A stretch of DNA of 64,000 bases from Clostridia bacterium (lineage in GTDB: Bacteria > Bacillota > Clostridia > Oscillospirales > Acutalibacteraceae). The notes beneath the pieces are model-generated. The model made no database searches, was not told the origin of the DNA, and was given only the letters and a program-made list of their open reading frames with translations. The translations under genes and the position numbers were made by a program. Positions 1-64,000 of the stretch are shown piece by piece. The stretch lies in contig JAGBSO010000035.1 in the NCBI GenBank assembly GCA_017631795.1, forward strand, positions 1 through 64,000, written 5' to 3'. How positions within the stretch are numbered: the first letter of the stretch is position 1; every line of letters starts with the position of its first letter.

Positions 1-16
1 AGCTGAATTATTGTAG

Positions 17-120
17 TGGAAAATTGAAAATTGAAAGTTGAAAATGAATAGAGCGAAGCGGAATCAAGTGCGAAGCACTTCCGAAACTTTCCATTTTCCA
101 TTCTCAACTTTCCATTTGAG
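17..120. repeat. Heptamer-armed palindromic element A
   Basis: The left arm (17-51) reads in exact 7-nt steps: TGGAAAA, TTGAAAA, TTGAAAG, TTGAAAA. The right arm (about 86-120) reads ACTTTCC, ATTTTCC, ATTCTCA, ACTTTCC, ATTTGAG, which is the approximate reverse complement of the left. Between them is a core with a small hairpin, AAGTGC-GAA-GCACTT, flanked by GAGCGAAGCGG and TTCCG. Elements at 9281 and 61841 have the same plan with different heptamers. The element lies directly upstream of the MBL gene and explains the false N-terminal extension of that reading frame. Confidence 0.75.
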
Positions 121-154
121 CGAAGCGATAAATTATTGTTTCCCGGTGAACTCT

Positions 155-793
155 ATGATAATAAAAACTCTCCCTCTCGGTGCGATTGAAGCGAATACTT
201 ATATTCTCATTGACGAAGAAAGCGGCAGCGCTGCGATTGTTGATGCAGGTGACTGCAATAAAAAGCTTCTTGAAGCACTCAGCGATAACAGAATCAGAAA
301 AATTGAATATATACTTCTCACACACGGTCATTTTGACCATATAGACGGTGTGCCTGATATAAAAAAGCATTTCCCCGATGCAAAAATCGCAATACATGAA
401 GCTGATGCACCTTGCCTCGGTGATGATTCACTGTCCCTTGCAAGGGGATTCGGCAGATTATTCAGCAAAAAAGTGAATGCGGATATCATTCTGCATGACG
501 GTGATTCACTTCCTTTCGGAAATGATGAAATCACTGTGATTCACACACCCGGTCACACAAAAGGCGGTGTCACATATAAAATCGGCAGTTGTCTTTTTAC
601 GGGTGATACACTGTTTTATCTTTCCATCGGCAGAACAGATTTCCCCGGCGGCAGTTACGATGTGCTGAATGACTCCGTAATGCGTCTTTTTGAGCTTGAA
701 GGGGAGTATACCGTTTATCCGGGGCATGACAGAACAACATCCCTTGATTTTGAAAGACAACATAACAGATTTGTAAGGTGGAAAAACAGATGA
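155..793 (+). CDS. MBL-fold metallo-hydrolase (glyoxalase II-like)
   Basis: This is a cytosolic metallo-beta-lactamase-fold hydrolase of 212 residues, of the small YcbL/glyoxalase II-like group that cleaves thioesters or related esters. The dizinc motif THGHFDHIDG is clear at about residues 55-64. A metal-binding HTPGHTKGG follows, then FTGDTLF and the late YPGHD. Start: the open frame extends upstream to 38, but that part is translated repeat element A. ATG 155 begins MIIKTLPLGAIEANTYI, the normal family N-terminus. It overlaps the next gene by 4 nt (ATGA). Substrate cannot be read from sequence. Confidence 0.88.
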   Translation: MIIKTLPLGAIEANTYILIDEESGSAAIVDAGDCNKKLLEALSDNRIRKIEYILLTHGHFDHIDGVPDIKKHFPDAKIAIHEADAPCLGDDSLSLARGFGRLFSKKVNADIILHDGDSLPFGNDEITVIHTPGHTKGGVTYKIGSCLFTGDTLFYLSIGRTDFPGGSYDVLNDSVMRLFELEGEYTVYPGHDRTTSLDFERQHNRFVRWKNR

Positions 794-2262
794 TTCTTTC
801 CGTCACAGGTCACAATTTCAGATATGAAACTGAAAATGTAATAAGAATATTTTTTCCTCTTGAAAAAATTACGGTAACCGAAGAAATGATTGAAACACAG
901 GAAAATCATGTGTTCACATACCTTGAAAACAACATAATCGGTTGTGAAGTTTTTCTTTCAGGAAAAAAGGAAAAAAGAGAGCAATCTGTAATTGACAAAA
1001 CAGATAAAGAAGCTGAGCTGATTCTTGCACAGCTTTTATACGATATATTTACCTCCATGACGGGGCTGACACCGCCGTGGGGTATTCTTACGGGTGTAAG
1101 ACCCTCAAAACTTTTAAGAAATCTCATTGCGGAAAACGGTGAAGCGGAAGCACTTGATTATTTCAGAAATCAGCTCTATGTAACCGACAAAAAAACAGAC
1201 CTTGCACTTTCTGTTGCAAAGGCAGAGGACAGAATAATTGCCTTGTCGGGTGAAAAATCATATTCACTTTATGTTTCAATTCCGTTTTGCCCCACAAGAT
1301 GTTCATATTGCTCCTTTGTTTCACATTCCGTGGCACAGGCAAAAAAACTCATTCCCGATTATGTGAAACTCCTTTGCAGAGAAATAGGAGATATCTCAAA
1401 AATCGCAAAGGAGCTTGACCTGAAGCTTGAAACAATCTATTTCGGCGGCGGCACACCCACTTCTCTCGGAGAAGAAGACCTGAAAGCGGTAACAGATGCA
1501 GTCAGCGCAAATTTTAATGTGAAAAATATCCGTGAATACACTATCGAAGCGGGCAGACCCGACACATTGAATAAAGAAAAACTTGCCATAATGAAAAACG
1601 CAGGTGTTTCGAGAATCAGCATAAATCCGCAGACATTCAATGCTCAGGTGCTTGAAAATATCGGCAGAAAACATTCACCCGAAATGACTGTTGAAGCGTT
1701 CGGAATGGCGAGAAATGCAGGTTTTGATAACATAAATATGGACTTTATCGCAGGGCTTCCCGGTGATACATACGAAAGCTTCAGAGCCAGTATAGACAGA
1801 GCTGTTGACCTTTCTCCCGAAAACATAACGATTCATACCCTTGCACTCAAACGTGCTGCAAATATCGTTACACAGGGCGAAACCGATTCAGTCTATAACG
1901 AAACTGCAAAAATGCTTGATTATTCAAATCAGGCTCTTTACGACAGCGGTTATTTTCCTTACTATATGTACCGTCAGAGCAAAACAGTCGGCAATAATGA
2001 AAATGTGGGCTGGAGCAAAGACGGCAGGGAATGTCTTTACAATATCTATATGATGGAGGAGATTCATACCGTGCTTGCTGCAGGCGGCGGTGCAGTCACA
2101 AAGCTGAAATCTCCCTTTGACAGCAGAATAGACCGGGTTTTTAATTTTAAATATCCTTATGAATATATAAGCCGTTTTGATGAGCAGTCAGAGCGCAAAA
2201 AAAATATCTTTGATTTTTACGGGATGATAAAAAGTGGAAATAAAAAAAGAATTTATTTATGA
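790..2262 (+). CDS. hemZ: HemZ-like radical SAM coproporphyrinogen oxidase family protein
   Basis: Radical SAM protein of about 490 residues. The cluster motif PFCPTRCSYC (CxxxCxxC) lies near residue 170 and is followed by the family signature YFGGGTPTS. HemZ/HemN/HemW proteins perform oxygen-independent coproporphyrinogen III oxidation or haem handling. The roughly 160-residue N-terminal extension before the radical SAM core fits the Clostridia/Bacillus HemZ form better than short HemW. Start: GTG 778 is possible, but ATG 790 overlaps the previous stop as ATGA and has AAGGTGG at 775-781. No other haem gene is in the window, so a true haem-pathway role is inferred from family only. Confidence 0.82.
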   Translation: MILSVTGHNFRYETENVIRIFFPLEKITVTEEMIETQENHVFTYLENNIIGCEVFLSGKKEKREQSVIDKTDKEAELILAQLLYDIFTSMTGLTPPWGILTGVRPSKLLRNLIAENGEAEALDYFRNQLYVTDKKTDLALSVAKAEDRIIALSGEKSYSLYVSIPFCPTRCSYCSFVSHSVAQAKKLIPDYVKLLCREIGDISKIAKELDLKLETIYFGGGTPTSLGEEDLKAVTDAVSANFNVKNIREYTIEAGRPDTLNKEKLAIMKNAGVSRISINPQTFNAQVLENIGRKHSPEMTVEAFGMARNAGFDNINMDFIAGLPGDTYESFRASIDRAVDLSPENITIHTLALKRAANIVTQGETDSVYNETAKMLDYSNQALYDSGYFPYYMYRQSKTVGNNENVGWSKDGRECLYNIYMMEEIHTVLAAGGGAVTKLKSPFDSRIDRVFNFKYPYEYISRFDEQSERKKNIFDFYGMIKSGNKKRIYL

Positions 2263-3199
2263 TAAAATAGAAAACGTACCCTCATGCCATGCTTCAACTG
2301 TTTTGCCTCTTCCTGACGGCAGAGTTATGGCAGCATGGTTTGCAGGAGAGCATGAAAGCAACGATAACGTCAGAATTTGGTATTCCGTAAAAGAAAACGG
2401 AGTATGGTCAGAGCCTGAGAAAATTTATTCTGCAGAAAATCTGCCTCATTGGAATCCCGTGCTTGATCTGAGAAATGACGGCACAATCCGTCTTTACTAC
2501 AAAAAGGGCAAAAAAATTTCACGCTGGGTGACATGGTTTACAGATACTGCTGATGCGGGAAAAACATGGTCTGAGCCGAAAGAGCTTGTGCCCGGTGATG
2601 TTTCAGGTGGCAGAGGTCCCGTTAAAAATAAATGTATCCGCACATCAGAAGGTCTGCTTCTTGCACCTGCATCCTCAGAAATCACAAGACAGTTGTGGCG
2701 TTGCTTTATAGATGCTTCCTTTGATGACGGTGACACATGGATAAAGTGTGACTATATTGTAAGACCCAGAAAGAATTTCGGTCTTGTAAGCATGATTCAG
2801 CCCACACTCTGGGAAGATGATGACGGAAATATCCATGCACTCATGCGTACTGATAAGGGCAGAATTTATAAGAGTGTGTCCACGGACGGCGGACTCAGAT
2901 GGTCAAAGGCTGAAAGAACGGAAATTCCCAATAACAACAGCGGAATTGACTGCGTAAGAGTGCCGGACGGCAGAATTTTTCTCTTATATAATAATGTTGA
3001 AGAAAACTGGGGTGACCGTTCACCTCTGAATCTTGCTGTGTCCTGTGACAACGGCAAAACATTCAGAGATGTATGTGAGCTTGAAAATGAAAAAGACGGG
3101 GAATTTTCTTATCCGTCAATAACATATTATAATAACAGACTCCATATCGCATATACATATAACAGAAAACAGATAATGTACTGTGAAACTGAAATCTGA
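2234..3199 (+). CDS. Sialidase-like BNR/Asp-box protein, cytoplasmic
   Basis: A 321-residue predicted six-bladed propeller of the sialidase/neuraminidase superfamily. Asp-box-like motifs recur: TADAGKTW, SFDDGDTW, STDGGLRW and SCDNGKTF. The N-terminal block ASTVLPLPDGRVMAAWFAG is typical of bacterial BNR_2 sialidase-family proteins. There is no signal peptide, so it should act on imported sugars inside the cell, if it is an enzyme at all. The start is GTG 2234, overlapping the end of hemZ by 29 nt; no better in-frame start exists before the conserved block. Genuine sialidase activity is uncertain because the family covers several glycan specificities. Confidence 0.75.
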   Translation: MEIKKEFIYDKIENVPSCHASTVLPLPDGRVMAAWFAGEHESNDNVRIWYSVKENGVWSEPEKIYSAENLPHWNPVLDLRNDGTIRLYYKKGKKISRWVTWFTDTADAGKTWSEPKELVPGDVSGGRGPVKNKCIRTSEGLLLAPASSEITRQLWRCFIDASFDDGDTWIKCDYIVRPRKNFGLVSMIQPTLWEDDDGNIHALMRTDKGRIYKSVSTDGGLRWSKAERTEIPNNNSGIDCVRVPDGRIFLLYNNVEENWGDRSPLNLAVSCDNGKTFRDVCELENEKDGEFSYPSITYYNNRLHIAYTYNRKQIMYCETEI

Positions 3200-3217
3200 A
3201 AGGACGGATAATCGGTA

Positions 3218-4990
3218 ATGGCAGGACGAAAAAAACAATCGTTGCTCAACGGTGCTCTTGTGCTTGTTCTTGCAACTGCATTTGTCGAAATCATCGGCGT
3301 TTTATATAAAATCCCTCTCACGGAGCTTATAGGCACCATGGGCAGAGGTTATACGGGTACTGCATTCAATATCTATATTCCCGTGTATAACATAGCAATG
3401 GCAGGACTTCCCGTTGCAATTTCAAAACTTGTTGCACAGAGTGTTGCCGAAGGTCATTTCAATAATGTAAAGAAAATATTCAGAATTGCATTCTGGCTGT
3501 TTTTCGGAGCAGGTGCAATCGGCACCGTTGTTCTGCTTATTCTTGCATATCCTTATGCAAAATCAATGCAGGCGACAGAATCACTGCCTTCAATCTTCAT
3601 GATTGCTCCCGCTGTTTTTGTATGCTGTGTCATGGCTACATACAGAGGTTACTATTCGGGTCTGCGCAATCAGAATCCTTCTGCAATATCGCAGATGTTT
3701 GAGGTTGTGGGCAAACTTGCATTCGGTCTCGGACTTGCATATGTTGTTCAGCGTTACGGTATGAGCTGTTTTGAACAGGGACTTCCCGTTTACGGTGTTG
3801 AATGTGCAACAGAAGCCGAAGCAGTCATGGCTCTGACTCCTTATGCTGCAGCAGCATCAATTTTCGGTGTTACAATGGGTGCTGTGTGTTCACTCCTTTT
3901 CCTTGTTATCAGACATAAAATTGTCGGCGATAAAATCACTCCCGAAGAACTTGCATCTTCTCCCAAGGCTGATACAGGAAAAAACATCGCAAAGCTCATG
4001 TTTGCCATTGCTGTGCCTGTTGTTGTCAGCACCCTTGTTATGAATATAACAAATCTCATTGACTCATGGGCAATTCAGTACAGACTTCAGTATGCTATCG
4101 ACTCTGATCTTTCAGTCATTTCAAATATGTACAGGGAAGCGCTGTCAATTGCTGCAAAAATGGATAATGTACAGCTCAAATCATATCTCTACGGAGCTTA
4201 TGAAATTGCGCTTGACTTCAGAAATCTTGTGCCCACAATAACAACAACACTTGGTATGAGTGCAATTCCCGTCCTTGCAGAAGCATGGACACTCAAAAAT
4301 AAGCTGATGATACGTTCGTCAATCGAATCTGTCATGCGTATTGCAATGCTCATTTCTCTGCCTGCAGGTATCGGTATGGCGATACTTTCAAGAGACCTGC
4401 TCAACATCATGTACGGCATGTCTGACAGTATCAGCATTTCCGCAACAGTCATGGCACTTTACGGTTGCTTCACATTTATCATGGCTGCAGCTCAGCCTCT
4501 TATCAATATGCTTCAGGCAATCGGCAGAGCAGACATTCCCATGAAATCCGTTTCAATCGCAGCGGTTGTAAAAGTTGTGGTGAACTTTATTCTCATCGGT
4601 ATTCCCGGAATAAACATCATGGGCGCAATTATCGGTACATTCTGTTTCTATCTGATAACTGTCAGCGTGAATATCAATGCACTTATCAAAGAGACAGGTG
4701 TAAGACTCAATTATAAATCAGTATTCTTCAAGCCTCTTTTCTGTGCGCTGATGTGCGGTCTTGCGGCATGGGCAACAACGGGTCTGTGCAAGCATTTCAT
4801 ACCTGCATTTGAGTACGGTTCAAGAGTTTCGAACAACACACTTTCTGCAATAATCGGCATCGTTGCGGCAGTGCTTGTGTATGTTCTTGCGCTTCTTTTT
4901 ACAAAAACAATTGTCAGAGAAGATGTAAAAATGCTTCCCAAGGGAGAAAAAATCTGCAAAATACTTGAAAAATATGACCTGATAGGGTAA
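3218..4990 (+). CDS. SpoVB/YabM-like MOP-superfamily lipid flippase
   Basis: A 590-residue polytopic membrane protein with about 14 hydrophobic segments, of the MOP superfamily polysaccharide biosynthesis group (SpoVB, MurJ/YtgP). The N-terminus LLNGALVLVLATAFVEIIGVLYKIPLTELIG gives the class-typical first helix and is split here by no anomaly. Such proteins flip lipid-linked glycans. Position matters: in Bacillus the equivalent gene yabM precedes yabN (mazG), and here mazG follows about 50 nt downstream. AAAGGACGG lies upstream of ATG 3218. SpoVB versus YabM cannot be separated by sequence alone. Confidence 0.85.
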   Translation: MAGRKKQSLLNGALVLVLATAFVEIIGVLYKIPLTELIGTMGRGYTGTAFNIYIPVYNIAMAGLPVAISKLVAQSVAEGHFNNVKKIFRIAFWLFFGAGAIGTVVLLILAYPYAKSMQATESLPSIFMIAPAVFVCCVMATYRGYYSGLRNQNPSAISQMFEVVGKLAFGLGLAYVVQRYGMSCFEQGLPVYGVECATEAEAVMALTPYAAAASIFGVTMGAVCSLLFLVIRHKIVGDKITPEELASSPKADTGKNIAKLMFAIAVPVVVSTLVMNITNLIDSWAIQYRLQYAIDSDLSVISNMYREALSIAAKMDNVQLKSYLYGAYEIALDFRNLVPTITTTLGMSAIPVLAEAWTLKNKLMIRSSIESVMRIAMLISLPAGIGMAILSRDLLNIMYGMSDSISISATVMALYGCFTFIMAAAQPLINMLQAIGRADIPMKSVSIAAVVKVVVNFILIGIPGINIMGAIIGTFCFYLITVSVNINALIKETGVRLNYKSVFFKPLFCALMCGLAAWATTGLCKHFIPAFEYGSRVSNNTLSAIIGIVAAVLVYVLALLFTKTIVREDVKMLPKGEKICKILEKYDLIG

Positions 4991-5041
4991 TATGTATAGG
5001 TAAAATGCAGAAAAATGCGAAAAATAAGGCGGAAATTTAAA

Positions 5042-5770
5042 ATGGCTGTTGACTATAAATTCAAAGACAAGTATAATATAGAAGATCTGCTTGATATTAT
5101 GAGGATTCTCAGAGCACCCGGCGGTTGTCCCTGGGATGCAGAGCAGGATCACGAATCAATAAAGAAAAACTTTATTGAGGAAACATACGAAGTTGTTGAA
5201 GCTATCAATAAAAAAGACACAGAGCTTCTGAAAGAAGAGCTGGGCGATGTGATGCTTCAGGTCGTTTTCCATGCAGTTATGGAAGAAGAAAAAGGTGTGT
5301 TTGATCTTGGCGATGTTGCGGACGGTGTCTGCAAAAAGCTGATTGAACGTCACCCCCATGTTTTCGGTGATATATCTGTTTCTAACACAGATGAAGTTCT
5401 TTCAAACTGGGATGCGATAAAACGCAACTCAAAAAAGCAGAAGACAACTACTCAGGCAATGGATTCCGTGCCAAGAGAATTTCCTGCTCTTATGAGAGCT
5501 GAAAAATTGCAGTCAAAAGCAGCAAAAGCAGGTGTTGACCTGAAAGAAGATGCTTCGGCATATATCACACAGAAAGCATCAGCTCTTTCATCAGGCATTG
5601 ATGAAAAAAATATCGGTGAACTTCTTTTTGCAGTTGTTGCAGCAGCAAGAAAAAACGGTATTGACCCCGAAGATGCACTCACAAAAATTTCCGACGGATT
5701 CCTTGCAGATTTCGGAGATTACGAAAAAGGCACAGATGAAGAGAAAGCTTCAGCAGTGTTCTATAATTAA
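5042..5770 (+). CDS. mazG: MazG nucleoside triphosphate pyrophosphohydrolase (YabN-type)
   Basis: A 242-residue all-alpha NTP pyrophosphatase that hydrolyses (d)NTPs to monophosphates and cleans the nucleotide pool. The first MazG domain shows LRAPGGCPWDAEQDHESI and the Mg-binding pairs EETYEVVEA and EELGDVMLQVVF. A second, weaker domain occupies the C-terminal half. Unlike Bacillus YabN there is no N-terminal methyltransferase domain. Start: the frame opens at 5015, but ATG 5042 has AAGGCGG at 5026-5032 and begins MAVDYKFKDKY. Gene order matches the yabM-yabN cluster. Confidence 0.92.
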   Translation: MAVDYKFKDKYNIEDLLDIMRILRAPGGCPWDAEQDHESIKKNFIEETYEVVEAINKKDTELLKEELGDVMLQVVFHAVMEEEKGVFDLGDVADGVCKKLIERHPHVFGDISVSNTDEVLSNWDAIKRNSKKQKTTTQAMDSVPREFPALMRAEKLQSKAAKAGVDLKEDASAYITQKASALSSGIDEKNIGELLFAVVAAARKNGIDPEDALTKISDGFLADFGDYEKGTDEEKASAVFYN

Positions 5771-5831
5771 TTTGCCAAATATTGTATAAATATAGATTTG
5801 GAATATATGAAAAAAAAGGAGGAAAAAGATA

Positions 5832-6107
5832 ATGAAGAAGACAGATCTCATCGCTGCAGTTGCAGCAAAGGCAGAACTTTCAAAGAAGGATGCAGAGGCT
5901 GCTGTTAACGCTGTTGTTGAAGCAGTTACAGAAGCTCTTGCAAACGGTGACAGTGTTCAGCTCGTAGGCTTCGGTACATTTGATGTACGTGCTCGTTCAG
6001 AAAAGCAGTGCCGTAACCCCAGAACAGGCGAAACAATGACTGTTGCTGCAACAAAGGTTCCCGCTTTCAAGGCAGGTAAAGCTCTTAAAGACGCAGTTGC
6101 AAAATAA
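5832..6107 (+). CDS. hup: HU family DNA-binding protein
   Basis: A 91-residue histone-like protein that bends and compacts DNA. It begins MKKTDLIAAVAAKAELSKKDA. The conserved arm region carries GFGTFDVRARSEKQCRNPRTGE, in which the Arg-Asn-Pro tip contacts the minor groove (here RNPRTG). A strong AAAGGAGG site precedes the ATG, as expected for an abundant protein, and a strong terminator follows. In Clostridia HU is often placed between mazG and the S4 protein YabO; here yabO is absent. Confidence 0.96.
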   Translation: MKKTDLIAAVAAKAELSKKDAEAAVNAVVEAVTEALANGDSVQLVGFGTFDVRARSEKQCRNPRTGETMTVAATKVPAFKAGKALKDAVAK

Positions 6108-6131
6108 TTCAGGTTTAAATCCATAAAAAAG

Positions 6132-6160
6132 GCAGAAGAGATCGACTCTTCTGCTTTTTT
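6132..6160 (+). terminator. Intrinsic terminator after HU
   Basis: GCAGAAGAG-ATCGA-CTCTTCTGC gives a perfect 9-bp stem followed by TTTTTT. It ends the mazG/HU transcript just before the 3' end of the convergent GH43 gene. Confidence 0.9.
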
Positions 6161-6174
6161 GTTTTCCGTTTCTT

Positions 6175-7143
6175 TTATTTAAGCACAGGTGTTCCGTTTT
6201 CGTCAAATCTGACTTTTCTGATTCTTGCGTGTCTGCAAGGGTCATAAAGTGATTCTTCGCAGAAAGTGCCGCACTCACCGTGCATATGGCTTTCAGGTCT
6301 TGCGTGATAAATCAGCAGAATGTCACCGTTTTCGTCTGTGACAAAACTGTTGTGGCCGGGACCTGATTCACCCACAAGGTCAGATGTCTGCAAAACAGGT
6401 GAGTCGAGCTTTTTCCAGCTTGCGGGATTCATAAGGTCTGCGTCGGTATCTGCTTCAAGTCTGCCTATACAGTATTCTGCGCCTGTGCCTGATGCTGAAA
6501 AGAAAATATAAACTTTATCCTCAGTTTTCAGCACGCTTGCACCTTCATTGACTCTGTAAACAACCTTTTCCCAGTCATATTCGGGTTTAGTCAGAAGAAT
6601 AGGCTTTGAAATGAGCTTCTGCGGCATGTCGGGATTTATTTCTGCCATGAAAAGAGAAGAATCGCCGATGATTTCTGCCCAGATAAGATAATGTTTTCCG
6701 TTATGCTCAAAATAAGTCATATCAAGTGAAAAGCTGTTGAAAGAAACTTCATCTTCGTCACATGCCTGCATTCTGCCCATTTCTGACCATGTGTCATTAT
6801 AAGGATCATTTCCGTCACACATGAGAAGATAAGGTCTGATGTGCCACACATCATCACTGTTTGCCGCAGCAAAGAATACATACCATTTTCCGCCGATAAA
6901 GTGAATTTCAGGCGCCCAGATATGTCTTGCCATGATACCGCTGTCGTGAGCTTTCCATATGGTTTTTTCTTCTGCTTGAGCCAGTCCCGAAACTGTTTTG
7001 CTTCTGCGCAGGATTATTCTGTCGTAACCGTGCAGAGCATCACCGAATGCAGGGTAAGATGCTGTAAAATAATAGTATCCGTCAAGTCCCTTTGTGATGT
7101 ACGGGTCAGCTCTTTGTATGATGAAAGGATTATTGTATTCCAT
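6175..7143 (-). CDS. Glycoside hydrolase family 43-like protein
   Basis: A 322-residue five-bladed propeller hydrolase without a signal peptide, so probably an intracellular exo-enzyme on arabinose- or xylose-containing oligosaccharides. The N-terminus IIQRADPYITKGLDGYYYF holds the family Asp (catalytic base) in RADPY. HIWAPEIHFIGGKWYVFFAA is the classic GH43 WAPEI block, and the middle propeller has a VNEGASVLK acid region. AAAAGGAG precedes the ATG at 7143. It is inserted on the opposite strand inside the yab cluster, which suggests accessory gain. Specificity (xylosidase or arabinofuranosidase) is not decidable. Confidence 0.85.
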   Translation of the reverse strand: MEYNNPFIIQRADPYITKGLDGYYYFTASYPAFGDALHGYDRIILRRSKTVSGLAQAEEKTIWKAHDSGIMARHIWAPEIHFIGGKWYVFFAAANSDDVWHIRPYLLMCDGNDPYNDTWSEMGRMQACDEDEVSFNSFSLDMTYFEHNGKHYLIWAEIIGDSSLFMAEINPDMPQKLISKPILLTKPEYDWEKVVYRVNEGASVLKTEDKVYIFFSASGTGAEYCIGRLEADTDADLMNPASWKKLDSPVLQTSDLVGESGPGHNSFVTDENGDILLIYHARPESHMHGECGTFCEESLYDPCRHARIRKVRFDENGTPVLK

Positions 7144-7200
7144 GTTATTTCACTCCTTTTTCTGAGTATAATATAAAAAAAATATTTTATCAATAGCAGA

Positions 7201-7229
7201 TTGATTTTTGTGTCACAAAGTTGTATAAT
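7201..7229 (+). promoter_or_regulatory. Promoter with an operator-like palindrome in its spacer
   Basis: TTGATT (7201-7206), 17-nt spacer, TATAAT (7224-7229). The spacer contains the dyad TTTGTGTCACAAA (about 7207-7219), resembling a short Rex- or CRP-type site and placed where a bound protein would block polymerase. The regulator is not identified. Confidence 0.6.
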
Positions 7230-7269
7230 ATCGAATCTGTATAATAAAAATGTTATGAAGGCGACACTC

Positions 7270-7341
7270 ATGAAGAAAAATAAAACACATGTTTTTGATA
7301 TATTGCCGTGTCAACAACCGTATTGTCTGCAACATTTATAA
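7270..7341 (+). CDS. 23-codon ORF, leader peptide or frameshifted N-terminus
   Basis: ATG 7270 has a good site (GAAGG, 8-nt spacing) and reads MKKNKTHVFDILPCQQPY before stopping at 7341. It overlaps the next ORF in another frame. The N-terminal part MKKNKTHVFDIL reads naturally into VSTTVLSATF of the 7308 frame if one base is gained or lost near 7305. So this may be the true start of that protein rather than a separate peptide. Confidence 0.35.
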   Translation: MKKNKTHVFDILPCQQPYCLQHL

Positions 7342-7571
7342 ATGAATTGCTCTGCTCGTTTTATGGCATGGAATCTGCATTTATTTCGGAATTCAATTTC
7401 CCTGATTTTGAACTGAAAAATGTTCTGCATCTTGTAATTCTCGGTGTGATTGTTGCAGTTGCTGTCGGCATTTTTGATGTCTGTCTCGACTTTTTCGGAA
7501 AAATGAAAAAAAGAATGAAGAAAGGTCTTGTGGGTGAGCAGTACGAAATAGAAGAATGTAATCAGATGTAA
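7308..7571 (+). CDS. Small predicted membrane protein in the yabO position
   Basis: An 87-codon frame with codon use like its neighbours. It has one hydrophobic helix (VLHLVILGVIVAVAVGIF) and a basic tail (KMKKRMKKG). I do not recognise it. The only upstream in-frame starts are GTG 7308 and ATG 7368, neither with a convincing ribosome site, while a good site serves ATG 7270 in another frame. A frameshift (real or sequencing) is likely. It lies where Clostridia normally encode the S4 protein YabO/RqcP but has no S4 motif. Confidence 0.5.
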   Translation: MSTTVLSATFINELLCSFYGMESAFISEFNFPDFELKNVLHLVILGVIVAVAVGIFDVCLDFFGKMKKRMKKGLVGEQYEIEECNQM

Positions 7572-7580
7572 TAAAAAAAC

Positions 7581-7618
7581 AACTGTTGTCATATTTATAT
7601 GATGACAGTTATTTTTTT
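7581..7618 (+). terminator. Intrinsic terminator before yabP
   Basis: AACTGTTGTCATAT and ATATGATGACAGTT form a near-perfect stem with a tiny TT loop, followed by ATTTTTTT. Because it ends only about 12 nt before the yabP start codon, read-through or a processing role is possible. Confidence 0.75.
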
Positions 7619-7630
7619 GAGAGGGATATT

Positions 7631-7906
7631 ATGACAGAAGAGAAAGTGATATCATTTCCGCACAATCTGACGCTTGAGGACAGAAAAAAACTTGTGGTTT
7701 CCGGTGTTACCGATATCGGCGGATATGACGAACAGACGATAGTTGCACAGACAGAAAGAGGGGAGCTAACCGTAAAAGGTGAAGGTCTTCATATTATCAG
7801 GATGAGTGTTGACCTTGGTGAACTTGCCGTAGAAGGACATATAATTTCGTTGCAATACAGCGAAGTTCAGCAGTCAGGCGGATTTTTCTCCCGTCTTTTT
7901 AAATAG
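7631..7906 (+). CDS. yabP: Sporulation protein YabP
   Basis: A 91-residue protein of the YabP/YqfC family, required in Bacillus for spore coat or cortex assembly. The family core is clear: FPHNLTLEDRKKLVVSGVTDIG, then a GELTVKGEGLHI strand region. The longer frame starts with TTG 7586 inside the preceding terminator hairpin. ATG 7631 with upstream GAGAGG is the real start. It is separated by 2 nt from yabQ. Its presence argues the organism belongs to a spore-forming lineage. Confidence 0.88.
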   Translation: MTEEKVISFPHNLTLEDRKKLVVSGVTDIGGYDEQTIVAQTERGELTVKGEGLHIIRMSVDLGELAVEGHIISLQYSEVQQSGGFFSRLFK

Positions 7907-7908
7907 AT

Positions 7909-8394
7909 ATGTACGGTATTGACCTGTCTGTCCAGATAGAAAATCTGATGCCTGCTCTGGGACTGGGATTTCTGCTGGGCTTTGTTTATGATTGTGTACA
8001 TTTTATGAGAATTCTGTTTCCTGCAGGAAAAATCTTTTTGTTTGTATCGGATATGCTGTTTGTTGTTTTCTGCACCTTTTCATCATTCTTGCTGTTTCTT
8101 GGTGTAAACAACGGCAATATCCGCATGTATCTTGTTGTTGCAGAAATAACAGGGGCGGCTGTGTATTTCTGCACTGCAGGAATAATCATAATTACTGTTT
8201 ATCGGAAAATTGCTTATGTTATAAAACAGACGTGCAATGTGATTTTTGGTCCCTTTAAATTTCTGATAAGGAAAATTTTTATAACAGCTAAAAAAACATA
8301 CAGAAAAATTTACGAAATTTTGAAAAAAATGAAAAATAAATTCAAAAAACCCTTGAAAGATGCGGATATAATGTTGTATAATAACAATAATTAA
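7909..8394 (+). CDS. yabQ: Spore cortex biosynthesis protein YabQ
   Basis: A 161-residue membrane protein with an N-terminal hydrophobic stretch and several helices to about residue 100. It then has a strongly basic tail (KFLIRKIFITAKKTYRKIYEILKK region). YabQ is a mother-cell membrane protein needed for cortex formation in Bacillus. GFLLGFVYDCVHFMRI is the recognisable family block. It follows yabP by 2 nt and precedes divIC, the conserved order. Confidence 0.88.
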   Translation: MYGIDLSVQIENLMPALGLGFLLGFVYDCVHFMRILFPAGKIFLFVSDMLFVVFCTFSSFLLFLGVNNGNIRMYLVVAEITGAAVYFCTAGIIIITVYRKIAYVIKQTCNVIFGPFKFLIRKIFITAKKTYRKIYEILKKMKNKFKKPLKDADIMLYNNNN

Positions 8395-8445
8395 GTTAAA
8401 GTGAATTTCTATGCGCTTATGATTTTGTGAAAGGATGCCGTACTG

Positions 8446-8727
8446 ATGAAAAAACAGTCAAACAAAAAAGTGAGAATTGCTATAATCTCAGTTATTGCTG
8501 TTTTTGCAGTTATTATGACTGCATGGATCGGTACTCTTATCAGCGATAACATCAAGCTCAATAAAGAACTTGGTGAAAAAGAAGATGAACTTGCAGCATG
8601 GCAGGAAGAAAATGCAGCTCTTGATGCTCTTGTTGATGAAGAAAACGAAACAGCGCTCATGGAGGAATATGCACGTAAATCAGGTTATGTTTATCCTGAT
8701 GAACGTGTTTATATAAACGGGAATTAA
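8446..8727 (+). CDS. divIC: Septum formation initiator family protein (DivIC/FtsB-like)
   Basis: A 93-residue bitopic membrane protein. A basic N-terminus is followed by one membrane helix (IAIISVIAVFAVIMTAWIGTL) and a short coiled coil (KLNKELGEKEDELAAWQEEN). It ends with the EEYARKSGYVYPDERVY block typical of DivIC/FtsB. These proteins bridge FtsL and FtsQ/DivIB at the division septum. Position between yabQ and the S1 protein supports DivIC. Confidence 0.9.
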   Translation: MKKQSNKKVRIAIISVIAVFAVIMTAWIGTLISDNIKLNKELGEKEDELAAWQEENAALDALVDEENETALMEEYARKSGYVYPDERVYINGN

Positions 8728-8752
8728 AAAAAATCCGGAGGAAAATTTTTAA

Positions 8753-9238
8753 ATGTTAAATGTTGGTGACATTGTTGAAGGCAAAGTAACCGGACTTACA
8801 GCGTTCGGTGCATTCGTGAAACTTGCAAGCGGAGAAATCGGTATGGTACATATCTCCGAAGTTGCATCATCCTATGTCAAGGATATCAAAGAGCACCTTA
8901 AAGAAGGACAGGATGTAAAGGTCAAGGTTCTTGCAATCAACGAAGCCGGGAAAATCAGTTTGTCCATCAAGCAGGCAGAGCCTAAGCCTGTTGAAACAAG
9001 AGAAAAAAGAGAATTCAAGGGCGAAAAGAACTTTGAAAAAAGACCTGCAAAGCCCAGAAGAAACAGTCCTCCCGTATGGCAGGGAAACCGTCAGGAAGAA
9101 AAGCCCCAGTCTTTTGAAGACATGATGGCAAAGTTCAAGCAGACAAGCGATGAACGTCAGGCGGGCATCAAAAAACCTGCAGAGTCACGCAGAAGCGGCG
9201 GCGGTGCAAGACGCAGCGGAAACAACAATAAATGGTAA
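8753..9238 (+). CDS. yabR: S1 domain RNA-binding protein (YabR-like)
   Basis: A 161-residue protein. One S1 domain spans residues 1-75 (VGDIVEGKVTGLTAFGAFVKL ... ISLSIKQAE), closely like the S1 domains of PNPase and ribosomal S1. A basic, low-complexity tail rich in Arg, Gly and Asn follows. YabR homologues bind RNA or the ribosome. It follows divIC and is closed by a terminator, ending the conserved cluster. Confidence 0.9.
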   Translation: MLNVGDIVEGKVTGLTAFGAFVKLASGEIGMVHISEVASSYVKDIKEHLKEGQDVKVKVLAINEAGKISLSIKQAEPKPVETREKREFKGEKNFEKRPAKPRRNSPPVWQGNRQEEKPQSFEDMMAKFKQTSDERQAGIKKPAESRRSGGGARRSGNNNKW

Positions 9239-9246
9239 TATTTTAA

Positions 9247-9274
9247 GGGATTGAGAAATCAATCCCATTTTTTT
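9247..9274 (+). terminator. Intrinsic terminator after yabR
   Basis: GGGATTG-AGAAAT-CAATCCC, a perfect 7-bp stem, then ATTTTTTT. Confidence 0.9.
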
Positions 9275-9280
9275 AGTTTA

Positions 9281-9420
9281 AATTAGTAATTAGTAATGAT
9301 TAATGATTAATTGCGGAAAGGGTTACACCCCTTACCCCATTATAACGAATAGAGCGTCAGCGGAATAAGTGCGTAGCACTTCCGACATTATTCATTACTC
9401 ATTCATCATTTCTCATTTTT
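9281..9420. repeat. Heptamer-armed palindromic element B
   Basis: The left arm reads AATTAGT, AATTAGT, AATGATT, AATGATT (9281-9308). The right arm reads ATTATTC, ATTACTC, ATTCATC, ATTTCTC (about 9388-9415). Both are in perfect 7-nt phase and roughly inverse-complementary. The core has GGGTTACACCCCTTACCCC (also in element C) and the hairpin AAGTGC-GTA-GCACTT between GAGCGTCAGCGG and TTCCGAC. No ORF is carried. Confidence 0.8.
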
Positions 9421-9435
9421 ATCGGAGATAAAACA

Positions 9436-9993
9436 ATGGAATTTTTACATTCAGAGATTTTTATAAGAATAATGGGTATCATCGGACTCATTCTCGGTGT
9501 TGCCGCATTCCAGAGTAACAAGCACAAAGGCATTGTAATGGCGAAAATGGGCTCAGAGGCTGCATTCACAATTCAGTACTATCTGCTTGATGCCCCCACA
9601 GGCTCAATAATGAATCTTGTGGGAGTTGTCAGAAACTTCATTTTCTATAAGCTTGTTGAAAAAGAGAAATCAACCAAGGCTACGATGTGGATTTTCTGCG
9701 GAATTTATGTTGTTGCAGCAATCATCACATGGGAAGGTCCCGAATCACTTCTTCCTCTTATCGGAAAACTCTGCTCAACCGTTGCATACAGTATGAATAA
9801 CCCCAGAAATATCAGAATTATCAATATTCCCACTCTTTCAATGTGGATTGTTTACAACATAACATGCAGTGCATGGGAAGCACTTGCAGCTGATACGATA
9901 AGTCTTGTTTCGGTGCTTATCGCAATGGGCAGATTTGATATCGTTCCTTATTTCAAAAAGAAAAAAGATAATAGTAAGATGTTACAAAAATAA
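9436..9993 (+). CDS. YgjV family inner membrane protein
   Basis: A 185-residue membrane protein of about six hydrophobic segments. The family-like start IGLILGVAAFQSNKHKGIVMAKMGSEAAFTIQ and the repeat-like AFQSN/KMGSEAAF blocks match the YgjV (Imp-YgjV) family. Function is unknown in the family. It stands alone between repeat element B and the rpsO promoter, with a basic C-terminal tail. Confidence 0.75.
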   Translation: MEFLHSEIFIRIMGIIGLILGVAAFQSNKHKGIVMAKMGSEAAFTIQYYLLDAPTGSIMNLVGVVRNFIFYKLVEKEKSTKATMWIFCGIYVVAAIITWEGPESLLPLIGKLCSTVAYSMNNPRNIRIINIPTLSMWIVYNITCSAWEALAADTISLVSVLIAMGRFDIVPYFKKKKDNSKMLQK

Positions 9994-10038
9994 TTAATAA
10001 TAATTGTAAATATTGATCATAAATATAGCAAAAAATAT

Positions 10039-10067
10039 TTGACAAAATAAAATACATATGATATAAT
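10039..10067 (+). promoter_or_regulatory. rpsO promoter
   Basis: TTGACA (10039-10044), 17-nt spacer, TATAAT (10062-10067): full consensus on both boxes, as expected for a ribosomal protein gene. Confidence 0.9.
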
Positions 10068-10073
10068 GTTGAA

Positions 10074-10166
10074 GCTGCCGAATTCACGGAGTATGGAGTA
10101 AACTCAAAGAGTGATCACCTGCCTTACTCTGAGATATCGGTAAATATATAATGAGGTGAAAAAACA
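10074..10166 (+). promoter_or_regulatory. Structured rpsO 5' leader, candidate S15 autoregulatory site
   Basis: The roughly 90-nt leader between the consensus promoter and rpsO contains mutually exclusive pairing options: GAGTAAACTC and AGAGTGATC...TTACTCT. S15 represses its own mRNA in many bacteria through lineage-specific leader structures. The pairing was inferred by eye, not folded. Confidence 0.5.
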
Positions 10167-10430
10167 ATGACACAGGCAGAAAAGACAGCAATCATCGCTG
10201 AGTACGCTACACACGAAGGCGACACAGGTTCTCCCGAAGTACAGATCGCAGTTCTCACAAAGAGAATCAACGACCTTACAGAGCATCTTAAGGAGCACAA
10301 GAAAGACCATCATTCAAGACGTGGTCTTCTCAAGATGGTTGGTCACAGAAGAAACCTTCTTGCATACCTTCAGAAGACAGATATTGAAAGATATCGTTCA
10401 ATCGTTGCAAGACTCGGTCTTCGTAAGTAA
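10167..10430 (+). CDS. rpsO: 30S ribosomal protein S15
   Basis: An 87-residue primary 16S rRNA-binding protein of the small-subunit platform. The signature [17 protein letters not shown] is followed by the [21 protein letters not shown] block. It is full length and C-rich at third positions, like other highly expressed genes here. It is followed by a terminator and then pnp, the classic rpsO-pnp pair. Confidence 0.98.
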
Positions 10431-10442
10431 TTTCGGAAAACA

Positions 10443-10479
10443 GGGCGGCAGACATTTATTTTGTTTGCCGTCCATTTTT
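10443..10479 (+). terminator. Terminator between rpsO and pnp
   Basis: GGGCGGCAGACA pairs with TGTTTGCCGTCC (one G-T and one mismatch type pair) around an AT loop, followed by ATTTTT. Confidence 0.85.
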
Positions 10480-10480
10480 C

Positions 10481-10581
10481 AATAATGTACAATGTTGTGC
10501 GGTTAAGCTTCATCGTATTTTAATGTATAATGTACAATTCAATTTGTATGAATTTCGTATGTATTGAATTGTACATTAACA
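10481..10581. repeat. Heptamer-phased inverted repeat D
   Basis: TAATGTA, TAATGTA, CAATTCA (from about 10520) are mirrored by ATTGAATTGTACATTA (to about 10579). The loop is about 20 nt and is unrelated to the core of elements A-C. AATAATG, TACAATG precede it. The stem AATGTACAATTCAAT/ATTGAATTGTACATT is perfect over 15 bp. It sits in the rpsO-pnp spacer, so its RNA would be in the pnp 5' leader if transcription reads through. Confidence 0.6.
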
Positions 10582-10627
10582 GCGGGAGAGCTGACCGGAC
10601 ATAAAAAATCAAAAAGGAGATTTTAAA

Positions 10628-12811
10628 ATGTTTACAGATTTCAGAGTATTTGAAACTGAACTTGCAGGCAGACCTCTTAAGGTTGAAGTCGGCAAGATGG
10701 CTCAGCTCGCAGCAGGTTCATGTCTTGTCCGTTACGGCGAAACAGAAGTTCTCTGCTCAGTAACAATGGCAGACAAGCCCCGTGAAGGCGTAGATTTCTT
10801 CCCCATGTCAGTCGACTTCGAAGAAAAGCTCTACTCAGTAGGTAAGATTCCCGGTTCATTCCAGAGAAGAGAAGGCAAGGCAAGAGAAAAGGCTACTCTT
10901 GCATCTCGTGTTATCGACAGACCCATCCGTCCTCTTTTCCCCAAGGATATGAGAAACGATGTAGGTATCGTTGCAACTGTTATGTCAGTTGACCCCGATT
11001 GCTCACCCGAAATCACAGCTATGATCGGTGTTTCAATCGCTCTTTCAATTTCACAGATCCCCTGGGACGGCCCCGTATCAAGCGTTTCTCTCGGTCTTGT
11101 TGACGGCGAATTCGTTATCAACCCCACAGTTGAACAGAGAGAAAAGACTCAGATGACAGTTACTGTTGCTTCAACAGCAGACCTCGTTGCTATGATCGAA
11201 GCAGGTGCAAACGAAATTTCAGACGAAGTTATGTTTGACGGTATCATGTATGCTCATTCAGTTAACCAGCAGGTTGTTGAATTCATCAAGGGCATTCAGG
11301 CAGAAGTTGGTAAGCCCAAGGTTGACTTCCCCTCAAACGATCCTTCAGAAGAACTCTTCGAAGCAATCAAGGCATTCGCAATTGACGATGTCAAGTTCGC
11401 TCTTGACACAGACGATAAGAGAATCCGTGACGAAAGACTTCTTCCCATCTACGAAAAAGTTCACGCAGAATTTGATGAAAAGTATCCTGAAGAAGCAGAC
11501 AAGATTGACGATTGTATGTACAAGCTTCAGAAGTTCATCGTTCGTCGTTGGCTCCTTGACGAAAACAAGCGTGTAGACGGCAGAGGCATCAACGATATGC
11601 GTCCTCTCGATGCACAGGTTGACCTTCTTTCAAGAGTACACGGTTCAGGTATGTTCACAAGAGGTCAGACTCAGGTTCTTACTGTTGCAACTCTCGGTTC
11701 AGCAAGAGATGCTCAGCTTCTCGACGGTATCGATGAAGAAGAATCAAAGAGATACATCCATCACTATAACTTCCCCTCATATTCAGTTGGTGAAACAAAG
11801 CCCTCAAGAGGCCCCGGCAGAAGAGAAATCGGCCACGGTGCACTTGCAGAAAGAGCTCTTGTTCCCGTTATTCCTTCAATGGAAGAATTCCCCTACACAA
11901 TCAGACTTGTTTCAGAAGTTCTTTCATCAAACGGTTCAACATCACAGGCTTCAGTATGTGGTTCAACTCTTGCTCTTATGGCAGCAGGTGTACCCATCAA
12001 GGCTCCCGTTGCAGGTATTTCATGCGGTCTTATCACAGAAGGCGACCGTTTCATGACAATGGTTGATATCCAGGGTCTTGAAGACTTCTTCGGCGATATG
12101 GACTTCAAGGTTGCAGGTACAAAGAACGGTATCACAGCAATCCAGATGGACCTCAAGGTTCACGGTCTTACTCCCGAAATCATCAAGGAAGCTCTCCGGA
12201 AGACACACGATGCAAGAAATCACATCATCGACAACGTAATGCTTCCTTGTATTGCAGAACCCAGAACAGAACTTTCAAAGTATGCTCCCAAGCTTCTTTC
12301 AACAAAGATCGATGTTGATAAGATCGGTGATGTTATCGGTAAGCAGGGTAAGGTTATTCAGAAGATCTGTGCAGAATGCAACTGTAAGGTTGACGTTGAA
12401 GAAGACGGTTCAATCTTTGTTACAGCACAGGATATCGAAGATGCAAGACGTGCTCTTGATATCATCGAAACAATCGCTAAGGATCCCGAAGAAGGCGCAA
12501 TCTACAAGGGTGTTGTTACAAGACTTATGTCATTCGGCGCATTCGTAGAAATCGCTCCCGGTAAAGAAGGTATGGTTCACATCAGCCAGCTTGACGTCAA
12601 GAGAACAGAAAAGGTTGAAGACGTTGTCAATGTTGGTGACGAAATCATCGTTAAGGTTCTTCCCGTTGACGATCAGGGCAGACTTAACCTTTCAAGAAGA
12701 GAAGCTCTTATTGAAGTTGAAGGTCTTGTACCCGAAAATGATCCCGCACAGGACAGAAAACCCAGAAGAGATTTCAAGGGTAACAGAAAACCCAGAAATA
12801 ACAATAACTGA
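10628..12811 (+). CDS. pnp: Polynucleotide phosphorylase
   Basis: A 727-residue phosphorolytic 3'-5' exoribonuclease and RNA degradosome component. It has two RNase PH domains: the first begins KVEVGKMAQLAAGSCLVRYGETEVL, the second has VHGSGMFTRGQTQVL, and GSTSQASVCGSTLALM is the active-site region. A KH domain follows (IDVDKIGDVIGKQGKVIQKI), then a C-terminal S1 domain (GVVTRLMSFGAFVEI). The length is normal. AAAAGGAG precedes the ATG. It is followed by a bidirectional terminator. Confidence 0.98.
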   Translation: MFTDFRVFETELAGRPLKVEVGKMAQLAAGSCLVRYGETEVLCSVTMADKPREGVDFFPMSVDFEEKLYSVGKIPGSFQRREGKAREKATLASRVIDRPIRPLFPKDMRNDVGIVATVMSVDPDCSPEITAMIGVSIALSISQIPWDGPVSSVSLGLVDGEFVINPTVEQREKTQMTVTVASTADLVAMIEAGANEISDEVMFDGIMYAHSVNQQVVEFIKGIQAEVGKPKVDFPSNDPSEELFEAIKAFAIDDVKFALDTDDKRIRDERLLPIYEKVHAEFDEKYPEEADKIDDCMYKLQKFIVRRWLLDENKRVDGRGINDMRPLDAQVDLLSRVHGSGMFTRGQTQVLTVATLGSARDAQLLDGIDEEESKRYIHHYNFPSYSVGETKPSRGPGRREIGHGALAERALVPVIPSMEEFPYTIRLVSEVLSSNGSTSQASVCGSTLALMAAGVPIKAPVAGISCGLITEGDRFMTMVDIQGLEDFFGDMDFKVAGTKNGITAIQMDLKVHGLTPEIIKEALRKTHDARNHIIDNVMLPCIAEPRTELSKYAPKLLSTKIDVDKIGDVIGKQGKVIQKICAECNCKVDVEEDGSIFVTAQDIEDARRALDIIETIAKDPEEGAIYKGVVTRLMSFGAFVEIAPGKEGMVHISQLDVKRTEKVEDVVNVGDEIIVKVLPVDDQGRLNLSRREALIEVEGLVPENDPAQDRKPRRDFKGNRKPRNNNN

Positions 12812-12821
12812 TAAAAAAATT

Positions 12822-12855
12822 ACTGCACCAATTTAATTTGGTGCAGTTTCTTTTT
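12822..12855. terminator. Bidirectional terminator between pnp and XRE gene
   Basis: ACTGCACCAA-ATTAAT-TTGGTGCAGT is a near-perfect palindrome preceded by AAAAAAATT and followed by TTCTTTTTTT. It serves the convergent pnp (+) and XRE (-) genes. Confidence 0.88.
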
Positions 12856-13083
12856 TTACTTTCTGAATTCAAAAAATTTATTAACAGGCACATCCAGCAG
12901 GTCTGCCATATCAAACAGCAGATCGAGCGAAATTCCCGATGTCGCAAGCTCAACTTTGCTGACGGTTGTTCTGTCAATATCAAGAGCTTCTGCAAATTGC
13001 TCCTGAGTGAAGCCGTGCAGTTTTCTGTAATATGCGATGTTAAGCCCAAGGAGTCTGTATTTTTCTTTTTGTTCAATCTTCAT
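12856..13083 (-). CDS. XRE-family helix-turn-helix regulator
   Basis: A 75-residue single-domain repressor-like protein. The HTH is LGLNIAYYRKLHGFTQEQFAEAL-DIDRTTVSKVE (residues about 12-45), followed by the normal ISLDLLFDMADLLDVPVNKFF tail. The start at 13083 is chosen for GGTGAT six nt upstream; ATG 13094 and 13104 are alternatives. It diverges from the candidate small RNA and the cohesin-LRR gene, which it might regulate. Confidence 0.8.
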   Translation of the reverse strand: MKIEQKEKYRLLGLNIAYYRKLHGFTQEQFAEALDIDRTTVSKVELATSGISLDLLFDMADLLDVPVNKFFEFRK

Positions 13084-13153
13084 TTTTATCACCATAAAAA
13101 TCATATATGATTATTGTTTGTCTTGACAGAGAATAAAATACATAAAATTATGC

Positions 13154-13182
13154 TTGACATTCTACAAATGATGTGTTAATAT
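13154..13182 (+). promoter_or_regulatory. Promoter of a candidate small RNA
   Basis: TTGACA (13154-13159), 17-nt spacer, TAATAT (13177-13182). No start codon with a ribosome site follows before the terminator-like hairpin at 13236-13284. Confidence 0.65.
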
Positions 13183-13189
13183 CATAATC

Positions 13190-13285
13190 AGAAAACAGAT
13201 TGCCGGTTTTAGCTTTCTGAAGGAGTATTTATATAAGCAGAAAGCAGTGTCAGGTGTAAAAACGGCACTGCTTTTCTGTTTATAT
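13190..13285 (+). ncRNA. Candidate ~95-nt small RNA or attenuator
   Basis: Predicted start is just after the TTGACA promoter. The transcript can form a first hairpin closed by CAGAAA/TTTCTG and a strong second one, GCAGAAAGCAGTG paired with CACTGCTTTTCTG, followed by a U-rich run. A GAAGGAG between them has no ATG after it. A separate promoter for the next gene begins at 13287, right at the end, which favours an independent RNA over a leader. Confidence 0.45.
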
Positions 13286-13286
13286 A

Positions 13287-13315
13287 TTGAAATGTTCATA
13301 TTTCCGTGTTAGAAT
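13287..13315 (+). promoter_or_regulatory. Promoter of cohesin-LRR-dockerin gene
   Basis: TTGAAA (13287-13292), 17-nt spacer, TAGAAT (13310-13315). The start codon is 20 nt further on with AAGGAGG. Confidence 0.65.
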
Positions 13316-13335
13316 AAAATCAAGGAGGTATTTTT

Positions 13336-14796
13336 ATGAATAAAAATGTTAAAAAATTCTTTTCAGTTTTTCTCAGTGTGATTATGATTTTTTCATTATT
13401 CACAGTGACAACTTTTGCGGAAGACACAAAAACATCAATTGAAGCTTCACTTGCAGAAGATATTGTTCATGCGAATGAACCATTTTTTATCTGCATATCT
13501 GTGAAAAATGCAACAGACCTGCATTCAATGGACTGTGATATCAGATACAGTGGTGAACATCTGGAGTTTATTGATTTTGCAGAAAGTGCGTATGCTCCCG
13601 GTATGTGTAATTATAACTATTGGGATGTCGGTCACGCACAGTTTGATATTACTTGTGCTGATGGTAATTTTACAGGAGATTCTGAAATAATTTTTGCCAA
13701 ATTCAAAGCAGATTCTGATGGTGAATACACTATAAATATCAATGTGAATTCATGGCAGGGCAAAAATCAGCCTGAAAATATAACTTTTACATTTTATGTT
13801 GGTGATACCGATAATACAACTGAACATGCAGGATTTACATATAAAGTTACAGAAAACGGGGTTGTTGTCACAAGCAATGATGAAAAAACAACAGGTAATA
13901 TTGTTATTCCGTCTGAAATTGACGGGTTGCCCGTTATCGCAATCGGCAAGGAAGAGTTTTTCGGATTCAGCAATGTTACTTCAATAACTATTCCTGCAAC
14001 TGTTACAGATATTGATCTTTCTACTTTTTCAACTTGTTCAGAACTTGAAAAATTCATAGTAGATGAAAATAATCAGTATTATTCAAGTGATGCACACGGT
14101 GTGCTTTTCAATAAAGACAAGAGTGAACTGATAAGATATCCTGAAGGCAGTTCAGCTCAAAAATATTCTATCCCCAATGGTGTTTCTGTTATCTGCGAAT
14201 CAGCATTTGCCCGTGCAAAAAAGCTGAAATCAATCAAGATTCCTGCAACAGTCACAACTATTGAAGCTGCAGCTTTTCTTGCCACATGGAATCTGGAAAG
14301 CATTGTTATTCCTGACAGTGTGACAAAACTTGCAGGAAACACTTTTTCTAACAGCGGAATAAAATCTGCTGTTCTTCCGACAGGCATAAATACAATCGAA
14401 ACTCGTTTGTTTGATAAATGCACTAAGCTTGAAAGTGTTGTTATTCCTGTAAACATAACAAAAATTGATGATTTTGCTTTTTCAATGTGTGACAATCTTA
14501 AAGATGTTTACTACACAGGCAGTCAGGAAGACTGGAATAAGATAACAGTATCTGATGCTGAGAATTTCCCGTTGGAAAATGCTCAGATTCATTTTAATTA
14601 TGATGGTGTTGTGTTGTTTGATGTCAACGGTGACGGTAATATAAGTGCGAGTGATGCAAGACTTGCGCTCAGAGCATCAGCAAAACTTGAAGTGCTTGAA
14701 GGAAACCGTTTCACAGCGGCAGATGTTGACAAAAACGGAAAAATCACCGCTGCCGATGCAAGACTTATTCTCAGAAAATCTGCAAAACTTGATTAA
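13336..14796 (+). CDS. Secreted cohesin-like / BspA-LRR / dockerin protein
   Basis: A 486-residue exported modular protein. Residues 1-29 are a signal peptide (VKKFFSVFLSVIMIFSLF core). Residues about 33-155 form a cohesin-like beta sandwich (FFICISVKNATDLHSMDCDIRYSG; DSEIIFAKFKAD). Residues about 160-420 are BspA-type LRR_5 repeats with cores such as SITIPATVTDI and SIKIPATVTTI. The last 60 residues are a type I dockerin with two calcium loops, DVNGDGNISASDARLAL and DVDKNGKITAADARLIL. Cohesin plus dockerin suggests an adaptor in a surface or cellulosome-like assembly. Ligands of the LRR region are unknown. Confidence 0.82.
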   Translation: MNKNVKKFFSVFLSVIMIFSLFTVTTFAEDTKTSIEASLAEDIVHANEPFFICISVKNATDLHSMDCDIRYSGEHLEFIDFAESAYAPGMCNYNYWDVGHAQFDITCADGNFTGDSEIIFAKFKADSDGEYTININVNSWQGKNQPENITFTFYVGDTDNTTEHAGFTYKVTENGVVVTSNDEKTTGNIVIPSEIDGLPVIAIGKEEFFGFSNVTSITIPATVTDIDLSTFSTCSELEKFIVDENNQYYSSDAHGVLFNKDKSELIRYPEGSSAQKYSIPNGVSVICESAFARAKKLKSIKIPATVTTIEAAAFLATWNLESIVIPDSVTKLAGNTFSNSGIKSAVLPTGINTIETRLFDKCTKLESVVIPVNITKIDDFAFSMCDNLKDVYYTGSQEDWNKITVSDAENFPLENAQIHFNYDGVVLFDVNGDGNISASDARLALRASAKLEVLEGNRFTAADVDKNGKITAADARLILRKSAKLD

Positions 14797-14806
14797 TTAA
14801 TATCAT

Positions 14807-14839
14807 GCTCCGAAGAAGCAACTTCGGAGCTGTTTTTTT
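14807..14839 (+). terminator. Intrinsic terminator after cohesin-LRR gene
   Basis: GCTCCGAAG-AAGCAA-CTTCGGAGC, perfect 9-bp stem, then TGTTTTTTT. Confidence 0.92.
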
Positions 14840-14873
14840 GCATATTAACCACAACTTACAATGCAATAAACTA

Positions 14874-14902
14874 TTGAAAAATGATATTTATTGTGTTATA
14901 AT
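14874..14902 (+). promoter_or_regulatory. Promoter of the NuoE/NuoF/NfnB-like operon
   Basis: TTGAAA (14874-14879), 17-nt spacer, TATAAT (14897-14902), about 38 nt upstream of the first start codon. Confidence 0.8.
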
Positions 14903-14940
14903 CACTTTTATGAATTTTTTTGTATACAGGAGGCATTTTT

Positions 14941-15438
14941 ATGTGTCAGTGCAACTGTAACGGTCCGAAAAGCGACCTTTCATTGCTTGAATCCGTTCTT
15001 GAAGAATACGGCGGTGCTGCAAGCAATCTTATAACAATACTCCAGAAAGCTCAGATCATTTACGGTTATCTGCCAAAGGATGTTATGTATCATATTGCTG
15101 AAAATGTTGGTGTAACACCTGCAGAAGTTATGGGTGTTGCAACTTTCTATTCTCAGTTCAGACTCACACCCATAGGTAAGTATCTTATTATGTCATGTCA
15201 GGGTACTGCTTGTCATGTAAACGGCAGCGAAAGAGTTCTGAATGCAATTTCGGATTATCTCGGAATCGGAAACGGAGAAACAACAAAAGACGGTCTCTTT
15301 ACACTTGAAGAAGTTGCATGTCTCGGTTGTTGTTCACTTGCTCCCGTTATTATGATAAACGGTGAAGCATACGGAAATCTCACACCCGATTCTGCTGTTG
15401 AAGTAATTAAAAATATTCAGAAAGAGGAGGGTAAATAA
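14941..15438 (+). CDS. NuoE/HydC-like [2Fe-2S] subunit
   Basis: A 165-residue thioredoxin-like ferredoxin subunit. The four cluster cysteines are in SCQGTACHVNGS and CLGCCSLAPV. The N-terminal helical part (LPKDVMYHIAENVGVTPAEVMGVATFYSQF) is typical of NuoE, HydC and related subunits. Start ATG 14941 has AGGAGG upstream; the frame opens earlier at 14920. It overlaps the next gene by 1 nt (TAATG). It should pass electrons to the NuoF-like flavoprotein. Confidence 0.92.
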   Translation: MCQCNCNGPKSDLSLLESVLEEYGGAASNLITILQKAQIIYGYLPKDVMYHIAENVGVTPAEVMGVATFYSQFRLTPIGKYLIMSCQGTACHVNGSERVLNAISDYLGIGNGETTKDGLFTLEEVACLGCCSLAPVIMINGEAYGNLTPDSAVEVIKNIQKEEGK

Positions 15439-17189
15439 TGCGAATAGTTATCGGTGCAGGTTCATGCGGTATTGCTGCAGGTGCAGGTAAAGTGCATAAT
15501 GCAATTGAAAGCCTTATGACAGAAAACGAAGTATTTACTCTCGGCAGCACTGGCTGTATAGGAATGTGTTTCCTTGAGCCTATTGTTGATCTTTATGACG
15601 GAAAAACACTTGTCAGAAGACTTGTAAAAGTCAGGGCTTCTGATGCTGAAAATATAGTAAATGCCGCAAGAACAGGCGATTTATCACTTGTTGACAGCAT
15701 CACAATCTCTGCAGATGATGAAGAATTCCTTACTCGTCAGACAAGAATCGCACTTCGTCATTGCGGACTTATTGACCCTGTTTCTCTTGAAGATTACAGA
15801 GCAGCAGACGGTTATGAAGCTCTTGAAAAAGTGCTTAAAACAATGACTCCCGAAGAAGTTATTGAAGAAATAAAAGTTTCAGGTCTTGCAGGTCGTGGCG
15901 GTGCAGGTTTCCCCACATGGTTCAAATGGAACGCAGCAAGACAGAGCGTCAGCGACACAAAATATCTCATCTGTAATGCAGACGAGGGTGACCCCGGTGC
16001 ATTCATGGACAGAGCTGTTATTGAGTCTGACCCTCATACTCTTATTGAAGGTATGCTCATCGGTGCGTATGCAATCGGCGCAAAGGAAATGATTGTTTAC
16101 GTAAGAGCTGAATATCCTCTTGCAATCACACATCTTGAAATTGCAATTGAACAGGCTAAAAAAGCAAAACTTCTCGGTGAAAACATCCTTGGCACATCTT
16201 TCTCATGTAATATGAGAATCAAGGCAGGTGCAGGCGCGTTTGTCTGCGGTGAAGAAACAGCTTTGATTGAATCACTTGAAGGCAAGAGAGGTATGCCTCG
16301 TCTCAAACCTCCTTTCCCTGCACAGAAAGGTTATATGGACGAGCCTTCAAATATAAATAACGTTGAAACATTCGCAAACGTTGCATGGATAATGAATAAC
16401 GGCGGTGCTGCTTTTGCTGCAATGGGTACAGAAAACAGCAAGGGCACAAAAGTTTTTGCACTCACAGGTAAAATCCGTAAGGGCGGTCTTGTTGAAATCC
16501 CCATGGGTAAGACTCTGCGTGATGTTATTTACGGCATCGGCGGCGGAATCCGTGACGATAAGGAATTCAAGGCTGTACAGATGGGCGGTCCTTCAGGCGG
16601 TTGTATTCCTAAGGAGCTGCTTGATACAGTTATTGATTATAAAGCTCTCGGTGCAACAGGTGCAATCATGGGTTCAGGCGGTATGGTTGTAATGGATGAA
16701 AGCACATGTATGGTCGGTATGGCTAAATTCTTCCTTGACTTCACAGCTCTTGAATCATGCGGTAAATGCGTACATTGCCGTATCGGTACAAGGAGAATGC
16801 AGGAAATCCTTACAAGAATCGTAAAAGGCGAAGGTAAAGAGGGCGACATCGAGCTTCTTGAAGAGCTTTGCGATGCAGTCAAGGACGGTGCACTCTGCGG
16901 TCTCGGTCAGACAGCTCCTAACCCCGTACTTACAACAATCCGTTACTTCCGTGATGAGTACGAAGCTCATATAAAGGATAAAAAATGTCCCGCAAAGGAA
17001 TGTGCTGACCTGCTCACATATTCAATTGTTGCTGATAAATGTAAAGGCTGTACACTCTGTGCAAAGAAGTGTCCTGCAAAGGCAATCAGCGGCGAAGTTA
17101 AAAATGCTCATATTATTGATACAGATAAATGTATCCGTTGCAGTATGTGTATCAACACATGCCGTTTCGGTGCGATAATTACAGAATAA
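15438..17189 (+). CDS. NuoF/HydB-like NADH-binding flavoprotein
   Basis: A 583-residue FMN and NAD(H)-binding subunit. An N-terminal thioredoxin-like domain (residues 1-85) has GSCGIAAGAG and TGCIGMC. The NADH/FMN site is GRGGAGFPTWFKW near 150, and GAGAFVCGEETALIESLEG is the flavin loop. A [4Fe-4S] site is ESCGKCVHCRIGT. The C-terminus has two ferredoxin-type clusters, CKGCTLCAKKCP and CIRCSMCINTCRFG. This layout is that of HydB-type bifurcating subunits rather than complex I NuoF, which lacks the terminal ferredoxin domain. Confidence 0.93.
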   Translation: MRIVIGAGSCGIAAGAGKVHNAIESLMTENEVFTLGSTGCIGMCFLEPIVDLYDGKTLVRRLVKVRASDAENIVNAARTGDLSLVDSITISADDEEFLTRQTRIALRHCGLIDPVSLEDYRAADGYEALEKVLKTMTPEEVIEEIKVSGLAGRGGAGFPTWFKWNAARQSVSDTKYLICNADEGDPGAFMDRAVIESDPHTLIEGMLIGAYAIGAKEMIVYVRAEYPLAITHLEIAIEQAKKAKLLGENILGTSFSCNMRIKAGAGAFVCGEETALIESLEGKRGMPRLKPPFPAQKGYMDEPSNINNVETFANVAWIMNNGGAAFAAMGTENSKGTKVFALTGKIRKGGLVEIPMGKTLRDVIYGIGGGIRDDKEFKAVQMGGPSGGCIPKELLDTVIDYKALGATGAIMGSGGMVVMDESTCMVGMAKFFLDFTALESCGKCVHCRIGTRRMQEILTRIVKGEGKEGDIELLEELCDAVKDGALCGLGQTAPNPVLTTIRYFRDEYEAHIKDKKCPAKECADLLTYSIVADKCKGCTLCAKKCPAKAISGEVKNAHIIDTDKCIRCSMCINTCRFGAIITE

Positions 17190-17201
17190 GGAGGCGGCAA
17201 G

Positions 17202-19232
17202 ATGGAACAGATTAAAATTACTGTCAACGGAATTGAAATGACAGGTAACAAAGGCGATACAATTCTTAATATTGCCGCAAAAAACGGTGTAGAGATTCCC
17301 AATCTCTGTTACAGCCCCAATCTCAGGCTGTATGGCGCATGCGGTCTTTGTCTTATTGAAGCAGAGGGTATGCCCAAACTTATGAGAGCTTGTTCAGCCG
17401 TTGCAAATGACGGAATGGTGCTCAGCACAGAAACTGAGAGAGTTAAAAAGGCAAGAAAAATTGCCCTTGAACTCATTATGAGTGACCACGAGGGTGACTG
17501 CGTTGCTCCCTGCTCACTCAACTGTCCTGCACATACCGATATTCAGGGTTATCTCAAACAGATTGCTCTCGGTAATGACAGCGAAGCTGTCCGTATTATA
17601 AAAGAAAAAATCTCAATCCCTGCTTCAATCGGCAGAGTCTGTCCTCACCCCTGTGAGTCAAACTGTCGCAGAAGACTTGTTGAAGAGCCTCTTTCAATAG
17701 CATTTCTGAAAGCTTTTGCAGCAGACAGAGACCTTGAATCAGATGCTCCTTTCAAAGCTGTATGCGAAGCAGCAACAGGCAAGAAAGTCGCAGTTATCGG
17801 TGGTGGCCCTGCAGGTCTTAATGCTGCATATTATCTGTGCCTTTCAGGTCACGATGTTACAATTTACGATGCAATGCCTGAAATGGGCGGTATGCTTCGT
17901 TACGGTATCCCCGAATACAGACTCCCCAAGGATGTTCTCCGTAAGGAAATCAAAGCAATCGCTGACCTTGGTGTGAAAATGGTAAATAACACAAAAATCG
18001 GCAAGGATATTTCCTTTGATGAAATCAGAAACAGTGCTGATGCCGTGCTTGTTACAGTCGGTGCATGGAAAGGCAGCAGTGTAGGTTGTAAAGGTGAAGA
18101 CCTTGACGGAGTTCTCAGCGGTATTGATTTCCTCAGAGAAGTAAATATGGGTAATATCCCCGATATCGGCAAGAATGTTGCTGTTGTAGGCGGCGGTAAT
18201 ACAGCCATGGATGCCTGCAGAACGGCTGTAAGATGCGGAGCAGAGAATGTATATGTTATTTACAGAAGAACCCGTGCAGAGGCTCCTGCAGAAGATATTG
18301 AAATCGAAGAAGCAATCGAAGAAGGCGTACAGTTCCTTTTCCTTACAAATCCCGATGAAATTGTCGGTGAAAACGGCAAGGTAAAAGAAGTCAGACTGCA
18401 GATTATGGAGCTTGGCGAACCTGATGCTTCAGGCAGAAGAAAGCCTGTACCCGTTGAAGGTGAGTTCAGGACACTCAGTGTTGATACAGTTATTTCTGCA
18501 ATCGGTCAGAAGTGTGCTCCCGCAGGTCTTGAAGCAATTGAGCTTACAAACAGGGGTACAATCCTTGCAGATGCAACAACCTGCATGACAAATCTTGACG
18601 GTGTTTTTGCAGCAGGTGATGCCACAAACAAGGGTGCATCAATTGCTATTGATGCCATTGCAGAAGCTAACACAGCTGCAAAGGCTATCAACGCATATCT
18701 TCTTGGTATGCCCATGGATTTCCCCGAGCCTTACTACTCACAGAGAAAAGTTACAGCAGAAATGCTTGCAGACCGTGAGAAAAAGGCAAGAGCAGTTATG
18801 CCTGTCAAGGCTCCCGAATACAGAAAGAATAACTTTGAGTCTGTTATAAACGGTTTCTCAGAAGAGCAGGCAAGGGAAGAAGCAAAGCGTTGTCTTGAAT
18901 GCGGATGTCACGATTTCAAGGACTGTAAGCTTATCCGTTATGCAAACGAAATGCCGATTTCACCTGAAAGACTCAGCGGTGCAAAGCATGAGTGCTATAA
19001 GGAGCAGAGACTTGTTTCAATCGAAAGAGACCAGGGCAAATGTATTCTCTGTAACCTTTGTGTGCGTACATGTAAAAAGAATGCAGGCAAGGGCATCTTA
19101 GGTCTTGTAGGCAGAGGCTTCAGGACTGTCATCAAGCCCGAATTTGACAATCCCGATACAGTTGCAGTATGCAAAGACTGCCATATGTGTGCAGACCTTT
19201 GTCCCACAGGCGCACTTAAAATTTTAGGTTAA
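17202..19232 (+). CDS. NfnB/GltD-like FAD-NAD(P) oxidoreductase with ferredoxin domains
   Basis: A 676-residue iron-sulfur flavoprotein. Residues 1-75 form a plant-type [2Fe-2S] domain (C36, C47, C50, C64). Then a GltD-type cluster region (CVAPCSLNCPAHTDI; VCPHPCESNCRR) leads into two Rossmann folds, VAVIGGGPAGLNAA and VAVVGGGNTAMDA, as in NfnB and the glutamate synthase small subunit. The C-terminus has CILCNLCVRTCKK and CKDCHMCADLCP. With NuoE- and NuoF-like partners and no H-cluster protein, it resembles the Sporomusa-type transhydrogenase (Stn) more than a hydrogenase. The reaction is inferred: ferredoxin, NADH and NADPH coupling. Confidence 0.88.
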   Translation: MEQIKITVNGIEMTGNKGDTILNIAAKNGVEIPNLCYSPNLRLYGACGLCLIEAEGMPKLMRACSAVANDGMVLSTETERVKKARKIALELIMSDHEGDCVAPCSLNCPAHTDIQGYLKQIALGNDSEAVRIIKEKISIPASIGRVCPHPCESNCRRRLVEEPLSIAFLKAFAADRDLESDAPFKAVCEAATGKKVAVIGGGPAGLNAAYYLCLSGHDVTIYDAMPEMGGMLRYGIPEYRLPKDVLRKEIKAIADLGVKMVNNTKIGKDISFDEIRNSADAVLVTVGAWKGSSVGCKGEDLDGVLSGIDFLREVNMGNIPDIGKNVAVVGGGNTAMDACRTAVRCGAENVYVIYRRTRAEAPAEDIEIEEAIEEGVQFLFLTNPDEIVGENGKVKEVRLQIMELGEPDASGRRKPVPVEGEFRTLSVDTVISAIGQKCAPAGLEAIELTNRGTILADATTCMTNLDGVFAAGDATNKGASIAIDAIAEANTAAKAINAYLLGMPMDFPEPYYSQRKVTAEMLADREKKARAVMPVKAPEYRKNNFESVINGFSEEQAREEAKRCLECGCHDFKDCKLIRYANEMPISPERLSGAKHECYKEQRLVSIERDQGKCILCNLCVRTCKKNAGKGILGLVGRGFRTVIKPEFDNPDTVAVCKDCHMCADLCPTGALKILG

Positions 19233-19239
19233 AATTCAA

Positions 19240-19270
19240 CTCCCTCGGAATATTCCGGGGGAGCTTTTTT
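19240..19270 (+). terminator. Terminator of the oxidoreductase operon
   Basis: CTCCCTCGGA-ATAT-TCCGGGGGAG with mostly paired arms, followed by CTTTTTT. Confidence 0.88.
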
Positions 19271-19271
19271 G

Positions 19272-19300
19272 TTGCATTTGTGTATTAAATATGATATTAT
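19272..19300 (+). promoter_or_regulatory. Promoter of LRR-dockerin gene
   Basis: TTGCAT (19272-19277), 17-nt spacer, TATTAT (19295-19300), immediately after the preceding terminator. Confidence 0.6.
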
Positions 19301-19332
19301 TTTACTATACTGTTTCCACAGGAGGGAATTTT

Positions 19333-21834
19333 ATGAAAACAAAAAAAAGAATCTTATCTCTTATCATTTCACTTGTAATGATAATATCATTGCTTGCAGG
19401 GATGACTGTTACATCTTCTGCAAAAGCGAAAATTTATTACGATATTATTGACGGTGAAGTGACAATTACTGACTGCGATTCAAATTTAAGCGGTCATGTA
19501 GAAATTCCTGATACAATTGAAGGTTATCCCGTAACTGTAATAGGAACCAATGCTTTTTCATACTGTGATCTTATAGGTGGTGTTACAATTCCCGATTCTG
19601 TTAAAACAATCGAACTGGGTGCCTTTTCAATGATGGACAGAATGACTCGGGTTACAATCGGCAGCGGTGTTACATCAATCAGTGCCAATGCGTTTGAATA
19701 TTGCACGGGACTTAAATTTATTTCAGTCAGTGAAGATAATGAATATTTTTCTTCAGATGAAAACGGTGTGCTTTTTGATAAAAATAAGACTCAGCTTATG
19801 AAATATCCCACACGAAACGAGGCTGTTTCGTATAAAGTTCCTTACGGTGTTGAAAAAATCGACACAATGGCTTTTTGTCAGTCAGTATTTCTTGAAAATA
19901 TAACTCTTCCTGATACACTTGCGGAAATTGGCGACAACGTTTTTTCCGAATGTAACAGAATCCGCAGTATCGATATCCCCGGAAGCCTTAAAACAGTCGG
20001 CACAAAAGCCTTTCAGTACTGTGACTCACTTGAGACGGTAACAGTCGGAGAAGGTGTTGAATATATCGGTGGATGGGCATTTAACGATTGCACTTCACTT
20101 ACCGGTATTGAGCTTCCTTCAACATTGATTGAAATCTATAACGGTGCTTTCGCAAACTGTGTAAACCTTACCGAAATAAAAATTCCCGATAGTACAAAAA
20201 AACTGTACGACCAGGTATTTCGCGAGTGCAGAAATCTCAGAAAGATTTCTTTGCCCGATACTCTTGAAGAGATAGGCGAATCATGTTTCTGGGAGTGTGA
20301 AAGTCTTGAAAAAGTTACTATTCCTTCATCTCTTACAAACATTCCGTTTTATGCATTCTGCGGATGTGATTCTCTTACAAACATAACAATTCCCGGCAAT
20401 ATTGAATATATCGATAATGGTTCATTTGAAGGTTGTGAAAAGCTTCAGAGAGTTGTTATTTCTGAAGGTGTTAAGGATATAGGCAGAATCGCCTTTAAAA
20501 ATTGCAGTTCGCTTGATACAATAGTAATCCCCGAAAGTGTTACACATATCGGTGACTCTGCAATCGGATGCTTTGAATTTTCAGGTCCTCCCGATTATAT
20601 AGATATTCTCATAAACGGAGAAGATATCACCATTTACGGTGTACCCGGTTCGTATGCTCAGAAGTATGCCGAAGAAACGGGCATAAACTTTGCTGATGTG
20701 AAAAATCTCCCCGAAGAGCCTGAAATTCCCGAAATCCCCGATGAACCTGAAATTCCCGATGAACCCGAAGAACCCGATTATCCCGAAATTCCTGATGACC
20801 CTGAAACTCCCGATTCTCAGGAAATCCTTTCATGGGATAAGGATCTGTATTATAAAGATACCGATGCAACGGCTGTTCTTACAATAAATCCCCCCGCAGG
20901 AACAAGTGTAAAGAGTATGTATGTGCTCAATTGTTTCAGTTGTTCACAGTCAGGTAACAAATATATATTTGACCTGAGTGCTTACGAAATTGCGAATGAA
21001 ATTACTGTAACATTTTCAGACGGCTCAACTGCAGAAACAACACTTTTTGTTATAACAGACACAACACCTGTTGATGTTGATGTTAAGTGGCTGGGCTATG
21101 AACCCGATAATTCATGCGCGTATCTTTATCTTGATATGCCCTGGTCAGTTTCTATTCATTCTGTTAAATGTGATAATCCTGCCATCAGTATTGCTTTTTA
21201 TAGCCCAAATGCATCATTCTGGTTCAACGGTGTAACAACTCCTTGTGAAATTACAATTATGCTCACAAACGGACAGATTGTAAAAACAACACTTGTACCT
21301 CCCGAATCAGGTACACCTGAAATTCCTGATGAACCTGATATCCCTGATGAGCCTGATATCCCCGATGAACCTGATATTCCCGTACCTCCCGTGGAAAATC
21401 CTTCAGATAACGGTCAGCTTGAAGTCAAGGGCGAAGGCGGAATCACAACTGATTTTGAAAACAAGATTTCTCAGATTGCAAAAGAGCAGACTGTTGAAAC
21501 TCTTTCAGAAATGATTGAAAACAAGAATTTTGCAATCGTTGACAAGAACGGAAATGCTATTGCAGATAATGCTTTTGTCGGCACAGGTTCAAAGATTCAG
21601 ATCCTTGCGGATGACGGCAGTGTGCTTAATGAGTACACAATTGTTGTTCCCACTGATATCGACGGTAACGGTAAGACAACCGCAGCAGATGCAAGACTTG
21701 CGCTGAGAACTTCTGCACAGCTTGAGAGTTTTGACGGTGTTTATTCTGATGCAGCAGATGTAACAGGTGACGGCAAAATCACCGCATCCGATGCAAGAAA
21801 AATCCTTCGTATCTCAGCAGGCCTTGAAAAGTAA
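19333..21834 (+). CDS. Secreted BspA-LRR protein with Pro-rich linkers and dockerin
   Basis: An 833-residue exported protein. It has a signal peptide (residues 1-31, MKTKKRILSLIISLVMIISL core) and then about 18 LRR_5/BspA repeats to about residue 450 (motifs like VTIPDSVKTIELGAF). A linker of repeated PEIPDEPE units precedes two small beta-domains; a second linker of PDIPDEPDIPDEP follows. The last 60 residues are a dockerin (DIDGNGKTTAADARLAL; DVTGDGKITASDARKIL). The upstream frame (19291) is discarded: GGAGGG precedes ATG 19333. It is likely surface-attached through a cohesin partner, possibly binding host or plant glycans or proteins. Confidence 0.85.
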   Translation: MKTKKRILSLIISLVMIISLLAGMTVTSSAKAKIYYDIIDGEVTITDCDSNLSGHVEIPDTIEGYPVTVIGTNAFSYCDLIGGVTIPDSVKTIELGAFSMMDRMTRVTIGSGVTSISANAFEYCTGLKFISVSEDNEYFSSDENGVLFDKNKTQLMKYPTRNEAVSYKVPYGVEKIDTMAFCQSVFLENITLPDTLAEIGDNVFSECNRIRSIDIPGSLKTVGTKAFQYCDSLETVTVGEGVEYIGGWAFNDCTSLTGIELPSTLIEIYNGAFANCVNLTEIKIPDSTKKLYDQVFRECRNLRKISLPDTLEEIGESCFWECESLEKVTIPSSLTNIPFYAFCGCDSLTNITIPGNIEYIDNGSFEGCEKLQRVVISEGVKDIGRIAFKNCSSLDTIVIPESVTHIGDSAIGCFEFSGPPDYIDILINGEDITIYGVPGSYAQKYAEETGINFADVKNLPEEPEIPEIPDEPEIPDEPEEPDYPEIPDDPETPDSQEILSWDKDLYYKDTDATAVLTINPPAGTSVKSMYVLNCFSCSQSGNKYIFDLSAYEIANEITVTFSDGSTAETTLFVITDTTPVDVDVKWLGYEPDNSCAYLYLDMPWSVSIHSVKCDNPAISIAFYSPNASFWFNGVTTPCEITIMLTNGQIVKTTLVPPESGTPEIPDEPDIPDEPDIPDEPDIPVPPVENPSDNGQLEVKGEGGITTDFENKISQIAKEQTVETLSEMIENKNFAIVDKNGNAIADNAFVGTGSKIQILADDGSVLNEYTIVVPTDIDGNGKTTAADARLALRTSAQLESFDGVYSDAADVTGDGKITASDARKILRISAGLEK

Positions 21835-21848
21835 AATCTGAAAATTAA

Positions 21849-21882
21849 GAACCCATCGGTTTGACCGGTGGGTTCTGCTTTT
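21849..21882 (+). terminator. Terminator after LRR-dockerin gene
   Basis: GAACCCATCGG-TTTGA-CCGGTGGGTTC, one G-T wobble, then TGCTTTT. It also lies at the end of the convergent acyltransferase gene. Confidence 0.85.
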
Positions 21883-21898
21883 GCGTGTTATTGAGTTT

Positions 21899-23173
21899 TT
21901 ATTTAATGATCGTGTTTATGTTCTTCTCCATCAGGTCAAAGAACTTGCTTACAACCTGTCTGTCTTCGTCGTTGCCTCTTACGCACATTGAAAGAGTGAT
22001 GACTTTCTTGTATGTTGTTGCAGTCAGAAGAACAAAAGGCTTGTATTTTACTGCACCTGACATAAATGCGTCTGCAGGTTCATTACCGCAAAGTGCAAAA
22101 TGCTGACCGTTCAGAATACCGATGTTACTCATAGCCATAAGGGGATTTGAGTAGCCGATTTTTATAATTTCTTCCGAAACACCGTGGGGCAGGAAATTAT
22201 AGCCGAAATTCAGAAGCGGCAGACCGTAAAGTCCCATGAACTTGTCTTTTTTGAACTTGTTGGAGCTTGCTATAACATATTTCACAGTTTCAAAAATATC
22301 TTTACCGCGTTCAGGGATTGCACACTGCATCCATGATGTATGGTTGGTAAAACCCTTGTTATCAACACTTTCCATATGACGGCGCAGGTCGATTGCGTTT
22401 GAAATCATGACGGTATCGCTTTCGGGGTATCCTGCAAGCTCATAAACGCTGTAAAAATAGCTGGCAAGAAGAAGCTCATTGATTGTTGCACCAAGCTCTT
22501 TGCCCTTTGTTTTCAGCTTGTCAAGAGTTTCTGCGCTGAATTGTTTTCTTGCAATAAAAGATCTGTCACGGATATTGTCTGCAGTCAGAGGGAATCTGTG
22601 GTCATCTCTTGCATTGATGTTTTTGAAAAGACGACGAGCAACACCTGCTTCAGTCTTTGAAAAACCTGAATAAACATCGTCATATGAACGTGAGCCTGTT
22701 CTGAAATTTACGGGGCTTATACCGTCTGAAACATACTTGCTGTAATTTTCGCAGAATTCCTGCAGGAAGTATTTCAGGTCACCGCCGTCCATACACATGT
22801 GATTTTCAATCATACAAAGTGTGCTTTTTCCGTCTTTGATGAAAAGTGCAATCTTCATCTGAATGCTTTCGGTGGGAGCGATATATTGAGTCAGGAATTC
22901 ATCCACAGCTGTTTTTACATCATCAGGATAAGAAACAGTGAAAACATCATCAATTGTGTAGGGCATGATTTCCCAGTGAGTCCAGAGCTTGTTGTCAACA
23001 AATCTGGAATGAAGCACAGGCACTTTTTCAAAAGCACAGATGATAACTGTTTTAAGAGCTTCGATGTCAGGAACAAAATCATAATTCAGCTCAACATGAA
23101 CCATTCTGTCGTTGAAATCACGGAACAGATAATGCATTTTATCCCAGAGTTCAGCTTCAAGTCTGCGTTTCAT
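21899..23173 (-). CDS. Condensation-domain-like HxxxD acyltransferase
   Basis: A 424-residue protein with the fold signs of NRPS condensation and wax-ester-type acyltransferases: active-site NHMCMDGGDLKYF (HxxxDG) at about residue 135, and late NIGILNGQ in the usual DFG region position. It stands alone without adenylation or carrier domains, so it probably joins an acyl chain to a small acceptor. It overlaps its membrane partner by 1 nt (TAATG), so the two proteins are likely co-translated. No substrate can be assigned. Confidence 0.65.
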   Translation of the reverse strand: MKRRLEAELWDKMHYLFRDFNDRMVHVELNYDFVPDIEALKTVIICAFEKVPVLHSRFVDNKLWTHWEIMPYTIDDVFTVSYPDDVKTAVDEFLTQYIAPTESIQMKIALFIKDGKSTLCMIENHMCMDGGDLKYFLQEFCENYSKYVSDGISPVNFRTGSRSYDDVYSGFSKTEAGVARRLFKNINARDDHRFPLTADNIRDRSFIARKQFSAETLDKLKTKGKELGATINELLLASYFYSVYELAGYPESDTVMISNAIDLRRHMESVDNKGFTNHTSWMQCAIPERGKDIFETVKYVIASSNKFKKDKFMGLYGLPLLNFGYNFLPHGVSEEIIKIGYSNPLMAMSNIGILNGQHFALCGNEPADAFMSGAVKYKPFVLLTATTYKKVITLSMCVRGNDEDRQVVSKFFDLMEKNINTIIK

Positions 23174-23964
23174 TATTCCTCCACCTCCTGCTTATATGTG
23201 AAATATTTCATGTTGCTCATTATTATGTATATGATATAAGCAACATCTATTGCAAGCCCGATGAAAATAATCGGCCAGCCTGCTGACCAGGTGACAATGT
23301 TGTATGCAGAAAAGATTATATACAGCATTGTTGAAACAATCGGCATATATACAAACAGTGAAATTGTGCGCAGTTTCTGTTTTGTTACAAATGCAAATGC
23401 AAGGTCTGCAAGAAGTGCAATTATAACACCTGCGGGAAGAATGGGCCACACAAGGAGCTCAGGCATCAACATAAGGAAGCAAAGGAACATGAATACTGCA
23501 AACATCAATGCACAGCCTGCTATAAGCACTCTTGCAATCGGGTGGAAAACTCTGCGCATAGTGCAAAGCTTAGCAATTGCAATGCTCAGCCACATGATAA
23601 CCAGCGCAAAAACTCCTCCGACTATAATCAGCCATGATTTATTCCATGCACCTGTTGCTGAACTGACTGCAAAAAATGCAACGAGAAGAAGTATCAGAAA
23701 AACAAGGCTGCCTACGGGTAAACCGACTTTCAGGAGCTTTTTTCTGCGCCTGAGTTTTTTATGTTTTTCATAACCTGCTTCAAGGTCACGGAATTCATCT
23801 GCAAGCATATCAGAAATTACTTTTTCATCTTTCAGTCCTGCACCTGCAATCTGATCCGCTCTTTCAGTCATTTTGTCGAGAATCATTTTCTTGTAACGGA
23901 AAGTTTCCTGATTATCGGCAAGATTTTTGCAGGAGTTTTCGATATGTTCAATAATTCTGTTCAT
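23173..23964 (-). CDS. Membrane protein with cytosolic helical N-terminus
   Basis: 263 residues. The first 90 are soluble and helical (MNRIIEHIENSCKNLADN... EAGYEKHKKLRRRKK), resembling the HAAS/DUF1700-type N-terminal region. They are followed by about six membrane helices. Not recognised further. It is preceded by CCGGAGG and translationally coupled to the acyltransferase, so a joint lipid or envelope role is likely but unproven. Confidence 0.65.
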   Translation of the reverse strand: MNRIIEHIENSCKNLADNQETFRYKKMILDKMTERADQIAGAGLKDEKVISDMLADEFRDLEAGYEKHKKLRRRKKLLKVGLPVGSLVFLILLLVAFFAVSSATGAWNKSWLIIVGGVFALVIMWLSIAIAKLCTMRRVFHPIARVLIAGCALMFAVFMFLCFLMLMPELLVWPILPAGVIIALLADLAFAFVTKQKLRTISLFVYMPIVSTMLYIIFSAYNIVTWSAGWPIIFIGLAIDVAYIIYIIMSNMKYFTYKQEVEE

Positions 23965-24054
23965 AAAAAACCTCCGGAATTATCTGTTATAAATTTATTA
24001 TAACAGATAGGGTTAGAGTTTGCAATAGAAAATCAGCATTTTTATTAAAAATGT

Positions 24055-24096
24055 GGAAAAACTCCGGGCAGATGTTTCTGCTCGGAGTTAATTTTT
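24055..24096. terminator. Bidirectional hairpin after the aldo/keto reductase
   Basis: ACTCCGGGCAG-ATGTTT-CTGCTCGGAGT with T-runs on both sides (TTTTCC on the minus strand, TTTTTT on plus). It serves mainly the minus-strand reductase operon. Confidence 0.8.
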
Positions 24097-24099
24097 TGA

Positions 24100-25023
24100 T
24101 TACGGCAGTATATTACCTGCGCTCATATAAATTGCATACCATTCTTCACGGCTGAGAGTTATATCAGCAGCTTTCAGACATTCAAGCATTCTTTCCTTTT
24201 TGAGAGTGCCTGTGATAGGCTGAATTTTTGCAGGATGTGAAAGAATCCATGACATAACGATCGTTGTTTTTGAAACACCGTATTTCTCTGCCATCTCGCT
24301 CAGCTTTGCATTAAGCTCAGGGAAGTCGGGATTGTCAATGAAAGTACCTTTTGCAAAACCGTACTGGAAAGGTGACCATGCCTGAATTGTTATCTTGTTG
24401 AGTCTGCAATATTCAATGATTCCGCTTCCTCTTTCAATTGCAGAATCGTTAAACATATTTACATTCAGACCTGACTGAATCATAGGGCAGTGAGCTATAC
24501 TCAGCTGCATCTGATTTGCAACAAGAGGTACATTGAGATTCTGTCTGAGATATTCCATCTGCCAGATGTTTTCGTTTGAAACACCAAAGTTTCTTACTTT
24601 ACCGTTTGCCTTCAGAATATCAAAAGCTTCGCAGACTTCTTCAGGCTCCATAAATGTGTCGGGACGGTGAAGAAGAAGCACGTCAAGATAATCTGTGTTC
24701 AGTCGTTTAAGGCTGCCGTCAACGGATTCAAGAATGTGTTTTTTTGAAAAGTCAAAACTTGTTCCGGGTACAATTCCGCATTTTGACTGAATCATTATTT
24801 TTTCACGGATGCTGTCATTCATTCCGATTGCTTCGGAGAAGATTTTTTCAGCTTCACCGCCACCGTAAATATCGGCATGGTCAAAGAAATTTGCACCGTT
24901 TTCGATTGCTGTTTTTATAAAATCTTCTGCTGTTTTAACATCGGTATTTCTGTTAAGACGCCAGAAACCGACTGCAACAACAGGTACCTGAAGGTCAGAA
25001 GTTCCTAATTTTATAGTTCTCAT
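24100..25023 (-). CDS. Aldo/keto reductase
   Basis: A 307-residue NADPH-dependent TIM-barrel oxidoreductase, closest in layout to YdhF-type enzymes. Catalytic Asp and Tyr are in FFDHADIYGGGEAEKIF, Lys in IQSKCGI, and His in VLLLHRPD. The C-terminal QPITGTLKKERMLECLKA binds NADPH. The start has GAGGAG upstream. It follows the 26307 gene by 12 nt on the same strand, so they are probably one transcript. The physiological carbonyl substrate is unknown. Confidence 0.92.
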   Translation of the reverse strand: MRTIKLGTSDLQVPVVAVGFWRLNRNTDVKTAEDFIKTAIENGANFFDHADIYGGGEAEKIFSEAIGMNDSIREKIMIQSKCGIVPGTSFDFSKKHILESVDGSLKRLNTDYLDVLLLHRPDTFMEPEEVCEAFDILKANGKVRNFGVSNENIWQMEYLRQNLNVPLVANQMQLSIAHCPMIQSGLNVNMFNDSAIERGSGIIEYCRLNKITIQAWSPFQYGFAKGTFIDNPDFPELNAKLSEMAEKYGVSKTTIVMSWILSHPAKIQPITGTLKKERMLECLKAADITLSREEWYAIYMSAGNILP

Positions 25024-25035
25024 GTTTCATTCTCC

Positions 25036-26307
25036 TCAGAAAATATAATAACTGAAGTTTTCGTTTGCCTGAACAGATACGAGAATATTCTCACCTGCAG
25101 AAATGGGATTCACGATATATCTGAAGAAATCATTTGTGTAAGCTGTTTTTACAGCGCCTGTTGCAACATCTGCAGAAATCATGCAGGGATAACGACCGTC
25201 AACATAACCTCTTACAACAAATGTTTCACCATTGCAGATGAACATATCAACTCTCAAAGCATTTGCCTTGTCATATGAAAGGCTGATTTCCTTGTCTTCA
25301 AGAAGTGAATAAACAATGTTTTTGCTTATGATGTAAAGATAATCACCTGAAACAAGAATTCCGTCTCTCTTCACACCGTCAAATGTTTTTACAGTTTCTG
25401 TCTTTTCGCTGTCTGTATCGTACTTTGCAACGATAACATTTTCATTTTCATCAACTGTGATGTACATGATTGAGTCATCAACATATTTTGCCCAGTTTCC
25501 GAGAACATCAAGTGCAATACGGATGTTATCAACATTGTTACCGCTGCCTCCGCTTCTGAAAAGGTCAACTTTTTCGTCTGCTTCAGCGTACTGTCTGCCT
25601 GAGAAGAACAACTGATGATCTGTTGAACCGTCGATTACAGCATCGTTGAGAAGAGAGTAGTCGCTTCTCTTTGTTCCGTCCATGCCGACTGTTCTGTTAG
25701 CTTCAGAAAGCATTCTTGTGCATGAAGAATCGCTGAATTTGAAAACATAAGGTTCTTCATAAACCTTTTCGTTGCTGTAAAAATCATCTTCTGTAATATC
25801 AACAAGAAGCAGACAGCTTGTGGAATATGCTTTGTCATAATTTTCGCCGTAATTTGTAAGGCGGAAAAATGCGTAAGGATAAAGATCAAAACTGTCTGTT
25901 TTGCCTGTGTACAGACCGTAACCTGAAATCACACCGTCTTTTTCGTAATAGGTAACAGTTGTGCTCACATCCTGTTCACTCATTGTAACAGACACATCAT
26001 ATGTACCTGTTGCTTCAACGGGTGTGAAATTATTGTCTGCAAAAGAGTAGAAATTAACCTCACCGTCAGTTGAAATTGTAAAGTAAATGTTTTCAATATC
26101 AGTACTCAGATAGGGAAGGTCATTCTTTCCGTTTGCTTTTACATACTGCATATAGTCTTCGGATGTTGCGATTGACTCATCGCCTGTGGTTTCTTCTTCA
26201 CCGAAGAATTTGTCACCGCTGAGTATTCCGCTGAAAACGAGAACAGCAAAAACGCATACAACAGCCAGAACAGCAATTATAATCGTAAGTTTCTTTTTAT
26301 TATCCAA
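25036..26307 (-). CDS. Membrane-anchored protein of unknown function, probably beta-propeller
   Basis: 423 residues. A short cytosolic Lys-rich start is followed by one membrane helix (LTIIIAVLAVVCVFAVLVF). A long extracytoplasmic beta-rich domain follows, with repeated short strands such as DGILVSGDYLYIISKNIVY that resemble DUF5050-like propellers. The start codon is TTG 26307: GGAGGTG at 26316-26322 leaves 9 nt to it, and no ATG lies nearby in frame. It is cotranscribed with the aldo/keto reductase. Confidence 0.7.
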   Translation of the reverse strand: MDNKKKLTIIIAVLAVVCVFAVLVFSGILSGDKFFGEEETTGDESIATSEDYMQYVKANGKNDLPYLSTDIENIYFTISTDGEVNFYSFADNNFTPVEATGTYDVSVTMSEQDVSTTVTYYEKDGVISGYGLYTGKTDSFDLYPYAFFRLTNYGENYDKAYSTSCLLLVDITEDDFYSNEKVYEEPYVFKFSDSSCTRMLSEANRTVGMDGTKRSDYSLLNDAVIDGSTDHQLFFSGRQYAEADEKVDLFRSGGSGNNVDNIRIALDVLGNWAKYVDDSIMYITVDENENVIVAKYDTDSEKTETVKTFDGVKRDGILVSGDYLYIISKNIVYSLLEDKEISLSYDKANALRVDMFICNGETFVVRGYVDGRYPCMISADVATGAVKTAYTNDFFRYIVNPISAGENILVSVQANENFSYYIF

Positions 26308-26424
26308 GATAATGCACCTCCATGCAAATATAAAAATATTATATAACTTTTTTTTAACACTGTCAACAAGAGAAAAAGAGAATATGGTGTACTTGCCGTT
26401 ACAGTCCTGTCATATATTTTACTA

Positions 26425-26453
26425 TTGTTTTGTGAGTGTTGATATGTTATGAT
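26425..26453 (+). promoter_or_regulatory. Promoter of the GH25 gene
   Basis: TTGTTT (26425-26430), 17-nt spacer, TATGAT (26448-26453); AAAGGAG and ATG 26484 follow. Confidence 0.5.
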
Positions 26454-26483
26454 TATAATATAACCGACAGAAAGGAGCAAAAA

Positions 26484-27365
26484 ATGAATTTAAGAGACAA
26501 GAAATATATTCCTTATTATATATTGGCGTCAGTTATTATACTGAGTGCAGTTTTTGTTGTCGTGATTATAGATTTTGCTTCAGACCGTTCGGAAAAACCA
26601 CCTGAAGTCATTATTGTTACCGAACCTGAGGAAACAACCCGTTTTGTGAACGGAGATGTACCGTATTATCCCGATATCCCCGCATCTGCATATCTTCATG
26701 AGAATTTTGTTATGGAAGACGGAAGAATAAGATATCTGGATGACACGGTGAGTTATTCCACAGGAATTGATGTTTCTGCTTTTCAGGGTGATATTGACTG
26801 GGATGCAGTTGCAGCAGACGGCATTGATTTTGCCATCATCCGTGCAGGGCTCAGGGGTTACGGTGCAAAAGGCAGTATCCATGAAGATGATAATGTGCGT
26901 AAAAATCTTGCAGAAGCTGCTGATGCAGGTCTTCGGGTCGGTGTGTATTTCTATTCTCAGGCAATCACTGTTGAAGAGGCAATTGAAGAAGCTGAGTTTG
27001 TGCTTGACATAATAAAAGATTATCAGATCGATGCACCTGTTGTTTTTGACTGGGAAAATGAACCCGGTGTGGGAATGAGGACGGATAATCTGCCGGGAAA
27101 TGTACTGACTGACTGTGCAGTTGCATTCTGTGAAAAAATAAAAGACGCAGGCTATATTCCTTGTGTATATTTCAATCTTACGGACGCATATGTCAGATAT
27201 GATCTTGATGAAATAAGTGATTATGTTTTCTGGTATGCTCAGCATGAAGGTGTTGCACCGAAATTCTATTATCAGTACAGCATCTGGCAATACTCTGATT
27301 CGGGCAAAGTTGACGGTATTGACGGATATGTTGATCTTAATATCTGTTTTGACAGTGTAGGCTGA
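26484..27365 (+). CDS. GH25 lysozyme, membrane-anchored
   Basis: 293 residues. One N-terminal helix (YIPYYILASVIILSAVFVVVI) is a signal anchor, followed by an acidic spacer. A GH25 muramidase domain runs from about residue 90: TGIDVSAFQGDIDW with the first catalytic Asp, and VFDWENEPG with the Asp-Trp-Glu pair. FWYAQHEGVAPKFYYQYSIWQY closes the barrel. It hydrolyses peptidoglycan between MurNAc and GlcNAc at the outer face of the membrane. Start ATG 26484 has AAAGGAG; the earlier frame is spacer DNA. Confidence 0.92.
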   Translation: MNLRDKKYIPYYILASVIILSAVFVVVIIDFASDRSEKPPEVIIVTEPEETTRFVNGDVPYYPDIPASAYLHENFVMEDGRIRYLDDTVSYSTGIDVSAFQGDIDWDAVAADGIDFAIIRAGLRGYGAKGSIHEDDNVRKNLAEAADAGLRVGVYFYSQAITVEEAIEEAEFVLDIIKDYQIDAPVVFDWENEPGVGMRTDNLPGNVLTDCAVAFCEKIKDAGYIPCVYFNLTDAYVRYDLDEISDYVFWYAQHEGVAPKFYYQYSIWQYSDSGKVDGIDGYVDLNICFDSVG

Positions 27366-27417
27366 AAAAGAAGCTGTCTCACTAAGTGAAGACCAAAAGA
27401 AATAGCATAAATAATAA

Positions 27418-27455
27418 AGCGGATTGCAGATTGTCTGCAGTCCGCTGTTTTTGTT
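27418..27455. terminator. Bidirectional terminator, GH25 and carboxypeptidase
   Basis: AGCGGATTGCAGA-TTG-TCTGCAGTCCGCT, 13-bp stem with one mismatch, followed by GTTTTTGTTTT. The two flanking genes converge here. Confidence 0.88.
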
Positions 27456-28832
27456 TTATTTGTTTATTTCAGAAAGATCAGCAGATGATGCATAATTCTT
27501 TTCTTTTATATCCCTGAGTCGTTTTCTGGTTTCTTTCTGTTTTTTCTTGTAGTTGTTGTAGATCATGAACATGTATACCAGCACACCGATTATCACAACA
27601 GTTGCAATAATTAAAAATACAGGGGAGAGGAAAACGGTCTTTACAATATGCCCTGCAAACATGATACCGCTTCTGCTGACACTGTCACCTGCAACGAGGT
27701 TTACGTCGGCAATAACGCTGTCTGCATATTTGATCTTGACGTTTCCGAGCACCTGACCTTTTTCAACGGGTGCCATAACATCCTGCTCGGTTTCATAAAT
27801 GAATTCAAGACTTGATTCATCAACGGAGCTCAGAAGAAGCGCCTGAATCTGTTTTTCAGGCACAAGACGGACATGGTCAGCATCTGCTGACAAAGCAACG
27901 GGAATTGTTGTCATGACATCAGTCGGTTCAGCAACTGTTGTCATCTTAAGGTTTGAAAATGCCCATCTGAGCATACGTCTTGCTTCGTAAAGTGCAGTGT
28001 TGTCAGGATAACCGCAGCCGTCAATACATTCGCTGGGGCAGCCGAGAATAATTCCGATGTATGAATAAGCATCTTTTGTGCCTACCACACTTGCACATCG
28101 TTTTGCTTCATCAGTCATTCCGCATTTGAAACCTTTCGCGTATTGGTAATAATATCTTGAACCGTTTTCAATCATGTCAAACCAGTTGTTCAGCTCTCTG
28201 GGTTCAGACATATTTGTTGCGGGCACTGTGTAATCCACAACAACCGCCATGTCTGCAAGAACGGAATGTTCAATTGCTCTTTTTGTAAGCAGATACATAT
28301 CGTACGCTGTTGTATATTCGCCTTCTTCGTCAAGACCGTGTGCGTTTGTGAAATTTGTGTTGTTGCATCCGAGTTCTTTTGCGGTGTCGTTCATCATCTT
28401 CACAAAATTTTCAATTGAACCGCCGATATATTCTGCAAGAACATTTGCCGCATCGTTTGCATTTTTCATCATCATGCAGTAAAGAAGGTTTCTTACACTC
28501 ATCTGTTCACCTGTTTTAAGGTCAACCGAAGAACTGTACAGTCCTTCAAGAGGAGCTATCGCAGATTCGCTGACTGTTACCATTGCATCAAGGTCATCGC
28601 AGTTTTCAACAACAACAAGCGCAGTTGCTGTTTTTACAAGTGATGCACATTTCATCTGCTTGTCTGCATTCTGAGAAAAAACAGTTGCACCCGTGTCAAT
28701 ATTGACGAGAAGATAAGCTTCTGAACGCATATCTTCCAGATTCATGTTGTAGTATTCGGCAGAAACCGACAGTGAAAAAGCCGGAAGCAGAGCCATTATT
28801 AAAATTAATATAAAAATTATTGATTTTTTCAT
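27456..28832 (-). CDS. D-alanyl-D-alanine carboxypeptidase family protein with altered motifs
   Basis: A 458-residue PBP5/DacF-type peptidase S11 protein with signal peptide (MKKSIIFILILIMALLPAF), catalytic SxxK as ASLVKTATAL, and a C-terminal membrane helix (VVIIGVLVYMFMIYNNYKKK). It should trim peptidoglycan stem peptides. The other two catalytic motifs deviate: the SxN position reads NAN (KNANDAANVLAEY) and the KTG position reads KCG (GFKCGMTDEA). It may have reduced or altered activity. ATG 28832 is chosen over 28847 because it gives a standard signal peptide. Confidence 0.85.
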   Translation of the reverse strand: MKKSIIFILILIMALLPAFSLSVSAEYYNMNLEDMRSEAYLLVNIDTGATVFSQNADKQMKCASLVKTATALVVVENCDDLDAMVTVSESAIAPLEGLYSSSVDLKTGEQMSVRNLLYCMMMKNANDAANVLAEYIGGSIENFVKMMNDTAKELGCNNTNFTNAHGLDEEGEYTTAYDMYLLTKRAIEHSVLADMAVVVDYTVPATNMSEPRELNNWFDMIENGSRYYYQYAKGFKCGMTDEAKRCASVVGTKDAYSYIGIILGCPSECIDGCGYPDNTALYEARRMLRWAFSNLKMTTVAEPTDVMTTIPVALSADADHVRLVPEKQIQALLLSSVDESSLEFIYETEQDVMAPVEKGQVLGNVKIKYADSVIADVNLVAGDSVSRSGIMFAGHIVKTVFLSPVFLIIATVVIIGVLVYMFMIYNNYKKKQKETRKRLRDIKEKNYASSADLSEINK

Positions 28833-28922
28833 AGACACACCCACCATATTAGTGTATAATAATTATACAATTAAAAAAATAAAATGTAAATATGAAAATA
28901 TAAATTTTACGGAGGGAAAATC

Positions 28923-29612
28923 ATGGTATATATAACCGGTGACATACACGGCGATTTATCCCGTCTTTCAGCAGACAAGCTGAAGTTTATGAAAATCCAT
29001 GATACACTCATAATCTGCGGTGATTTCGGTTTTATCTGGGATGATTCCAAAAATGAAGATAAAATTTTAAGAAATCTGGGCAAACGCAAATATAACATCT
29101 GCTTTGTTGACGGAACACATGAAAATTTCAAAATTCTCAATAAATTCCCTGCCGAGGACTGGAACGGAGGCAAAGCCCGTAACATCTGCGGAAATCTTTA
29201 TCATCTTATGAGAGGTCAGATTTACACAATCGAGGGAATGAAAGTTTTCACTATGGGCGGTGGTGAATCTCCCGAAGCTGAACTGCGTTTTCTTGATGAT
29301 GAATCCGAGCGTCTTGAAATCCCCACAAAAGAAGAACTGCTCTCAGCGGTAAATCGCCTTGAGCAGGTCAATTATGATCTTGATCTGATCATCACCCATG
29401 AGCCACCCTCAAAAACAAGAGAATTTCTGCTCATGCAGAAGAATGAACAGTTTTCTGTTTCTGCTCTCAATGCCTTTTTCGATGAACTTGCCGTTCAGTG
29501 CAAGTACAAGAAATGGTATTTCGGCAGTATGCACACCGATAAATATATTTCAGGCAATCAGGTTGCTGTTTTCAGAAATATACTCAATGCAAAAACAGGT
29601 TTAAAAATATAA
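28923..29612 (+). CDS. Metallophosphoesterase
   Basis: A 229-residue calcineurin-like phosphoesterase. Metal-binding motifs appear in order: GDIHGD, ICGDFGFIWD, VDGTHEN (the usual GNHE has T for N), IITHEPP and FGSMHTD. A substrate (RNA ends, cyclic nucleotide, or phosphoprotein) cannot be named. GGAGGG precedes ATG. The 3' end overlaps the convergent alcohol dehydrogenase by 12 nt with no terminator between. Confidence 0.88.
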   Translation: MVYITGDIHGDLSRLSADKLKFMKIHDTLIICGDFGFIWDDSKNEDKILRNLGKRKYNICFVDGTHENFKILNKFPAEDWNGGKARNICGNLYHLMRGQIYTIEGMKVFTMGGGESPEAELRFLDDESERLEIPTKEELLSAVNRLEQVNYDLDLIITHEPPSKTREFLLMQKNEQFSVSALNAFFDELAVQCKYKKWYFGSMHTDKYISGNQVAVFRNILNAKTGLKI

Positions 29613-30710
29613 TTTTTTCAGAAGATTCACAGCTGTATCCGAGGTGAAATTGCCCGGGGTACGGCTGAAATTTTTTACGGGGTCAGTCCATCTGTTTTCA
29701 TATTTTGCCATCTGCTCAGGTGTTATCTTTATATTGATGTCGGAAAGTGTCTCAATCAGATTGCAGAGTGCATCACAATCCATGCTCATGATATCAAAAA
29801 GTTTCTGCGCCTTGCATGTCATATTTTCTGCAGAAATTCGGATGAATTCGGGGATGAATGCAGCACATGCTCTGCCGTGAGCAATGCCGAAATCTTCTGT
29901 CAGAATATATCCCATTGTGTGGGGGAAACATGTACCTGTTATGTTAAGGCAGAGTCCCGCAAAGATAGATGCGTTATAAAGCTCTTCACGAAGTGCTTCG
30001 TCAGGTAATGATTTGTTGTTGTAAAAGTGAAGAAGTCCTGTCCTGAGCATGCTGAAAGCTTTTTCTGCATACACATCGCTGATGTCATTTGCCGTTGATG
30101 AAAAGTATGCTTCGACAGCATGAGCAAAGGCATCGAGAGCTGTTGAAACTGTAACTGAATAGGGCATTGTCTTTGTATAGCAGTAGTCACAGAAAGAAAC
30201 AACAGAATAACAATCGTGACCTGAAATGCTCTTTTTGAGACCGACGCTGCTGTCTGTGAGCACAGCAACACCTGTAACTTCACTGCCTGTGCCTGAAGTT
30301 GTGCCCACAAGCACCACGGGAAGCGGTTTGTTGTCGTATTTTCTCAGATATATGTCAGCGGGAGTCAATTCGGGATTTGCTGCATAAATTGCAATTGCTT
30401 TGGAAGCATCAAGAGGTGATCCTCCGCCGATTCCCAGAATAAAATCAGCATTGTTTTCTCTTGCCGTGCAACCTGCTGCGTGGCAGTCTGCGGTCTGCGG
30501 ATTTTCTGTTATTCCGTCAAAAATACAGTAGCTTACCGAACATTTTTCAAGCGCTTCGATTGCATCATTCAATGCACCGCATTTTTTTGCAGAGTTTCCG
30601 CCTGTTACAATCAGACATTTTTTGCCCATATCTGCAAGTATTTTATAATTTTCTTTCAGACAATCTTTTCCGCTGATAATCCGCACCGGCATATAGGAAT
30701 TTAAATTCAT
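29601..30710 (-). CDS. Iron-containing alcohol dehydrogenase
   Basis: A 369-residue group III metal-dependent alcohol dehydrogenase. The NAD-binding GGGSPLDASKAIA and the TTSGTGSEVTGVAVL block are typical. Metal ligands are within DAFAHAVEAYFS and the FPHTMGYILTEDFGIAHGRACA region. It likely reduces short aldehydes during fermentation. It shares a minus-strand transcript with the upstream 31226 gene, 12 nt away. AAGGTGG precedes the ATG. Confidence 0.92.
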   Translation of the reverse strand: MNLNSYMPVRIISGKDCLKENYKILADMGKKCLIVTGGNSAKKCGALNDAIEALEKCSVSYCIFDGITENPQTADCHAAGCTARENNADFILGIGGGSPLDASKAIAIYAANPELTPADIYLRKYDNKPLPVVLVGTTSGTGSEVTGVAVLTDSSVGLKKSISGHDCYSVVSFCDYCYTKTMPYSVTVSTALDAFAHAVEAYFSSTANDISDVYAEKAFSMLRTGLLHFYNNKSLPDEALREELYNASIFAGLCLNITGTCFPHTMGYILTEDFGIAHGRACAAFIPEFIRISAENMTCKAQKLFDIMSMDCDALCNLIETLSDINIKITPEQMAKYENRWTDPVKNFSRTPGNFTSDTAVNLLKKLYF

Positions 30711-30722
30711 ACAATAACCACC

Positions 30723-31226
30723 TTACCAATATCCTTCTTCTGCACCATCATAAAACCCTTCGTCATATCCATCTTCATAACCTTCATCGTAGCCTTCTTT
30801 ATAGCCTGATTTATAATCGGCTGATTCTCCTTTTTTGAATCCGGCATCATAACCGCTGTTATAGCCACGGTCATATATCTTTTTATTGGATTCGGCCTTT
30901 CCGATGCTGTAACCTTCTTCATAACCGGAATTGAAAACATCTAGTATTTTATCGTTCACACCGTCTTCAAAACCGGATGAAAATGCTTCATAATAGGTCT
31001 TTTTTGCAGCTCTGCTTTCAGCTTCATTCTGAGCGACTGACTCTATTTCATCAATGCACTCTTCAATTATCAGATCCAATGCTTCACTTTTTATTTCAGC
31101 ATAGGCTGAACTGTATGCGGCCTTTTCTCTTGAACCGGCAGCAAAATAATCAATTACAAAATACCCTGCAAAAAAACTTACTATCACAGCAATTGTCACA
31201 ATTGAATATACCCGTTTTTTATCCAT
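30723..31226 (-). CDS. Membrane-anchored protein with Gly-Tyr-rich GX3 repeats
   Basis: A 167-residue protein with one N-terminal membrane helix (SIVTIAVIVSFFAGYFVIDYF) and a helical acidic middle. The C-terminal half (about residues 85-167) is built of 4-residue steps: GYNSGYDAGFKKGE, then GYKEGYDEGYEDGYDEG. This pattern recalls the deca-GX3 repeat of Yae1-like proteins, which packs helices through Gly. No family function transfers safely. It lies 12 nt upstream of the alcohol dehydrogenase on the same strand. Confidence 0.7.
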   Translation of the reverse strand: MDKKRVYSIVTIAVIVSFFAGYFVIDYFAAGSREKAAYSSAYAEIKSEALDLIIEECIDEIESVAQNEAESRAAKKTYYEAFSSGFEDGVNDKILDVFNSGYEEGYSIGKAESNKKIYDRGYNSGYDAGFKKGESADYKSGYKEGYDEGYEDGYDEGFYDGAEEGYW

Positions 31227-31244
31227 TGTTACACCTTAACAGAA

Positions 31245-31268
31245 GAAGACCGAAAATATCCGGTCTTC
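31245..31268 (-). terminator. Hairpin after serA
   Basis: GAAGACCG and CGGTCTTC form an 8-bp stem. The following T-run on the minus strand is short (TTCTGTT), so termination may be weak. Confidence 0.55.
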
Positions 31269-31287
31269 CTTAAATAAAAACTATTTA

Positions 31288-32421
31288 TCAGCCGATAGCT
31301 CTTACAGCAACTACGCCGTCAACAGCCTTAACAGCTTCAACAGCATCGTCGTTTGCACCGTCAATGATAACGTAGCCGACATCTTTTCTGACTGCTGAAA
31401 CAGCATCGTCACTGCCTGCTGCTGCGATAACAGCTGCGCTTACGTCACCCTTAGTGATAACTGTGATTCTCTTGCCGCCTGTCATATCCTTTGAAATACA
31501 GGGGAGATTTACAGAGTTTACAACGTTACCCTTTTCAAGGTATTCTGCAATCTGATTAACTGCCATAACTGCACAGTTTTCTTCTGATTCGGGAGTTGAA
31601 GCACCGAGGTGAGGCATAGCGATAACACCGTCAAGGCAAAGCTGCTCGTCTGTGGGGAAGTCTGTTGCATAAGCTGCACACTTGCCGCTCTTGATTGCTT
31701 CTACGATTGCTTCGTTGTCAACAAGACCGCCACGAGCGAAGTTGAGCACTCTTACGCCGTCTTTTGCCTTAGCAAGAGTTTCCTTGCCGACAATGTTCTT
31801 TGTTGAATCTGTAAGGGGAGCATGAACAGAGATGTAATCGCTGTTTGCGAAGATATCATCGAGGTTTGCAGTAACTGTAACTGCTGTGTCAAGCATTGCA
31901 GCGCCCTTGTCTGAAAGGTAGGGGTCATAACCGATAACATTCATGCCGAGAGCAACAGCTGCGTTGCAGACTTTAATGCCGATAGCACCAAGACCGATAA
32001 CACCGAGTGTCTTGCCCATGATTTCGGGACCTGCAAAGTTTGACTTGCCTTTTTCGATCTTCTTGCTGATTTCATCTTCACCCTTGAGAGTTCTGCACCA
32101 GTCAATTGAAGGAACAACTCTTCTTGAAGCAAGGAGAAGACCGCAGATAACAAGCTCTTTAACTGCGTTTGCGTTTGCACCGGGTGTGTTGAAAACACAG
32201 ATGCCTTTTTCTGTGCAAACATCAACGGGGATGTTGTTGTAACCTGCACCTGCTCTTGCGATAGCAAGAACAGAAGCGGGGATTTCCATTTCGTGCATTG
32301 AAGCACTGCGTACGATTACAGCGTCGGGAGCTGTGAAATCATCAGCGCAAGCATATTTAGCTGCATCAAAATTTGAAAGTCCTGATGCTGAGATTTTATT
32401 GAGAGTAAGAATGTTAAACAT
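31288..32421 (-). CDS. serA: D-3-phosphoglycerate dehydrogenase
   Basis: 377 residues. It catalyses the first step of serine synthesis. The NAD-binding GVIGLGAIGIKV is at about 145. Catalytic Arg is in LNFARGGLVDN and His in MPHLGASTPE. A short ACT-like domain ends the protein (VSAVRKDVGYVIID). This type is shorter than the E. coli form. AAGGTGG precedes ATG 32421, 15 nt after serC, so serC-serA is an operon. serB is not in the window. Confidence 0.95.
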   Translation of the reverse strand: MFNILTLNKISASGLSNFDAAKYACADDFTAPDAVIVRSASMHEMEIPASVLAIARAGAGYNNIPVDVCTEKGICVFNTPGANANAVKELVICGLLLASRRVVPSIDWCRTLKGEDEISKKIEKGKSNFAGPEIMGKTLGVIGLGAIGIKVCNAAVALGMNVIGYDPYLSDKGAAMLDTAVTVTANLDDIFANSDYISVHAPLTDSTKNIVGKETLAKAKDGVRVLNFARGGLVDNEAIVEAIKSGKCAAYATDFPTDEQLCLDGVIAMPHLGASTPESEENCAVMAVNQIAEYLEKGNVVNSVNLPCISKDMTGGKRITVITKGDVSAAVIAAAGSDDAVSAVRKDVGYVIIDGANDDAVEAVKAVDGVVAVRAIG

Positions 32422-32436
32422 TATAATTCCACCTTA

Positions 32437-33519
32437 TTATGAGTTTGCTTTTTCGAATTCAGCCATGAATTCTACAAGTTTTTCAACACCTTCAACGGGC
32501 ATTGCATTGTAGATAGAAGCTCTCATACCGCCGACTGAACGATGACCCTTGAGGTTTACGAAGCCTTTTTCTGTAGCTTCCTTGATGAACTTTGCATTGA
32601 GATCTTCACTGTCTGTAACGAAGGGAACGTTCATAAGTGAACGGTCTTCGGGAACAACTGTGCCCTTGAACATCTTTGAGTTGTCAAGGAAGTCGTAAAG
32701 AATCTTAGCCTTCTTTTCGTTTCTTGCCTTCATCGCTTCAAGACCACCGAGATCTCTGATCCATTCAAGAACAAGCTTTGTGATATAGATGTTCCAGCAG
32801 GGAGGTGTGTTGTAAAGAGAATCATTGTCTGCCATAACCTGATAGTTAAGCATTGTGGGAGTGATGTCTCTTGCCTTGCCGAGCATATCTTCACGGATGA
32901 TGCAGATTGTAACACCTGCGGGAGCAACGTTCTTCTGAGCACCGCCGTAAACAACAGCAAACTTGCTGATATCAAGAGGCTCTGAAAGGATGCATGATGA
33001 AACGTCTGCGATAAGGGGAATGTCACCTGTATCGGGAAGTTCATGGAAGATTGTTCCGTAGATTGTGTTGTTCATGCAGATGTAAACATAGTCAGCTTCG
33101 GGGTCGAAGTCTGCGTTTGTTGTCTTGGGAATGTATGAGAATGTCTTATCTGCTGAAGAAGCAACTGCTCTTGCTTCGCCGTACTTTGCAGCTTCCTGAT
33201 AAGCTTTCTTTGCCCACTGACCTGTGATGATGTAGTCAGCCTTGCCTGAACCGTTCATGAAGTTGAGGGGGATAGCTGCAAACTGAGTTGAAGCACCGCC
33301 CTGAAGGAAAAGAACTTTGTAATTTTCAGGGATGTTGTAAAGTTCTCTGAAAAGCTTTTCTGTGTCTTTGATGATTGCATCAAAAACTTTTGAGCGGTGG
33401 CTCATTTCCATTACGGACTGACCGCTGCCCTGATAGTCAAGCATTTCTTCTGCTGCTTTTTTAAGTACTTCCTCGGGAAGCATTGAGGGACCTGCTGAAA
33501 AATTAAATACTCTTGCCAT
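32437..33519 (-). CDS. serC: Phosphoserine aminotransferase
   Basis: A 360-residue PLP enzyme converting 3-phosphohydroxypyruvate and glutamate to phosphoserine. The N-terminus VFNFSAGPSMLPEEVL is the family hallmark. PLP Lys is in YGGAQKNVAPAG, with SCILSEPLD before it. The C-terminus has GHRSVGGMRASIYNAMP. ATG 33519 is selected because GGAGGTC lies upstream; the open frame to 33615 is AT-rich promoter DNA. Confidence 0.97.
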   Translation of the reverse strand: MARVFNFSAGPSMLPEEVLKKAAEEMLDYQGSGQSVMEMSHRSKVFDAIIKDTEKLFRELYNIPENYKVLFLQGGASTQFAAIPLNFMNGSGKADYIITGQWAKKAYQEAAKYGEARAVASSADKTFSYIPKTTNADFDPEADYVYICMNNTIYGTIFHELPDTGDIPLIADVSSCILSEPLDISKFAVVYGGAQKNVAPAGVTICIIREDMLGKARDITPTMLNYQVMADNDSLYNTPPCWNIYITKLVLEWIRDLGGLEAMKARNEKKAKILYDFLDNSKMFKGTVVPEDRSLMNVPFVTDSEDLNAKFIKEATEKGFVNLKGHRSVGGMRASIYNAMPVEGVEKLVEFMAEFEKANS

Positions 33520-33655
33520 AATAATGACCTCCAAACAAATATAATAATACATTATATAAAAAATTATTGTTATAATTTTAACACATTGAAAATAAAAAAT
33601 CAACGAGACATACACACAAAAAAAATTTGAATTTTTATATAATATGTATAATTTA

Positions 33656-33684
33656 TTGCAAAATTGTACATGAACTGTTACAAT
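33656..33684 (+). promoter_or_regulatory. Promoter of the phosphatase-fold gene
   Basis: TTGCAA (33656-33661), 17-nt spacer, TACAAT (33679-33684). Confidence 0.65.
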
Positions 33685-33716
33685 ATAAATACTTTCAGAA
33701 AAAAGAGGTATGCAAA

Positions 33717-34529
33717 ATGGCAGAATTTTTCAATACAATATGTCTGACATCGGTAACATCAACAGTGTGTGAACTTTTCGGAATTGATTCTTCAGATGCA
33801 GTTGAAAAACCGAATAAGCTGATAACAGAAAAAGCAGATGCAGTTCTTGGTGAAAAGAAAATCGACAGGGCAGTTCTTTATAATCCCGATGCTGTGGCTC
33901 TGTATCTTTATCAGAAATACACAGAAAAGTTTTCAAAGGCAGCGGCAGTTTCAGACCTTGCAATTCCCATGCTGTCTGTTATGCCCAGTGTCACACCCGT
34001 GTGTTTTGCTTCAATGTATACAGGTGTACTGCCCGATGTTCACGGTATAAAAAAATATGAAAAACCTGTGCTTAAAACAGACACTCTCTTTGATTATTTT
34101 ATTAAAGCAGGAAAAAAGTGTGCAATCGTTTCAACATCAGGTGACAGCATTTCAATGATTTTCCTTGAACGTGAAATGGATTATTTTATTTATGACGATA
34201 TTGAAGACGTAAATAAAAAGGCACTTGAGCTGATTGATGAAGATGTTTACGACCTGATTGTTGTCTATAACGGTAATTATGACGGTACAATGCATAAATT
34301 CGGTCCAGAATCAGCGGAATCAATGGCGGCACTTGAACACAATATTAATTTCTATTCCGTTCTTGCGGAAAATATAAATAAAAAGTGGACACAGCATAAT
34401 GTTCTTTACGGTTTTATGCCTGACCACGGATGCCATGAAATCGACGGCGGATGCGGTTCACACGGTCTTGATATGGAAGAAGATATGAACATTATCCACT
34501 TCTATAAAATCAAAAAAGCAGAAATCTGA
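33717..34529 (+). CDS. Alkaline phosphatase superfamily protein (phosphodiesterase-like)
   Basis: 270 residues with the fold features of type I phosphodiesterases/alkaline phosphatases. The nucleophile area is MLSVMPSVTPVCFASMYTG, where Thr follows the Ser-Val and STxG-type turns are preserved. Metal-binding appears in YNGNYDGTMHKFGPE and FMPDHGCHEI. The region is shorter than the family mean. No signal peptide is present, so it acts inside the cell. Start ATG 33717 replaces the longer frame (33627), which is promoter DNA. Confidence 0.72.
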   Translation: MAEFFNTICLTSVTSTVCELFGIDSSDAVEKPNKLITEKADAVLGEKKIDRAVLYNPDAVALYLYQKYTEKFSKAAAVSDLAIPMLSVMPSVTPVCFASMYTGVLPDVHGIKKYEKPVLKTDTLFDYFIKAGKKCAIVSTSGDSISMIFLEREMDYFIYDDIEDVNKKALELIDEDVYDLIVVYNGNYDGTMHKFGPESAESMAALEHNINFYSVLAENINKKWTQHNVLYGFMPDHGCHEIDGGCGSHGLDMEEDMNIIHFYKIKKAEI

Positions 34530-34532
34530 TGC

Positions 34533-34577
34533 AAAAAAATTACAGGTACTACTTGTTACGGTAGTACCTGTTTTTTT
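34533..34577. terminator. Bidirectional terminator
   Basis: ACAGGTACTAC-TTGTTACG-GTAGTACCTGT, a perfect 11-bp stem, flanked by AAAAAAATT and TTTTTTT. It lies between two convergent genes. Confidence 0.93.
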
Positions 34578-34585
34578 ATGCGTTG

Positions 34586-36031
34586 TTATTCTTGTATGAT
34601 ATCTTCATCTGAAGCGAATTCAGGCTTTGTATTGCCGAATTCAATTTCCTGTTCATGAGTGATGTTGTAAACAAATGTCATGCTCAGGAATGCGATAAGT
34701 GAACCTACAAAGAGAAGGATGAAATAAAGTGTTTTAACATCGCTGCCGAAGTTTTCGGGCTGAATTGCTCCTTCGCCTTCAACGAATCCTATTGCAGCAA
34801 GACCGAGTGAAGATGCTGCCTGACCGATACCCTGTGAAAGCTTTCTGAAGAATGAATAAAGCGCATAGAGTGTGCCTTCTTCGCTCTTGCCTGTTTTTCT
34901 GAAGCTGATTTCGATACAGTCTGCAACAATTGCCCATACACCGATCTGGAAAACACTGTTACCGACGTTGAGGAACATCAGTTCAACAACATAAATGATC
35001 ATGCCTGTGCTTGTGGGCTGAAGGGGAATGAACAGCATTGCAAGACCTGCAATTGCACTGATAAGCATTGAATATGCAACGGCTTTTTTCTTGCCGAATT
35101 TCTTTGTTATCTTACCGATTGTCGCCATAACAACAATCATGGGCAGATAGCTGCCGATCATGGCAATTGCCATGTGGTCAGTATCTTTGAAGAAATACTG
35201 GAAAACCATGTTGTTCAGAGACATTGTTGAGTTGAACAATGCAACGGAAGCAACAGTTGCAATTGTTGCACCGACCATAGGTCTGTTTGTGAAGAAAGAC
35301 TTGAATGCACCGAAAAATGCCTTTGCACCCGTTGTATTGCCTGAATCAACAGTCTTGACACGCTCTGTGACAAGTTTTGTTGTACCCCACAAAACAATCA
35401 GTGCCGCAAGTGACAATACAATCGAAACAATAAACAGATTCTGACCGATAAGAGTTTCCTGAATATCTCCGTTTGGAAGTTCTTCTTTATGATAAACAAT
35501 TTTGGGGAGAATCATCATGATGACAACTGCGGGAAGTGCTGCACCGATTGAACGGAATGTTGAAAGTGATGTTCTCTGTGACATATCGTTTGTTATAACA
35601 GAGAGAAGTGATCCGTAAGGAACATTTACCATTGTGTATGCAACAGACCATAAACAATAGGAAATAAGACACCATGCGACTTTTGCGGAATATGAGGATA
35701 AAAATGAATTGACAGGCGCAAAAACCATGATTGTAAGACCTACAAGCAATACACCGCCAAGCAGAATCCAGGGCATGAATTTGCTTTTTTTGCTGATTCG
35801 TTTTGTATCAACCATGTTGCCGATAAGCACATCGTTGATAGCATCCCAGAATTTTGAAATCAGGATTATCGCTGCATAATGCTCGGGTTTGATACCGATT
35901 GTCTGGCAATAAAAGAGCTGCATGTATGTTGACAGAAGCTGGAATGAGAATCCGCAACCCATATCGCCCATTGCGTAACCGAGTTTATCTCTCATCCCGA
36001 ATGGTCTGACAGATGTGTTGTTTTTAGCCAT
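34586..36031 (-). CDS. GPH-family sugar:cation symporter
   Basis: A 481-residue 12-helix transporter of the glycoside-pentoside-hexuronide family (MelB-like, MFS clan). The N-terminal block KLGYAMGDMGCGFSFQLLSTYMQLFY and the cation-site loop KFWDAINDVLIGNMVD are characteristic. Acidic cytosolic C-terminus. It would import disaccharides or glycosides such as xylosides, which fits the sugar-hydrolase genes nearby. AAAAAGGAG precedes the ATG. Confidence 0.92.
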   Translation of the reverse strand: MAKNNTSVRPFGMRDKLGYAMGDMGCGFSFQLLSTYMQLFYCQTIGIKPEHYAAIILISKFWDAINDVLIGNMVDTKRISKKSKFMPWILLGGVLLVGLTIMVFAPVNSFLSSYSAKVAWCLISYCLWSVAYTMVNVPYGSLLSVITNDMSQRTSLSTFRSIGAALPAVVIMMILPKIVYHKEELPNGDIQETLIGQNLFIVSIVLSLAALIVLWGTTKLVTERVKTVDSGNTTGAKAFFGAFKSFFTNRPMVGATIATVASVALFNSTMSLNNMVFQYFFKDTDHMAIAMIGSYLPMIVVMATIGKITKKFGKKKAVAYSMLISAIAGLAMLFIPLQPTSTGMIIYVVELMFLNVGNSVFQIGVWAIVADCIEISFRKTGKSEEGTLYALYSFFRKLSQGIGQAASSLGLAAIGFVEGEGAIQPENFGSDVKTLYFILLFVGSLIAFLSMTFVYNITHEQEIEFGNTKPEFASDEDIIQE

Positions 36032-36136
36032 AAATTTTTTCTCCTTTTTAATGATAACAATGAATATCAGTCATGAAAAGCAGTTCATTGATTATCATAT
36101 GTATATTTTTCTGAATCATAAATTTTTGCTGTGTTT

Positions 36137-37498
36137 TTACGCCATAAGTTTTTTCAGCAACTTTTTCTCAAACTCTTCATCTGACATGAGATGCACATTC
36201 TTTATGATTGTTATACCCATATCGTCTGCTCGTTGCTGCAGATATTCAAGAGCATATTCATCAGATGAATTATCAAAGTCGGTTGTTATAATAAACATTT
36301 TTCCGTATATTGTTCCGAATTTGTTTTTTATGGTGTTGAGTTTGTAAAGCTCTTCAGCAGTGAATTTTCCGTTTTTGCATGAAATGAAATAAGGAATGAT
36401 ACCACGCATGAGAATAACATCAACTTCATTTACAGTATCTTCAATATTTCCGAGTCTTTCCATTACATTCATTCTGTAATATTCGTTTGCATCAGCCGCT
36501 TCATCATGAACAACACTGTCCCAGTCAATGGTGACTCCTGTCATGCAGTCTGTGAATTTGTCATCATTGATGAGTTGCTCGCAGATGATGTATGTCTTCA
36601 ATTCAAGAATAACACCTGCTTTTGTCAGACATAGTTTTACCTGTTTGTTTTTGTATATTATATGTAAAACATTTTCAGAATTATTTTTTCCGTATGAAAT
36701 AAGTCCTGCTTTCATCAGTGCATAAAGATAATAATTATCAGGGAAGTGACCGCCTTGTTTTTTGACAAAACTTTTTGCTTTTTCAATACTTACCAGCAAT
36801 TCATCAGGATTATCTGAGTTGTTTATTTCTTCCAGCAGACCGAGAGCTGTTGTGACGGAATTCCAGAATCTCGGATATGAATGATTATCGTTTCTGTCAG
36901 GACTCCGTGAAGGACCGTTGCAGCATATATCCCACATTTTTCTTATATCATGGCAGAAGTCAATAGAGAATTGCCAGATATGTGTGCAACCGGTTTTTTC
37001 TGTATCATATACAACAGTGCCGCCGTGTGCGATAATGTTTTCTTCAACAGTATTCTGCATCTCGGCTGATTTTGATATTTTTTCTGTTTTACGGTTTCCG
37101 TCGGAATCCTGTTGGCTTTCATAAATGTGTATTCTGCCTGTGGCAGGATTTATCTGATACAGATGGATATCAGGATTTTCAGCAAAAACAAATCCCAGCG
37201 CTGTCAGTATGATATCTTCACCGCCTGAAATATCAAAATAACATGATTTGTTTTCTGAAATAATCCGGTTGAGTTTTGTGCATATGTCGTCAAAATCATT
37301 TTTTATTATCTGCACATATTCAAAGGATATGTTTTCGTATTCCTTCCGGTTGTAAAAACGTTCAAAATCGGGGAGAATAGATTTTCTGAATTTTTCTTCT
37401 TTTACAGAGCCCACATAAATGATTTTTTCGGCATTGAAAGCCATTGCTCCCATAATATTGTGAATCGGAGCTGCATCGATCAGTTCAATAATTGTCAT
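36137..37498 (-). CDS. Card1/Can2-like CARF-domain PD-(D/E)XK nuclease
   Basis: 453 residues matching the DUF1887/Card1/Can2 layout. The N-terminal half is Rossmann-like and CARF-like, with an early AAPIHNIMGAM loop and DISGGEDIILTALGFVF where such proteins bind cyclic oligoadenylate. A linking region follows. The C-terminal nuclease has E358/D360 (NEVDVILMRG) and K375 (YFISCKNG) in PD-(D/E)XK spacing, then EELYKLN. Card1 cuts DNA and RNA when activated by cA4 made by type III CRISPR Cas10. No Cas10 or array is present here, so activator and regulation are unknown. A strong minus-strand promoter precedes it. Confidence 0.78.
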   Translation of the reverse strand: MTIIELIDAAPIHNIMGAMAFNAEKIIYVGSVKEEKFRKSILPDFERFYNRKEYENISFEYVQIIKNDFDDICTKLNRIISENKSCYFDISGGEDIILTALGFVFAENPDIHLYQINPATGRIHIYESQQDSDGNRKTEKISKSAEMQNTVEENIIAHGGTVVYDTEKTGCTHIWQFSIDFCHDIRKMWDICCNGPSRSPDRNDNHSYPRFWNSVTTALGLLEEINNSDNPDELLVSIEKAKSFVKKQGGHFPDNYYLYALMKAGLISYGKNNSENVLHIIYKNKQVKLCLTKAGVILELKTYIICEQLINDDKFTDCMTGVTIDWDSVVHDEAADANEYYRMNVMERLGNIEDTVNEVDVILMRGIIPYFISCKNGKFTAEELYKLNTIKNKFGTIYGKMFIITTDFDNSSDEYALEYLQQRADDMGITIIKNVHLMSDEEFEKKLLKKLMA

Positions 37499-37528
37499 AT
37501 TATCACCTGATTATGAATTCTTGTCTGT

Positions 37529-37557
37529 ATTTTACAATATTTTGTGATATTCGTCAA
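37529..37557 (-). promoter_or_regulatory. Promoter of the Card1-like gene
   Basis: On the minus strand TTGACG (37557-37552), a 17-nt spacer and TAAAAT (37534-37529). AGGTGATAAT precedes the start codon at 37498. Confidence 0.75.
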
Positions 37558-37640
37558 CAGCTTTATTGAAGATGTTTAGTTTTTTTTCGATTTAAGATAA
37601 AAAAAATTTTTACATGGGAGTAATCAGGAGGGTGTATATT

Positions 37641-37661
37641 ATGTATGCAAAGAGAAGTTAA
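37641..37661 (+). CDS. Six-codon leader ORF
   Basis: ATG TAT GCA AAG AGA AGT TAA encodes MYAKRS. It has a strong AGGAGG site about 9 nt upstream, better than many gene sites in the window. It ends 26 nt before the first gene of the VirD4/TIR operon, which has its own AAGGAGG. A translated leader or attenuator is likely. Confidence 0.5.
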   Translation: MYAKRS

Positions 37662-37687
37662 GATCTTTGCACAAGGAGGATTGAAAA

Positions 37688-38131
37688 ATGAAACTCATTC
37701 AGGGTAATTATGAAAAAGCAATCAGACAGTGTCAGAAGGAGTTGAAAAGTGATTATTTTGAATTTTGTTTTTCTTACGTTTCCGCAAATGAAGATTTCCG
37801 TGAGATAAAAAGATTCTTGTGGGAATCCAAAAATCAGTGCACACGTTTCCGAAACAGATATATCGGACCTGCGGTTATCGATATAACTGAATGGAGCAGA
37901 AAATATCCTAATGAATACTTTGATGCTTTTATGTATTTCATTAAAAGTAATATGGAACAGATGCAGTTTATTATCATCTCTCACAATTATTGCAACAAAG
38001 AAATCACTGAAAGGCTTGAAGAATTCTTTAATATCAGAGTTGTTGATGTTGATCGTCGTAAGTCAGCAAACAATAAGAAGAAAAACGTAATCGGATTTGT
38101 TTATACACAGGAGGAAAACAGTTATGTATGA
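37688..38131 (+). CDS. Unknown 147-residue protein, first gene of VirD4/TIR operon
   Basis: No recognised family. It is soluble and mixed alpha-beta. The segment AVIDITEWSRKYPNE then QMQFIIISHNY looks like a strand-helix-strand unit of a P-loop ATPase, with IIISHN in the position of a sensor strand, but no Walker A is present. The C-terminus is basic (VDRRKSANNKKK). AAGGAGG precedes ATG. It overlaps the ATPase gene by 8 nt, so the two proteins probably work together, perhaps as a subunit or adaptor. Confidence 0.6.
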   Translation: MKLIQGNYEKAIRQCQKELKSDYFEFCFSYVSANEDFREIKRFLWESKNQCTRFRNRYIGPAVIDITEWSRKYPNEYFDAFMYFIKSNMEQMQFIIISHNYCNKEITERLEEFFNIRVVDVDRRKSANNKKKNVIGFVYTQEENSYV

Positions 38132-39605
38132 AGCAAAATTTCAGAAGTATGTAACAAAAAGTTCTGCAAGATTTGCAGAGCCTGAAGAGATCTGTGAAAC
38201 TCTTCTTCCTTTGAAGAACGCTGAAAATGTGTTTTCAGCAGGTGTTCCTCTTTATTATAAAGATAAAAATCTTTATGTTGACAATAGTGACGGCCATACA
38301 ATGGTTATCGGCCCTACAGGTTGCAAAAAATCACGAATCACAGTTTTTTCAACAGTTGCATCTGTCATCGAATCCGGTGAAAGTGCAATTATAAATGACC
38401 CCAAGGGTGAAATATTCAGAAAAACTGCTGCCCGTGCAAAAGAAAAAGGCATGAATGTTTTTCTGCTCAACTTCAGAAATCCCAGTAAATCACATTTCTG
38501 GAATCCTTTACGTCAGGCTCTTGCATTCAATAAAGCAGGACTTGAAGATGAAGCATTGCAGTGTATCCATGACTTTGCACACACAGTTGTTGCGCCCTCT
38601 ATTGCAAAAACAAACGACAGATACTGGGGCGACACATCAGAGTCATTTCTTTGCTCACTTGCGTTGGTGCTGATGGAGTCAACATCAGCCGAATATTTCA
38701 ATCTTACTAATCTTATACCTCTGTGTTATGAAGAAAATCATTCAAAATTGAAGAGATTGCTTTCTGATATGGATGATACTTCAATCGCGGCATTCGGATT
38801 GCATACTGTTCTTGATCTTCAGGCAGAAAAGACAAAGTCATGTATCTACAGTACTTTGCTTGCAACTCTGAGCCCGTTTATGAAAAACAGAAACCTGCTC
38901 AAAATGCTCAGTGACAGTTCATTTGATATTGAAGATATCGGCAAAAAGCCTACACTTGTCTATATCGTATATCCTGATGAAAAGAATTCATTGAACTTTC
39001 TTGTTAATCTGTTCTTCACACAGTGTTATGAAACTCTCGTAAGTTATGCTCACAGATGCAGCGGTGATAAGCTTCCCGTAAGAGTAAACTTTATCATTGA
39101 CGAATTCTCAAACCTTACAAAAATCGAGAATTTCAGCAACCGTATCAGTGAAGCAAGATCAAAGAATATACGCTATTTCCTGTTCCTGCAGTCATACGGC
39201 CAGTTGAAAAATAAATACGATAACGATGCGGAAACAATCATCTCAAACTGTAATAACTGGGTATGTTTCAGCTCAAAAGAGATGGACTTCCTCGATAAGA
39301 TAAGCCGTATCTGCGGTAATGAAGTGGATTACAACGGTATCGAGCACAGTCTGCTTTCACCTTACCGGATGCAGCATCTCAGAAAAGGTTATGAGATTTC
39401 CGAAGTTCTTATCATAAAACAGGGACTTCACCCCTACATGGCAGATTTGCCCGACTTTGATTATGTTGATGAATTCCGTAATTACAAACCGACAGATCTG
39501 ATTGATATTGATGCTTTCAGCAATGCTTGCTTTATCTCGTTTGATGAATGGCGTGATAAAATCAGAGAAGGTGTGTTCAGATATCCTTTCCGCAAAGCAG
39601 CATAA
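38124..39605 (+). CDS. Soluble VirD4/TraG-like ATPase
   Basis: 493 residues. Walker A is GPTGCKKS (residues 63-70), a K-K variant of GPTGSGKS. The following INDPKGEIFRKTA is the VirD4 family block, with NFIIDEFSNL (Walker B, about 320-330) and YFLFLQSYGQL after it. Coupling proteins pump DNA or protein to a type IV channel, but this one lacks the N-terminal membrane helices and no relaxase, channel or pilus gene is nearby. It is therefore likely repurposed. Start ATG 38124 has AGGAGG; the frame opens earlier at 38097. Confidence 0.8.
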   Translation: MYEAKFQKYVTKSSARFAEPEEICETLLPLKNAENVFSAGVPLYYKDKNLYVDNSDGHTMVIGPTGCKKSRITVFSTVASVIESGESAIINDPKGEIFRKTAARAKEKGMNVFLLNFRNPSKSHFWNPLRQALAFNKAGLEDEALQCIHDFAHTVVAPSIAKTNDRYWGDTSESFLCSLALVLMESTSAEYFNLTNLIPLCYEENHSKLKRLLSDMDDTSIAAFGLHTVLDLQAEKTKSCIYSTLLATLSPFMKNRNLLKMLSDSSFDIEDIGKKPTLVYIVYPDEKNSLNFLVNLFFTQCYETLVSYAHRCSGDKLPVRVNFIIDEFSNLTKIENFSNRISEARSKNIRYFLFLQSYGQLKNKYDNDAETIISNCNNWVCFSSKEMDFLDKISRICGNEVDYNGIEHSLLSPYRMQHLRKGYEISEVLIIKQGLHPYMADLPDFDYVDEFRNYKPTDLIDIDAFSNACFISFDEWRDKIREGVFRYPFRKAA

Positions 39606-39620
39606 TCGATAAGTTTATTG

Positions 39621-39649
39621 TTGACAAAATACGATTGATTGTATATAAT
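39621..39649 (+). promoter_or_regulatory. Consensus promoter of the TIR-LRR gene
   Basis: TTGACA (39621-39626), 17-nt spacer, TATAAT (39644-39649). Expected start near 39656, giving the TIR-LRR gene and the permease their own transcription besides the upstream genes. Confidence 0.88.
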
Positions 39650-39707
39650 TAATAACATATAATTACATTTTATAACAGTTTTTATATAAAACAGGAGGAA
39701 GATTAAA

Positions 39708-41357
39708 ATGGCAAACATAAAAAAAACTAATACGGTTGCAGAAGTTCAACCCGAATACGATGAGGTGCATACAAAATTTGAAGCATATACAGGCGTTGAA
39801 CCGTATCTTTTCGTGAGCTATTCCCACAGAGATACAGCAGTAGTTTATCCGATTCTTGATGCGCTTTATGATTGTAAATACAGAATCTGGTATGATGAGT
39901 CCTGTGAAAACGGAATGGATTTCAGAGATGAACTCCGTCAGAGAATCAAGAATTCCGAAGCTATAATATTGTTTGTTTCCGATTCATCAATGCAGTCACC
40001 TTTCTGCGGTATGGAAATTATTGTAGCAAGAGAATATGATAAGAAAATCTATCCTATTTTTATTGATGATGTAGCTGTTCCTCCTGCTTTTGAACTGTTG
40101 CTTTCCAATACTCACCACAGCACAGCAGAAAATATGGATAAACTCATGAAGGCAATGATCAGAGATCTTCCTGCTGTGGCAATGGACAGACTTATCATTG
40201 AAGATACTCTTCTCAGAGAATGTGTTGACAACGGCGAAGAAATTGAGGTTGATGAAGGAATTACAGTTATCTGTGCAGGTGCTTTCAAAGATCGCCGTAA
40301 ACTTCACAGAATAAAGCTTCCCGAAACACTGGAGTCTATTGAGCATGAAGCTTTCAGAGGCTGCGGAAAAATCGGTGAAATGGTTATTCCCGAAAAGACA
40401 ATAAAAATCGGCGAAAGTGCATTCAGAGACTGTGTAAGCCTTAAATCACTTGTCGTAAAGAACAATTGCATTAAAATCGGTGAACGAGCATTTGAAAACT
40501 GTGCACAGCTCAGTCAGGTAGAATTGCCTTCAGGTCTTACAGAAATTTACGGCGGCGTATTCAACAGCTGTAAAAAACTCAAAAAGATCGATCTTCCCGA
40601 AAAACTTACAATTCTCGGCGAAAGTGCTTTCTCTGATTGTGACGGACTTGAAAGCATTGATGTGCCCGAAACTGTTACAAAAATCGACGACCTTGTTTTC
40701 AACGGCTGTTTAAGTCTTAAGGAAATTAATCTTCATGAAGGTCTTAAGAAGATCGGTAAAGGCGCATTCAAAAACTGTAAATCTCTTACAAGCATAACAA
40801 TTCCCTCAACCGTAACAAGTGTCAGTGACGCATTGTTCAGAGGTTGTGAAAAGCTCAGATCAATCAAAGTTGAGCCCAAAAACAAATATTATAAATCAGC
40901 ACCCACAAAGCGAGACGGTAATGATCATGTTCTGTTCAACAAAAACAAGTCAGAACTTATCGCATATCCCGCAAGCAGCCATGAAATCCAGTATGATATA
41001 CCCGATAGCGTAACAGTTATCTGTAACTGGGCATTCTGCGAATGTGAAAAGCTCACAAGAATTACAATTCCCGACAGCGTTATCGAAATCGGTGAAGGTG
41101 CATTCTGTAATTGTAGTGATCTTGATGAAGTTGAAATCCCCGACAGCGTTATAAGAATTGACGACTGCGCATTCAGAGGCTGTGAAAGACTTGAAAAAGT
41201 TGTTATTCCCACGTCAGTAAGAGAACTCGGATGGGGACTTTTCGACGGATGCGAAAACTCTGTAGTTGTATATTGTGAAGAAGGCTCTGCTGCTCAGGAC
41301 TATTGTATCCGCAACGGAATCCGTGAAGCGCGTATCTCCGAGGAGGAGCATAATTAA
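39708..41357 (+). CDS. TIR domain fused to BspA-type leucine-rich repeats
   Basis: 549 residues, no signal peptide, so cytosolic. The TIR domain spans about 31-165: strand A YLFVSYSHRD (33-42), box-2 region RIWYDESCENG (59-69), and the catalytic-type Glu E103 in SPFCGMEI, consistent with NADase or cyclic-ADP-ribose chemistry. About fifteen 23-residue LRR_5/BspA repeats follow (170-540), such as ITIPDSVIEIGEGAFCN. Other BspA proteins in this window are secreted with dockerins; this one is not. AGGAGG precedes the ATG. Enzyme or scaffold function is inferred. Confidence 0.85.
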   Translation: MANIKKTNTVAEVQPEYDEVHTKFEAYTGVEPYLFVSYSHRDTAVVYPILDALYDCKYRIWYDESCENGMDFRDELRQRIKNSEAIILFVSDSSMQSPFCGMEIIVAREYDKKIYPIFIDDVAVPPAFELLLSNTHHSTAENMDKLMKAMIRDLPAVAMDRLIIEDTLLRECVDNGEEIEVDEGITVICAGAFKDRRKLHRIKLPETLESIEHEAFRGCGKIGEMVIPEKTIKIGESAFRDCVSLKSLVVKNNCIKIGERAFENCAQLSQVELPSGLTEIYGGVFNSCKKLKKIDLPEKLTILGESAFSDCDGLESIDVPETVTKIDDLVFNGCLSLKEINLHEGLKKIGKGAFKNCKSLTSITIPSTVTSVSDALFRGCEKLRSIKVEPKNKYYKSAPTKRDGNDHVLFNKNKSELIAYPASSHEIQYDIPDSVTVICNWAFCECEKLTRITIPDSVIEIGEGAFCNCSDLDEVEIPDSVIRIDDCAFRGCERLEKVVIPTSVRELGWGLFDGCENSVVVYCEEGSAAQDYCIRNGIREARISEEEHN

Positions 41358-42502
41358 TGGATGTTGAAAATACGAAAAAATCATTCCCGAAAATTCTGAT
41401 ACAATTTATTAAAAAGAACGTAGTAATGACGGTCGCCCTTCTGGCGGCTGTCATTACAAGCGTTTTTGTTCCTGTTGATAAAGAATATCTGGGATACTTT
41501 GATTTTAAGACACTTACTTGTTTGTTCTGTGTACTTGCAGTTGTATGTGCACTGAAAAATATCCGCTTTTTCTATCTTCTTGCAAAAAAAGTCGTTCAGC
41601 TTTTCAAAAATGCCAGAATGAGCATTCTTGCATTGGTGTATATAACATTTATCGGTTCAATGCTGATTGCGAATGACATGGCGTTGCTGACATTTCTTCC
41701 GCTCGGATACTTTGTTCTTACAACTACGGGCAAAGAAAAATATATGGCATTCACATTTATAATGCAGAATATTGCGGCAAATCTCGGCGGTATGCTTACT
41801 CCATTCGGAAATCCGCAGAATCTGTATCTCTATTCAAAATTCAATATCCCGAATCTTGAATTTATGCAGATAATGGCACCGCCCTTTATTCTTTCAGTTA
41901 TTCTTATTACAATCTGTTGTTGTATATTTGTAAAACCTGAGCCTCTTGAAGTTGAAAATGAAAAAATCAGCCTTCCTGCATGGAAAACAGTGCTTTATCT
42001 GATTCTTTTTGTTCTTTCAATAGTAATTGTTTTCAGAGTTATTCCTTATCAGATAGGTCTTGCAGTTATTCCTGTTGTGCTTCTGATAGTAGACAGAAAA
42101 GCTCTTAAGATGGTTGATTATCCCTTGCTTCTGACATTCGTTTTCTTCTTTATTTTTGCAGGAAATATGGCACGAATTGACATAGTAAGAGAGTTCTTCT
42201 CAATGCTTCTTGAAAAAAGCACATTGTTATTCAGTGTTATGTCATGTCAGGTTATAAGTAATGTACCGTCGGCAATATTGCTGTCACAGTTTACCGAAAA
42301 TTACAGAGACCTTCTTGTCGGTGTAAACATCGGTGGTGTAGGTACATTGATATCATCACTTGCCAGCCTTATCACATTCAGTGAATATACAAAACATAAT
42401 CCGGGCAAAACAGGATATTATGTTAAGAAATTCTCAATTTTCAATTTTGCATTTCTCATAATCCTGACAGGATTTATGTATGTATTCAATATGATATTTT
42501 AA
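41357..42502 (+). CDS. ArsB/SLC13-type ion transporter
   Basis: A 381-residue membrane protein of about ten helices from the ion transporter clan (ArsB, CitM, SLC13). The signature LTPFGNPQNLYLYSK lies in the re-entrant region, and NVPSAILLSQF in the second half. The substrate (anion, citrate or sodium/proton) is not clear. It overlaps the TIR-LRR stop by 1 nt (TAATG) with AGGAGG upstream, so it is translationally coupled. A transporter as the last gene might move ions as an effector. Confidence 0.75.
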   Translation: MDVENTKKSFPKILIQFIKKNVVMTVALLAAVITSVFVPVDKEYLGYFDFKTLTCLFCVLAVVCALKNIRFFYLLAKKVVQLFKNARMSILALVYITFIGSMLIANDMALLTFLPLGYFVLTTTGKEKYMAFTFIMQNIAANLGGMLTPFGNPQNLYLYSKFNIPNLEFMQIMAPPFILSVILITICCCIFVKPEPLEVENEKISLPAWKTVLYLILFVLSIVIVFRVIPYQIGLAVIPVVLLIVDRKALKMVDYPLLLTFVFFFIFAGNMARIDIVREFFSMLLEKSTLLFSVMSCQVISNVPSAILLSQFTENYRDLLVGVNIGGVGTLISSLASLITFSEYTKHNPGKTGYYVKKFSIFNFAFLIILTGFMYVFNMIF

Positions 42503-42511
42503 ATAAAACAC

Positions 42512-42558
42512 AAAAAAATCCGGGATTCACAATTTGTGAATCCCGGATTTTTTTTTTA
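42512..42558. terminator. Strong bidirectional terminator
   Basis: ATCCGGGATTCACAA pairs perfectly with TTGTGAATCCCGGAT, flanked by AAAAAAA and a long T-run. It closes the TIR-LRR/permease operon and the convergent topoisomerase genes. Confidence 0.96.
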
Positions 42559-44793
42559 GAATGTCATCTGTTCTCCCGAATCTTCTGCGGAGAGAATAGC
42601 ACCTGCAGAGGGGAGAGTTTTTGTTCTGTATCTCTGAGGCTTTACAAACATTCCGTCATTGTAATTTTCAACGGATGCCACACGGTGACCTTTTTTCAGA
42701 TTCATAACTGCAACACCCTGTGTGTTCTTTGTTGTTTTTGAAGATATTGCACCCGAATTGAAAAGAAGCAGTCTGCCTGATGTTGATTTTACAACAAATT
42801 CGGAATCATCAGCAATGTAGAATGCTGCAACAAGGGGAGACTTGTCCGAATAAGCATTGATAAGCTTTTTACGGTTTGTCTTTGTTGCGTAACTTGCCAT
42901 GTCAACCTTTGCAACTTTGCCGTTTTCAAAGAAGAACAGCATATATCCCTTGTAATCTGTTGTCACAGCCATATAAACGCTGTTTTCACCCTGATCAAAT
43001 TCAAGCTTTGTGGGAATGTAGTCACCAAGAAGGCTTGTCTTTGAATCTTCAAACTCGCTTGCCCTTGACTTGTATGTCTGACATCTGTCAGAGAAGAAGA
43101 GCAACTCTGCTGCGTTTGTGGATTCGAGCTCGGTTGTGATGTAGTCATTTTCCTTGAGCTTGTGTGCACCGCTCATACGAAGTGACTGGGGAGTGATTTT
43201 TTTGAAGTAACCGTCATGTGTATAGAAAAGTACAACGGGGTAATCGGGTACTGAATCTTCATTTTCGTCTGCATCTTCTGCAAAGTCATAGTTGATTTCA
43301 GTCTTTCTGCCGGTACCGTATTTTTTCATTACATCTTTAAGCTCTGAAATGATGATATTCTTTATTCTTGATTTACTTGAAAGAATATCTTCCATATCAG
43401 CAATGGTCTTTTTGAGTTCTTCAATATCCTCAAGACGTTTTAAGATGTATTCACGGTTCAGATGACGGAGCTTGATTTCAGCCACGTATTCAGCCTGAAT
43501 TTCATCAATGCCGAAGCCAATCATAAGGTTGGGAACAACTTCAGCTTCTTCTTCTGTTTCTCTGACAATTTTGATTGCCTTGTCGATGTCAAGAAGAATT
43601 TTCTGAAGACCTAAGAGCAGATGGAGCTTGTCTTTTGCTTTGCCGAGATTGTATGCAGTTCTTCTCTTGATACACTCTGTTCTGAAACCGAGCCATTCAT
43701 CAAGAATTTCTGCAACACCCATAACCTTGGGCACTCCTGCAATAAGAACATTGAAATTACAGCTTGTGGGATCTTCAAGGGGAGTTTTCTTGAAAAGTTT
43801 GAGCATGAGTGCGTCTGCATCAACACCACGTTTGAGATCGATTGTGATTTTAAGACCTGATTTGTCTGTTTCGTCACGCACATCGCTGATTTCCTTGAGT
43901 TTTCCGCCTTTGGAAAGCTCAATTATCTTATCAATGATTGCTTCAACTGTTGTTGACGGCGGAATTTCAGTTATATCAATACAGTTGTTCTTTTTATCAT
44001 AAGAATATCTTGCACGAACACGTATTGAGCCTCTGCCTGTTTTGTAAATCTCGTCAATTTTCTCTTTGTCGTAAAGGAGAATACCGCCGCCGCTGAAATC
44101 AGGAGCCAATAATGTTTCAGATACATCGTGGTCAGGATTTCTTATGAGTGCGATTGTGGTTTCGCAGATTTCGTTAAGGTTGAAAGAGCAGATGTTACTT
44201 GCCATACCGACAGCAATACCGAGATTGTTGTTTACAAGTACAGACGGGAAAGTAACAGGGAAGAGTGTGGGCTCTTTCATTGAGTTATCGTAATTGGGTA
44301 CAAAATCAACAGTATCCTTGTCAATATCACGGAATAACTCATTACAGATTTTGTCAAGCTTTGCTTCTGTGTATCGTGATGCAGCATAAGCCATATTTTT
44401 TGAATAAGCTTTACCGAAGTTACCCTTTGAATCAATAAAGGGATGAAGCAGAGCTTCGTTTCCTCGTGTAAGACGTACCATTGTTTCGTAAATAGCACCG
44501 TCACCGTGGGGATTGAGCTGCATTGTTCTGCCGACAATGTTAGCTGACTTTATTCTGGCTCCGTTCTGTAATCCCATAAGATACATTGTGTAAAGGAGCT
44601 TTCTGTGAGATGGTTTGAAACCGTCAATTTCAGGAATTGCACGAGACATGATAACGCTCATTGCATAGGGCATGAAATTTGTTTCAAGTATATCTGTGAT
44701 ATGCTGAGGCTGAACAATACCTGCACCTGAAATGTGGGCATTGGGATTGAGTTCTTCTGTTTTTATTTCATCATTTTTCTTTTTCTTTGCCAT
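42556..44793 (-). CDS. parC: Type IIA topoisomerase subunit A (ParC/GyrA-like)
   Basis: 745 residues. It cuts and rejoins DNA through a catalytic Tyr in AASRYTEAKL at about residue 120. The FMPYAMSVIMSRAIPEIDGFKPSHRKLLY block starts the breakage-reunion domain. A coiled coil (LEDIEELKKTIADMEDI) and a shortened C-terminal domain follow. It pairs with the B subunit just upstream (18 nt). AAAGGGGGT precedes the ATG. GyrA versus ParC is set by lack of a full GyrA-box tail and by this separate pair. Confidence 0.9.
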   Translation of the reverse strand: MAKKKKNDEIKTEELNPNAHISGAGIVQPQHITDILETNFMPYAMSVIMSRAIPEIDGFKPSHRKLLYTMYLMGLQNGARIKSANIVGRTMQLNPHGDGAIYETMVRLTRGNEALLHPFIDSKGNFGKAYSKNMAYAASRYTEAKLDKICNELFRDIDKDTVDFVPNYDNSMKEPTLFPVTFPSVLVNNNLGIAVGMASNICSFNLNEICETTIALIRNPDHDVSETLLAPDFSGGGILLYDKEKIDEIYKTGRGSIRVRARYSYDKKNNCIDITEIPPSTTVEAIIDKIIELSKGGKLKEISDVRDETDKSGLKITIDLKRGVDADALMLKLFKKTPLEDPTSCNFNVLIAGVPKVMGVAEILDEWLGFRTECIKRRTAYNLGKAKDKLHLLLGLQKILLDIDKAIKIVRETEEEAEVVPNLMIGFGIDEIQAEYVAEIKLRHLNREYILKRLEDIEELKKTIADMEDILSSKSRIKNIIISELKDVMKKYGTGRKTEINYDFAEDADENEDSVPDYPVVLFYTHDGYFKKITPQSLRMSGAHKLKENDYITTELESTNAAELLFFSDRCQTYKSRASEFEDSKTSLLGDYIPTKLEFDQGENSVYMAVTTDYKGYMLFFFENGKVAKVDMASYATKTNRKKLINAYSDKSPLVAAFYIADDSEFVVKSTSGRLLLFNSGAISSKTTKNTQGVAVMNLKKGHRVASVENYNDGMFVKPQRYRTKTLPSAGAILSAEDSGEQMTF

Positions 44794-44811
44794 AATAATC
44801 CCGTACCCCCT

Positions 44812-46794
44812 TTAACTGATGTCTGCAAGGTCAATATACATATGACCGACTTCTGCGATATGTTCTTTTCTTCCCTGGAGATTGTCGCCGAGAAGAAGGT
44901 CAAATACATCTGCAGTAAGCTGTGCGTCTGTAGGTTCAACCTTGATGAGTCTTCTTGTTTTCGGATTCATAGTTGTCATCCACATCATGTCAGGTTCGTT
45001 TTCACCAAGACCTTTTGAACGCTGGATGGTATATTTTTTATTGCCGATTTCTTTAATAGCTTCGGCTTTTTCCTGTTCATTATATGCAAACCAAGTGTGA
45101 TTGCCCGATGTGATTTCATAAAGCGGTGATTCTGCAATGAAAACTTTTCCCGCTTCAATCAGAGTGGGCATGAGAGCATATATCATTGTAAGGATAAGTG
45201 TTCTTATCTGGAAACCGTCAACGTCGGCATCGGTACATATGATGACCTTGCTCCAACGCAGATTGTCAAGGTTGAAAGTTGACATGTTTTTGTTTGCCTT
45301 TGTCTTGACTTCAACACCGCAACCGAGCACTTTTATAAGGTCTGTGATGATTTCGGATTTGAAAACTTTAGTGTAATCAGCTTTCAGACAGTTGAGAATC
45401 TTACCTCTTACGGGCATGATAGCCTGGAAAGCTGAATCTCTTGCCTGTTTACAGGCACCCAGAGCAGAGTCACCCTCAACGATGAAGATTTCTCTTTCTT
45501 CAATATCCTTACTTCTGCAGTCAACGAATTTTTCAACTCTGTCTGCCATGCTGTTTGATGTTGCAAGAGTTTTCTGCAGATTGAGTCTTGTAGCTTCCGC
45601 TTTTACACGGCTTCTCAGGTTGATAAGCACCTGGTCAGCAATTCTGTCTGCATCCAGCTTGTTTTCAAGGAAATAGATTTCAAGCTGATGTCTTAAAAAT
45701 TCTGTTATAGCCTGCTGAATGAATTTGTTTGTTATAGCTTTCTTTGTCTGATTTTCGTATGAAGTCAGAGTTGAGAAAGAAGAAACAATTATAACAAGAC
45801 AGTCTTCAACATCCTGGAATGTAATCTTGCTGTCTGATTTTGTATATTTGCCTGTCTGTTTCAGGTATGCGTCAATCTGAGCCACAAACGCACTTCTGAC
45901 AGCTTTGTCGGGAGCACCGCCGTATTCAAGCCAGCTTGAGTTATGGTAATAATCCTTGAGCTGCTTTGTTTTTGAGAATGCAAGAGCCACATTGATTTTT
46001 ACTTTGTATTCGGGCTTGTCTTCACGGTCACGGCCCTTTCTTTCTGTCTGCCAGAGCTGAGTTGTTGTGAAAGCTTCTTCACCGCAGAAATTATCAACAT
46101 AATCCTTTATGCCGTTTTCATAAAGAATTTCAGTTGTTTCAAACTTTGTTTCGGTGAGCTGATTCTTGAAAATGAATTTAAGACCGTTGTTTACAACAGC
46201 CTGTCTCTCAAGCACTTCTTTGAAGTAATCCGCAGTAATATCGATGTCTGTGAAAACATCAAGGTCCGGACGCCATTTTATTCTTGTGCCTGTGTCACGT
46301 TTTGCGTAAGGCTCTTCGTTGAGACCGCCCACAGGCCAGCCTTTTTCAAAACGGAGTGTATAACACATTCCGTCACGGTGAATTTCAGCCTCCATGTATT
46401 CTGATGCAAACTGAGTCGCACATAGACCGAGTCCGTTAAGACCGAGCGAATATTCGTAGTTACCGCCGTCATTTGTGTCATATTTTCCGCCTGCATACAT
46501 TTCGCAGAAGAGAAGTTCCCAGTTGAATCGTTCTTCTTTGGGATTCCAGCCGACGGGCATACCGCGTCCGAAGTCCTGAACTTCTATTGATTTATCAAGA
46601 AATCTTGTAACAACGATTTTGTTACCGTAGCCTTCTCTTGCTTCATCTATTGAGTTTGAAATGATTTCAAAGGCAGAATGTTGACAACCGTCTATTCCGT
46701 CTGAGCCGAAAATAACAGCAGGTCTTTTTCTTACCTTGTCCGGTCCTTTGAGAACAACTATGTCTTCATTGCCGTAATCTTTTTTCTTAGCCAT
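44812..46794 (-). CDS. parE: Type IIA topoisomerase subunit B (ParE-like)
   Basis: 660 residues: a GHKL ATPase (SNSIDEAREGYGN; VQDFGRGMPVG; LGLNGLGLCATQFASEY), a transducer, and a TOPRIM region (IVEGDSALGACKQA; CTDADVDGFQIRTLIL). EGDSALG replaces the usual EGDSAGG, and the ATP-lid GxxGLG motif is also divergent, though all metal residues remain. It provides ATP for strand passage with the A subunit. GGAGG precedes ATG. It resembles the divergent clostridial second topoisomerase. Confidence 0.9.
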   Translation of the reverse strand: MAKKKDYGNEDIVVLKGPDKVRKRPAVIFGSDGIDGCQHSAFEIISNSIDEAREGYGNKIVVTRFLDKSIEVQDFGRGMPVGWNPKEERFNWELLFCEMYAGGKYDTNDGGNYEYSLGLNGLGLCATQFASEYMEAEIHRDGMCYTLRFEKGWPVGGLNEEPYAKRDTGTRIKWRPDLDVFTDIDITADYFKEVLERQAVVNNGLKFIFKNQLTETKFETTEILYENGIKDYVDNFCGEEAFTTTQLWQTERKGRDREDKPEYKVKINVALAFSKTKQLKDYYHNSSWLEYGGAPDKAVRSAFVAQIDAYLKQTGKYTKSDSKITFQDVEDCLVIIVSSFSTLTSYENQTKKAITNKFIQQAITEFLRHQLEIYFLENKLDADRIADQVLINLRSRVKAEATRLNLQKTLATSNSMADRVEKFVDCRSKDIEEREIFIVEGDSALGACKQARDSAFQAIMPVRGKILNCLKADYTKVFKSEIITDLIKVLGCGVEVKTKANKNMSTFNLDNLRWSKVIICTDADVDGFQIRTLILTMIYALMPTLIEAGKVFIAESPLYEITSGNHTWFAYNEQEKAEAIKEIGNKKYTIQRSKGLGENEPDMMWMTTMNPKTRRLIKVEPTDAQLTADVFDLLLGDNLQGRKEHIAEVGHMYIDLADIS

Positions 46795-46871
46795 AATGCC
46801 TCCGTATCTTTCTGATTCCTTAAAAGAATTCCTGTTATCCAGAAATCTGTTTTCTTATAAAAAACTCTTTA

Positions 46872-47894
46872 TTAATAATGTGCTATTAAAGACTTTTCTA
46901 TCATTGTTGATAATTCATCTTGCGTTTTGTTATATTTTGTTTCAGGACTATCGTTTACTTTTAATTTGTTTAAGTAATAATAGTCATAATAATCATATGT
47001 TTCTTCTAAGATTCTTAATATGCTGTAATAAAAAGAATTTCTTACATAATCAGGAGTATCATGTATTGTATTATACATCTCAACAAAACAACTTGCTATT
47101 TTTGTGAGCATTTCTTGTAAATTTGCATCAACATCAAATTCAACTACTTTGTATTTTTCGCATAAATCAAATAATTCTTTTATTTTTTTGCCATCAATAC
47201 CTTTTTTATTCAATGCATCTATCAGATAGTTTGGCTCACCTGTTGCACTGACTTTAAAGAGAATATCAGGGTCTATCAATTCGCATAAGCACCGGATAAT
47301 ATTTGCTTTGGTACTCCAACCATCACCTTTTTTGTCAAAATATTCATAATTCAACAAACTGGTAAAGCCTTCTGAAAACCAACCATATCCTTCAGGCATA
47401 TTTTCTTTTTCTATACAATGAAATATTTCATGAGTTAATGATTCCTGTCTGTATTCATTTGTCGCAAAAGTTATGGAATTGTCAGCATTATATGTAGCAG
47501 ATATACCTTCTTTTAATAAAAAGGGATTATTCCATGTGATTTTGAAAGTTTTTAATTTTTCAAAAACATGGTTATAATCAATGTATTTATTGTCTTTAAA
47601 GTATTGAATATAGTTTGACAATTCTTCTTTTTCTTTTTTTCTTAAGCTGCTATTTGAGACAATTGCATAATATAATGCTTCTGCTTTTTTCTGTTCTGTA
47701 TCCTCATTTTCAATGTTATTAAAAGCATCTTCATAGTTTGCATAGCTATTTGCATTTGATTCTGCTTTATAACAAAAAAATATTCCTGTTGCTGTTAAAC
47801 ACAGTGTTAGCAGAACAGCTACAATTATAATGATAGGTACTTTACATTTTTTTTCTTTTGTGCAAGTTTTTTCAAAAACTTCGCTGTTTTTCAT
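46872..47894 (-). CDS. Membrane-anchored zinc metalloprotease-like protein
   Basis: 340 residues. A short cytosolic Lys/Cys-rich start, then one membrane helix (VPIIIIVAVLLTLCLTATGIFF), and an extracytoplasmic domain. The motif SLTHEIFHCIEK (HExxH) is followed about 12 residues later by WFSEGFTSL, so Glu is the likely third zinc ligand, a gluzincin-like layout. The gene is more AT-rich with different codon use than its neighbours, which suggests acquisition. ATG 47894 has GAGG; ATG 47999 is an upstream alternative. Confidence 0.65.
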   Translation of the reverse strand: MKNSEVFEKTCTKEKKCKVPIIIIVAVLLTLCLTATGIFFCYKAESNANSYANYEDAFNNIENEDTEQKKAEALYYAIVSNSSLRKKEKEELSNYIQYFKDNKYIDYNHVFEKLKTFKITWNNPFLLKEGISATYNADNSITFATNEYRQESLTHEIFHCIEKENMPEGYGWFSEGFTSLLNYEYFDKKGDGWSTKANIIRCLCELIDPDILFKVSATGEPNYLIDALNKKGIDGKKIKELFDLCEKYKVVEFDVDANLQEMLTKIASCFVEMYNTIHDTPDYVRNSFYYSILRILEETYDYYDYYYLNKLKVNDSPETKYNKTQDELSTMIEKSLIAHY

Positions 47895-48037
47895 TGTTAA
47901 TAACCTCATTTTCAGTTGTAGGAAGTTGCATATGCAACAAAAAGAATAGTTCTGTTTTTCAGATGATTTTATTGTAACATAAACATCATTTATATTCACT
48001 TTATTAAAAATCTATTTTTGTATATTCATACTATATT

Positions 48038-48065
48038 ATTATACAATATATTGTGTTTTCGTCAA
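48038..48065 (-). promoter_or_regulatory. Promoter of metalloprotease gene
   Basis: On the minus strand TTGACG (48065-48060), 16-nt spacer and TATAAT (48043-48038). Confidence 0.7.
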
Positions 48066-48138
48066 GGCTATTTTTTCGTGAAATATCAACAAAAAAGCAA
48101 AAAACTAAAAAAAATATGAAAAAATTTAAAAAAAGACT

Positions 48139-48167
48139 TGATTTTTATTTCACTTTGTGATAATCTA
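48139..48167 (+). promoter_or_regulatory. secG promoter
   Basis: TTGATT (48139-48144), 17-nt spacer, TAATCT (48162-48167), leaving a leader of about 55 nt. Confidence 0.6.
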
Positions 48168-48229
48168 TACAGGCGATGTGACGAGGCGCTTGTCTCAGTT
48201 GCAATTATACGGAAAGGATGTTTTGTCCG

Positions 48230-48484
48230 ATGACACCTTGGGAGTATATACTCGGTGCAGTTCTGATAGTTATATCAATAGTTCTTATAATATTAGTTCT
48301 CCTTCAGGAGAGCAAACAGCAGGGTCTTTCCGGTGCTATTGCCGGCGGTGCTGATACTTTCTTCGGTAAGAATAAAGGTCGCACAATGGAAGCAAAGATG
48401 GAAAAGATCACAAAGATTCTTTGTACAGTATTTATAATCCTTACATTGGTAACCACATTTGTTGTTGGTTTCCTTGCAAAATAA
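48230..48484 (+). CDS. secG: Protein-export membrane protein SecG
   Basis: An 84-residue two-helix protein of the Sec translocon: YILGAVLIVISIVLIILVLLQESKQQG is the first helix and loop, and GADTFFGKNKGR the conserved cytosolic loop. Start ATG 48230 is used; ATG 48218 lies on the GGAAAGG site itself. It is immediately followed by tRNA-Lys. Confidence 0.93.
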   Translation: MTPWEYILGAVLIVISIVLIILVLLQESKQQGLSGAIAGGADTFFGKNKGRTMEAKMEKITKILCTVFIILTLVTTFVVGFLAK

Positions 48485-48503
48485 GGTTTTATGAATAAAC
48501 CGT

Positions 48504-48579
48504 GATTCAGTAGCTCAGTCGGCAGAGCACCTGCCTTTTAAGCAGGGTGTCCGGGGTTCGAATCCCCGCTGAGTCACCA
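48504..48579 (+). tRNA. tRNA-Lys (anticodon TTT)
   Basis: A 76-nt cloverleaf. Acceptor GATTCAG pairs with CTGAGTC, D arm GCTC...GAGC, and anticodon stem CCTGC/GCAGG with loop CTTTTAA (anticodon TTT at 48537-48539). T arm CGGGG-TTCGAAT-CCCCG. Discriminator A and CCA (48577-48579) are encoded. Confidence 0.97.
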
Positions 48580-48581
48580 GG

Positions 48582-48611
48582 AAAACCTCGTTCGTATGAG
48601 CGAGGTTTTTT
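48582..48611 (+). terminator. Terminator after tRNA-Lys
   Basis: AAAACCTCG-TTCGTATGAG-CGAGGTTTTT, stem of CCTCG/CGAGG plus A-T extension, with T-run. Confidence 0.88.
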
Positions 48612-48656
48612 ATTTATTATATAATAAAATTATATTACATTTTATTGTCAAAAAGG

Positions 48657-48685
48657 TTGAAATTTATATTTTATTTTGATATAAT
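48657..48685 (+). promoter_or_regulatory. Promoter of SH3 protein gene
   Basis: TTGAAA (48657-48662), 17-nt spacer, TATAAT (48680-48685). Confidence 0.75.
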
Positions 48686-48729
48686 TTATACTAAGAAAGA
48701 ATAGAAATTTTTTCATGGAGGTTAATCTC

Positions 48730-49218
48730 ATGGCAAAATCAAATAAAATGCAGGAAATAATGGATAATGCAGTAAAAATGCTTGCAGAGGTTGTAAAAAA
48801 AGTAAAGAAAATGGACAGACGTTTTCTCATAATGGCTGGTGTAGCTCTTGTTCTTGTTATTGTTATGCTTGCACTTATTATCGGCGGTGTAAAGGCAAAT
48901 AAAAATGATGAAGAAACAACAACTGCACCCGTGTCTTCAAATATAACAGAAATCACAACAGATGCTGAGCCTGAAGCTGATGTTTATCTCAACGGTGCAG
49001 GAATGTACACTATAAACACAGGCACAACTCCCAATCTCAACATGCGTATTGCAGCTGACGGCGAATCATCAATTCTTACAAAAATCCCCAACGGTACGCA
49101 GATTGAGGTTATGTTTGTTGATGACAGCGGTGTTGAAACTCCCGATGATTTCGGCTGGGGTTATGTTGAATATAACGGCCAGCGCGGATGGGTATCCATG
49201 AAGTATCTTGTGAAATAA
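48730..49218 (+). CDS. Membrane-anchored bacterial SH3-domain protein
   Basis: 162 residues: a cytosolic Lys-rich segment, one helix (FLIMAGVALVLVIVMLALIIGG), a Thr-rich spacer, and an SH3b domain (about 95-162; LNMRIAADGESSILTKIPNG ... WGYVEYNGQRGWVSMKYL). SH3b domains usually bind cell-wall peptides. Start ATG 48730 with GGAGG. It precedes a PBP gene, so a cell-wall role is likely. Confidence 0.8.
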   Translation: MAKSNKMQEIMDNAVKMLAEVVKKVKKMDRRFLIMAGVALVLVIVMLALIIGGVKANKNDEETTTAPVSSNITEITTDAEPEADVYLNGAGMYTINTGTTPNLNMRIAADGESSILTKIPNGTQIEVMFVDDSGVETPDDFGWGYVEYNGQRGWVSMKYLVK

Positions 49219-49302
49219 TATAACTGGATTTTTCAATCTTATAAACATTTTAAATTTCTTAATTTCTGCGGAATGTTTTTCTCGGCAGGATGCAGATATA
49301 TC

Positions 49303-49335
49303 AAAACGGTCACCAATACGGCAAGGCCGTTTTTG
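49303..49335 (+). terminator. Hairpin upstream of the PBP gene
   Basis: AAAACGG and CCGTTTT can pair around a GTCACC-rich loop and run into TTTTTG. It may terminate the SH3 transcript or act as an attenuator only 20 nt before the PBP start. Confidence 0.5.
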
Positions 49336-49354
49336 TTGTACAGGAGAGATATTG

Positions 49355-51790
49355 ATGGACGATATAAACAATAATGGTTCAATTGAAAAAAATAACAGTC
49401 GGAAGGTAGGCTCAAACAGCAGCAATCCTCAGCAATCTGCAACTTCTGCAGGCAATCCCGAGTCAGATATTCTCGGACTGAGAAACAGACAGACAACTGT
49501 TTCTCAAAATACCTCTCCGTCGGATGTCAAGTCTGATGATGCAGATAAAAAAGACGACAAAAAGAAAAAGCCCAGACAGAAAAAAGATCATAAGCATCTC
49601 AGACGTTTCGGAATAATGCTGTGTTCGATTTTTCTTGTAGGTCTCATTTCGGTATCTTCTGTCGGTTTGTATGTGCTTAAATATATGGCTGATTTTGTCA
49701 ATGGCGAAGTTGCTATTGATCTTGATCTGTATAAAGCAAATCAGAGTCAGACAACAATTCTTTATACACTTGATGAGAACAATAACGAAGTTGAACTTAT
49801 CAGACTTCATGGTGAGGAAAATCGTATCTGGGTTGATCTTGATGAAATTCCTCAGGATCTGCAGGATGCCTTCATTGCTCTGGAAGATGCAAAATTCCCC
49901 ACACATTCAGGTGTCGACTGGAAAAGAACAATTGCTGTTGCAATTGTGCCTTCAAAGCGAGGCGAAGGCGGTTCCACAATAACACAGCAGCTTATCAAGA
50001 ATCTTACGGGTGAACGTGATGTAACTTACATCAGAAAATTCCGTGAAATTCAGAATGCGCTTAATCTTGAAAAGCATTATTCAAAAGAAACAATTCTTGA
50101 AGCATATCTTAATACTCTTTATCTTGATGCCGGTTGCTACGGTGTTCAGACTGCAGCAGAATATTATTTCGGTAAAGATGTTGATGAACTGACACTTGCA
50201 GAATGTGCTTGTATTGCTGCAATTACACAGGCTCCCAGAGGAAACAGTCCTATTGTCAATCCTGAAGAGAATGAAATAAGACGTAATTATGCTCTCAAGT
50301 GTATGCTTAATGAAGAATACATCACACAGGAAGAGTACGAAGAAGCTCTGGCTTATGATTTCGTTTTTACAACAGACGAAGACTATGTTCCTGATGAGGA
50401 AGATGAAAATACAGATGACGATATGATCAATGTCGATGAAGAAAACGTTGGTCAGACTCAGGAAAAAGACGAAGTTCAGAGTTATTATGTTGACTATGTT
50501 ATAGATAAAGTCATTGATGACTTTGTTGCAACAGGTGCTTATTCATATAACGAAGCATGGAGACTTGTATATTACGGCGGACTTAAGATTCATGTTGCCG
50601 TTGATCCTGAGATCCAGAGTGTAATTGAAGATATTTATTATAACAGAAAAGGTTTCCCGAAAGCTGTGAACTCCTATGGCGAACAGGTTCAGTCCAGTAT
50701 GGTTGTCATGGATTATACAGGCAGAGTTCTTGGTGTTGTTGGCCAGGCAGGCGAAAAACGTGAGGCAAGAAGCCTTAATATCGCAACTGATTCAAGACGT
50801 CAGCCCGGTTCTTCAATCAAGCCGCTGAGTGTTTATACACCTGCAATTGACAGCAATATGTATACATGGTCATATCCCAAAGTTCAGAATTACGGAATTA
50901 TGGTAGATGGTGAAAGATGGCCTCTTAACTATGGCGGTGATCCCGGTGCTCCTGACCGATATGAAACACTTCAGCAGGCACTTGCACCGTCACACAACAC
51001 AGTTCCTGCACAGCTTGTTCAGAAACTCGGTGTCAGCAGATGCTACAGCTGGCTTACAGATAAGTTCAAACTGACATCTCTTGAAGAAGAAGACAAAAAC
51101 TATTCATCACTTGCAGTTGGCGGTATGCAGCACGGTGTTTACGGAATAGAAATGGCCGCAGCTTACACAACTTTCGGTAACGGCGGCGTCTATTACGAAC
51201 CTTATTGCTACTATACAGTAACAAACAGCACAGGATCAAAAGTTTATCTTACACATAATGATTCAGGCGAGCAGATTATGGATCGCAGTACTGCAGATGT
51301 TATGAATAAGATGCTTCAGACAGTTGCAACAGCAGGTGACGGTACAGCAAGAGCATACAGAGTTTCAGGCTTTGATATGTTTGCAAAAACAGGTACAACT
51401 TCAAACGAAAAGGACCGTTGGTTCATCGGCGGAACACCTTATTATGTATGTTCTGTATGGATGGGCTATGCAAAACAGGCAGAAGAACTTGATTTTTCAA
51501 CAAACTACTGTGGTGAACTTTATCAGACAGTAATGAACAAAATCCACGAGAATCTTCCTGCTAAAGATTTTGAATTCAGTGATGAGATCGTAAGAAAATC
51601 ATACTGTGCACACTCAGGTCTTATCGCAGGTTCAGGTTGTACTGTAGGCGGCACAGGCTGGTATAAAACAGAAGCTGTTCCCTCAACATGTACATCATGT
51701 TACGGCGGCGGTGAAGATGCAGCAGAAGACACTCCCGAAGCTCCAGCAGACAGCCCCGCAGAAACTCCTGCAACACCTGAAGGAGAATAA
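49355..51790 (+). CDS. Class A penicillin-binding protein (glycosyltransferase-transpeptidase)
   Basis: 811 residues. A long cytosolic Lys/Asp-rich tail of about 85 residues is followed by one helix (FGIMLCSIFLVGLISVSSVGLYVL). The GT51 domain has EDAKFPTHSGVDW, with catalytic Glu, and GGSTITQQLIKNL. The transpeptidase domain has SSIK as nucleophile (PGSSIKPLSVY), SHN (APSHNTVPAQ) and KTG (FAKTGTTSNEKDRWF). It polymerises and crosslinks peptidoglycan. A Pro/Glu-rich tail ends it. Start ATG 49355 (AGGAG) is preferred over TTG 49352. Confidence 0.95.
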   Translation: MDDINNNGSIEKNNSRKVGSNSSNPQQSATSAGNPESDILGLRNRQTTVSQNTSPSDVKSDDADKKDDKKKKPRQKKDHKHLRRFGIMLCSIFLVGLISVSSVGLYVLKYMADFVNGEVAIDLDLYKANQSQTTILYTLDENNNEVELIRLHGEENRIWVDLDEIPQDLQDAFIALEDAKFPTHSGVDWKRTIAVAIVPSKRGEGGSTITQQLIKNLTGERDVTYIRKFREIQNALNLEKHYSKETILEAYLNTLYLDAGCYGVQTAAEYYFGKDVDELTLAECACIAAITQAPRGNSPIVNPEENEIRRNYALKCMLNEEYITQEEYEEALAYDFVFTTDEDYVPDEEDENTDDDMINVDEENVGQTQEKDEVQSYYVDYVIDKVIDDFVATGAYSYNEAWRLVYYGGLKIHVAVDPEIQSVIEDIYYNRKGFPKAVNSYGEQVQSSMVVMDYTGRVLGVVGQAGEKREARSLNIATDSRRQPGSSIKPLSVYTPAIDSNMYTWSYPKVQNYGIMVDGERWPLNYGGDPGAPDRYETLQQALAPSHNTVPAQLVQKLGVSRCYSWLTDKFKLTSLEEEDKNYSSLAVGGMQHGVYGIEMAAAYTTFGNGGVYYEPYCYYTVTNSTGSKVYLTHNDSGEQIMDRSTADVMNKMLQTVATAGDGTARAYRVSGFDMFAKTGTTSNEKDRWFIGGTPYYVCSVWMGYAKQAEELDFSTNYCGELYQTVMNKIHENLPAKDFEFSDEIVRKSYCAHSGLIAGSGCTVGGTGWYKTEAVPSTCTSCYGGGEDAAEDTPEAPADSPAETPATPEGE

Positions 51791-51793
51791 CCG

Positions 51794-52210
51794 ATGATTA
51801 TTATGTCAGTCGATTACGGTGATGTGCGTACAGGCGTTGCGGTGTGTGATAAAAATGAAATACTTGCTTCACCCGTAACTGTCATCACTGAAAAAGATGC
51901 AGATGTTCTGATTGAAAAAATTATATGTCTTGCAAACGAGCGAAATGTTCAGATGTTTGTTGTCGGACTTCCTAAAAATATGGATGGCTCCGAAGGTTTC
52001 AGAGCTCAGGCATGCAGAGAGTTTTCAGAAAAACTTTCAGAAAAATCAGGAATTCCTGCAGAACTTTATGACGAACGGCTTACAACAGTATCTGCACACA
52101 ATGCGTTGAATATGACCAACACAAGAGGAAAAAAACGCAAAGCAGTTGTTGATGCAGTATCAGCTGTTATGATTCTTGAAGATTATATGGCAAGCAGAAA
52201 GCCCCGATAA
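51794..52210 (+). CDS. ruvX: RuvX/YqgF Holliday junction resolvase-like nuclease
   Basis: A 138-residue RNase H-fold nuclease. MSVDYGDVRTGVAVCD holds the first catalytic Asp. VVGLPKNMDGS is the second strand motif, and YDERLTTVSA and DAVSAVMILEDYM supply further acidic residues. Homologues act in 16S rRNA 5' maturation and recombination. GAAGGAG lies upstream; the preceding PBP stop is 3 nt away. A terminator follows. Confidence 0.92.
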   Translation: MIIMSVDYGDVRTGVAVCDKNEILASPVTVITEKDADVLIEKIICLANERNVQMFVVGLPKNMDGSEGFRAQACREFSEKLSEKSGIPAELYDERLTTVSAHNALNMTNTRGKKRKAVVDAVSAVMILEDYMASRKPR

Positions 52211-52222
52211 GGGGCTTTCTTT
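52198..52222 (+). terminator. Terminator after ruvX
   Basis: AAAGCCCC-GATAA-GGGGCTTT, perfect 8-bp stem, then CTTTATTTTT. Confidence 0.85.
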
Positions 52223-52233
52223 ATTTTTATTGT

Positions 52234-55200
52234 TTAGTTTATTACAAACTCTCGTGTATTTCCGTCAATTGTGATTTTCACTTTGCTTCCTTCAAAACAT
52301 TCGGGCAGACAAGGATTTGTTATTATAAGACCTCCTGTCTGTGTGATTCCGAGCATTTTTTCATAAACTGTTCTGTAAAACCATCCTGCAGAGCCTGTAT
52401 AAATACTCCATCCGCCTCTGCCTGTAATGTCTTTTCCTGAATAAATATCACCCGCAAGGTAATAGGGCTCAGTTTTATAGATCGCATGATCTTTTGTGGC
52501 AGGATTCAGCGTTTTAAGAATCTCATAACCTTTGTCACCGTTTCCCGACGAGAAATATGCATCTGCAAACCAGACTGCACCATGCGTGTATTGTCCTCCG
52601 TTTTCACGGATTCCCGCCGGATATCTGTTTACATAACCTGCTGTTTTACCGTCTGCTGTGAATGGCGGATAAAAGAGTTTTACCATATCATTATCTTTGT
52701 CATAAAGGAGTCTTTCTGCGGTTGCAAGAGCAATTGAACACCTGTTTTTGTCAGGCATACCTGCAATTGCACTCCATACCTGAGGCAGCAGGTCAATTTC
52801 GCATTGACTGTCACCTGATTTTCCCATTGGTGTACCGTCATCATAAAAACAGCGAAGATATCTGTCATCTGCCCATGCATGTTCATCAACTGAAAGCATA
52901 AGTCTGTCTGAAAGTTTTGTGAGCCTGTCTGCTGTAATTCTGTCTTTTGTCTGAAGAGCAGTGACGGTAAATTTTTTCGCCACAAAGCTTAGAAACATTG
53001 CAAGCCAGACACTTTCGCCCTTGTGTTCAATTCCCACAGCATTGAATGAATCGTTCCAGTCACCGCCTTTTATCAGCGGCAAACCGTGTTTTCCGAATGA
53101 ACAGGCGTGGAAAATCGCTCTCAGACAATGGTTATAAACCGACGCTTTTTTATTGCTGAGTGTGTATTCGCCATATCGTTCTTTTTCACCTTTTTCAAGC
53201 ACAGGCGCATCAATGAATGGAATTGAAATATCAAGAATCGACGTGTCACCAGTCTTGGTGCAATATTCACTCACTGCAAGCGGCAACCACAGTAAATCAT
53301 CGCTGTAATGCGTCCTGACACCCCGTAAAACACGTTTGTTGTTTATTATCAATTGATGAAACCAATGAAGCACATCGCCTTCACAGAATTGCGCAGCAGC
53401 ACAACGGATGATGTGGGTGCGCAGAATTTCGGGATGAGTCAGAATTACTGCCATAGCATCCTGTAACTGGTCACGGAAACCGAAAGCACCGCTGCACTGA
53501 TAAAAGCCCGTCCTGCCGTTGATTCTGCCCGAAATTATCTGATTAAGAAGAAAATTATTGAAAATCAGATTCAGCTCTTTGTCGGGAGTTTCTATCTCTA
53601 TTTTGTTCGTATTCACTTTTTTTGGCGGAATATAAGGCATATTTGCTGCCGCTTTTATATTCTGTGAATAGGAAAGATAAAATTTCACAGTTGTCTGGTT
53701 TTTTGACGGAAGAATTATCTTTCTTTCAGCAACAATACAGTCATTTTTCAGCTCATTCCGTTTTTCACCGCATAGAAAAGCTGTTTTATCTGTAAGAAAA
53801 ACACATTTTTCGTCAGAAGAAATGCAAAGAAATCCACCGAAAACCGTGTTGAAGGGATTGTGAGCAAAGATTTTGTTATCCTTTATCACAGTTTTTATAA
53901 AACGTGAACTCTTTTTATTATCTACCATGACAGGCTCTGTATAAAAATATAATGAAAATTGCTTTTCTGTATTGCTGTTGTTTAGAATTTCAATTTTTAT
54001 CTCTTTGCACATGTTTTCGCCTCTGACAGACATTGTAGTCTGAAAAATCAGCTCATCGGCGGCAGAGAGATAACGTGCTGACCCGTTTTCAAAAACTGCG
54101 GTTGCCCCTTTTATGATGTCGTATCTTTTTTTGTCTGTTTCAAGCAGAAGCAATTCACCCGAGAGTCTTTCCCTTGTGTCATTGCTCCATGGTGTGAGTT
54201 TGTTTTCTCTTGAATTCATCGCCCATGAAAAACCTGAAGAAGAATCCGAAACGAGTGTGCCGAAATTTCTGTTTGCAATGATGTGACACCACGGAAGATA
54301 AGGCGTTTTTCCTGTTATATAGCCGTTTTCAGTAAATGAATTTTCCGTAATTTTTATTTTTTTACAGGGATGAATCGGAATCATTCTGTTTGCTGAAGAC
54401 GTCACTTCGTTATTTTTTTCGGGATAAACAGCAGTCGCACAGGCTGTGAGAAGCAAAAGGTCATTTTTTGTCAGATTATCAGTGTTTAAAATAAAGATTC
54501 CGCCTCTGTTTCCGATAATGTCAGACATCGTATCACCGCAAAGTTTCCTGATATTTTCCGTAAATGAATCAATATAACCCTCTGTGCTGTCTGTAATAAA
54601 AACTATCTCAGTAATTATTCCTGCAAGACGCAGTTTGCTGTAAAGTTTTATAAATGCTGAAGTTGCGGTTACATCATTTTTATCGGCAAAAACAAGGATA
54701 ACAGGGTAGTCGCCCGAAACACCTGTTTTCCATAAATCATCCCGTGATAAAACATTTTCTTTCACAGCTTTCAGTGTTTCTGCAGAAAGACTCCTGCCGA
54801 AAAAACTTCGTTCAATCACTTTTTTTGCGTAAATTCCCGTTATACTTGTTTTGTCAAACAGTGACAATGCGCATTTTGATAAAGACGGAAGAGAGTTTTT
54901 GCGTATTGATGCAATACGGTTTACACTTTCCTGAAAATCAGAAGCACCGCAGATAATCAGAGCTTTTGTTATAGTTTCCTTAGGTGCAAGAGTGAGTTTT
55001 GTTTTTATAAAAATGCACTTGTCTGCAGATTTGGATGAAAAATCAATTTCTTTTGAAAAAATTTCTGCAATGTCAGAATTTCTTGGTATAACGGCTTCAC
55101 GGTCATCGCAGAATTCAAAATCTGTCTTGTCAGCAAATCCCACGGAAACATAAATCTGTTTTTCTTTGTTGTGCTGTTTTCGTGTCACAGATAAAAGATT

Positions 55201-58200
55201 TTCTTCATCATTTTTTCTGATATCAATAAAAAGTTTTGAAAAAGCAGGATGTGCAATCTGCCCGTTGATATTTTCCAGAATCGGCTCACAGTAAATCATC
55301 AGCTGAATCTGCTTTTTTTCCTTTGTTTTGTTTTTGATGGTGTAACGATGAATCTGTGCAGGTAAAAATGGATGGACACAGACCGATTCACTTATTGCAA
55401 AACTGTTATTGCTGTTTCTGAAAACAGAAGATGTTGAATCAAAAGAAGTGCTGTGATTCTGATTACTGATTATCGCACCTGAAAATGAAAGAATTTTTTT
55501 ATCATTTTTTATTGCAGCAAAAATTCCGTCAGGGAATGAGAATAGCGACTGTCTTTTTGCAAAAATGCAGGTGTTACCGTATACGGAAATTGATTTTCCC
55601 GAGTCTGTTGTAAAAACACTCCATTCTCCGTTTGAAATTGTGTGGCTTTCATAGGAAAAAGGGGAGATTGATTTATATTCATCATTGATTTTCTGCATTC
55701 TTTCAGGTCTTTTCAGAGCTGAAACATCATCAGTGTTTTTATAAACTTTCATGTCTGAGGGTATTCTTTCGTCAAGCAGACTTTTTCCGCCTGACATAAA
55801 CGAATTTTTCATAAAACGCCGTTGCATGATATTGTCAAAAACCGCATTTGCAGCGGAAAGAAAACTCATCCCCACATGATGTGCCATGTAACTTCTGACG
55901 ATAGAATAATTCTGTCCGTCGGTGCGTGACGGAGTGTAATCAACAGCCTCATAAAAACCGAATTTTCCGTACATTCCTATTTTTTTAAGTCTTTGAAGGT
56001 TGTTTATAGCAGAATGCGGGTCAAAAGGAATTGTCAGGAATGTGGAATAGGGTGAAATGACAGTTTCGTTTTCTGCTGCTGTTTTCATTGCAATGCTGCT
56101 GACACCGTGTGCTTTGTAACGATAATTCAGTAAAGGGTCAAAGGCATAATAACCGCTTTCTGAAATACCGTAAGGAATATTCCTGCTTTTTACACGTTTT
56201 TTCTGACAATGGATGCAGAATCTTAGTGCTTCATAACCGAGAGTATTTTTTTCGGACGGAATAAAAATCGCAGGCATGAAATATTCAAACATCGTGCCTG
56301 ACCAGGATACGGGCCCTGTGTATCTGCCGTTTGCAGAAAGCGGTCTTGCAAGAGTCTGCCAATGGCTGACAGGCACTTTTCCCGATGCTGTTGCAAAATA
56401 ACTTGTCATTCTCGCTTCACTCATCAGCAGGTCAAAAAGGCTGCTTGTCAGCTCATTTTTTTCCGTATCAAACCCGATACGGAAAAGTCTGCGCCGTTTG
56501 TCATATAAAAAATCAAGGTCGCATTCGTCGGTGATTCTGTTGCATATTTCAATTATTTCTCTGAGTTTCGGATTTTCATTTGCGTAGCTTTCAAGTCCTT
56601 CTGCAAGAGCTACGATGCAACACAGAAAATTCCCGCTGTCAACGGTTGAAATGAATTTCGGCTGCATTATTTCAAGAGTGCGTGTGTTGTACCAGTTGTA
56701 AAGATGACCTTTATATTTCTCCATTTTTCCGATAGTCTCAAATGATTTTGAAAGTTTTTCATAAAGCTCATCCGAATCTATAAAATCGAAATCTCTTGCG
56801 GCAAGAAATGAACAAAGCATCATGCCGATATTTGTGGGCGATGTCCTGTCAGCTTCTCTGTAAACAGGAATTTCCTGAACATTGTCCGGAATCAGATAAT
56901 TATTTTTTTTGTTGCAGTGAGTTTCGTAAAATCTCCACATGGAAGCACAGTAGGAGAGTAGTCTGTTTTTTTCGTTTTCTGAAATTTTTGTTTCGTGTGA
57001 GATTTTTTTTCTGGCAGATAAAACAGAAAACGGCAGGTCAAGAATCAGCAATATTCCTGCAAATACCGAGACAGGATTGCCGTAAAAAACAAGAAAAATT
57101 CCCGCTATAACAGACGGTATTGATTTTTTCGCAAAAGAAACGGCAGTGCCCGAATTACTGTCAGCGGCAGTTGTCCATTGAAGCAGATGCTTTTTTGAAA
57201 CAATCATCCTGAAAAGACTTCGTATAACAGCATCAGCACAGCATACAGCTTCAGTCACCATCATAACGACCGAAGTGAAAGCTTTTGCAAGACACGCAAG
57301 TGCATAGGGCATTGCATCTGAAAAATACAGCCTTGAAAACATTGAAATTCCGCCGTTTATAAGAGTTATAAAGCACGAAAAAAGATGCGGCATTGCCATG
57401 GATGCAATCGCAGTTGCCGACAGAATGACAGATGCTGTATCAGGCAGAAAAACAGATGAAATCAGGCACAATGAAGCGATAACAGGTGTCAGAGCACGGC
57501 GGATGTTGTCTGCAAGCCAATATTTGCCGAGAACTGAAATGCTTCCGTAGGGGACAGAATTTTTTCTTTTGAAAATGAAAGGGAGATTCTGAATATCACC
57601 TCTTATCCATCTGTGAAGACGTCTGAAATACGCATTTTCATTTGGAGGAAAAGAATCTGTCAGCGTTATATCACCTGCAAATGCAGTCCTTAAAATGATC
57701 CCTTCAAGAATATCATGGCTGAGTATTCGTTGCTCAGGAAAACGGTCAGGCATAAGTGTGTTGAAAGTTTTAATGTCAATAAGTCCTTTGCCCGAAAAAA
57801 TACTTTCGGAAAAAAGTTCCATATATTTTTCTCTGACAGAAGATGTGTATGCGGGAAGACCTCCGTTGCCTGCCATAACAGATGAATAATGCGTTTTGCA
57901 TGCAGATTTCACATCCGTTTCAACTCTCGGTGAAATTATCCCGTATCCTTGTGTCACACGTTGTTCACTGACTGAAATGACAGGTCTGTTTACAGGATGT
58001 GCCGCAATTGCTACGAGTTCGCTCAAAGACCCGAGCGGCATGGAAGTGTCTGAATCAAGTGCCATGATATATTTTGCACCTGCGAGGTTTTCCTTGTTAC
58101 CGCGAAGAATTGAAAAATCATTTCTGCCTTCTGTAATAAGCTTTGCAAGGGAGATTATCGCACCGCGTTTTCTTTCATATCCCGTGTATTCATTTTCGGA

Positions 58201-59325
58201 CTGCGAATATGTGCGTTTGCGTATTGCCAGAATTATTCTGTCTGCACATTGCCTGTTCAGTGTGTCAACAGCACGTATGATTGATCTGATATCCGCATTG
58301 TCGCTTTCGTTTGTCGGATTTTGTGAGTTTTTCAGGTCAGCAAGTATGCAGATGCAGGCGTTGTCACGACAATTTGAAAGATAAAGATTTTTAACATTTT
58401 CGCATAAGTCTTTTGTGCAGCCTGCAGACGGCAGTAGTGTGGAAATTGCTATAACCGTTTTTTCGCTGTCGGGAATACCGTCTGAAAAATCCATTTTGAA
58501 AACAGGCTCTTTTGCGGGGATTTTTGAAACAATGAAATCTGTTATAAATTTCATGGCTTCCCATAACGGCAGATATAATAATAAAAACAAATACCATTCT
58601 TTTGCAATAACAGAAAAACCTATGCCTGCAATCAGCGGAATAACCGCTTCCGTTACAAGAAGCAGTTTGCCGATGTTTTGTCTGTCTTTTTTTATATCCA
58701 GAAAAAATCCTATATGTTTGTTTTCTTTTTTTGCCTGTTCAAGAATACGTTTTGCAACAACTGTTTCATCTGAATTCTCTTTTTCGGCAGTTTTGTGAAT
58801 TGCCGTGCGGTAAGTTTCTTTTGTCTGCTCACTCATGTTGCGGTATACACCTGTCGGATCCTGACACAGCAGTTTTTCTGTTTCACTTGCTTTAAGAAGT
58901 ATTTCACCGAAATCAATGTCAGGCAAAAGAAAAAGTGACCTGACCGCATTTATCATAACATCTTCGTTTGTTTGAGCATTCTGAGCTATCATGTCAATCA
59001 GAGTGAAAGCAATTGCAGTGGGCAGAGTCTGAAAAAATACAATTGACACTTTTTTGTCTGCAAGAAAAGAAATTATATCCCGTGTTTGAGGTAAATTTCC
59101 GTTGGCGCAGAGTTGGTTGCATAATTCAACCGAAGACTGCACGGAAATACATATATTTTTATTTTTTAAGGCTTTTGACACAGCTGTGAAGTTTTTTTCA
59201 ATAATATGAAAATTATCCGTAAACCACATTATGCTTTCATTTTTTTCGTTTATGGAACTGAATGACTTTTTATATTTTCTGAGCAATCTGATATTTTTTT
59301 TCAGAACAGTTTTTAAATATTTCAT
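52234..59325 (-). CDS. Giant GT84-GH94 cyclic beta-1,2-glucan synthase-like protein
   Basis: About 2,363 residues. An N-terminal helical region (WFTDNFHIIEKNF) and membrane segments near 230-275 precede a GT84 glycosyltransferase with DSDTSMPLGSLSELV (about 420) and QGYGIISPRVE. Further helices lie at about 610-770. Two beta-sandwich modules and a C-terminal (alpha/alpha)6 GH94 domain follow, with GGDWNDSF near 2,088. This matches cyclic beta-1,2-glucan synthases (NdvB, Cgs), though shorter than the Brucella enzyme. It would polymerise UDP-glucose and cyclise or phosphorolyse the product. Start ATG 59325 has GGTGG nine nt upstream. Confidence 0.82.
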   Translation of the reverse strand: MKYLKTVLKKNIRLLRKYKKSFSSINEKNESIMWFTDNFHIIEKNFTAVSKALKNKNICISVQSSVELCNQLCANGNLPQTRDIISFLADKKVSIVFFQTLPTAIAFTLIDMIAQNAQTNEDVMINAVRSLFLLPDIDFGEILLKASETEKLLCQDPTGVYRNMSEQTKETYRTAIHKTAEKENSDETVVAKRILEQAKKENKHIGFFLDIKKDRQNIGKLLLVTEAVIPLIAGIGFSVIAKEWYLFLLLYLPLWEAMKFITDFIVSKIPAKEPVFKMDFSDGIPDSEKTVIAISTLLPSAGCTKDLCENVKNLYLSNCRDNACICILADLKNSQNPTNESDNADIRSIIRAVDTLNRQCADRIILAIRKRTYSQSENEYTGYERKRGAIISLAKLITEGRNDFSILRGNKENLAGAKYIMALDSDTSMPLGSLSELVAIAAHPVNRPVISVSEQRVTQGYGIISPRVETDVKSACKTHYSSVMAGNGGLPAYTSSVREKYMELFSESIFSGKGLIDIKTFNTLMPDRFPEQRILSHDILEGIILRTAFAGDITLTDSFPPNENAYFRRLHRWIRGDIQNLPFIFKRKNSVPYGSISVLGKYWLADNIRRALTPVIASLCLISSVFLPDTASVILSATAIASMAMPHLFSCFITLINGGISMFSRLYFSDAMPYALACLAKAFTSVVMMVTEAVCCADAVIRSLFRMIVSKKHLLQWTTAADSNSGTAVSFAKKSIPSVIAGIFLVFYGNPVSVFAGILLILDLPFSVLSARKKISHETKISENEKNRLLSYCASMWRFYETHCNKKNNYLIPDNVQEIPVYREADRTSPTNIGMMLCSFLAARDFDFIDSDELYEKLSKSFETIGKMEKYKGHLYNWYNTRTLEIMQPKFISTVDSGNFLCCIVALAEGLESYANENPKLREIIEICNRITDECDLDFLYDKRRRLFRIGFDTEKNELTSSLFDLLMSEARMTSYFATASGKVPVSHWQTLARPLSANGRYTGPVSWSGTMFEYFMPAIFIPSEKNTLGYEALRFCIHCQKKRVKSRNIPYGISESGYYAFDPLLNYRYKAHGVSSIAMKTAAENETVISPYSTFLTIPFDPHSAINNLQRLKKIGMYGKFGFYEAVDYTPSRTDGQNYSIVRSYMAHHVGMSFLSAANAVFDNIMQRRFMKNSFMSGGKSLLDERIPSDMKVYKNTDDVSALKRPERMQKINDEYKSISPFSYESHTISNGEWSVFTTDSGKSISVYGNTCIFAKRQSLFSFPDGIFAAIKNDKKILSFSGAIISNQNHSTSFDSTSSVFRNSNNSFAISESVCVHPFLPAQIHRYTIKNKTKEKKQIQLMIYCEPILENINGQIAHPAFSKLFIDIRKNDEENLLSVTRKQHNKEKQIYVSVGFADKTDFEFCDDREAVIPRNSDIAEIFSKEIDFSSKSADKCIFIKTKLTLAPKETITKALIICGASDFQESVNRIASIRKNSLPSLSKCALSLFDKTSITGIYAKKVIERSFFGRSLSAETLKAVKENVLSRDDLWKTGVSGDYPVILVFADKNDVTATSAFIKLYSKLRLAGIITEIVFITDSTEGYIDSFTENIRKLCGDTMSDIIGNRGGIFILNTDNLTKNDLLLLTACATAVYPEKNNEVTSSANRMIPIHPCKKIKITENSFTENGYITGKTPYLPWCHIIANRNFGTLVSDSSSGFSWAMNSRENKLTPWSNDTRERLSGELLLLETDKKRYDIIKGATAVFENGSARYLSAADELIFQTTMSVRGENMCKEIKIEILNNSNTEKQFSLYFYTEPVMVDNKKSSRFIKTVIKDNKIFAHNPFNTVFGGFLCISSDEKCVFLTDKTAFLCGEKRNELKNDCIVAERKIILPSKNQTTVKFYLSYSQNIKAAANMPYIPPKKVNTNKIEIETPDKELNLIFNNFLLNQIISGRINGRTGFYQCSGAFGFRDQLQDAMAVILTHPEILRTHIIRCAAAQFCEGDVLHWFHQLIINNKRVLRGVRTHYSDDLLWLPLAVSEYCTKTGDTSILDISIPFIDAPVLEKGEKERYGEYTLSNKKASVYNHCLRAIFHACSFGKHGLPLIKGGDWNDSFNAVGIEHKGESVWLAMFLSFVAKKFTVTALQTKDRITADRLTKLSDRLMLSVDEHAWADDRYLRCFYDDGTPMGKSGDSQCEIDLLPQVWSAIAGMPDKNRCSIALATAERLLYDKDNDMVKLFYPPFTADGKTAGYVNRYPAGIRENGGQYTHGAVWFADAYFSSGNGDKGYEILKTLNPATKDHAIYKTEPYYLAGDIYSGKDITGRGGWSIYTGSAGWFYRTVYEKMLGITQTGGLIITNPCLPECFEGSKVKITIDGNTREFVIN

Positions 59326-59397
59326 TCGGGAAAACCACCCCTGATGTATTTTTTTTGAATATTTTTCCCCGAAAATATACAAATATTTAAAACAGTG

Positions 59398-59426
59398 TTG
59401 ACGAACAGGACATTTAGTGATAAAAT
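59398..59426 (+). promoter_or_regulatory. YebC-family gene promoter
   Basis: TTGACG (59398-59403), 17-nt spacer, TAAAAT (59421-59426). Confidence 0.8.
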
Positions 59427-59458
59427 ATATTAGAATTTTTTATGTAAAGGTGATTTAT

Positions 59459-60199
59459 ATGTCAGGACACTCCAAATGGAGTACTATAAAAAGAAAAAAG
59501 GAGAAAACCGATAATCAGAGAGCAAAGGTTTTCACCAAAATCGGCAGAGAGATTGCAGTAGCTGTCCGTGACGGCGGTCCCGACCCTGCAGGTAACTCAA
59601 AGCTCAAGGATATCATTGCAAAGGCAAAGGCTGCAAACGTGCCCAATGATAATATCGAAAGAATTATCAAAAAAGCATCAGGTGACGGCGATTCAGCAAA
59701 CTACGAAGAGTGCGTATACGAAGGTTACGGTCCCAACGGTATTGCTGTTATCGTTGAAACACTTACAGATAACAGAAACCGTACAGCAGGTGAAATGCGT
59801 CATTATTTCGACAAGTACGGCGGAAATATGGGTCAGTCAGGCTCTGTTATGTTTATGTTCAACCGTCAGGGCAATATCGTTATTGAAAAAGACGGTGTTG
59901 ATGAAGATGCTCTTCTCGAAACAGCTCTTGAAGCAGGTGCAGAAGACCTTGTGACAGACGAAGAAGATGTTTTCGAAGTAAGAACACAGCCTCACGATGT
60001 AGGCTCAGTAAGTGAAGCTCTTGCAGCAGCAGGATATGTTGCAATTTCTGCAGAAGCAGAGTACATTCCTTCAACATACACAAGACTTGATAATCCCGAT
60101 GATATCAAGAACATGGGCAAAATGCTCGAAATGTTCGAAGAAAATGACGACGTTCAGAACGTATGGCATAACTGGGAAAACGAAGAAGATTACGAATAA
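59459..60199 (+). CDS. yebC: YebC/PmpR-family DNA-binding or translation protein
   Basis: A 246-residue three-domain protein. The N-terminus MSGHSKWSTIKRKK and KAAN-VPNDNIERIIKKASG are the universal family signature. The middle GYGPNGIAVIVETLTDNRNRT is also typical. Homologues regulate transcription or help translation of proline stretches; which role applies here is unknown. Start ATG 59459 has AAAGG; the frame from 59417 is promoter DNA. Confidence 0.96.
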   Translation: MSGHSKWSTIKRKKEKTDNQRAKVFTKIGREIAVAVRDGGPDPAGNSKLKDIIAKAKAANVPNDNIERIIKKASGDGDSANYEECVYEGYGPNGIAVIVETLTDNRNRTAGEMRHYFDKYGGNMGQSGSVMFMFNRQGNIVIEKDGVDEDALLETALEAGAEDLVTDEEDVFEVRTQPHDVGSVSEALAAAGYVAISAEAEYIPSTYTRLDNPDDIKNMGKMLEMFEENDDVQNVWHNWENEEDYE

Positions 60200-60210
60200 T
60201 TGTAAATCTC

Positions 60211-60252
60211 ATAAAAAACAGCCGCTGGGAATCCAACGGCTGTGATTTTTTT
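60211..60252. terminator. Bidirectional terminator after yebC
   Basis: ACAGCCG-(12 nt)-CGGCTGT, preceded by AAAAAAC and followed by GATTTTTTT. Confidence 0.85.
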
Positions 60253-60967
60253 ATTCAGTTGCAATGTTATATGGATCTGTATTTATCTGCACACGGTCTT
60301 CTGTCACATTCTGTGTGAAGTCCAGAAGTTCCCAGCGCATAAGCAGTTCCTGAGTTTTTGCATCGTAAAGCTCACATTTTGATGCAAACTGAAGTGCATC
60401 ATCTATCCAGATATAGGCGATTCTTGTGGTTTCGCCGTTTTCTGTTTCCACCTGTTTGTATCTTGTGGCACTGCGTTCACCTACGAAATCAGAGCCGACT
60501 TTTGTTACATTTTTATAAACAGGGAAATAAGGGTCACACACAGACAGCATAACAAATCCCGAATAGACAGAATCAATGGTGGTATCTGTAACAACGGTAA
60601 CAGTACCTGCTCTCTTCTGCTTGTCAAGCATGTACTGAAGCATATATCCGTCTTCCTGAGTCAGATAGGTGATGATATTTGTCGCAGAATCTACTGACTG
60701 ATAATATTTTCCGCATTTACCTTCAGTAATTGTGGACTGACCGGTTTTTTTGTCAAAATATGAATATGAAAGTGCATATGATTTCTGCCATGATGTGTCA
60801 GGATCAAGAACCTGTGCAGGGTCATAATTCAGAGAAACGGTTTCCTGTTCTGTGGGAAGAACATAATCGCCGAAGTCAACATTTCCTTCGGGGGTATTGC
60901 CGTTACATGATGCGAAGCAGAAAATCAATATGAATAATAAAGCTAAAGCTGAAAATCTTTTTTGCAT
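60251..60967 (-). CDS. Predicted lipoprotein of unknown function
   Basis: 238 residues with a type II signal peptide (MQKRFSALALLFILIFCFASC; lipobox FASC, acylated Cys at 21). The mature part is beta-rich (YALSYSYFDKKTGQSTI... RWELLDFTQNV). No family recognised. AAGGAGG precedes ATG 60967. It may act in cell-surface binding or envelope structure. Confidence 0.72.
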   Translation of the reverse strand: MQKRFSALALLFILIFCFASCNGNTPEGNVDFGDYVLPTEQETVSLNYDPAQVLDPDTSWQKSYALSYSYFDKKTGQSTITEGKCGKYYQSVDSATNIITYLTQEDGYMLQYMLDKQKRAGTVTVVTDTTIDSVYSGFVMLSVCDPYFPVYKNVTKVGSDFVGERSATRYKQVETENGETTRIAYIWIDDALQFASKCELYDAKTQELLMRWELLDFTQNVTEDRVQINTDPYNIATE

Positions 60968-61107
60968 ATCAAAATCCTCCTTGTACATTATCCTATAAAA
61001 TACAGACTTTTGTCAAGGTTAAAACCAAAAAATTTATTAATATTATTGATTCACTATGTTTAGTTTGATATAATAAACTAAAATAAACATTGAAAGCGGG
61101 TAAAATT

Positions 61108-61812
61108 ATGTTGTATTTTATTGCTCTTGCACTGGGAATTGTTGCAACAATTGCATTCCTTGTGAAACGTGTCAAAGAAGGTGGCGTTAAAGCCGCAATG
61201 CTCAAAGCTTTTGCAAGCACTCTCTTTGTTGCAACGGGTGTTGCTGCTGCGTCAACAGTTATAGGTTATAGAATCAGTATTGCACTCTTTGTTGTAATGG
61301 GGCTTGTAATGGGTCTTATGGGTGACATCTGGCTTGATCTCAAATGGGTTTATCCTGAAACAAACGATACATACACATTCGCAGGTTTCGGCTCATTCAT
61401 GATAGGTCATTTCTTCTATCTTGCAGGTCTGTTCATTCATTATGCAGACTTCACAAAGCCTTTATATATTGTTATTCCTGCTGTAATTGCTCTTCTTCTC
61501 GGCGGTGGTGTTGTTATTCTTGAAAAGCCCATGAAGATGGTATACGGCAAATTCAAGGCAATCACAGGCGTTTACGGCTTTGTTTTAGGCTTTATGACAT
61601 TCCTTTCAGGTTCACTTGCCCTTATGCATAATTTCAAAGAAATGACACTCAACTTCATGTTTGTGGGCGGCGTTCTTTTCCTTCTCTCAGACCTTATTCT
61701 TTCAGGCACATATTTCGGCGAAGGAAAGAGAAGACCTGTTGATATCGTAACAAACCATGTTGCATACTATGCTGCACAGTTTGTTATTGCAAGTGCGATA
61801 TTATTCATATAA
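61108..61812 (+). CDS. YhhN/TMEM86-family lysoplasmalogenase-like membrane protein
   Basis: A 234-residue protein with about eight membrane helices. LVMGLMGDIWLDLKW and GFGSFMIGHFFYLAGLF carry the conserved acidic and His residues of the YhhN family. Mammalian and some bacterial members hydrolyse the vinyl-ether bond of lysoplasmalogens, and Clostridia often contain plasmalogens. Start ATG 61108 follows AGCGGG; TTG 61090 is less likely. It stands alone, followed by element C. Confidence 0.78.
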   Translation: MLYFIALALGIVATIAFLVKRVKEGGVKAAMLKAFASTLFVATGVAAASTVIGYRISIALFVVMGLVMGLMGDIWLDLKWVYPETNDTYTFAGFGSFMIGHFFYLAGLFIHYADFTKPLYIVIPAVIALLLGGGVVILEKPMKMVYGKFKAITGVYGFVLGFMTFLSGSLALMHNFKEMTLNFMFVGGVLFLLSDLILSGTYFGEGKRRPVDIVTNHVAYYAAQFVIASAILFI

Positions 61813-61840
61813 GTAATTATTTATGGGGTTAATCCCGAAT

Positions 61841-62029
61841 AGTTAGGAGTTTGAAGTTAGCAGTTTGAAGTGAATGAAGGGGTTACACCCCTTACCCCAT
61901 TATAATGCAGACGAAGCATAAATGGCGGTATACAACAAAAACTTCAATTCCTTAATTTAGAGCGTAGCGGAACAAGCCCGTCAGGGCTTCCGACACTTCT
62001 CACTCCTAACTCCTCACTTCTCACTGAAA
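61841..62029. repeat. Heptamer-armed palindromic element C
   Basis: Left arm AGTTAGG, AGTTTGA, AGTTAGC, AGTTTGA, AGTGAAT (61841-61875). Right arm ACTTCTC, ACTCCTA, ACTCCTC, ACTTCTC (61995-62022). Both are in exact 7-nt phase and are rough inverse complements. The core shares GGGGTTACACCCCTTACCCC with element B and ends in a hairpin AAGCCC-GTCA-GGGCTT between GTAGCGG and CCGAC. An extra stretch of about 50 nt separates the two halves. Confidence 0.8.
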
Positions 62030-62099
62030 AAAATTTTAACATTTCTTGCAACACTTTGCCATTTTCAGCACTCTAATAGATGAAGGGAGCGTGACACCA

Positions 62100-62621
62100 A
62101 TGAAAAACGATCTCACAAAACTCATCAGGGAGGCACAGACGGGAAACAGTAAAGCGTTTGCAACAGTTTACAGCTTCTATGCAAACGATCTGTATCGCTT
62201 TGCGCTCTGGTATACCGGTAAGAGCGACGATGCAGAAGATTGTGTGCAGGAGGCTGTTTTAATTGCCTTTAAAAACATTGCAAAGCTCCGCAAACCGTCT
62301 TCATTCAAATCATGGATGTTCAAGATACTGTCAAATGTGTGCAAGACAAAGCTTCTCAATCCCGCAGACAGGCTTTGTACCGTTTCTGTTGACGAAATAC
62401 ATGAAACAGCATCTGATGTATCATCGGATGATTTTACGGTATCTGCAGAGCTTAAGGCAGCTCTGGATTCACTTTCTCCCGAAGAGAAGCAGATCGTGCT
62501 TCTCAGTGTTATAGGACGCTATAAAAGTTCGGAAATCGCAGAGATCATGGAAATGAAATCAGGATCTGTACGGTCAAAACTTTCACGTTCTCTTGAAAAA
62601 ATGCGGGAACAATTACAGTAA
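62100..62621 (+). CDS. ECF-type RNA polymerase sigma factor
   Basis: 173 residues with sigma region 2 (AFATVYSFYANDLYRFALWYTG; DAEDCVQEAVLIAFKNI) and region 4 (LDSLSPEEKQIVLLSVIGRYKSSEIAEIMEMKSGSVRSKLSRSLEKM). Region 3 is absent, as in ECF factors. ATG 62100 is used with GGGAG upstream; the longer frame and GTG 62091 are less likely. It is followed by a membrane protein gene on the same strand, the usual sigma/anti-sigma arrangement. Confidence 0.9.
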   Translation: MKNDLTKLIREAQTGNSKAFATVYSFYANDLYRFALWYTGKSDDAEDCVQEAVLIAFKNIAKLRKPSSFKSWMFKILSNVCKTKLLNPADRLCTVSVDEIHETASDVSSDDFTVSAELKAALDSLSPEEKQIVLLSVIGRYKSSEIAEIMEMKSGSVRSKLSRSLEKMREQLQ

Positions 62622-62639
62622 ATCGGGAGGTAATGAGTG

Positions 62640-64000
62640 ATGAAGAAAACTGATTTTGAAAAAGAACTCAGCCAAAAAATGAGCAGTGAAGAGATAACTC
62701 TTCCCGAGTCACTGTCTGCGGAAAATATTGAAAAACTTATTAATGAAAAAGGCTCAATAATCGAGCCTAAAAGAATTGTTTCTTTCCCAAAGAAAAATGT
62801 TGCAAAATGGATTTCTGTTGCGGCAACTCTTGTTATACTGATAGGTGTTGCAGCAGTGGTCGGACTCGGAAATCTGCCTGTTGAAAAAGCAAATCAGCTT
62901 AACGATGAAGAACAGCAGCAGATTATCGAAAACCATGTTGCACAGACTTCGGATTATTCGGAAATTCACAAAACCGTACTGTCATATTATAAGGAAATCT
63001 ATAACAGGAATTATGATCTTCTGACTGACAGTGATGACGGATTTTTTAACGGCATTTTTAATTTCGGTTCAAAAGACACTGCTGCGGAAGATATTGCCTC
63101 AGGCAATTCTTCATCAAGCAGTGCCACAGGTACACTTGCAACTGATACTGAGTCTGCATCCACACAGCACAGCACAACAAATACTCAGGTGCAGGGCGTT
63201 GACGAAGCTGATATTGTTAAAACAGACGGAAAATATATTTACTATATCGTAAACAACACAATAAATATCGTTGAGTGCGATGAAGACGCAAAGATGAAGC
63301 TTGTCAGCAAAATCAAGCTGACAGATTATATCGATTACGACTTTTATCCCTCAGAAATGTATCTTTATAATGACAATCTCATTGTGCTTCTCAGAGAAAC
63401 ATCTGAATATCAGCCCGTTTCATACAGCAATTCAAACGGTGTTGTCTGTGATTGCATGTGCTATGCTGTAAAAACAGACACTGTTGTAAAATGCTTTGAT
63501 ATTTCAGACAGAGCAAATCCGCAAGAATCATTCACCCATAAACTGACAGGTGAATATATTTCATCGAGAGTCACAGACGGCAAACTCATCACCGTGGCAC
63601 AGTTCAGAATTCCCTATGATTCAGTACTGGCGGATGATTTTGACGGTGCATGTGAAGTTGTAAAAGATGTCTGTGTACCCGAATATTCTGTGGGTGACGG
63701 TGAACTGAAGAAAATCCCGTCAGACAGAATAAAAGTTTTTGATGAGAAGAATCCCACATGCTACACCGTGACTTCCGTTCTCAATCTTGAAGATATGTCT
63801 GCAGAGCCGAAAGTCAATGCATTTCTCGGCGGTGCTGAAGAGATTTATTGCACAAGGGAAGAGATTTTTGTTGCAGAAACAATATATATGACATGGACGA
63901 ACAGTGAACAGATTATTGCAACCGATGATCTCGGAAATAAATACGAAACATCAACAAAAGTTCATAAGATGAATATAACTGATGACGGTGTTGAGTATGT
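62640..64000 (+). CDS. Membrane-anchored beta-propeller protein, candidate anti-sigma (partial)
   Basis: This frame runs past the window end, so at least 453 codons are present. The first 60 residues are cytosolic (MKKTDFEKELSQKMSSEEITLPESLSAENI region, an anti-sigma-like start). One helix follows (WISVAATLVILIGVAAVVGLG), then a Ser/Thr-rich spacer and a large extracytoplasmic domain. The domain opens with QVQGVDEADIVKTDGKYIY, the hallmark of the Beta_propel family (PF09826). GGGAGG precedes ATG 62640. Its place after the sigma factor suggests it senses outside signals and holds the sigma factor. Confidence 0.78.
   Translation, partial: MKKTDFEKELSQKMSSEEITLPESLSAENIEKLINEKGSIIEPKRIVSFPKKNVAKWISVAATLVILIGVAAVVGLGNLPVEKANQLNDEEQQQIIENHVAQTSDYSEIHKTVLSYYKEIYNRNYDLLTDSDDGFFNGIFNFGSKDTAAEDIASGNSSSSSATGTLATDTESASTQHSTTNTQVQGVDEADIVKTDGKYIYYIVNNTINIVECDEDAKMKLVSKIKLTDYIDYDFYPSEMYLYNDNLIVLLRETSEYQPVSYSNSNGVVCDCMCYAVKTDTVVKCFDISDRANPQESFTHKLTGEYISSRVTDGKLITVAQFRIPYDSVLADDFDGACEVVKDVCVPEYSVGDGELKKIPSDRIKVFDEKNPTCYTVTSVLNLEDMSAEPKVNAFLGGAEEIYCTREEIFVAETIYMTWTNSEQIIATDDLGNKYETSTKVHKMNITDDGVEY

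Follow-up and report, generated by a model that had tools for sequence, protein, structure and literature searches.

The window, a 64,000-nucleotide stretch of contig JAGBSO010000035.1 from a Clostridia bacterium, contains five open reading frames that all lie where an earlier sequence-only reading had placed them. A Card1/Can2-like CARF nuclease gene (36137-37498, minus strand) is divergent from a plus-strand pair made up of the gene for p147, a 147-residue short member of a family we call P (37688-38131), and that for V, a soluble VirD4-like ATPase of 493 residues (38124-39605, with its ATG at 38124). Genes for a TIR protein with BspA-type LRRs (39708-41357) and a CitMHS-family permease (41357-42502) follow on the same strand; we regard the former as a neighbour outside the core and the latter as an ordinary neighbour. 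The earlier family assignments hold (model matches are Card1_endonuc/CARF4_PDDEXK, T4SS-DNA_transf, TIR_2+LRR_5 and CitMHS), as do the claimed overlaps of 8 nt between p147 and V and 1 nt between the TIR-LRR and permease genes; the gap between the divergent CARF and p147 genes measures 189 bp. The direct flanks are, by Pfam, the sugar transporter and topoisomerase IV genes already described.

The same reading had grouped the four plus-strand genes into a tightly packed operon, a grouping that was not confirmed. V and the TIR-LRR gene are 102 bp apart, and the gap contains a perfect sigma-70-type promoter 5' of the TIR-LRR gene (39621-39649, plus strand; TTGACA-17-TATAAT, 12/12), the sole perfect one among the 34 promoter-like sites of the region scanned, so that the TIR-LRR and permease genes can be transcribed independently. 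As no terminator-like site was found in this gap, read-through from V into the TIR-LRR gene is also possible. The CARF gene had been credited with a consensus promoter of its own; a 10/12 match does lie at 37557-37529, but seven other sites match equally well.

The TIR-LRR protein (PF13676, 4.4e-17; PF13306, 2.5e-84) has the predicted residue E103 in its TIR domain. Its first 180 residues match 633 proteins, and the 120 listed all combine TIR with LRR; this is a widespread free-standing family, which argues against a dedicated partner of the pair. Nor is there a Thoeris-like ThsB-ThsA pair: the TIR domain scores 20.9 against ThsB_TIR, just under the Pfam cut-off of 21.2, PADLOC ThsB matches are weak, and the ThsA model matched none of the 8 window proteins scanned. 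The permease (PF03600, 5e-26), once proposed as an effector, is instead a frequent gene that travels alone: it is present in 63 of 150 family genomes, and no TIR domain was found next to it in 19 other fetched permease loci (1.5 kb flanks). The promoter and these free-standing families rule out a four-gene operon as one unit, and the coherent unit at the locus is p147 plus V.

V shares the ATPase core of VirD4/TraG coupling proteins (PF02534, 1.4e-46) and falls just short of the NCBIfam CD1115 model (1.6e-73; 248.1 bits, with the cut-off at 250). It differs from them in having an AAA+ partner, no conjugation genes seen beside it, a KK[ST] Walker A and no N-terminal membrane anchor: the Walker A motif lies at residue 63, and no membrane segment is present (highest 19-residue hydropathy, 1.32), in agreement with the solubility previously claimed. 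In this motif (GPTGCKKS, 38310-38333, plus strand) a lysine replaces the usual glycine before the catalytic lysine. All 10 V proteins that were aligned share this Lys-Lys; the listed conjugative-type VirD4 proteins have GKT/GKS or MKT/MKS, with one unread. A second, longer P-V pair is encoded elsewhere in the same genome, and its V is 37% identical to that of the window.

p147 belongs to a previously undescribed family with an AAA+ fold, whose long members have CbbX, HslU and ClpX as their nearest solved folds; a PDB sequence search with the single p147 sequence gave nothing useful. It is a cut-down member that retains the AAA+ core without the P-loop region and lid, and because a working nucleotide-binding site is thus missing we do not file it as a Clp ATPase. 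On its own p147 cannot bind ATP, and its small size may keep it from forming a ring, two points that count against the ClpP model set out below. Of 59 long P proteins that were aligned, 22 have GKT/GKS in the P-loop and 37 have a degenerate one. What these proteins share is their tail: a C-terminal tripeptide [ILVM]G[FL] occurs in 119 of the 120 P relatives listed (MGF in 3) and reads IGF in all 7 short forms, among them p147 (codons 135-137; 38090-38098, plus strand). The tripeptide lies in a low-confidence tail in both structure models, that of p147 having pLDDT below 50 at residues 125-135 and 139-147 and averaging 45 over residues 131-140. The extracts of PMC8745299 give the ClpP-docking consensus as (L/I/V)-G-(F/L). 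Like ClpX, HslU and CbbX-type proteins, long P thus combines an AAA+ fold with a flexible segment carrying this motif; in P the motif is at the C-terminus rather than in a loop, the P-loop is often degenerate or, in p147, absent, and the gene is paired with that of a VirD4-like ATPase.

The pairing of p147 and V proved real and conserved, without conjugation genes beside it, and in 7 of 30 P-V loci a ClpP gene lies beside V. As a control, 28 loci (L008-L035) were drawn by the window V, mostly with 1.5 kb flanks; ClpP adjoined VirD4 in one, L011, which encodes a soluble VirD4-like protein with a GKT Walker A in the order ClpP-AAA-V. The tail motif is found in 2 of 8 loci with a ClpP gene against 20 of 21 without one, a count that treats related loci as independent (L151 and L152 are of the same genus; L106/L107 and L109/L111 have common neighbours) and that includes L011 in the ClpP group after the control had revealed it. 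Excluded from it were L149, in which no partner was found and V has an extra C-terminal region instead, L154, with a partial V and no partner found, and L126, a near copy beside L125. The two-domain AAA protein of L160, which ends in FGF, was scored as a miss, and the L121 partner, masked by a longer antisense reading frame, was translated from match coordinates. L122 has the sole motif-less partner among those without their own ClpP.

The CARF nuclease matches PADLOC CARF4_PDDEXK (1.9e-18) and, below the Pfam cut-off, Card1_endonuc. A PDB search with the single protein gave nothing useful; the family profile matches VC1899 (1xmx, 5.3e-7) and Can2 (7bdv, 3.2e-6, across profile positions 2-198), indicating that the CARF domain is present. 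DWD, NExD and SCK, which we take to be the catalytic PD-(D/E)xK motifs, are invariant (10 of 10), and the protein thus has the two domains of Card1/Can2. One relative (L094) adjoins a type III-B CRISPR locus with Cmr2, Cmr4, Cmr6 and a repeat array. In the genome of the window, by contrast, a search for a type III CRISPR source of cyclic oligoadenylate found no Cas10 with either a Cmr2-type protein query, whose identity was checked, or a Csm1 model, which was positive in 7 of 14 control genomes.

The proposed five-gene combination survives in part. Two other P-V loci have a CARF nuclease like this one as a neighbour, and two have a TIR gene (L113, L117 and L153 among them), so this part of the combination recurs, while the TIR-LRR and permease genes of the window are probably independent of it. 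The CARF nuclease is on the P-V strand both in L113, where it follows V by 36 bp, and in L117, where it lies 334 bp beyond V with one HTH gene between. Together with a kinase fusion in L153, these are the exceptions among 29 other P-V loci; the remaining 26 yielded no CARF nuclease. Housekeeping genes surround several of the long P-V loci (L106, L107 and L109, as judged by Pfam on some neighbours of L106-L112), so the presence of the pair is in itself no sign of defence. The expected absence from sister strains was borne out in the sole same-genus genome drawn, in which p147 and the CARF gene are unmatched. P (query P0001) is absent from plasmid and phage records, and three pattern scans found no short P, long P or CARF relatives in viral contigs, which sets aside prophage or plasmid cargo.

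Our best reading is of a soluble VirD4-class motor that acts together with ClpP and that some signalling or conflict loci have co-opted. In the window, p147 and V would form an ATP-driven machine for delivering proteins to ClpP, with p147 predicted to dock through its IGF tail; we consider the case for this specific machine evenly balanced. The ring family of V threads DNA or protein, and for this reason V is the presumed source of the pulling force, with p147, lacking a nucleotide site, retaining just an adaptor and docking role and the protease being a ClpP from another locus of the genome. The same response would have a second arm in the divergent CARF nuclease, switched on by a second messenger, and the TIR-LRR protein and permease would be independent neighbours. 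The machine would perhaps act in stress or virus attack. The sequences themselves show the P-V pair, its longer paralogue, the conserved tripeptide tails, the ClpP genes of related operons and the CARF or TIR genes that adjoin some pairs; that the proteins bind ClpP, hydrolyse ATP or have any part in defence is inferred. Against the ClpP model stands the missing motif in 6 of the 8 partners encoded with ClpP, for which any use of that ClpP would call for another mode of docking; the tail could also serve another purpose. The P-V loci among housekeeping genes and the low share of loci with an adjoining CARF nuclease (2 of 29 others) weigh against it as well.

That other purpose might be a different contact within a capture-type DNA translocase of the HerA/FtsK kind, in which invader DNA would be recognized by p147, drawn in by V and cleaved by the CARF nuclease. 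V does sit in the DNA-pumping VirD4 branch and weakly matches PADLOC mad8 (2.2e-7), a CARF nuclease adjoins P-V in L113 and L117, and the extracts of PMC12839542 describe HerA/FtsK translocases beside AAA+ proteins and nucleases as anti-invader capture systems. Like those systems, BRC and MADS, P-V couples a pumping ATPase to an AAA+ protein, but it differs in its VirD4 branch and ClpP link; among the 8 window proteins scanned, none matched PglZ or methylase models and the mad8 hit was the sole match to a mad gene, so no MADS set is present, and a literature search on Mad8 returned only unrelated papers. A DNA translocase would leave the ClpP operons and tail motif unexplained, as well as the 26 loci without a detected CARF nuclease, and we consider it quite unlikely; the tail motif and ClpP operons make a role with ClpP likelier for V than the detection or movement of invader DNA suggested earlier.

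It is unlikely, too, that P-V is a general protein-handling pair with the CARF nuclease, TIR-LRR and permease genes nearby by chance. The free-standing TIR-LRR and permease families and the promoter of the TIR-LRR gene favour such independence, as do L090, L091 and L093, in which the CARF gene has no recognized partner, but the same-strand CARF nucleases of L113 and L117 speak against it, as do CARF relatives in L092 and L095 (drawn by the CARF query alone) that adjoin an AAA+/peptidase M41 protein. A conjugative remnant with a surviving coupling protein is highly improbable. V matches conjugative coupling-protein models and many such proteins exist in other family genomes; the absent anchor, the altered Walker A conserved across genera and the stable partner gene nevertheless largely refute it. 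The decayed element that the sequence-only reading had raised as a refutation is rejected on the absence of P from plasmid and phage records and on the flanks, where relaxase, integrase and T4SS models matched none of ten flanking genes scanned, one of them (46872-47999) without a family.

The ClpP-linked reading has a partial precedent in CalpL/CalpT/CalpS, which, in the extracts of PMC12751052, links second-messenger sensing, proteolysis and a transcriptional response. In L113 and L156 the CARF nuclease has beside it a gene with slight sigma similarity (PF04542 at E 0.006, under the cut-off) and another, small gene that we labelled anti-sigma-like, which has no Pfam match; among the neighbours of the CARF gene of the window no sigma gene was apparent. 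The Calp protease is a SAVED-Lon enzyme, whereas a ClpP-type route is predicted here. In a bolder version, which we rate as rather unlikely, a VirD4-class ring motor instead of an AAA+ unfoldase threads substrates into ClpP as a third ATP-dependent protease architecture, anchored by the tripeptide tails of an AAA+ adaptor of which p147 is the docking part only, and CARF/TIR wiring lets a second messenger trigger targeted proteolysis during infection.

To our knowledge, the ClpP partners described so far belong to the AAA+ unfoldases, and the VirD4 proteins described act in secretion or conjugation; the portions of the literature searched showed no link between a VirD4-like ATPase and ClpP. A conserved VirD4-like ATPase whose gene is paired with that of a docking AAA+ protein and, in several lineages, joined by its own ClpP gene would unite two machine families and, if true, ATP-driven proteolysis would join CARF and TIR effectors, alongside the known Lon case.

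All five ORFs described in the sequence-only reading are present as it stated. The CARF nuclease gene (36137-37498, minus strand) lies 189 bp from the gene for p147 (37688-38131, plus strand), a short member of the P family comprising the AAA+ core without the P-loop region and lid. V, the VirD4-like ATPase, begins with an ATG at 38124, within p147; the TIR-LRR gene spans 39708-41357, and its last base is the first of the permease gene. Pfam, PADLOC and NCBIfam assigned families to the CARF nuclease, the VirD4-like ATPase, the TIR-LRR protein (TIR_2 and LRR_5) and the permease (CitMHS); p147 had no family above cut-off in any of them. The proposal that p147, V, TIR-LRR and permease form a single operon did not survive: a 102-bp gap separates V from TIR-LRR, and of 34 promoter-like sites in the scanned stretch the sole full sigma-70 match (12 of 12) falls in it. 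Transcription may still read through from V into TIR-LRR. Two further features of the window are a 15-pair stem followed by T's at 41423-41457, within the start of the permease gene, which is either a possible attenuator or chance, and a minus-strand ORF of 2382 aa at 52234-59382.

The permease and the TIR-LRR protein fall outside the unit. Permease relatives reach 79% identity and are present in 63 of 150 family genomes, and none of 19 other permease loci has an adjoining TIR domain within 1.5-kb flanks, some of which end at contig ends. Judged by its relatives, the TIR-LRR protein is a member of a large free-standing family: residues 1-180 have 633 protein matches at E 0.001 or better, and TIR_2 and LRR_5 are present in every one of the 120 listed, which are mostly about 548 aa long and, the query itself aside, share 66-80% identity. 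A search of 150 family genomes found p147 in none but the source genome, the second match, in genome G148, being a long P. Matches to the CARF gene occur in 22 of the 150, eight of which reach E 1e-30 or lower (source genome counted), and the only other genus member drawn, G080, lacks a match to p147, CARF or permease. Cas10 was not found in the source genome with a Cmr2-type query or a Csm1 model, the latter positive in 7 of 14 control genomes.

P proteins carry a C-terminal tail motif. In 119 of 120 listed P relatives the tripeptide [ILVM]G[FL] stands no more than 15 residues from the C-terminus, the exception being a 212-aa entry; outside this C-terminal zone it occurs 15 times in 31,834 residues of these proteins. 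p147 keeps IGF at residues 135-137, and all seven short forms, p147 counted, have it. The end of the P model (residues 276-283) is disordered, and the p147 tail is modelled with low confidence. The fetched loci contain 537 ORFs of at least 150 aa, of which 46 bear the motif in their last 18 residues: 20 P partners, 9 related two-domain AAA proteins and 17 others. In Clp ATPases, as an excerpt of PMC8745299 describes, (L/I/V)-G-(F/L) at the tip of flexible loops docks in ClpP pockets.

The P-V set comprises 30 loci (L-numbers), window included: 17 came from one genome-contig scan, one is the source genome's second pair, and V-profile searches (E 1e-75) supplied 11, with hits in 9 of 394 genomes sampled from the order and 6 of 391 from the class; the source genome and G184 occur in both samples, and the G148 locus is on the same contig as L108. 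ClpP is encoded on V's strand in seven of the 30 (L118, L150, L153, L155, L168, L169 and L170); an eighth ClpP-encoding locus, L011, comes from the control set (1 of 28). Partners carry the tail motif in 20 of 21 loci without their own ClpP versus 2 of 8 with one (Fisher p 0.0004, a value that is too small because related loci were kept unthinned). We read this split as two ways of securing ClpP; it also speaks against a simple requirement for the motif in every case. The Ser and His motifs are kept in eight aligned ClpP proteins (L158 included, L011 left out). At a region that we take to hold the catalytic Asp, ClpP of L118, L153 and L169 has Asn versus Asp in most others. Separately, V ends in a common helical-looking tail of the type KELExKFxELF in L119, L150, L155 and L167.

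Signalling or conflict genes appear beside 6 of the 29 other P-V loci, spotted by eye and then scanned rather than counted blind. A CARF nuclease follows V by 36 bp in L113 and by 334 bp, with one HTH gene between, in L117, which also has a TIR-kinase. In L153, P-V-ClpP is accompanied by one TIR-Sel1 and one TIR-TPR protein, and also by a fusion of a kinase to a Card1-type nuclease. Type I restriction genes lie next to L150, the V of L149 is paired with a DUF4062-NACHT protein, and L167 has a TPR-CHAT protein close by. By contrast, polysaccharide, arginine-synthesis or redox genes adjoin L106, L107 and L109, and an amidase and an ART-PolyVal protein adjoin L110, whose P-V set may lie within a phage-like region; the remaining loci were assessed by eye. 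At L110:7363-16775 that set includes a third gene, and V at L149:7493-10042, beside the DUF4062-NACHT-TPR protein, is 849 aa long with a C-terminal extension that is maybe a fused degenerate ATPase domain.

Seven relatives of the CARF nuclease found with the CARF query were read in context. Two (L092 and L095) lie directly beside a protein in which two AAA domains are combined with peptidase M41, and one (L094:2138-9432) is flanked by type III-B Cmr genes on one side (Cmr2, Cmr4 and Cmr6 above cut-off, Cmr3 under it) and by a CRISPR array of 12 or more regular repeats on the other; the remaining four (L090, L091, L093 and, on a short contig, L042) have no recognised neighbours. The M41 neighbour (L092:6723-11377, L095:3829-8386) is an apparent Clp-FtsH hybrid. 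Three further relatives, from P queries, adjoin a two-domain AAA protein (L113, L117 and L156). Recurrent clusters at L113:4537-8933, L117:12776-16027, L156:6583-10916 and L157:7330-10968 draw varying subsets from a weakly sigma-like and a small anti-sigma-like gene, a CARF nuclease, a YbjN-like gene and a two-domain AAA protein bearing a ClpP-type tail; they could be systems for regulated proteolysis of an anti-sigma factor.

The P-V pair is not described in the titles and abstract openings listed, from a library with few subscription papers or preprints, for VirD4 with ClpP, VirD4 with CARF or ClpP in anti-phage contexts, nor in those for CARF with ClpP or Card1 and CARF with FtsH or SpoVK, nor in the available parts of PMC12839542, PMC12419801, PMC10910872 and PMC7159879. 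From the observed genes, homology, motif conservation and operon partners, we infer a division of labour in which p147 would be a nucleotide-free adaptor predicted to dock on ClpP, V would act as the motor and the CARF nuclease would serve as a co-regulated effector.
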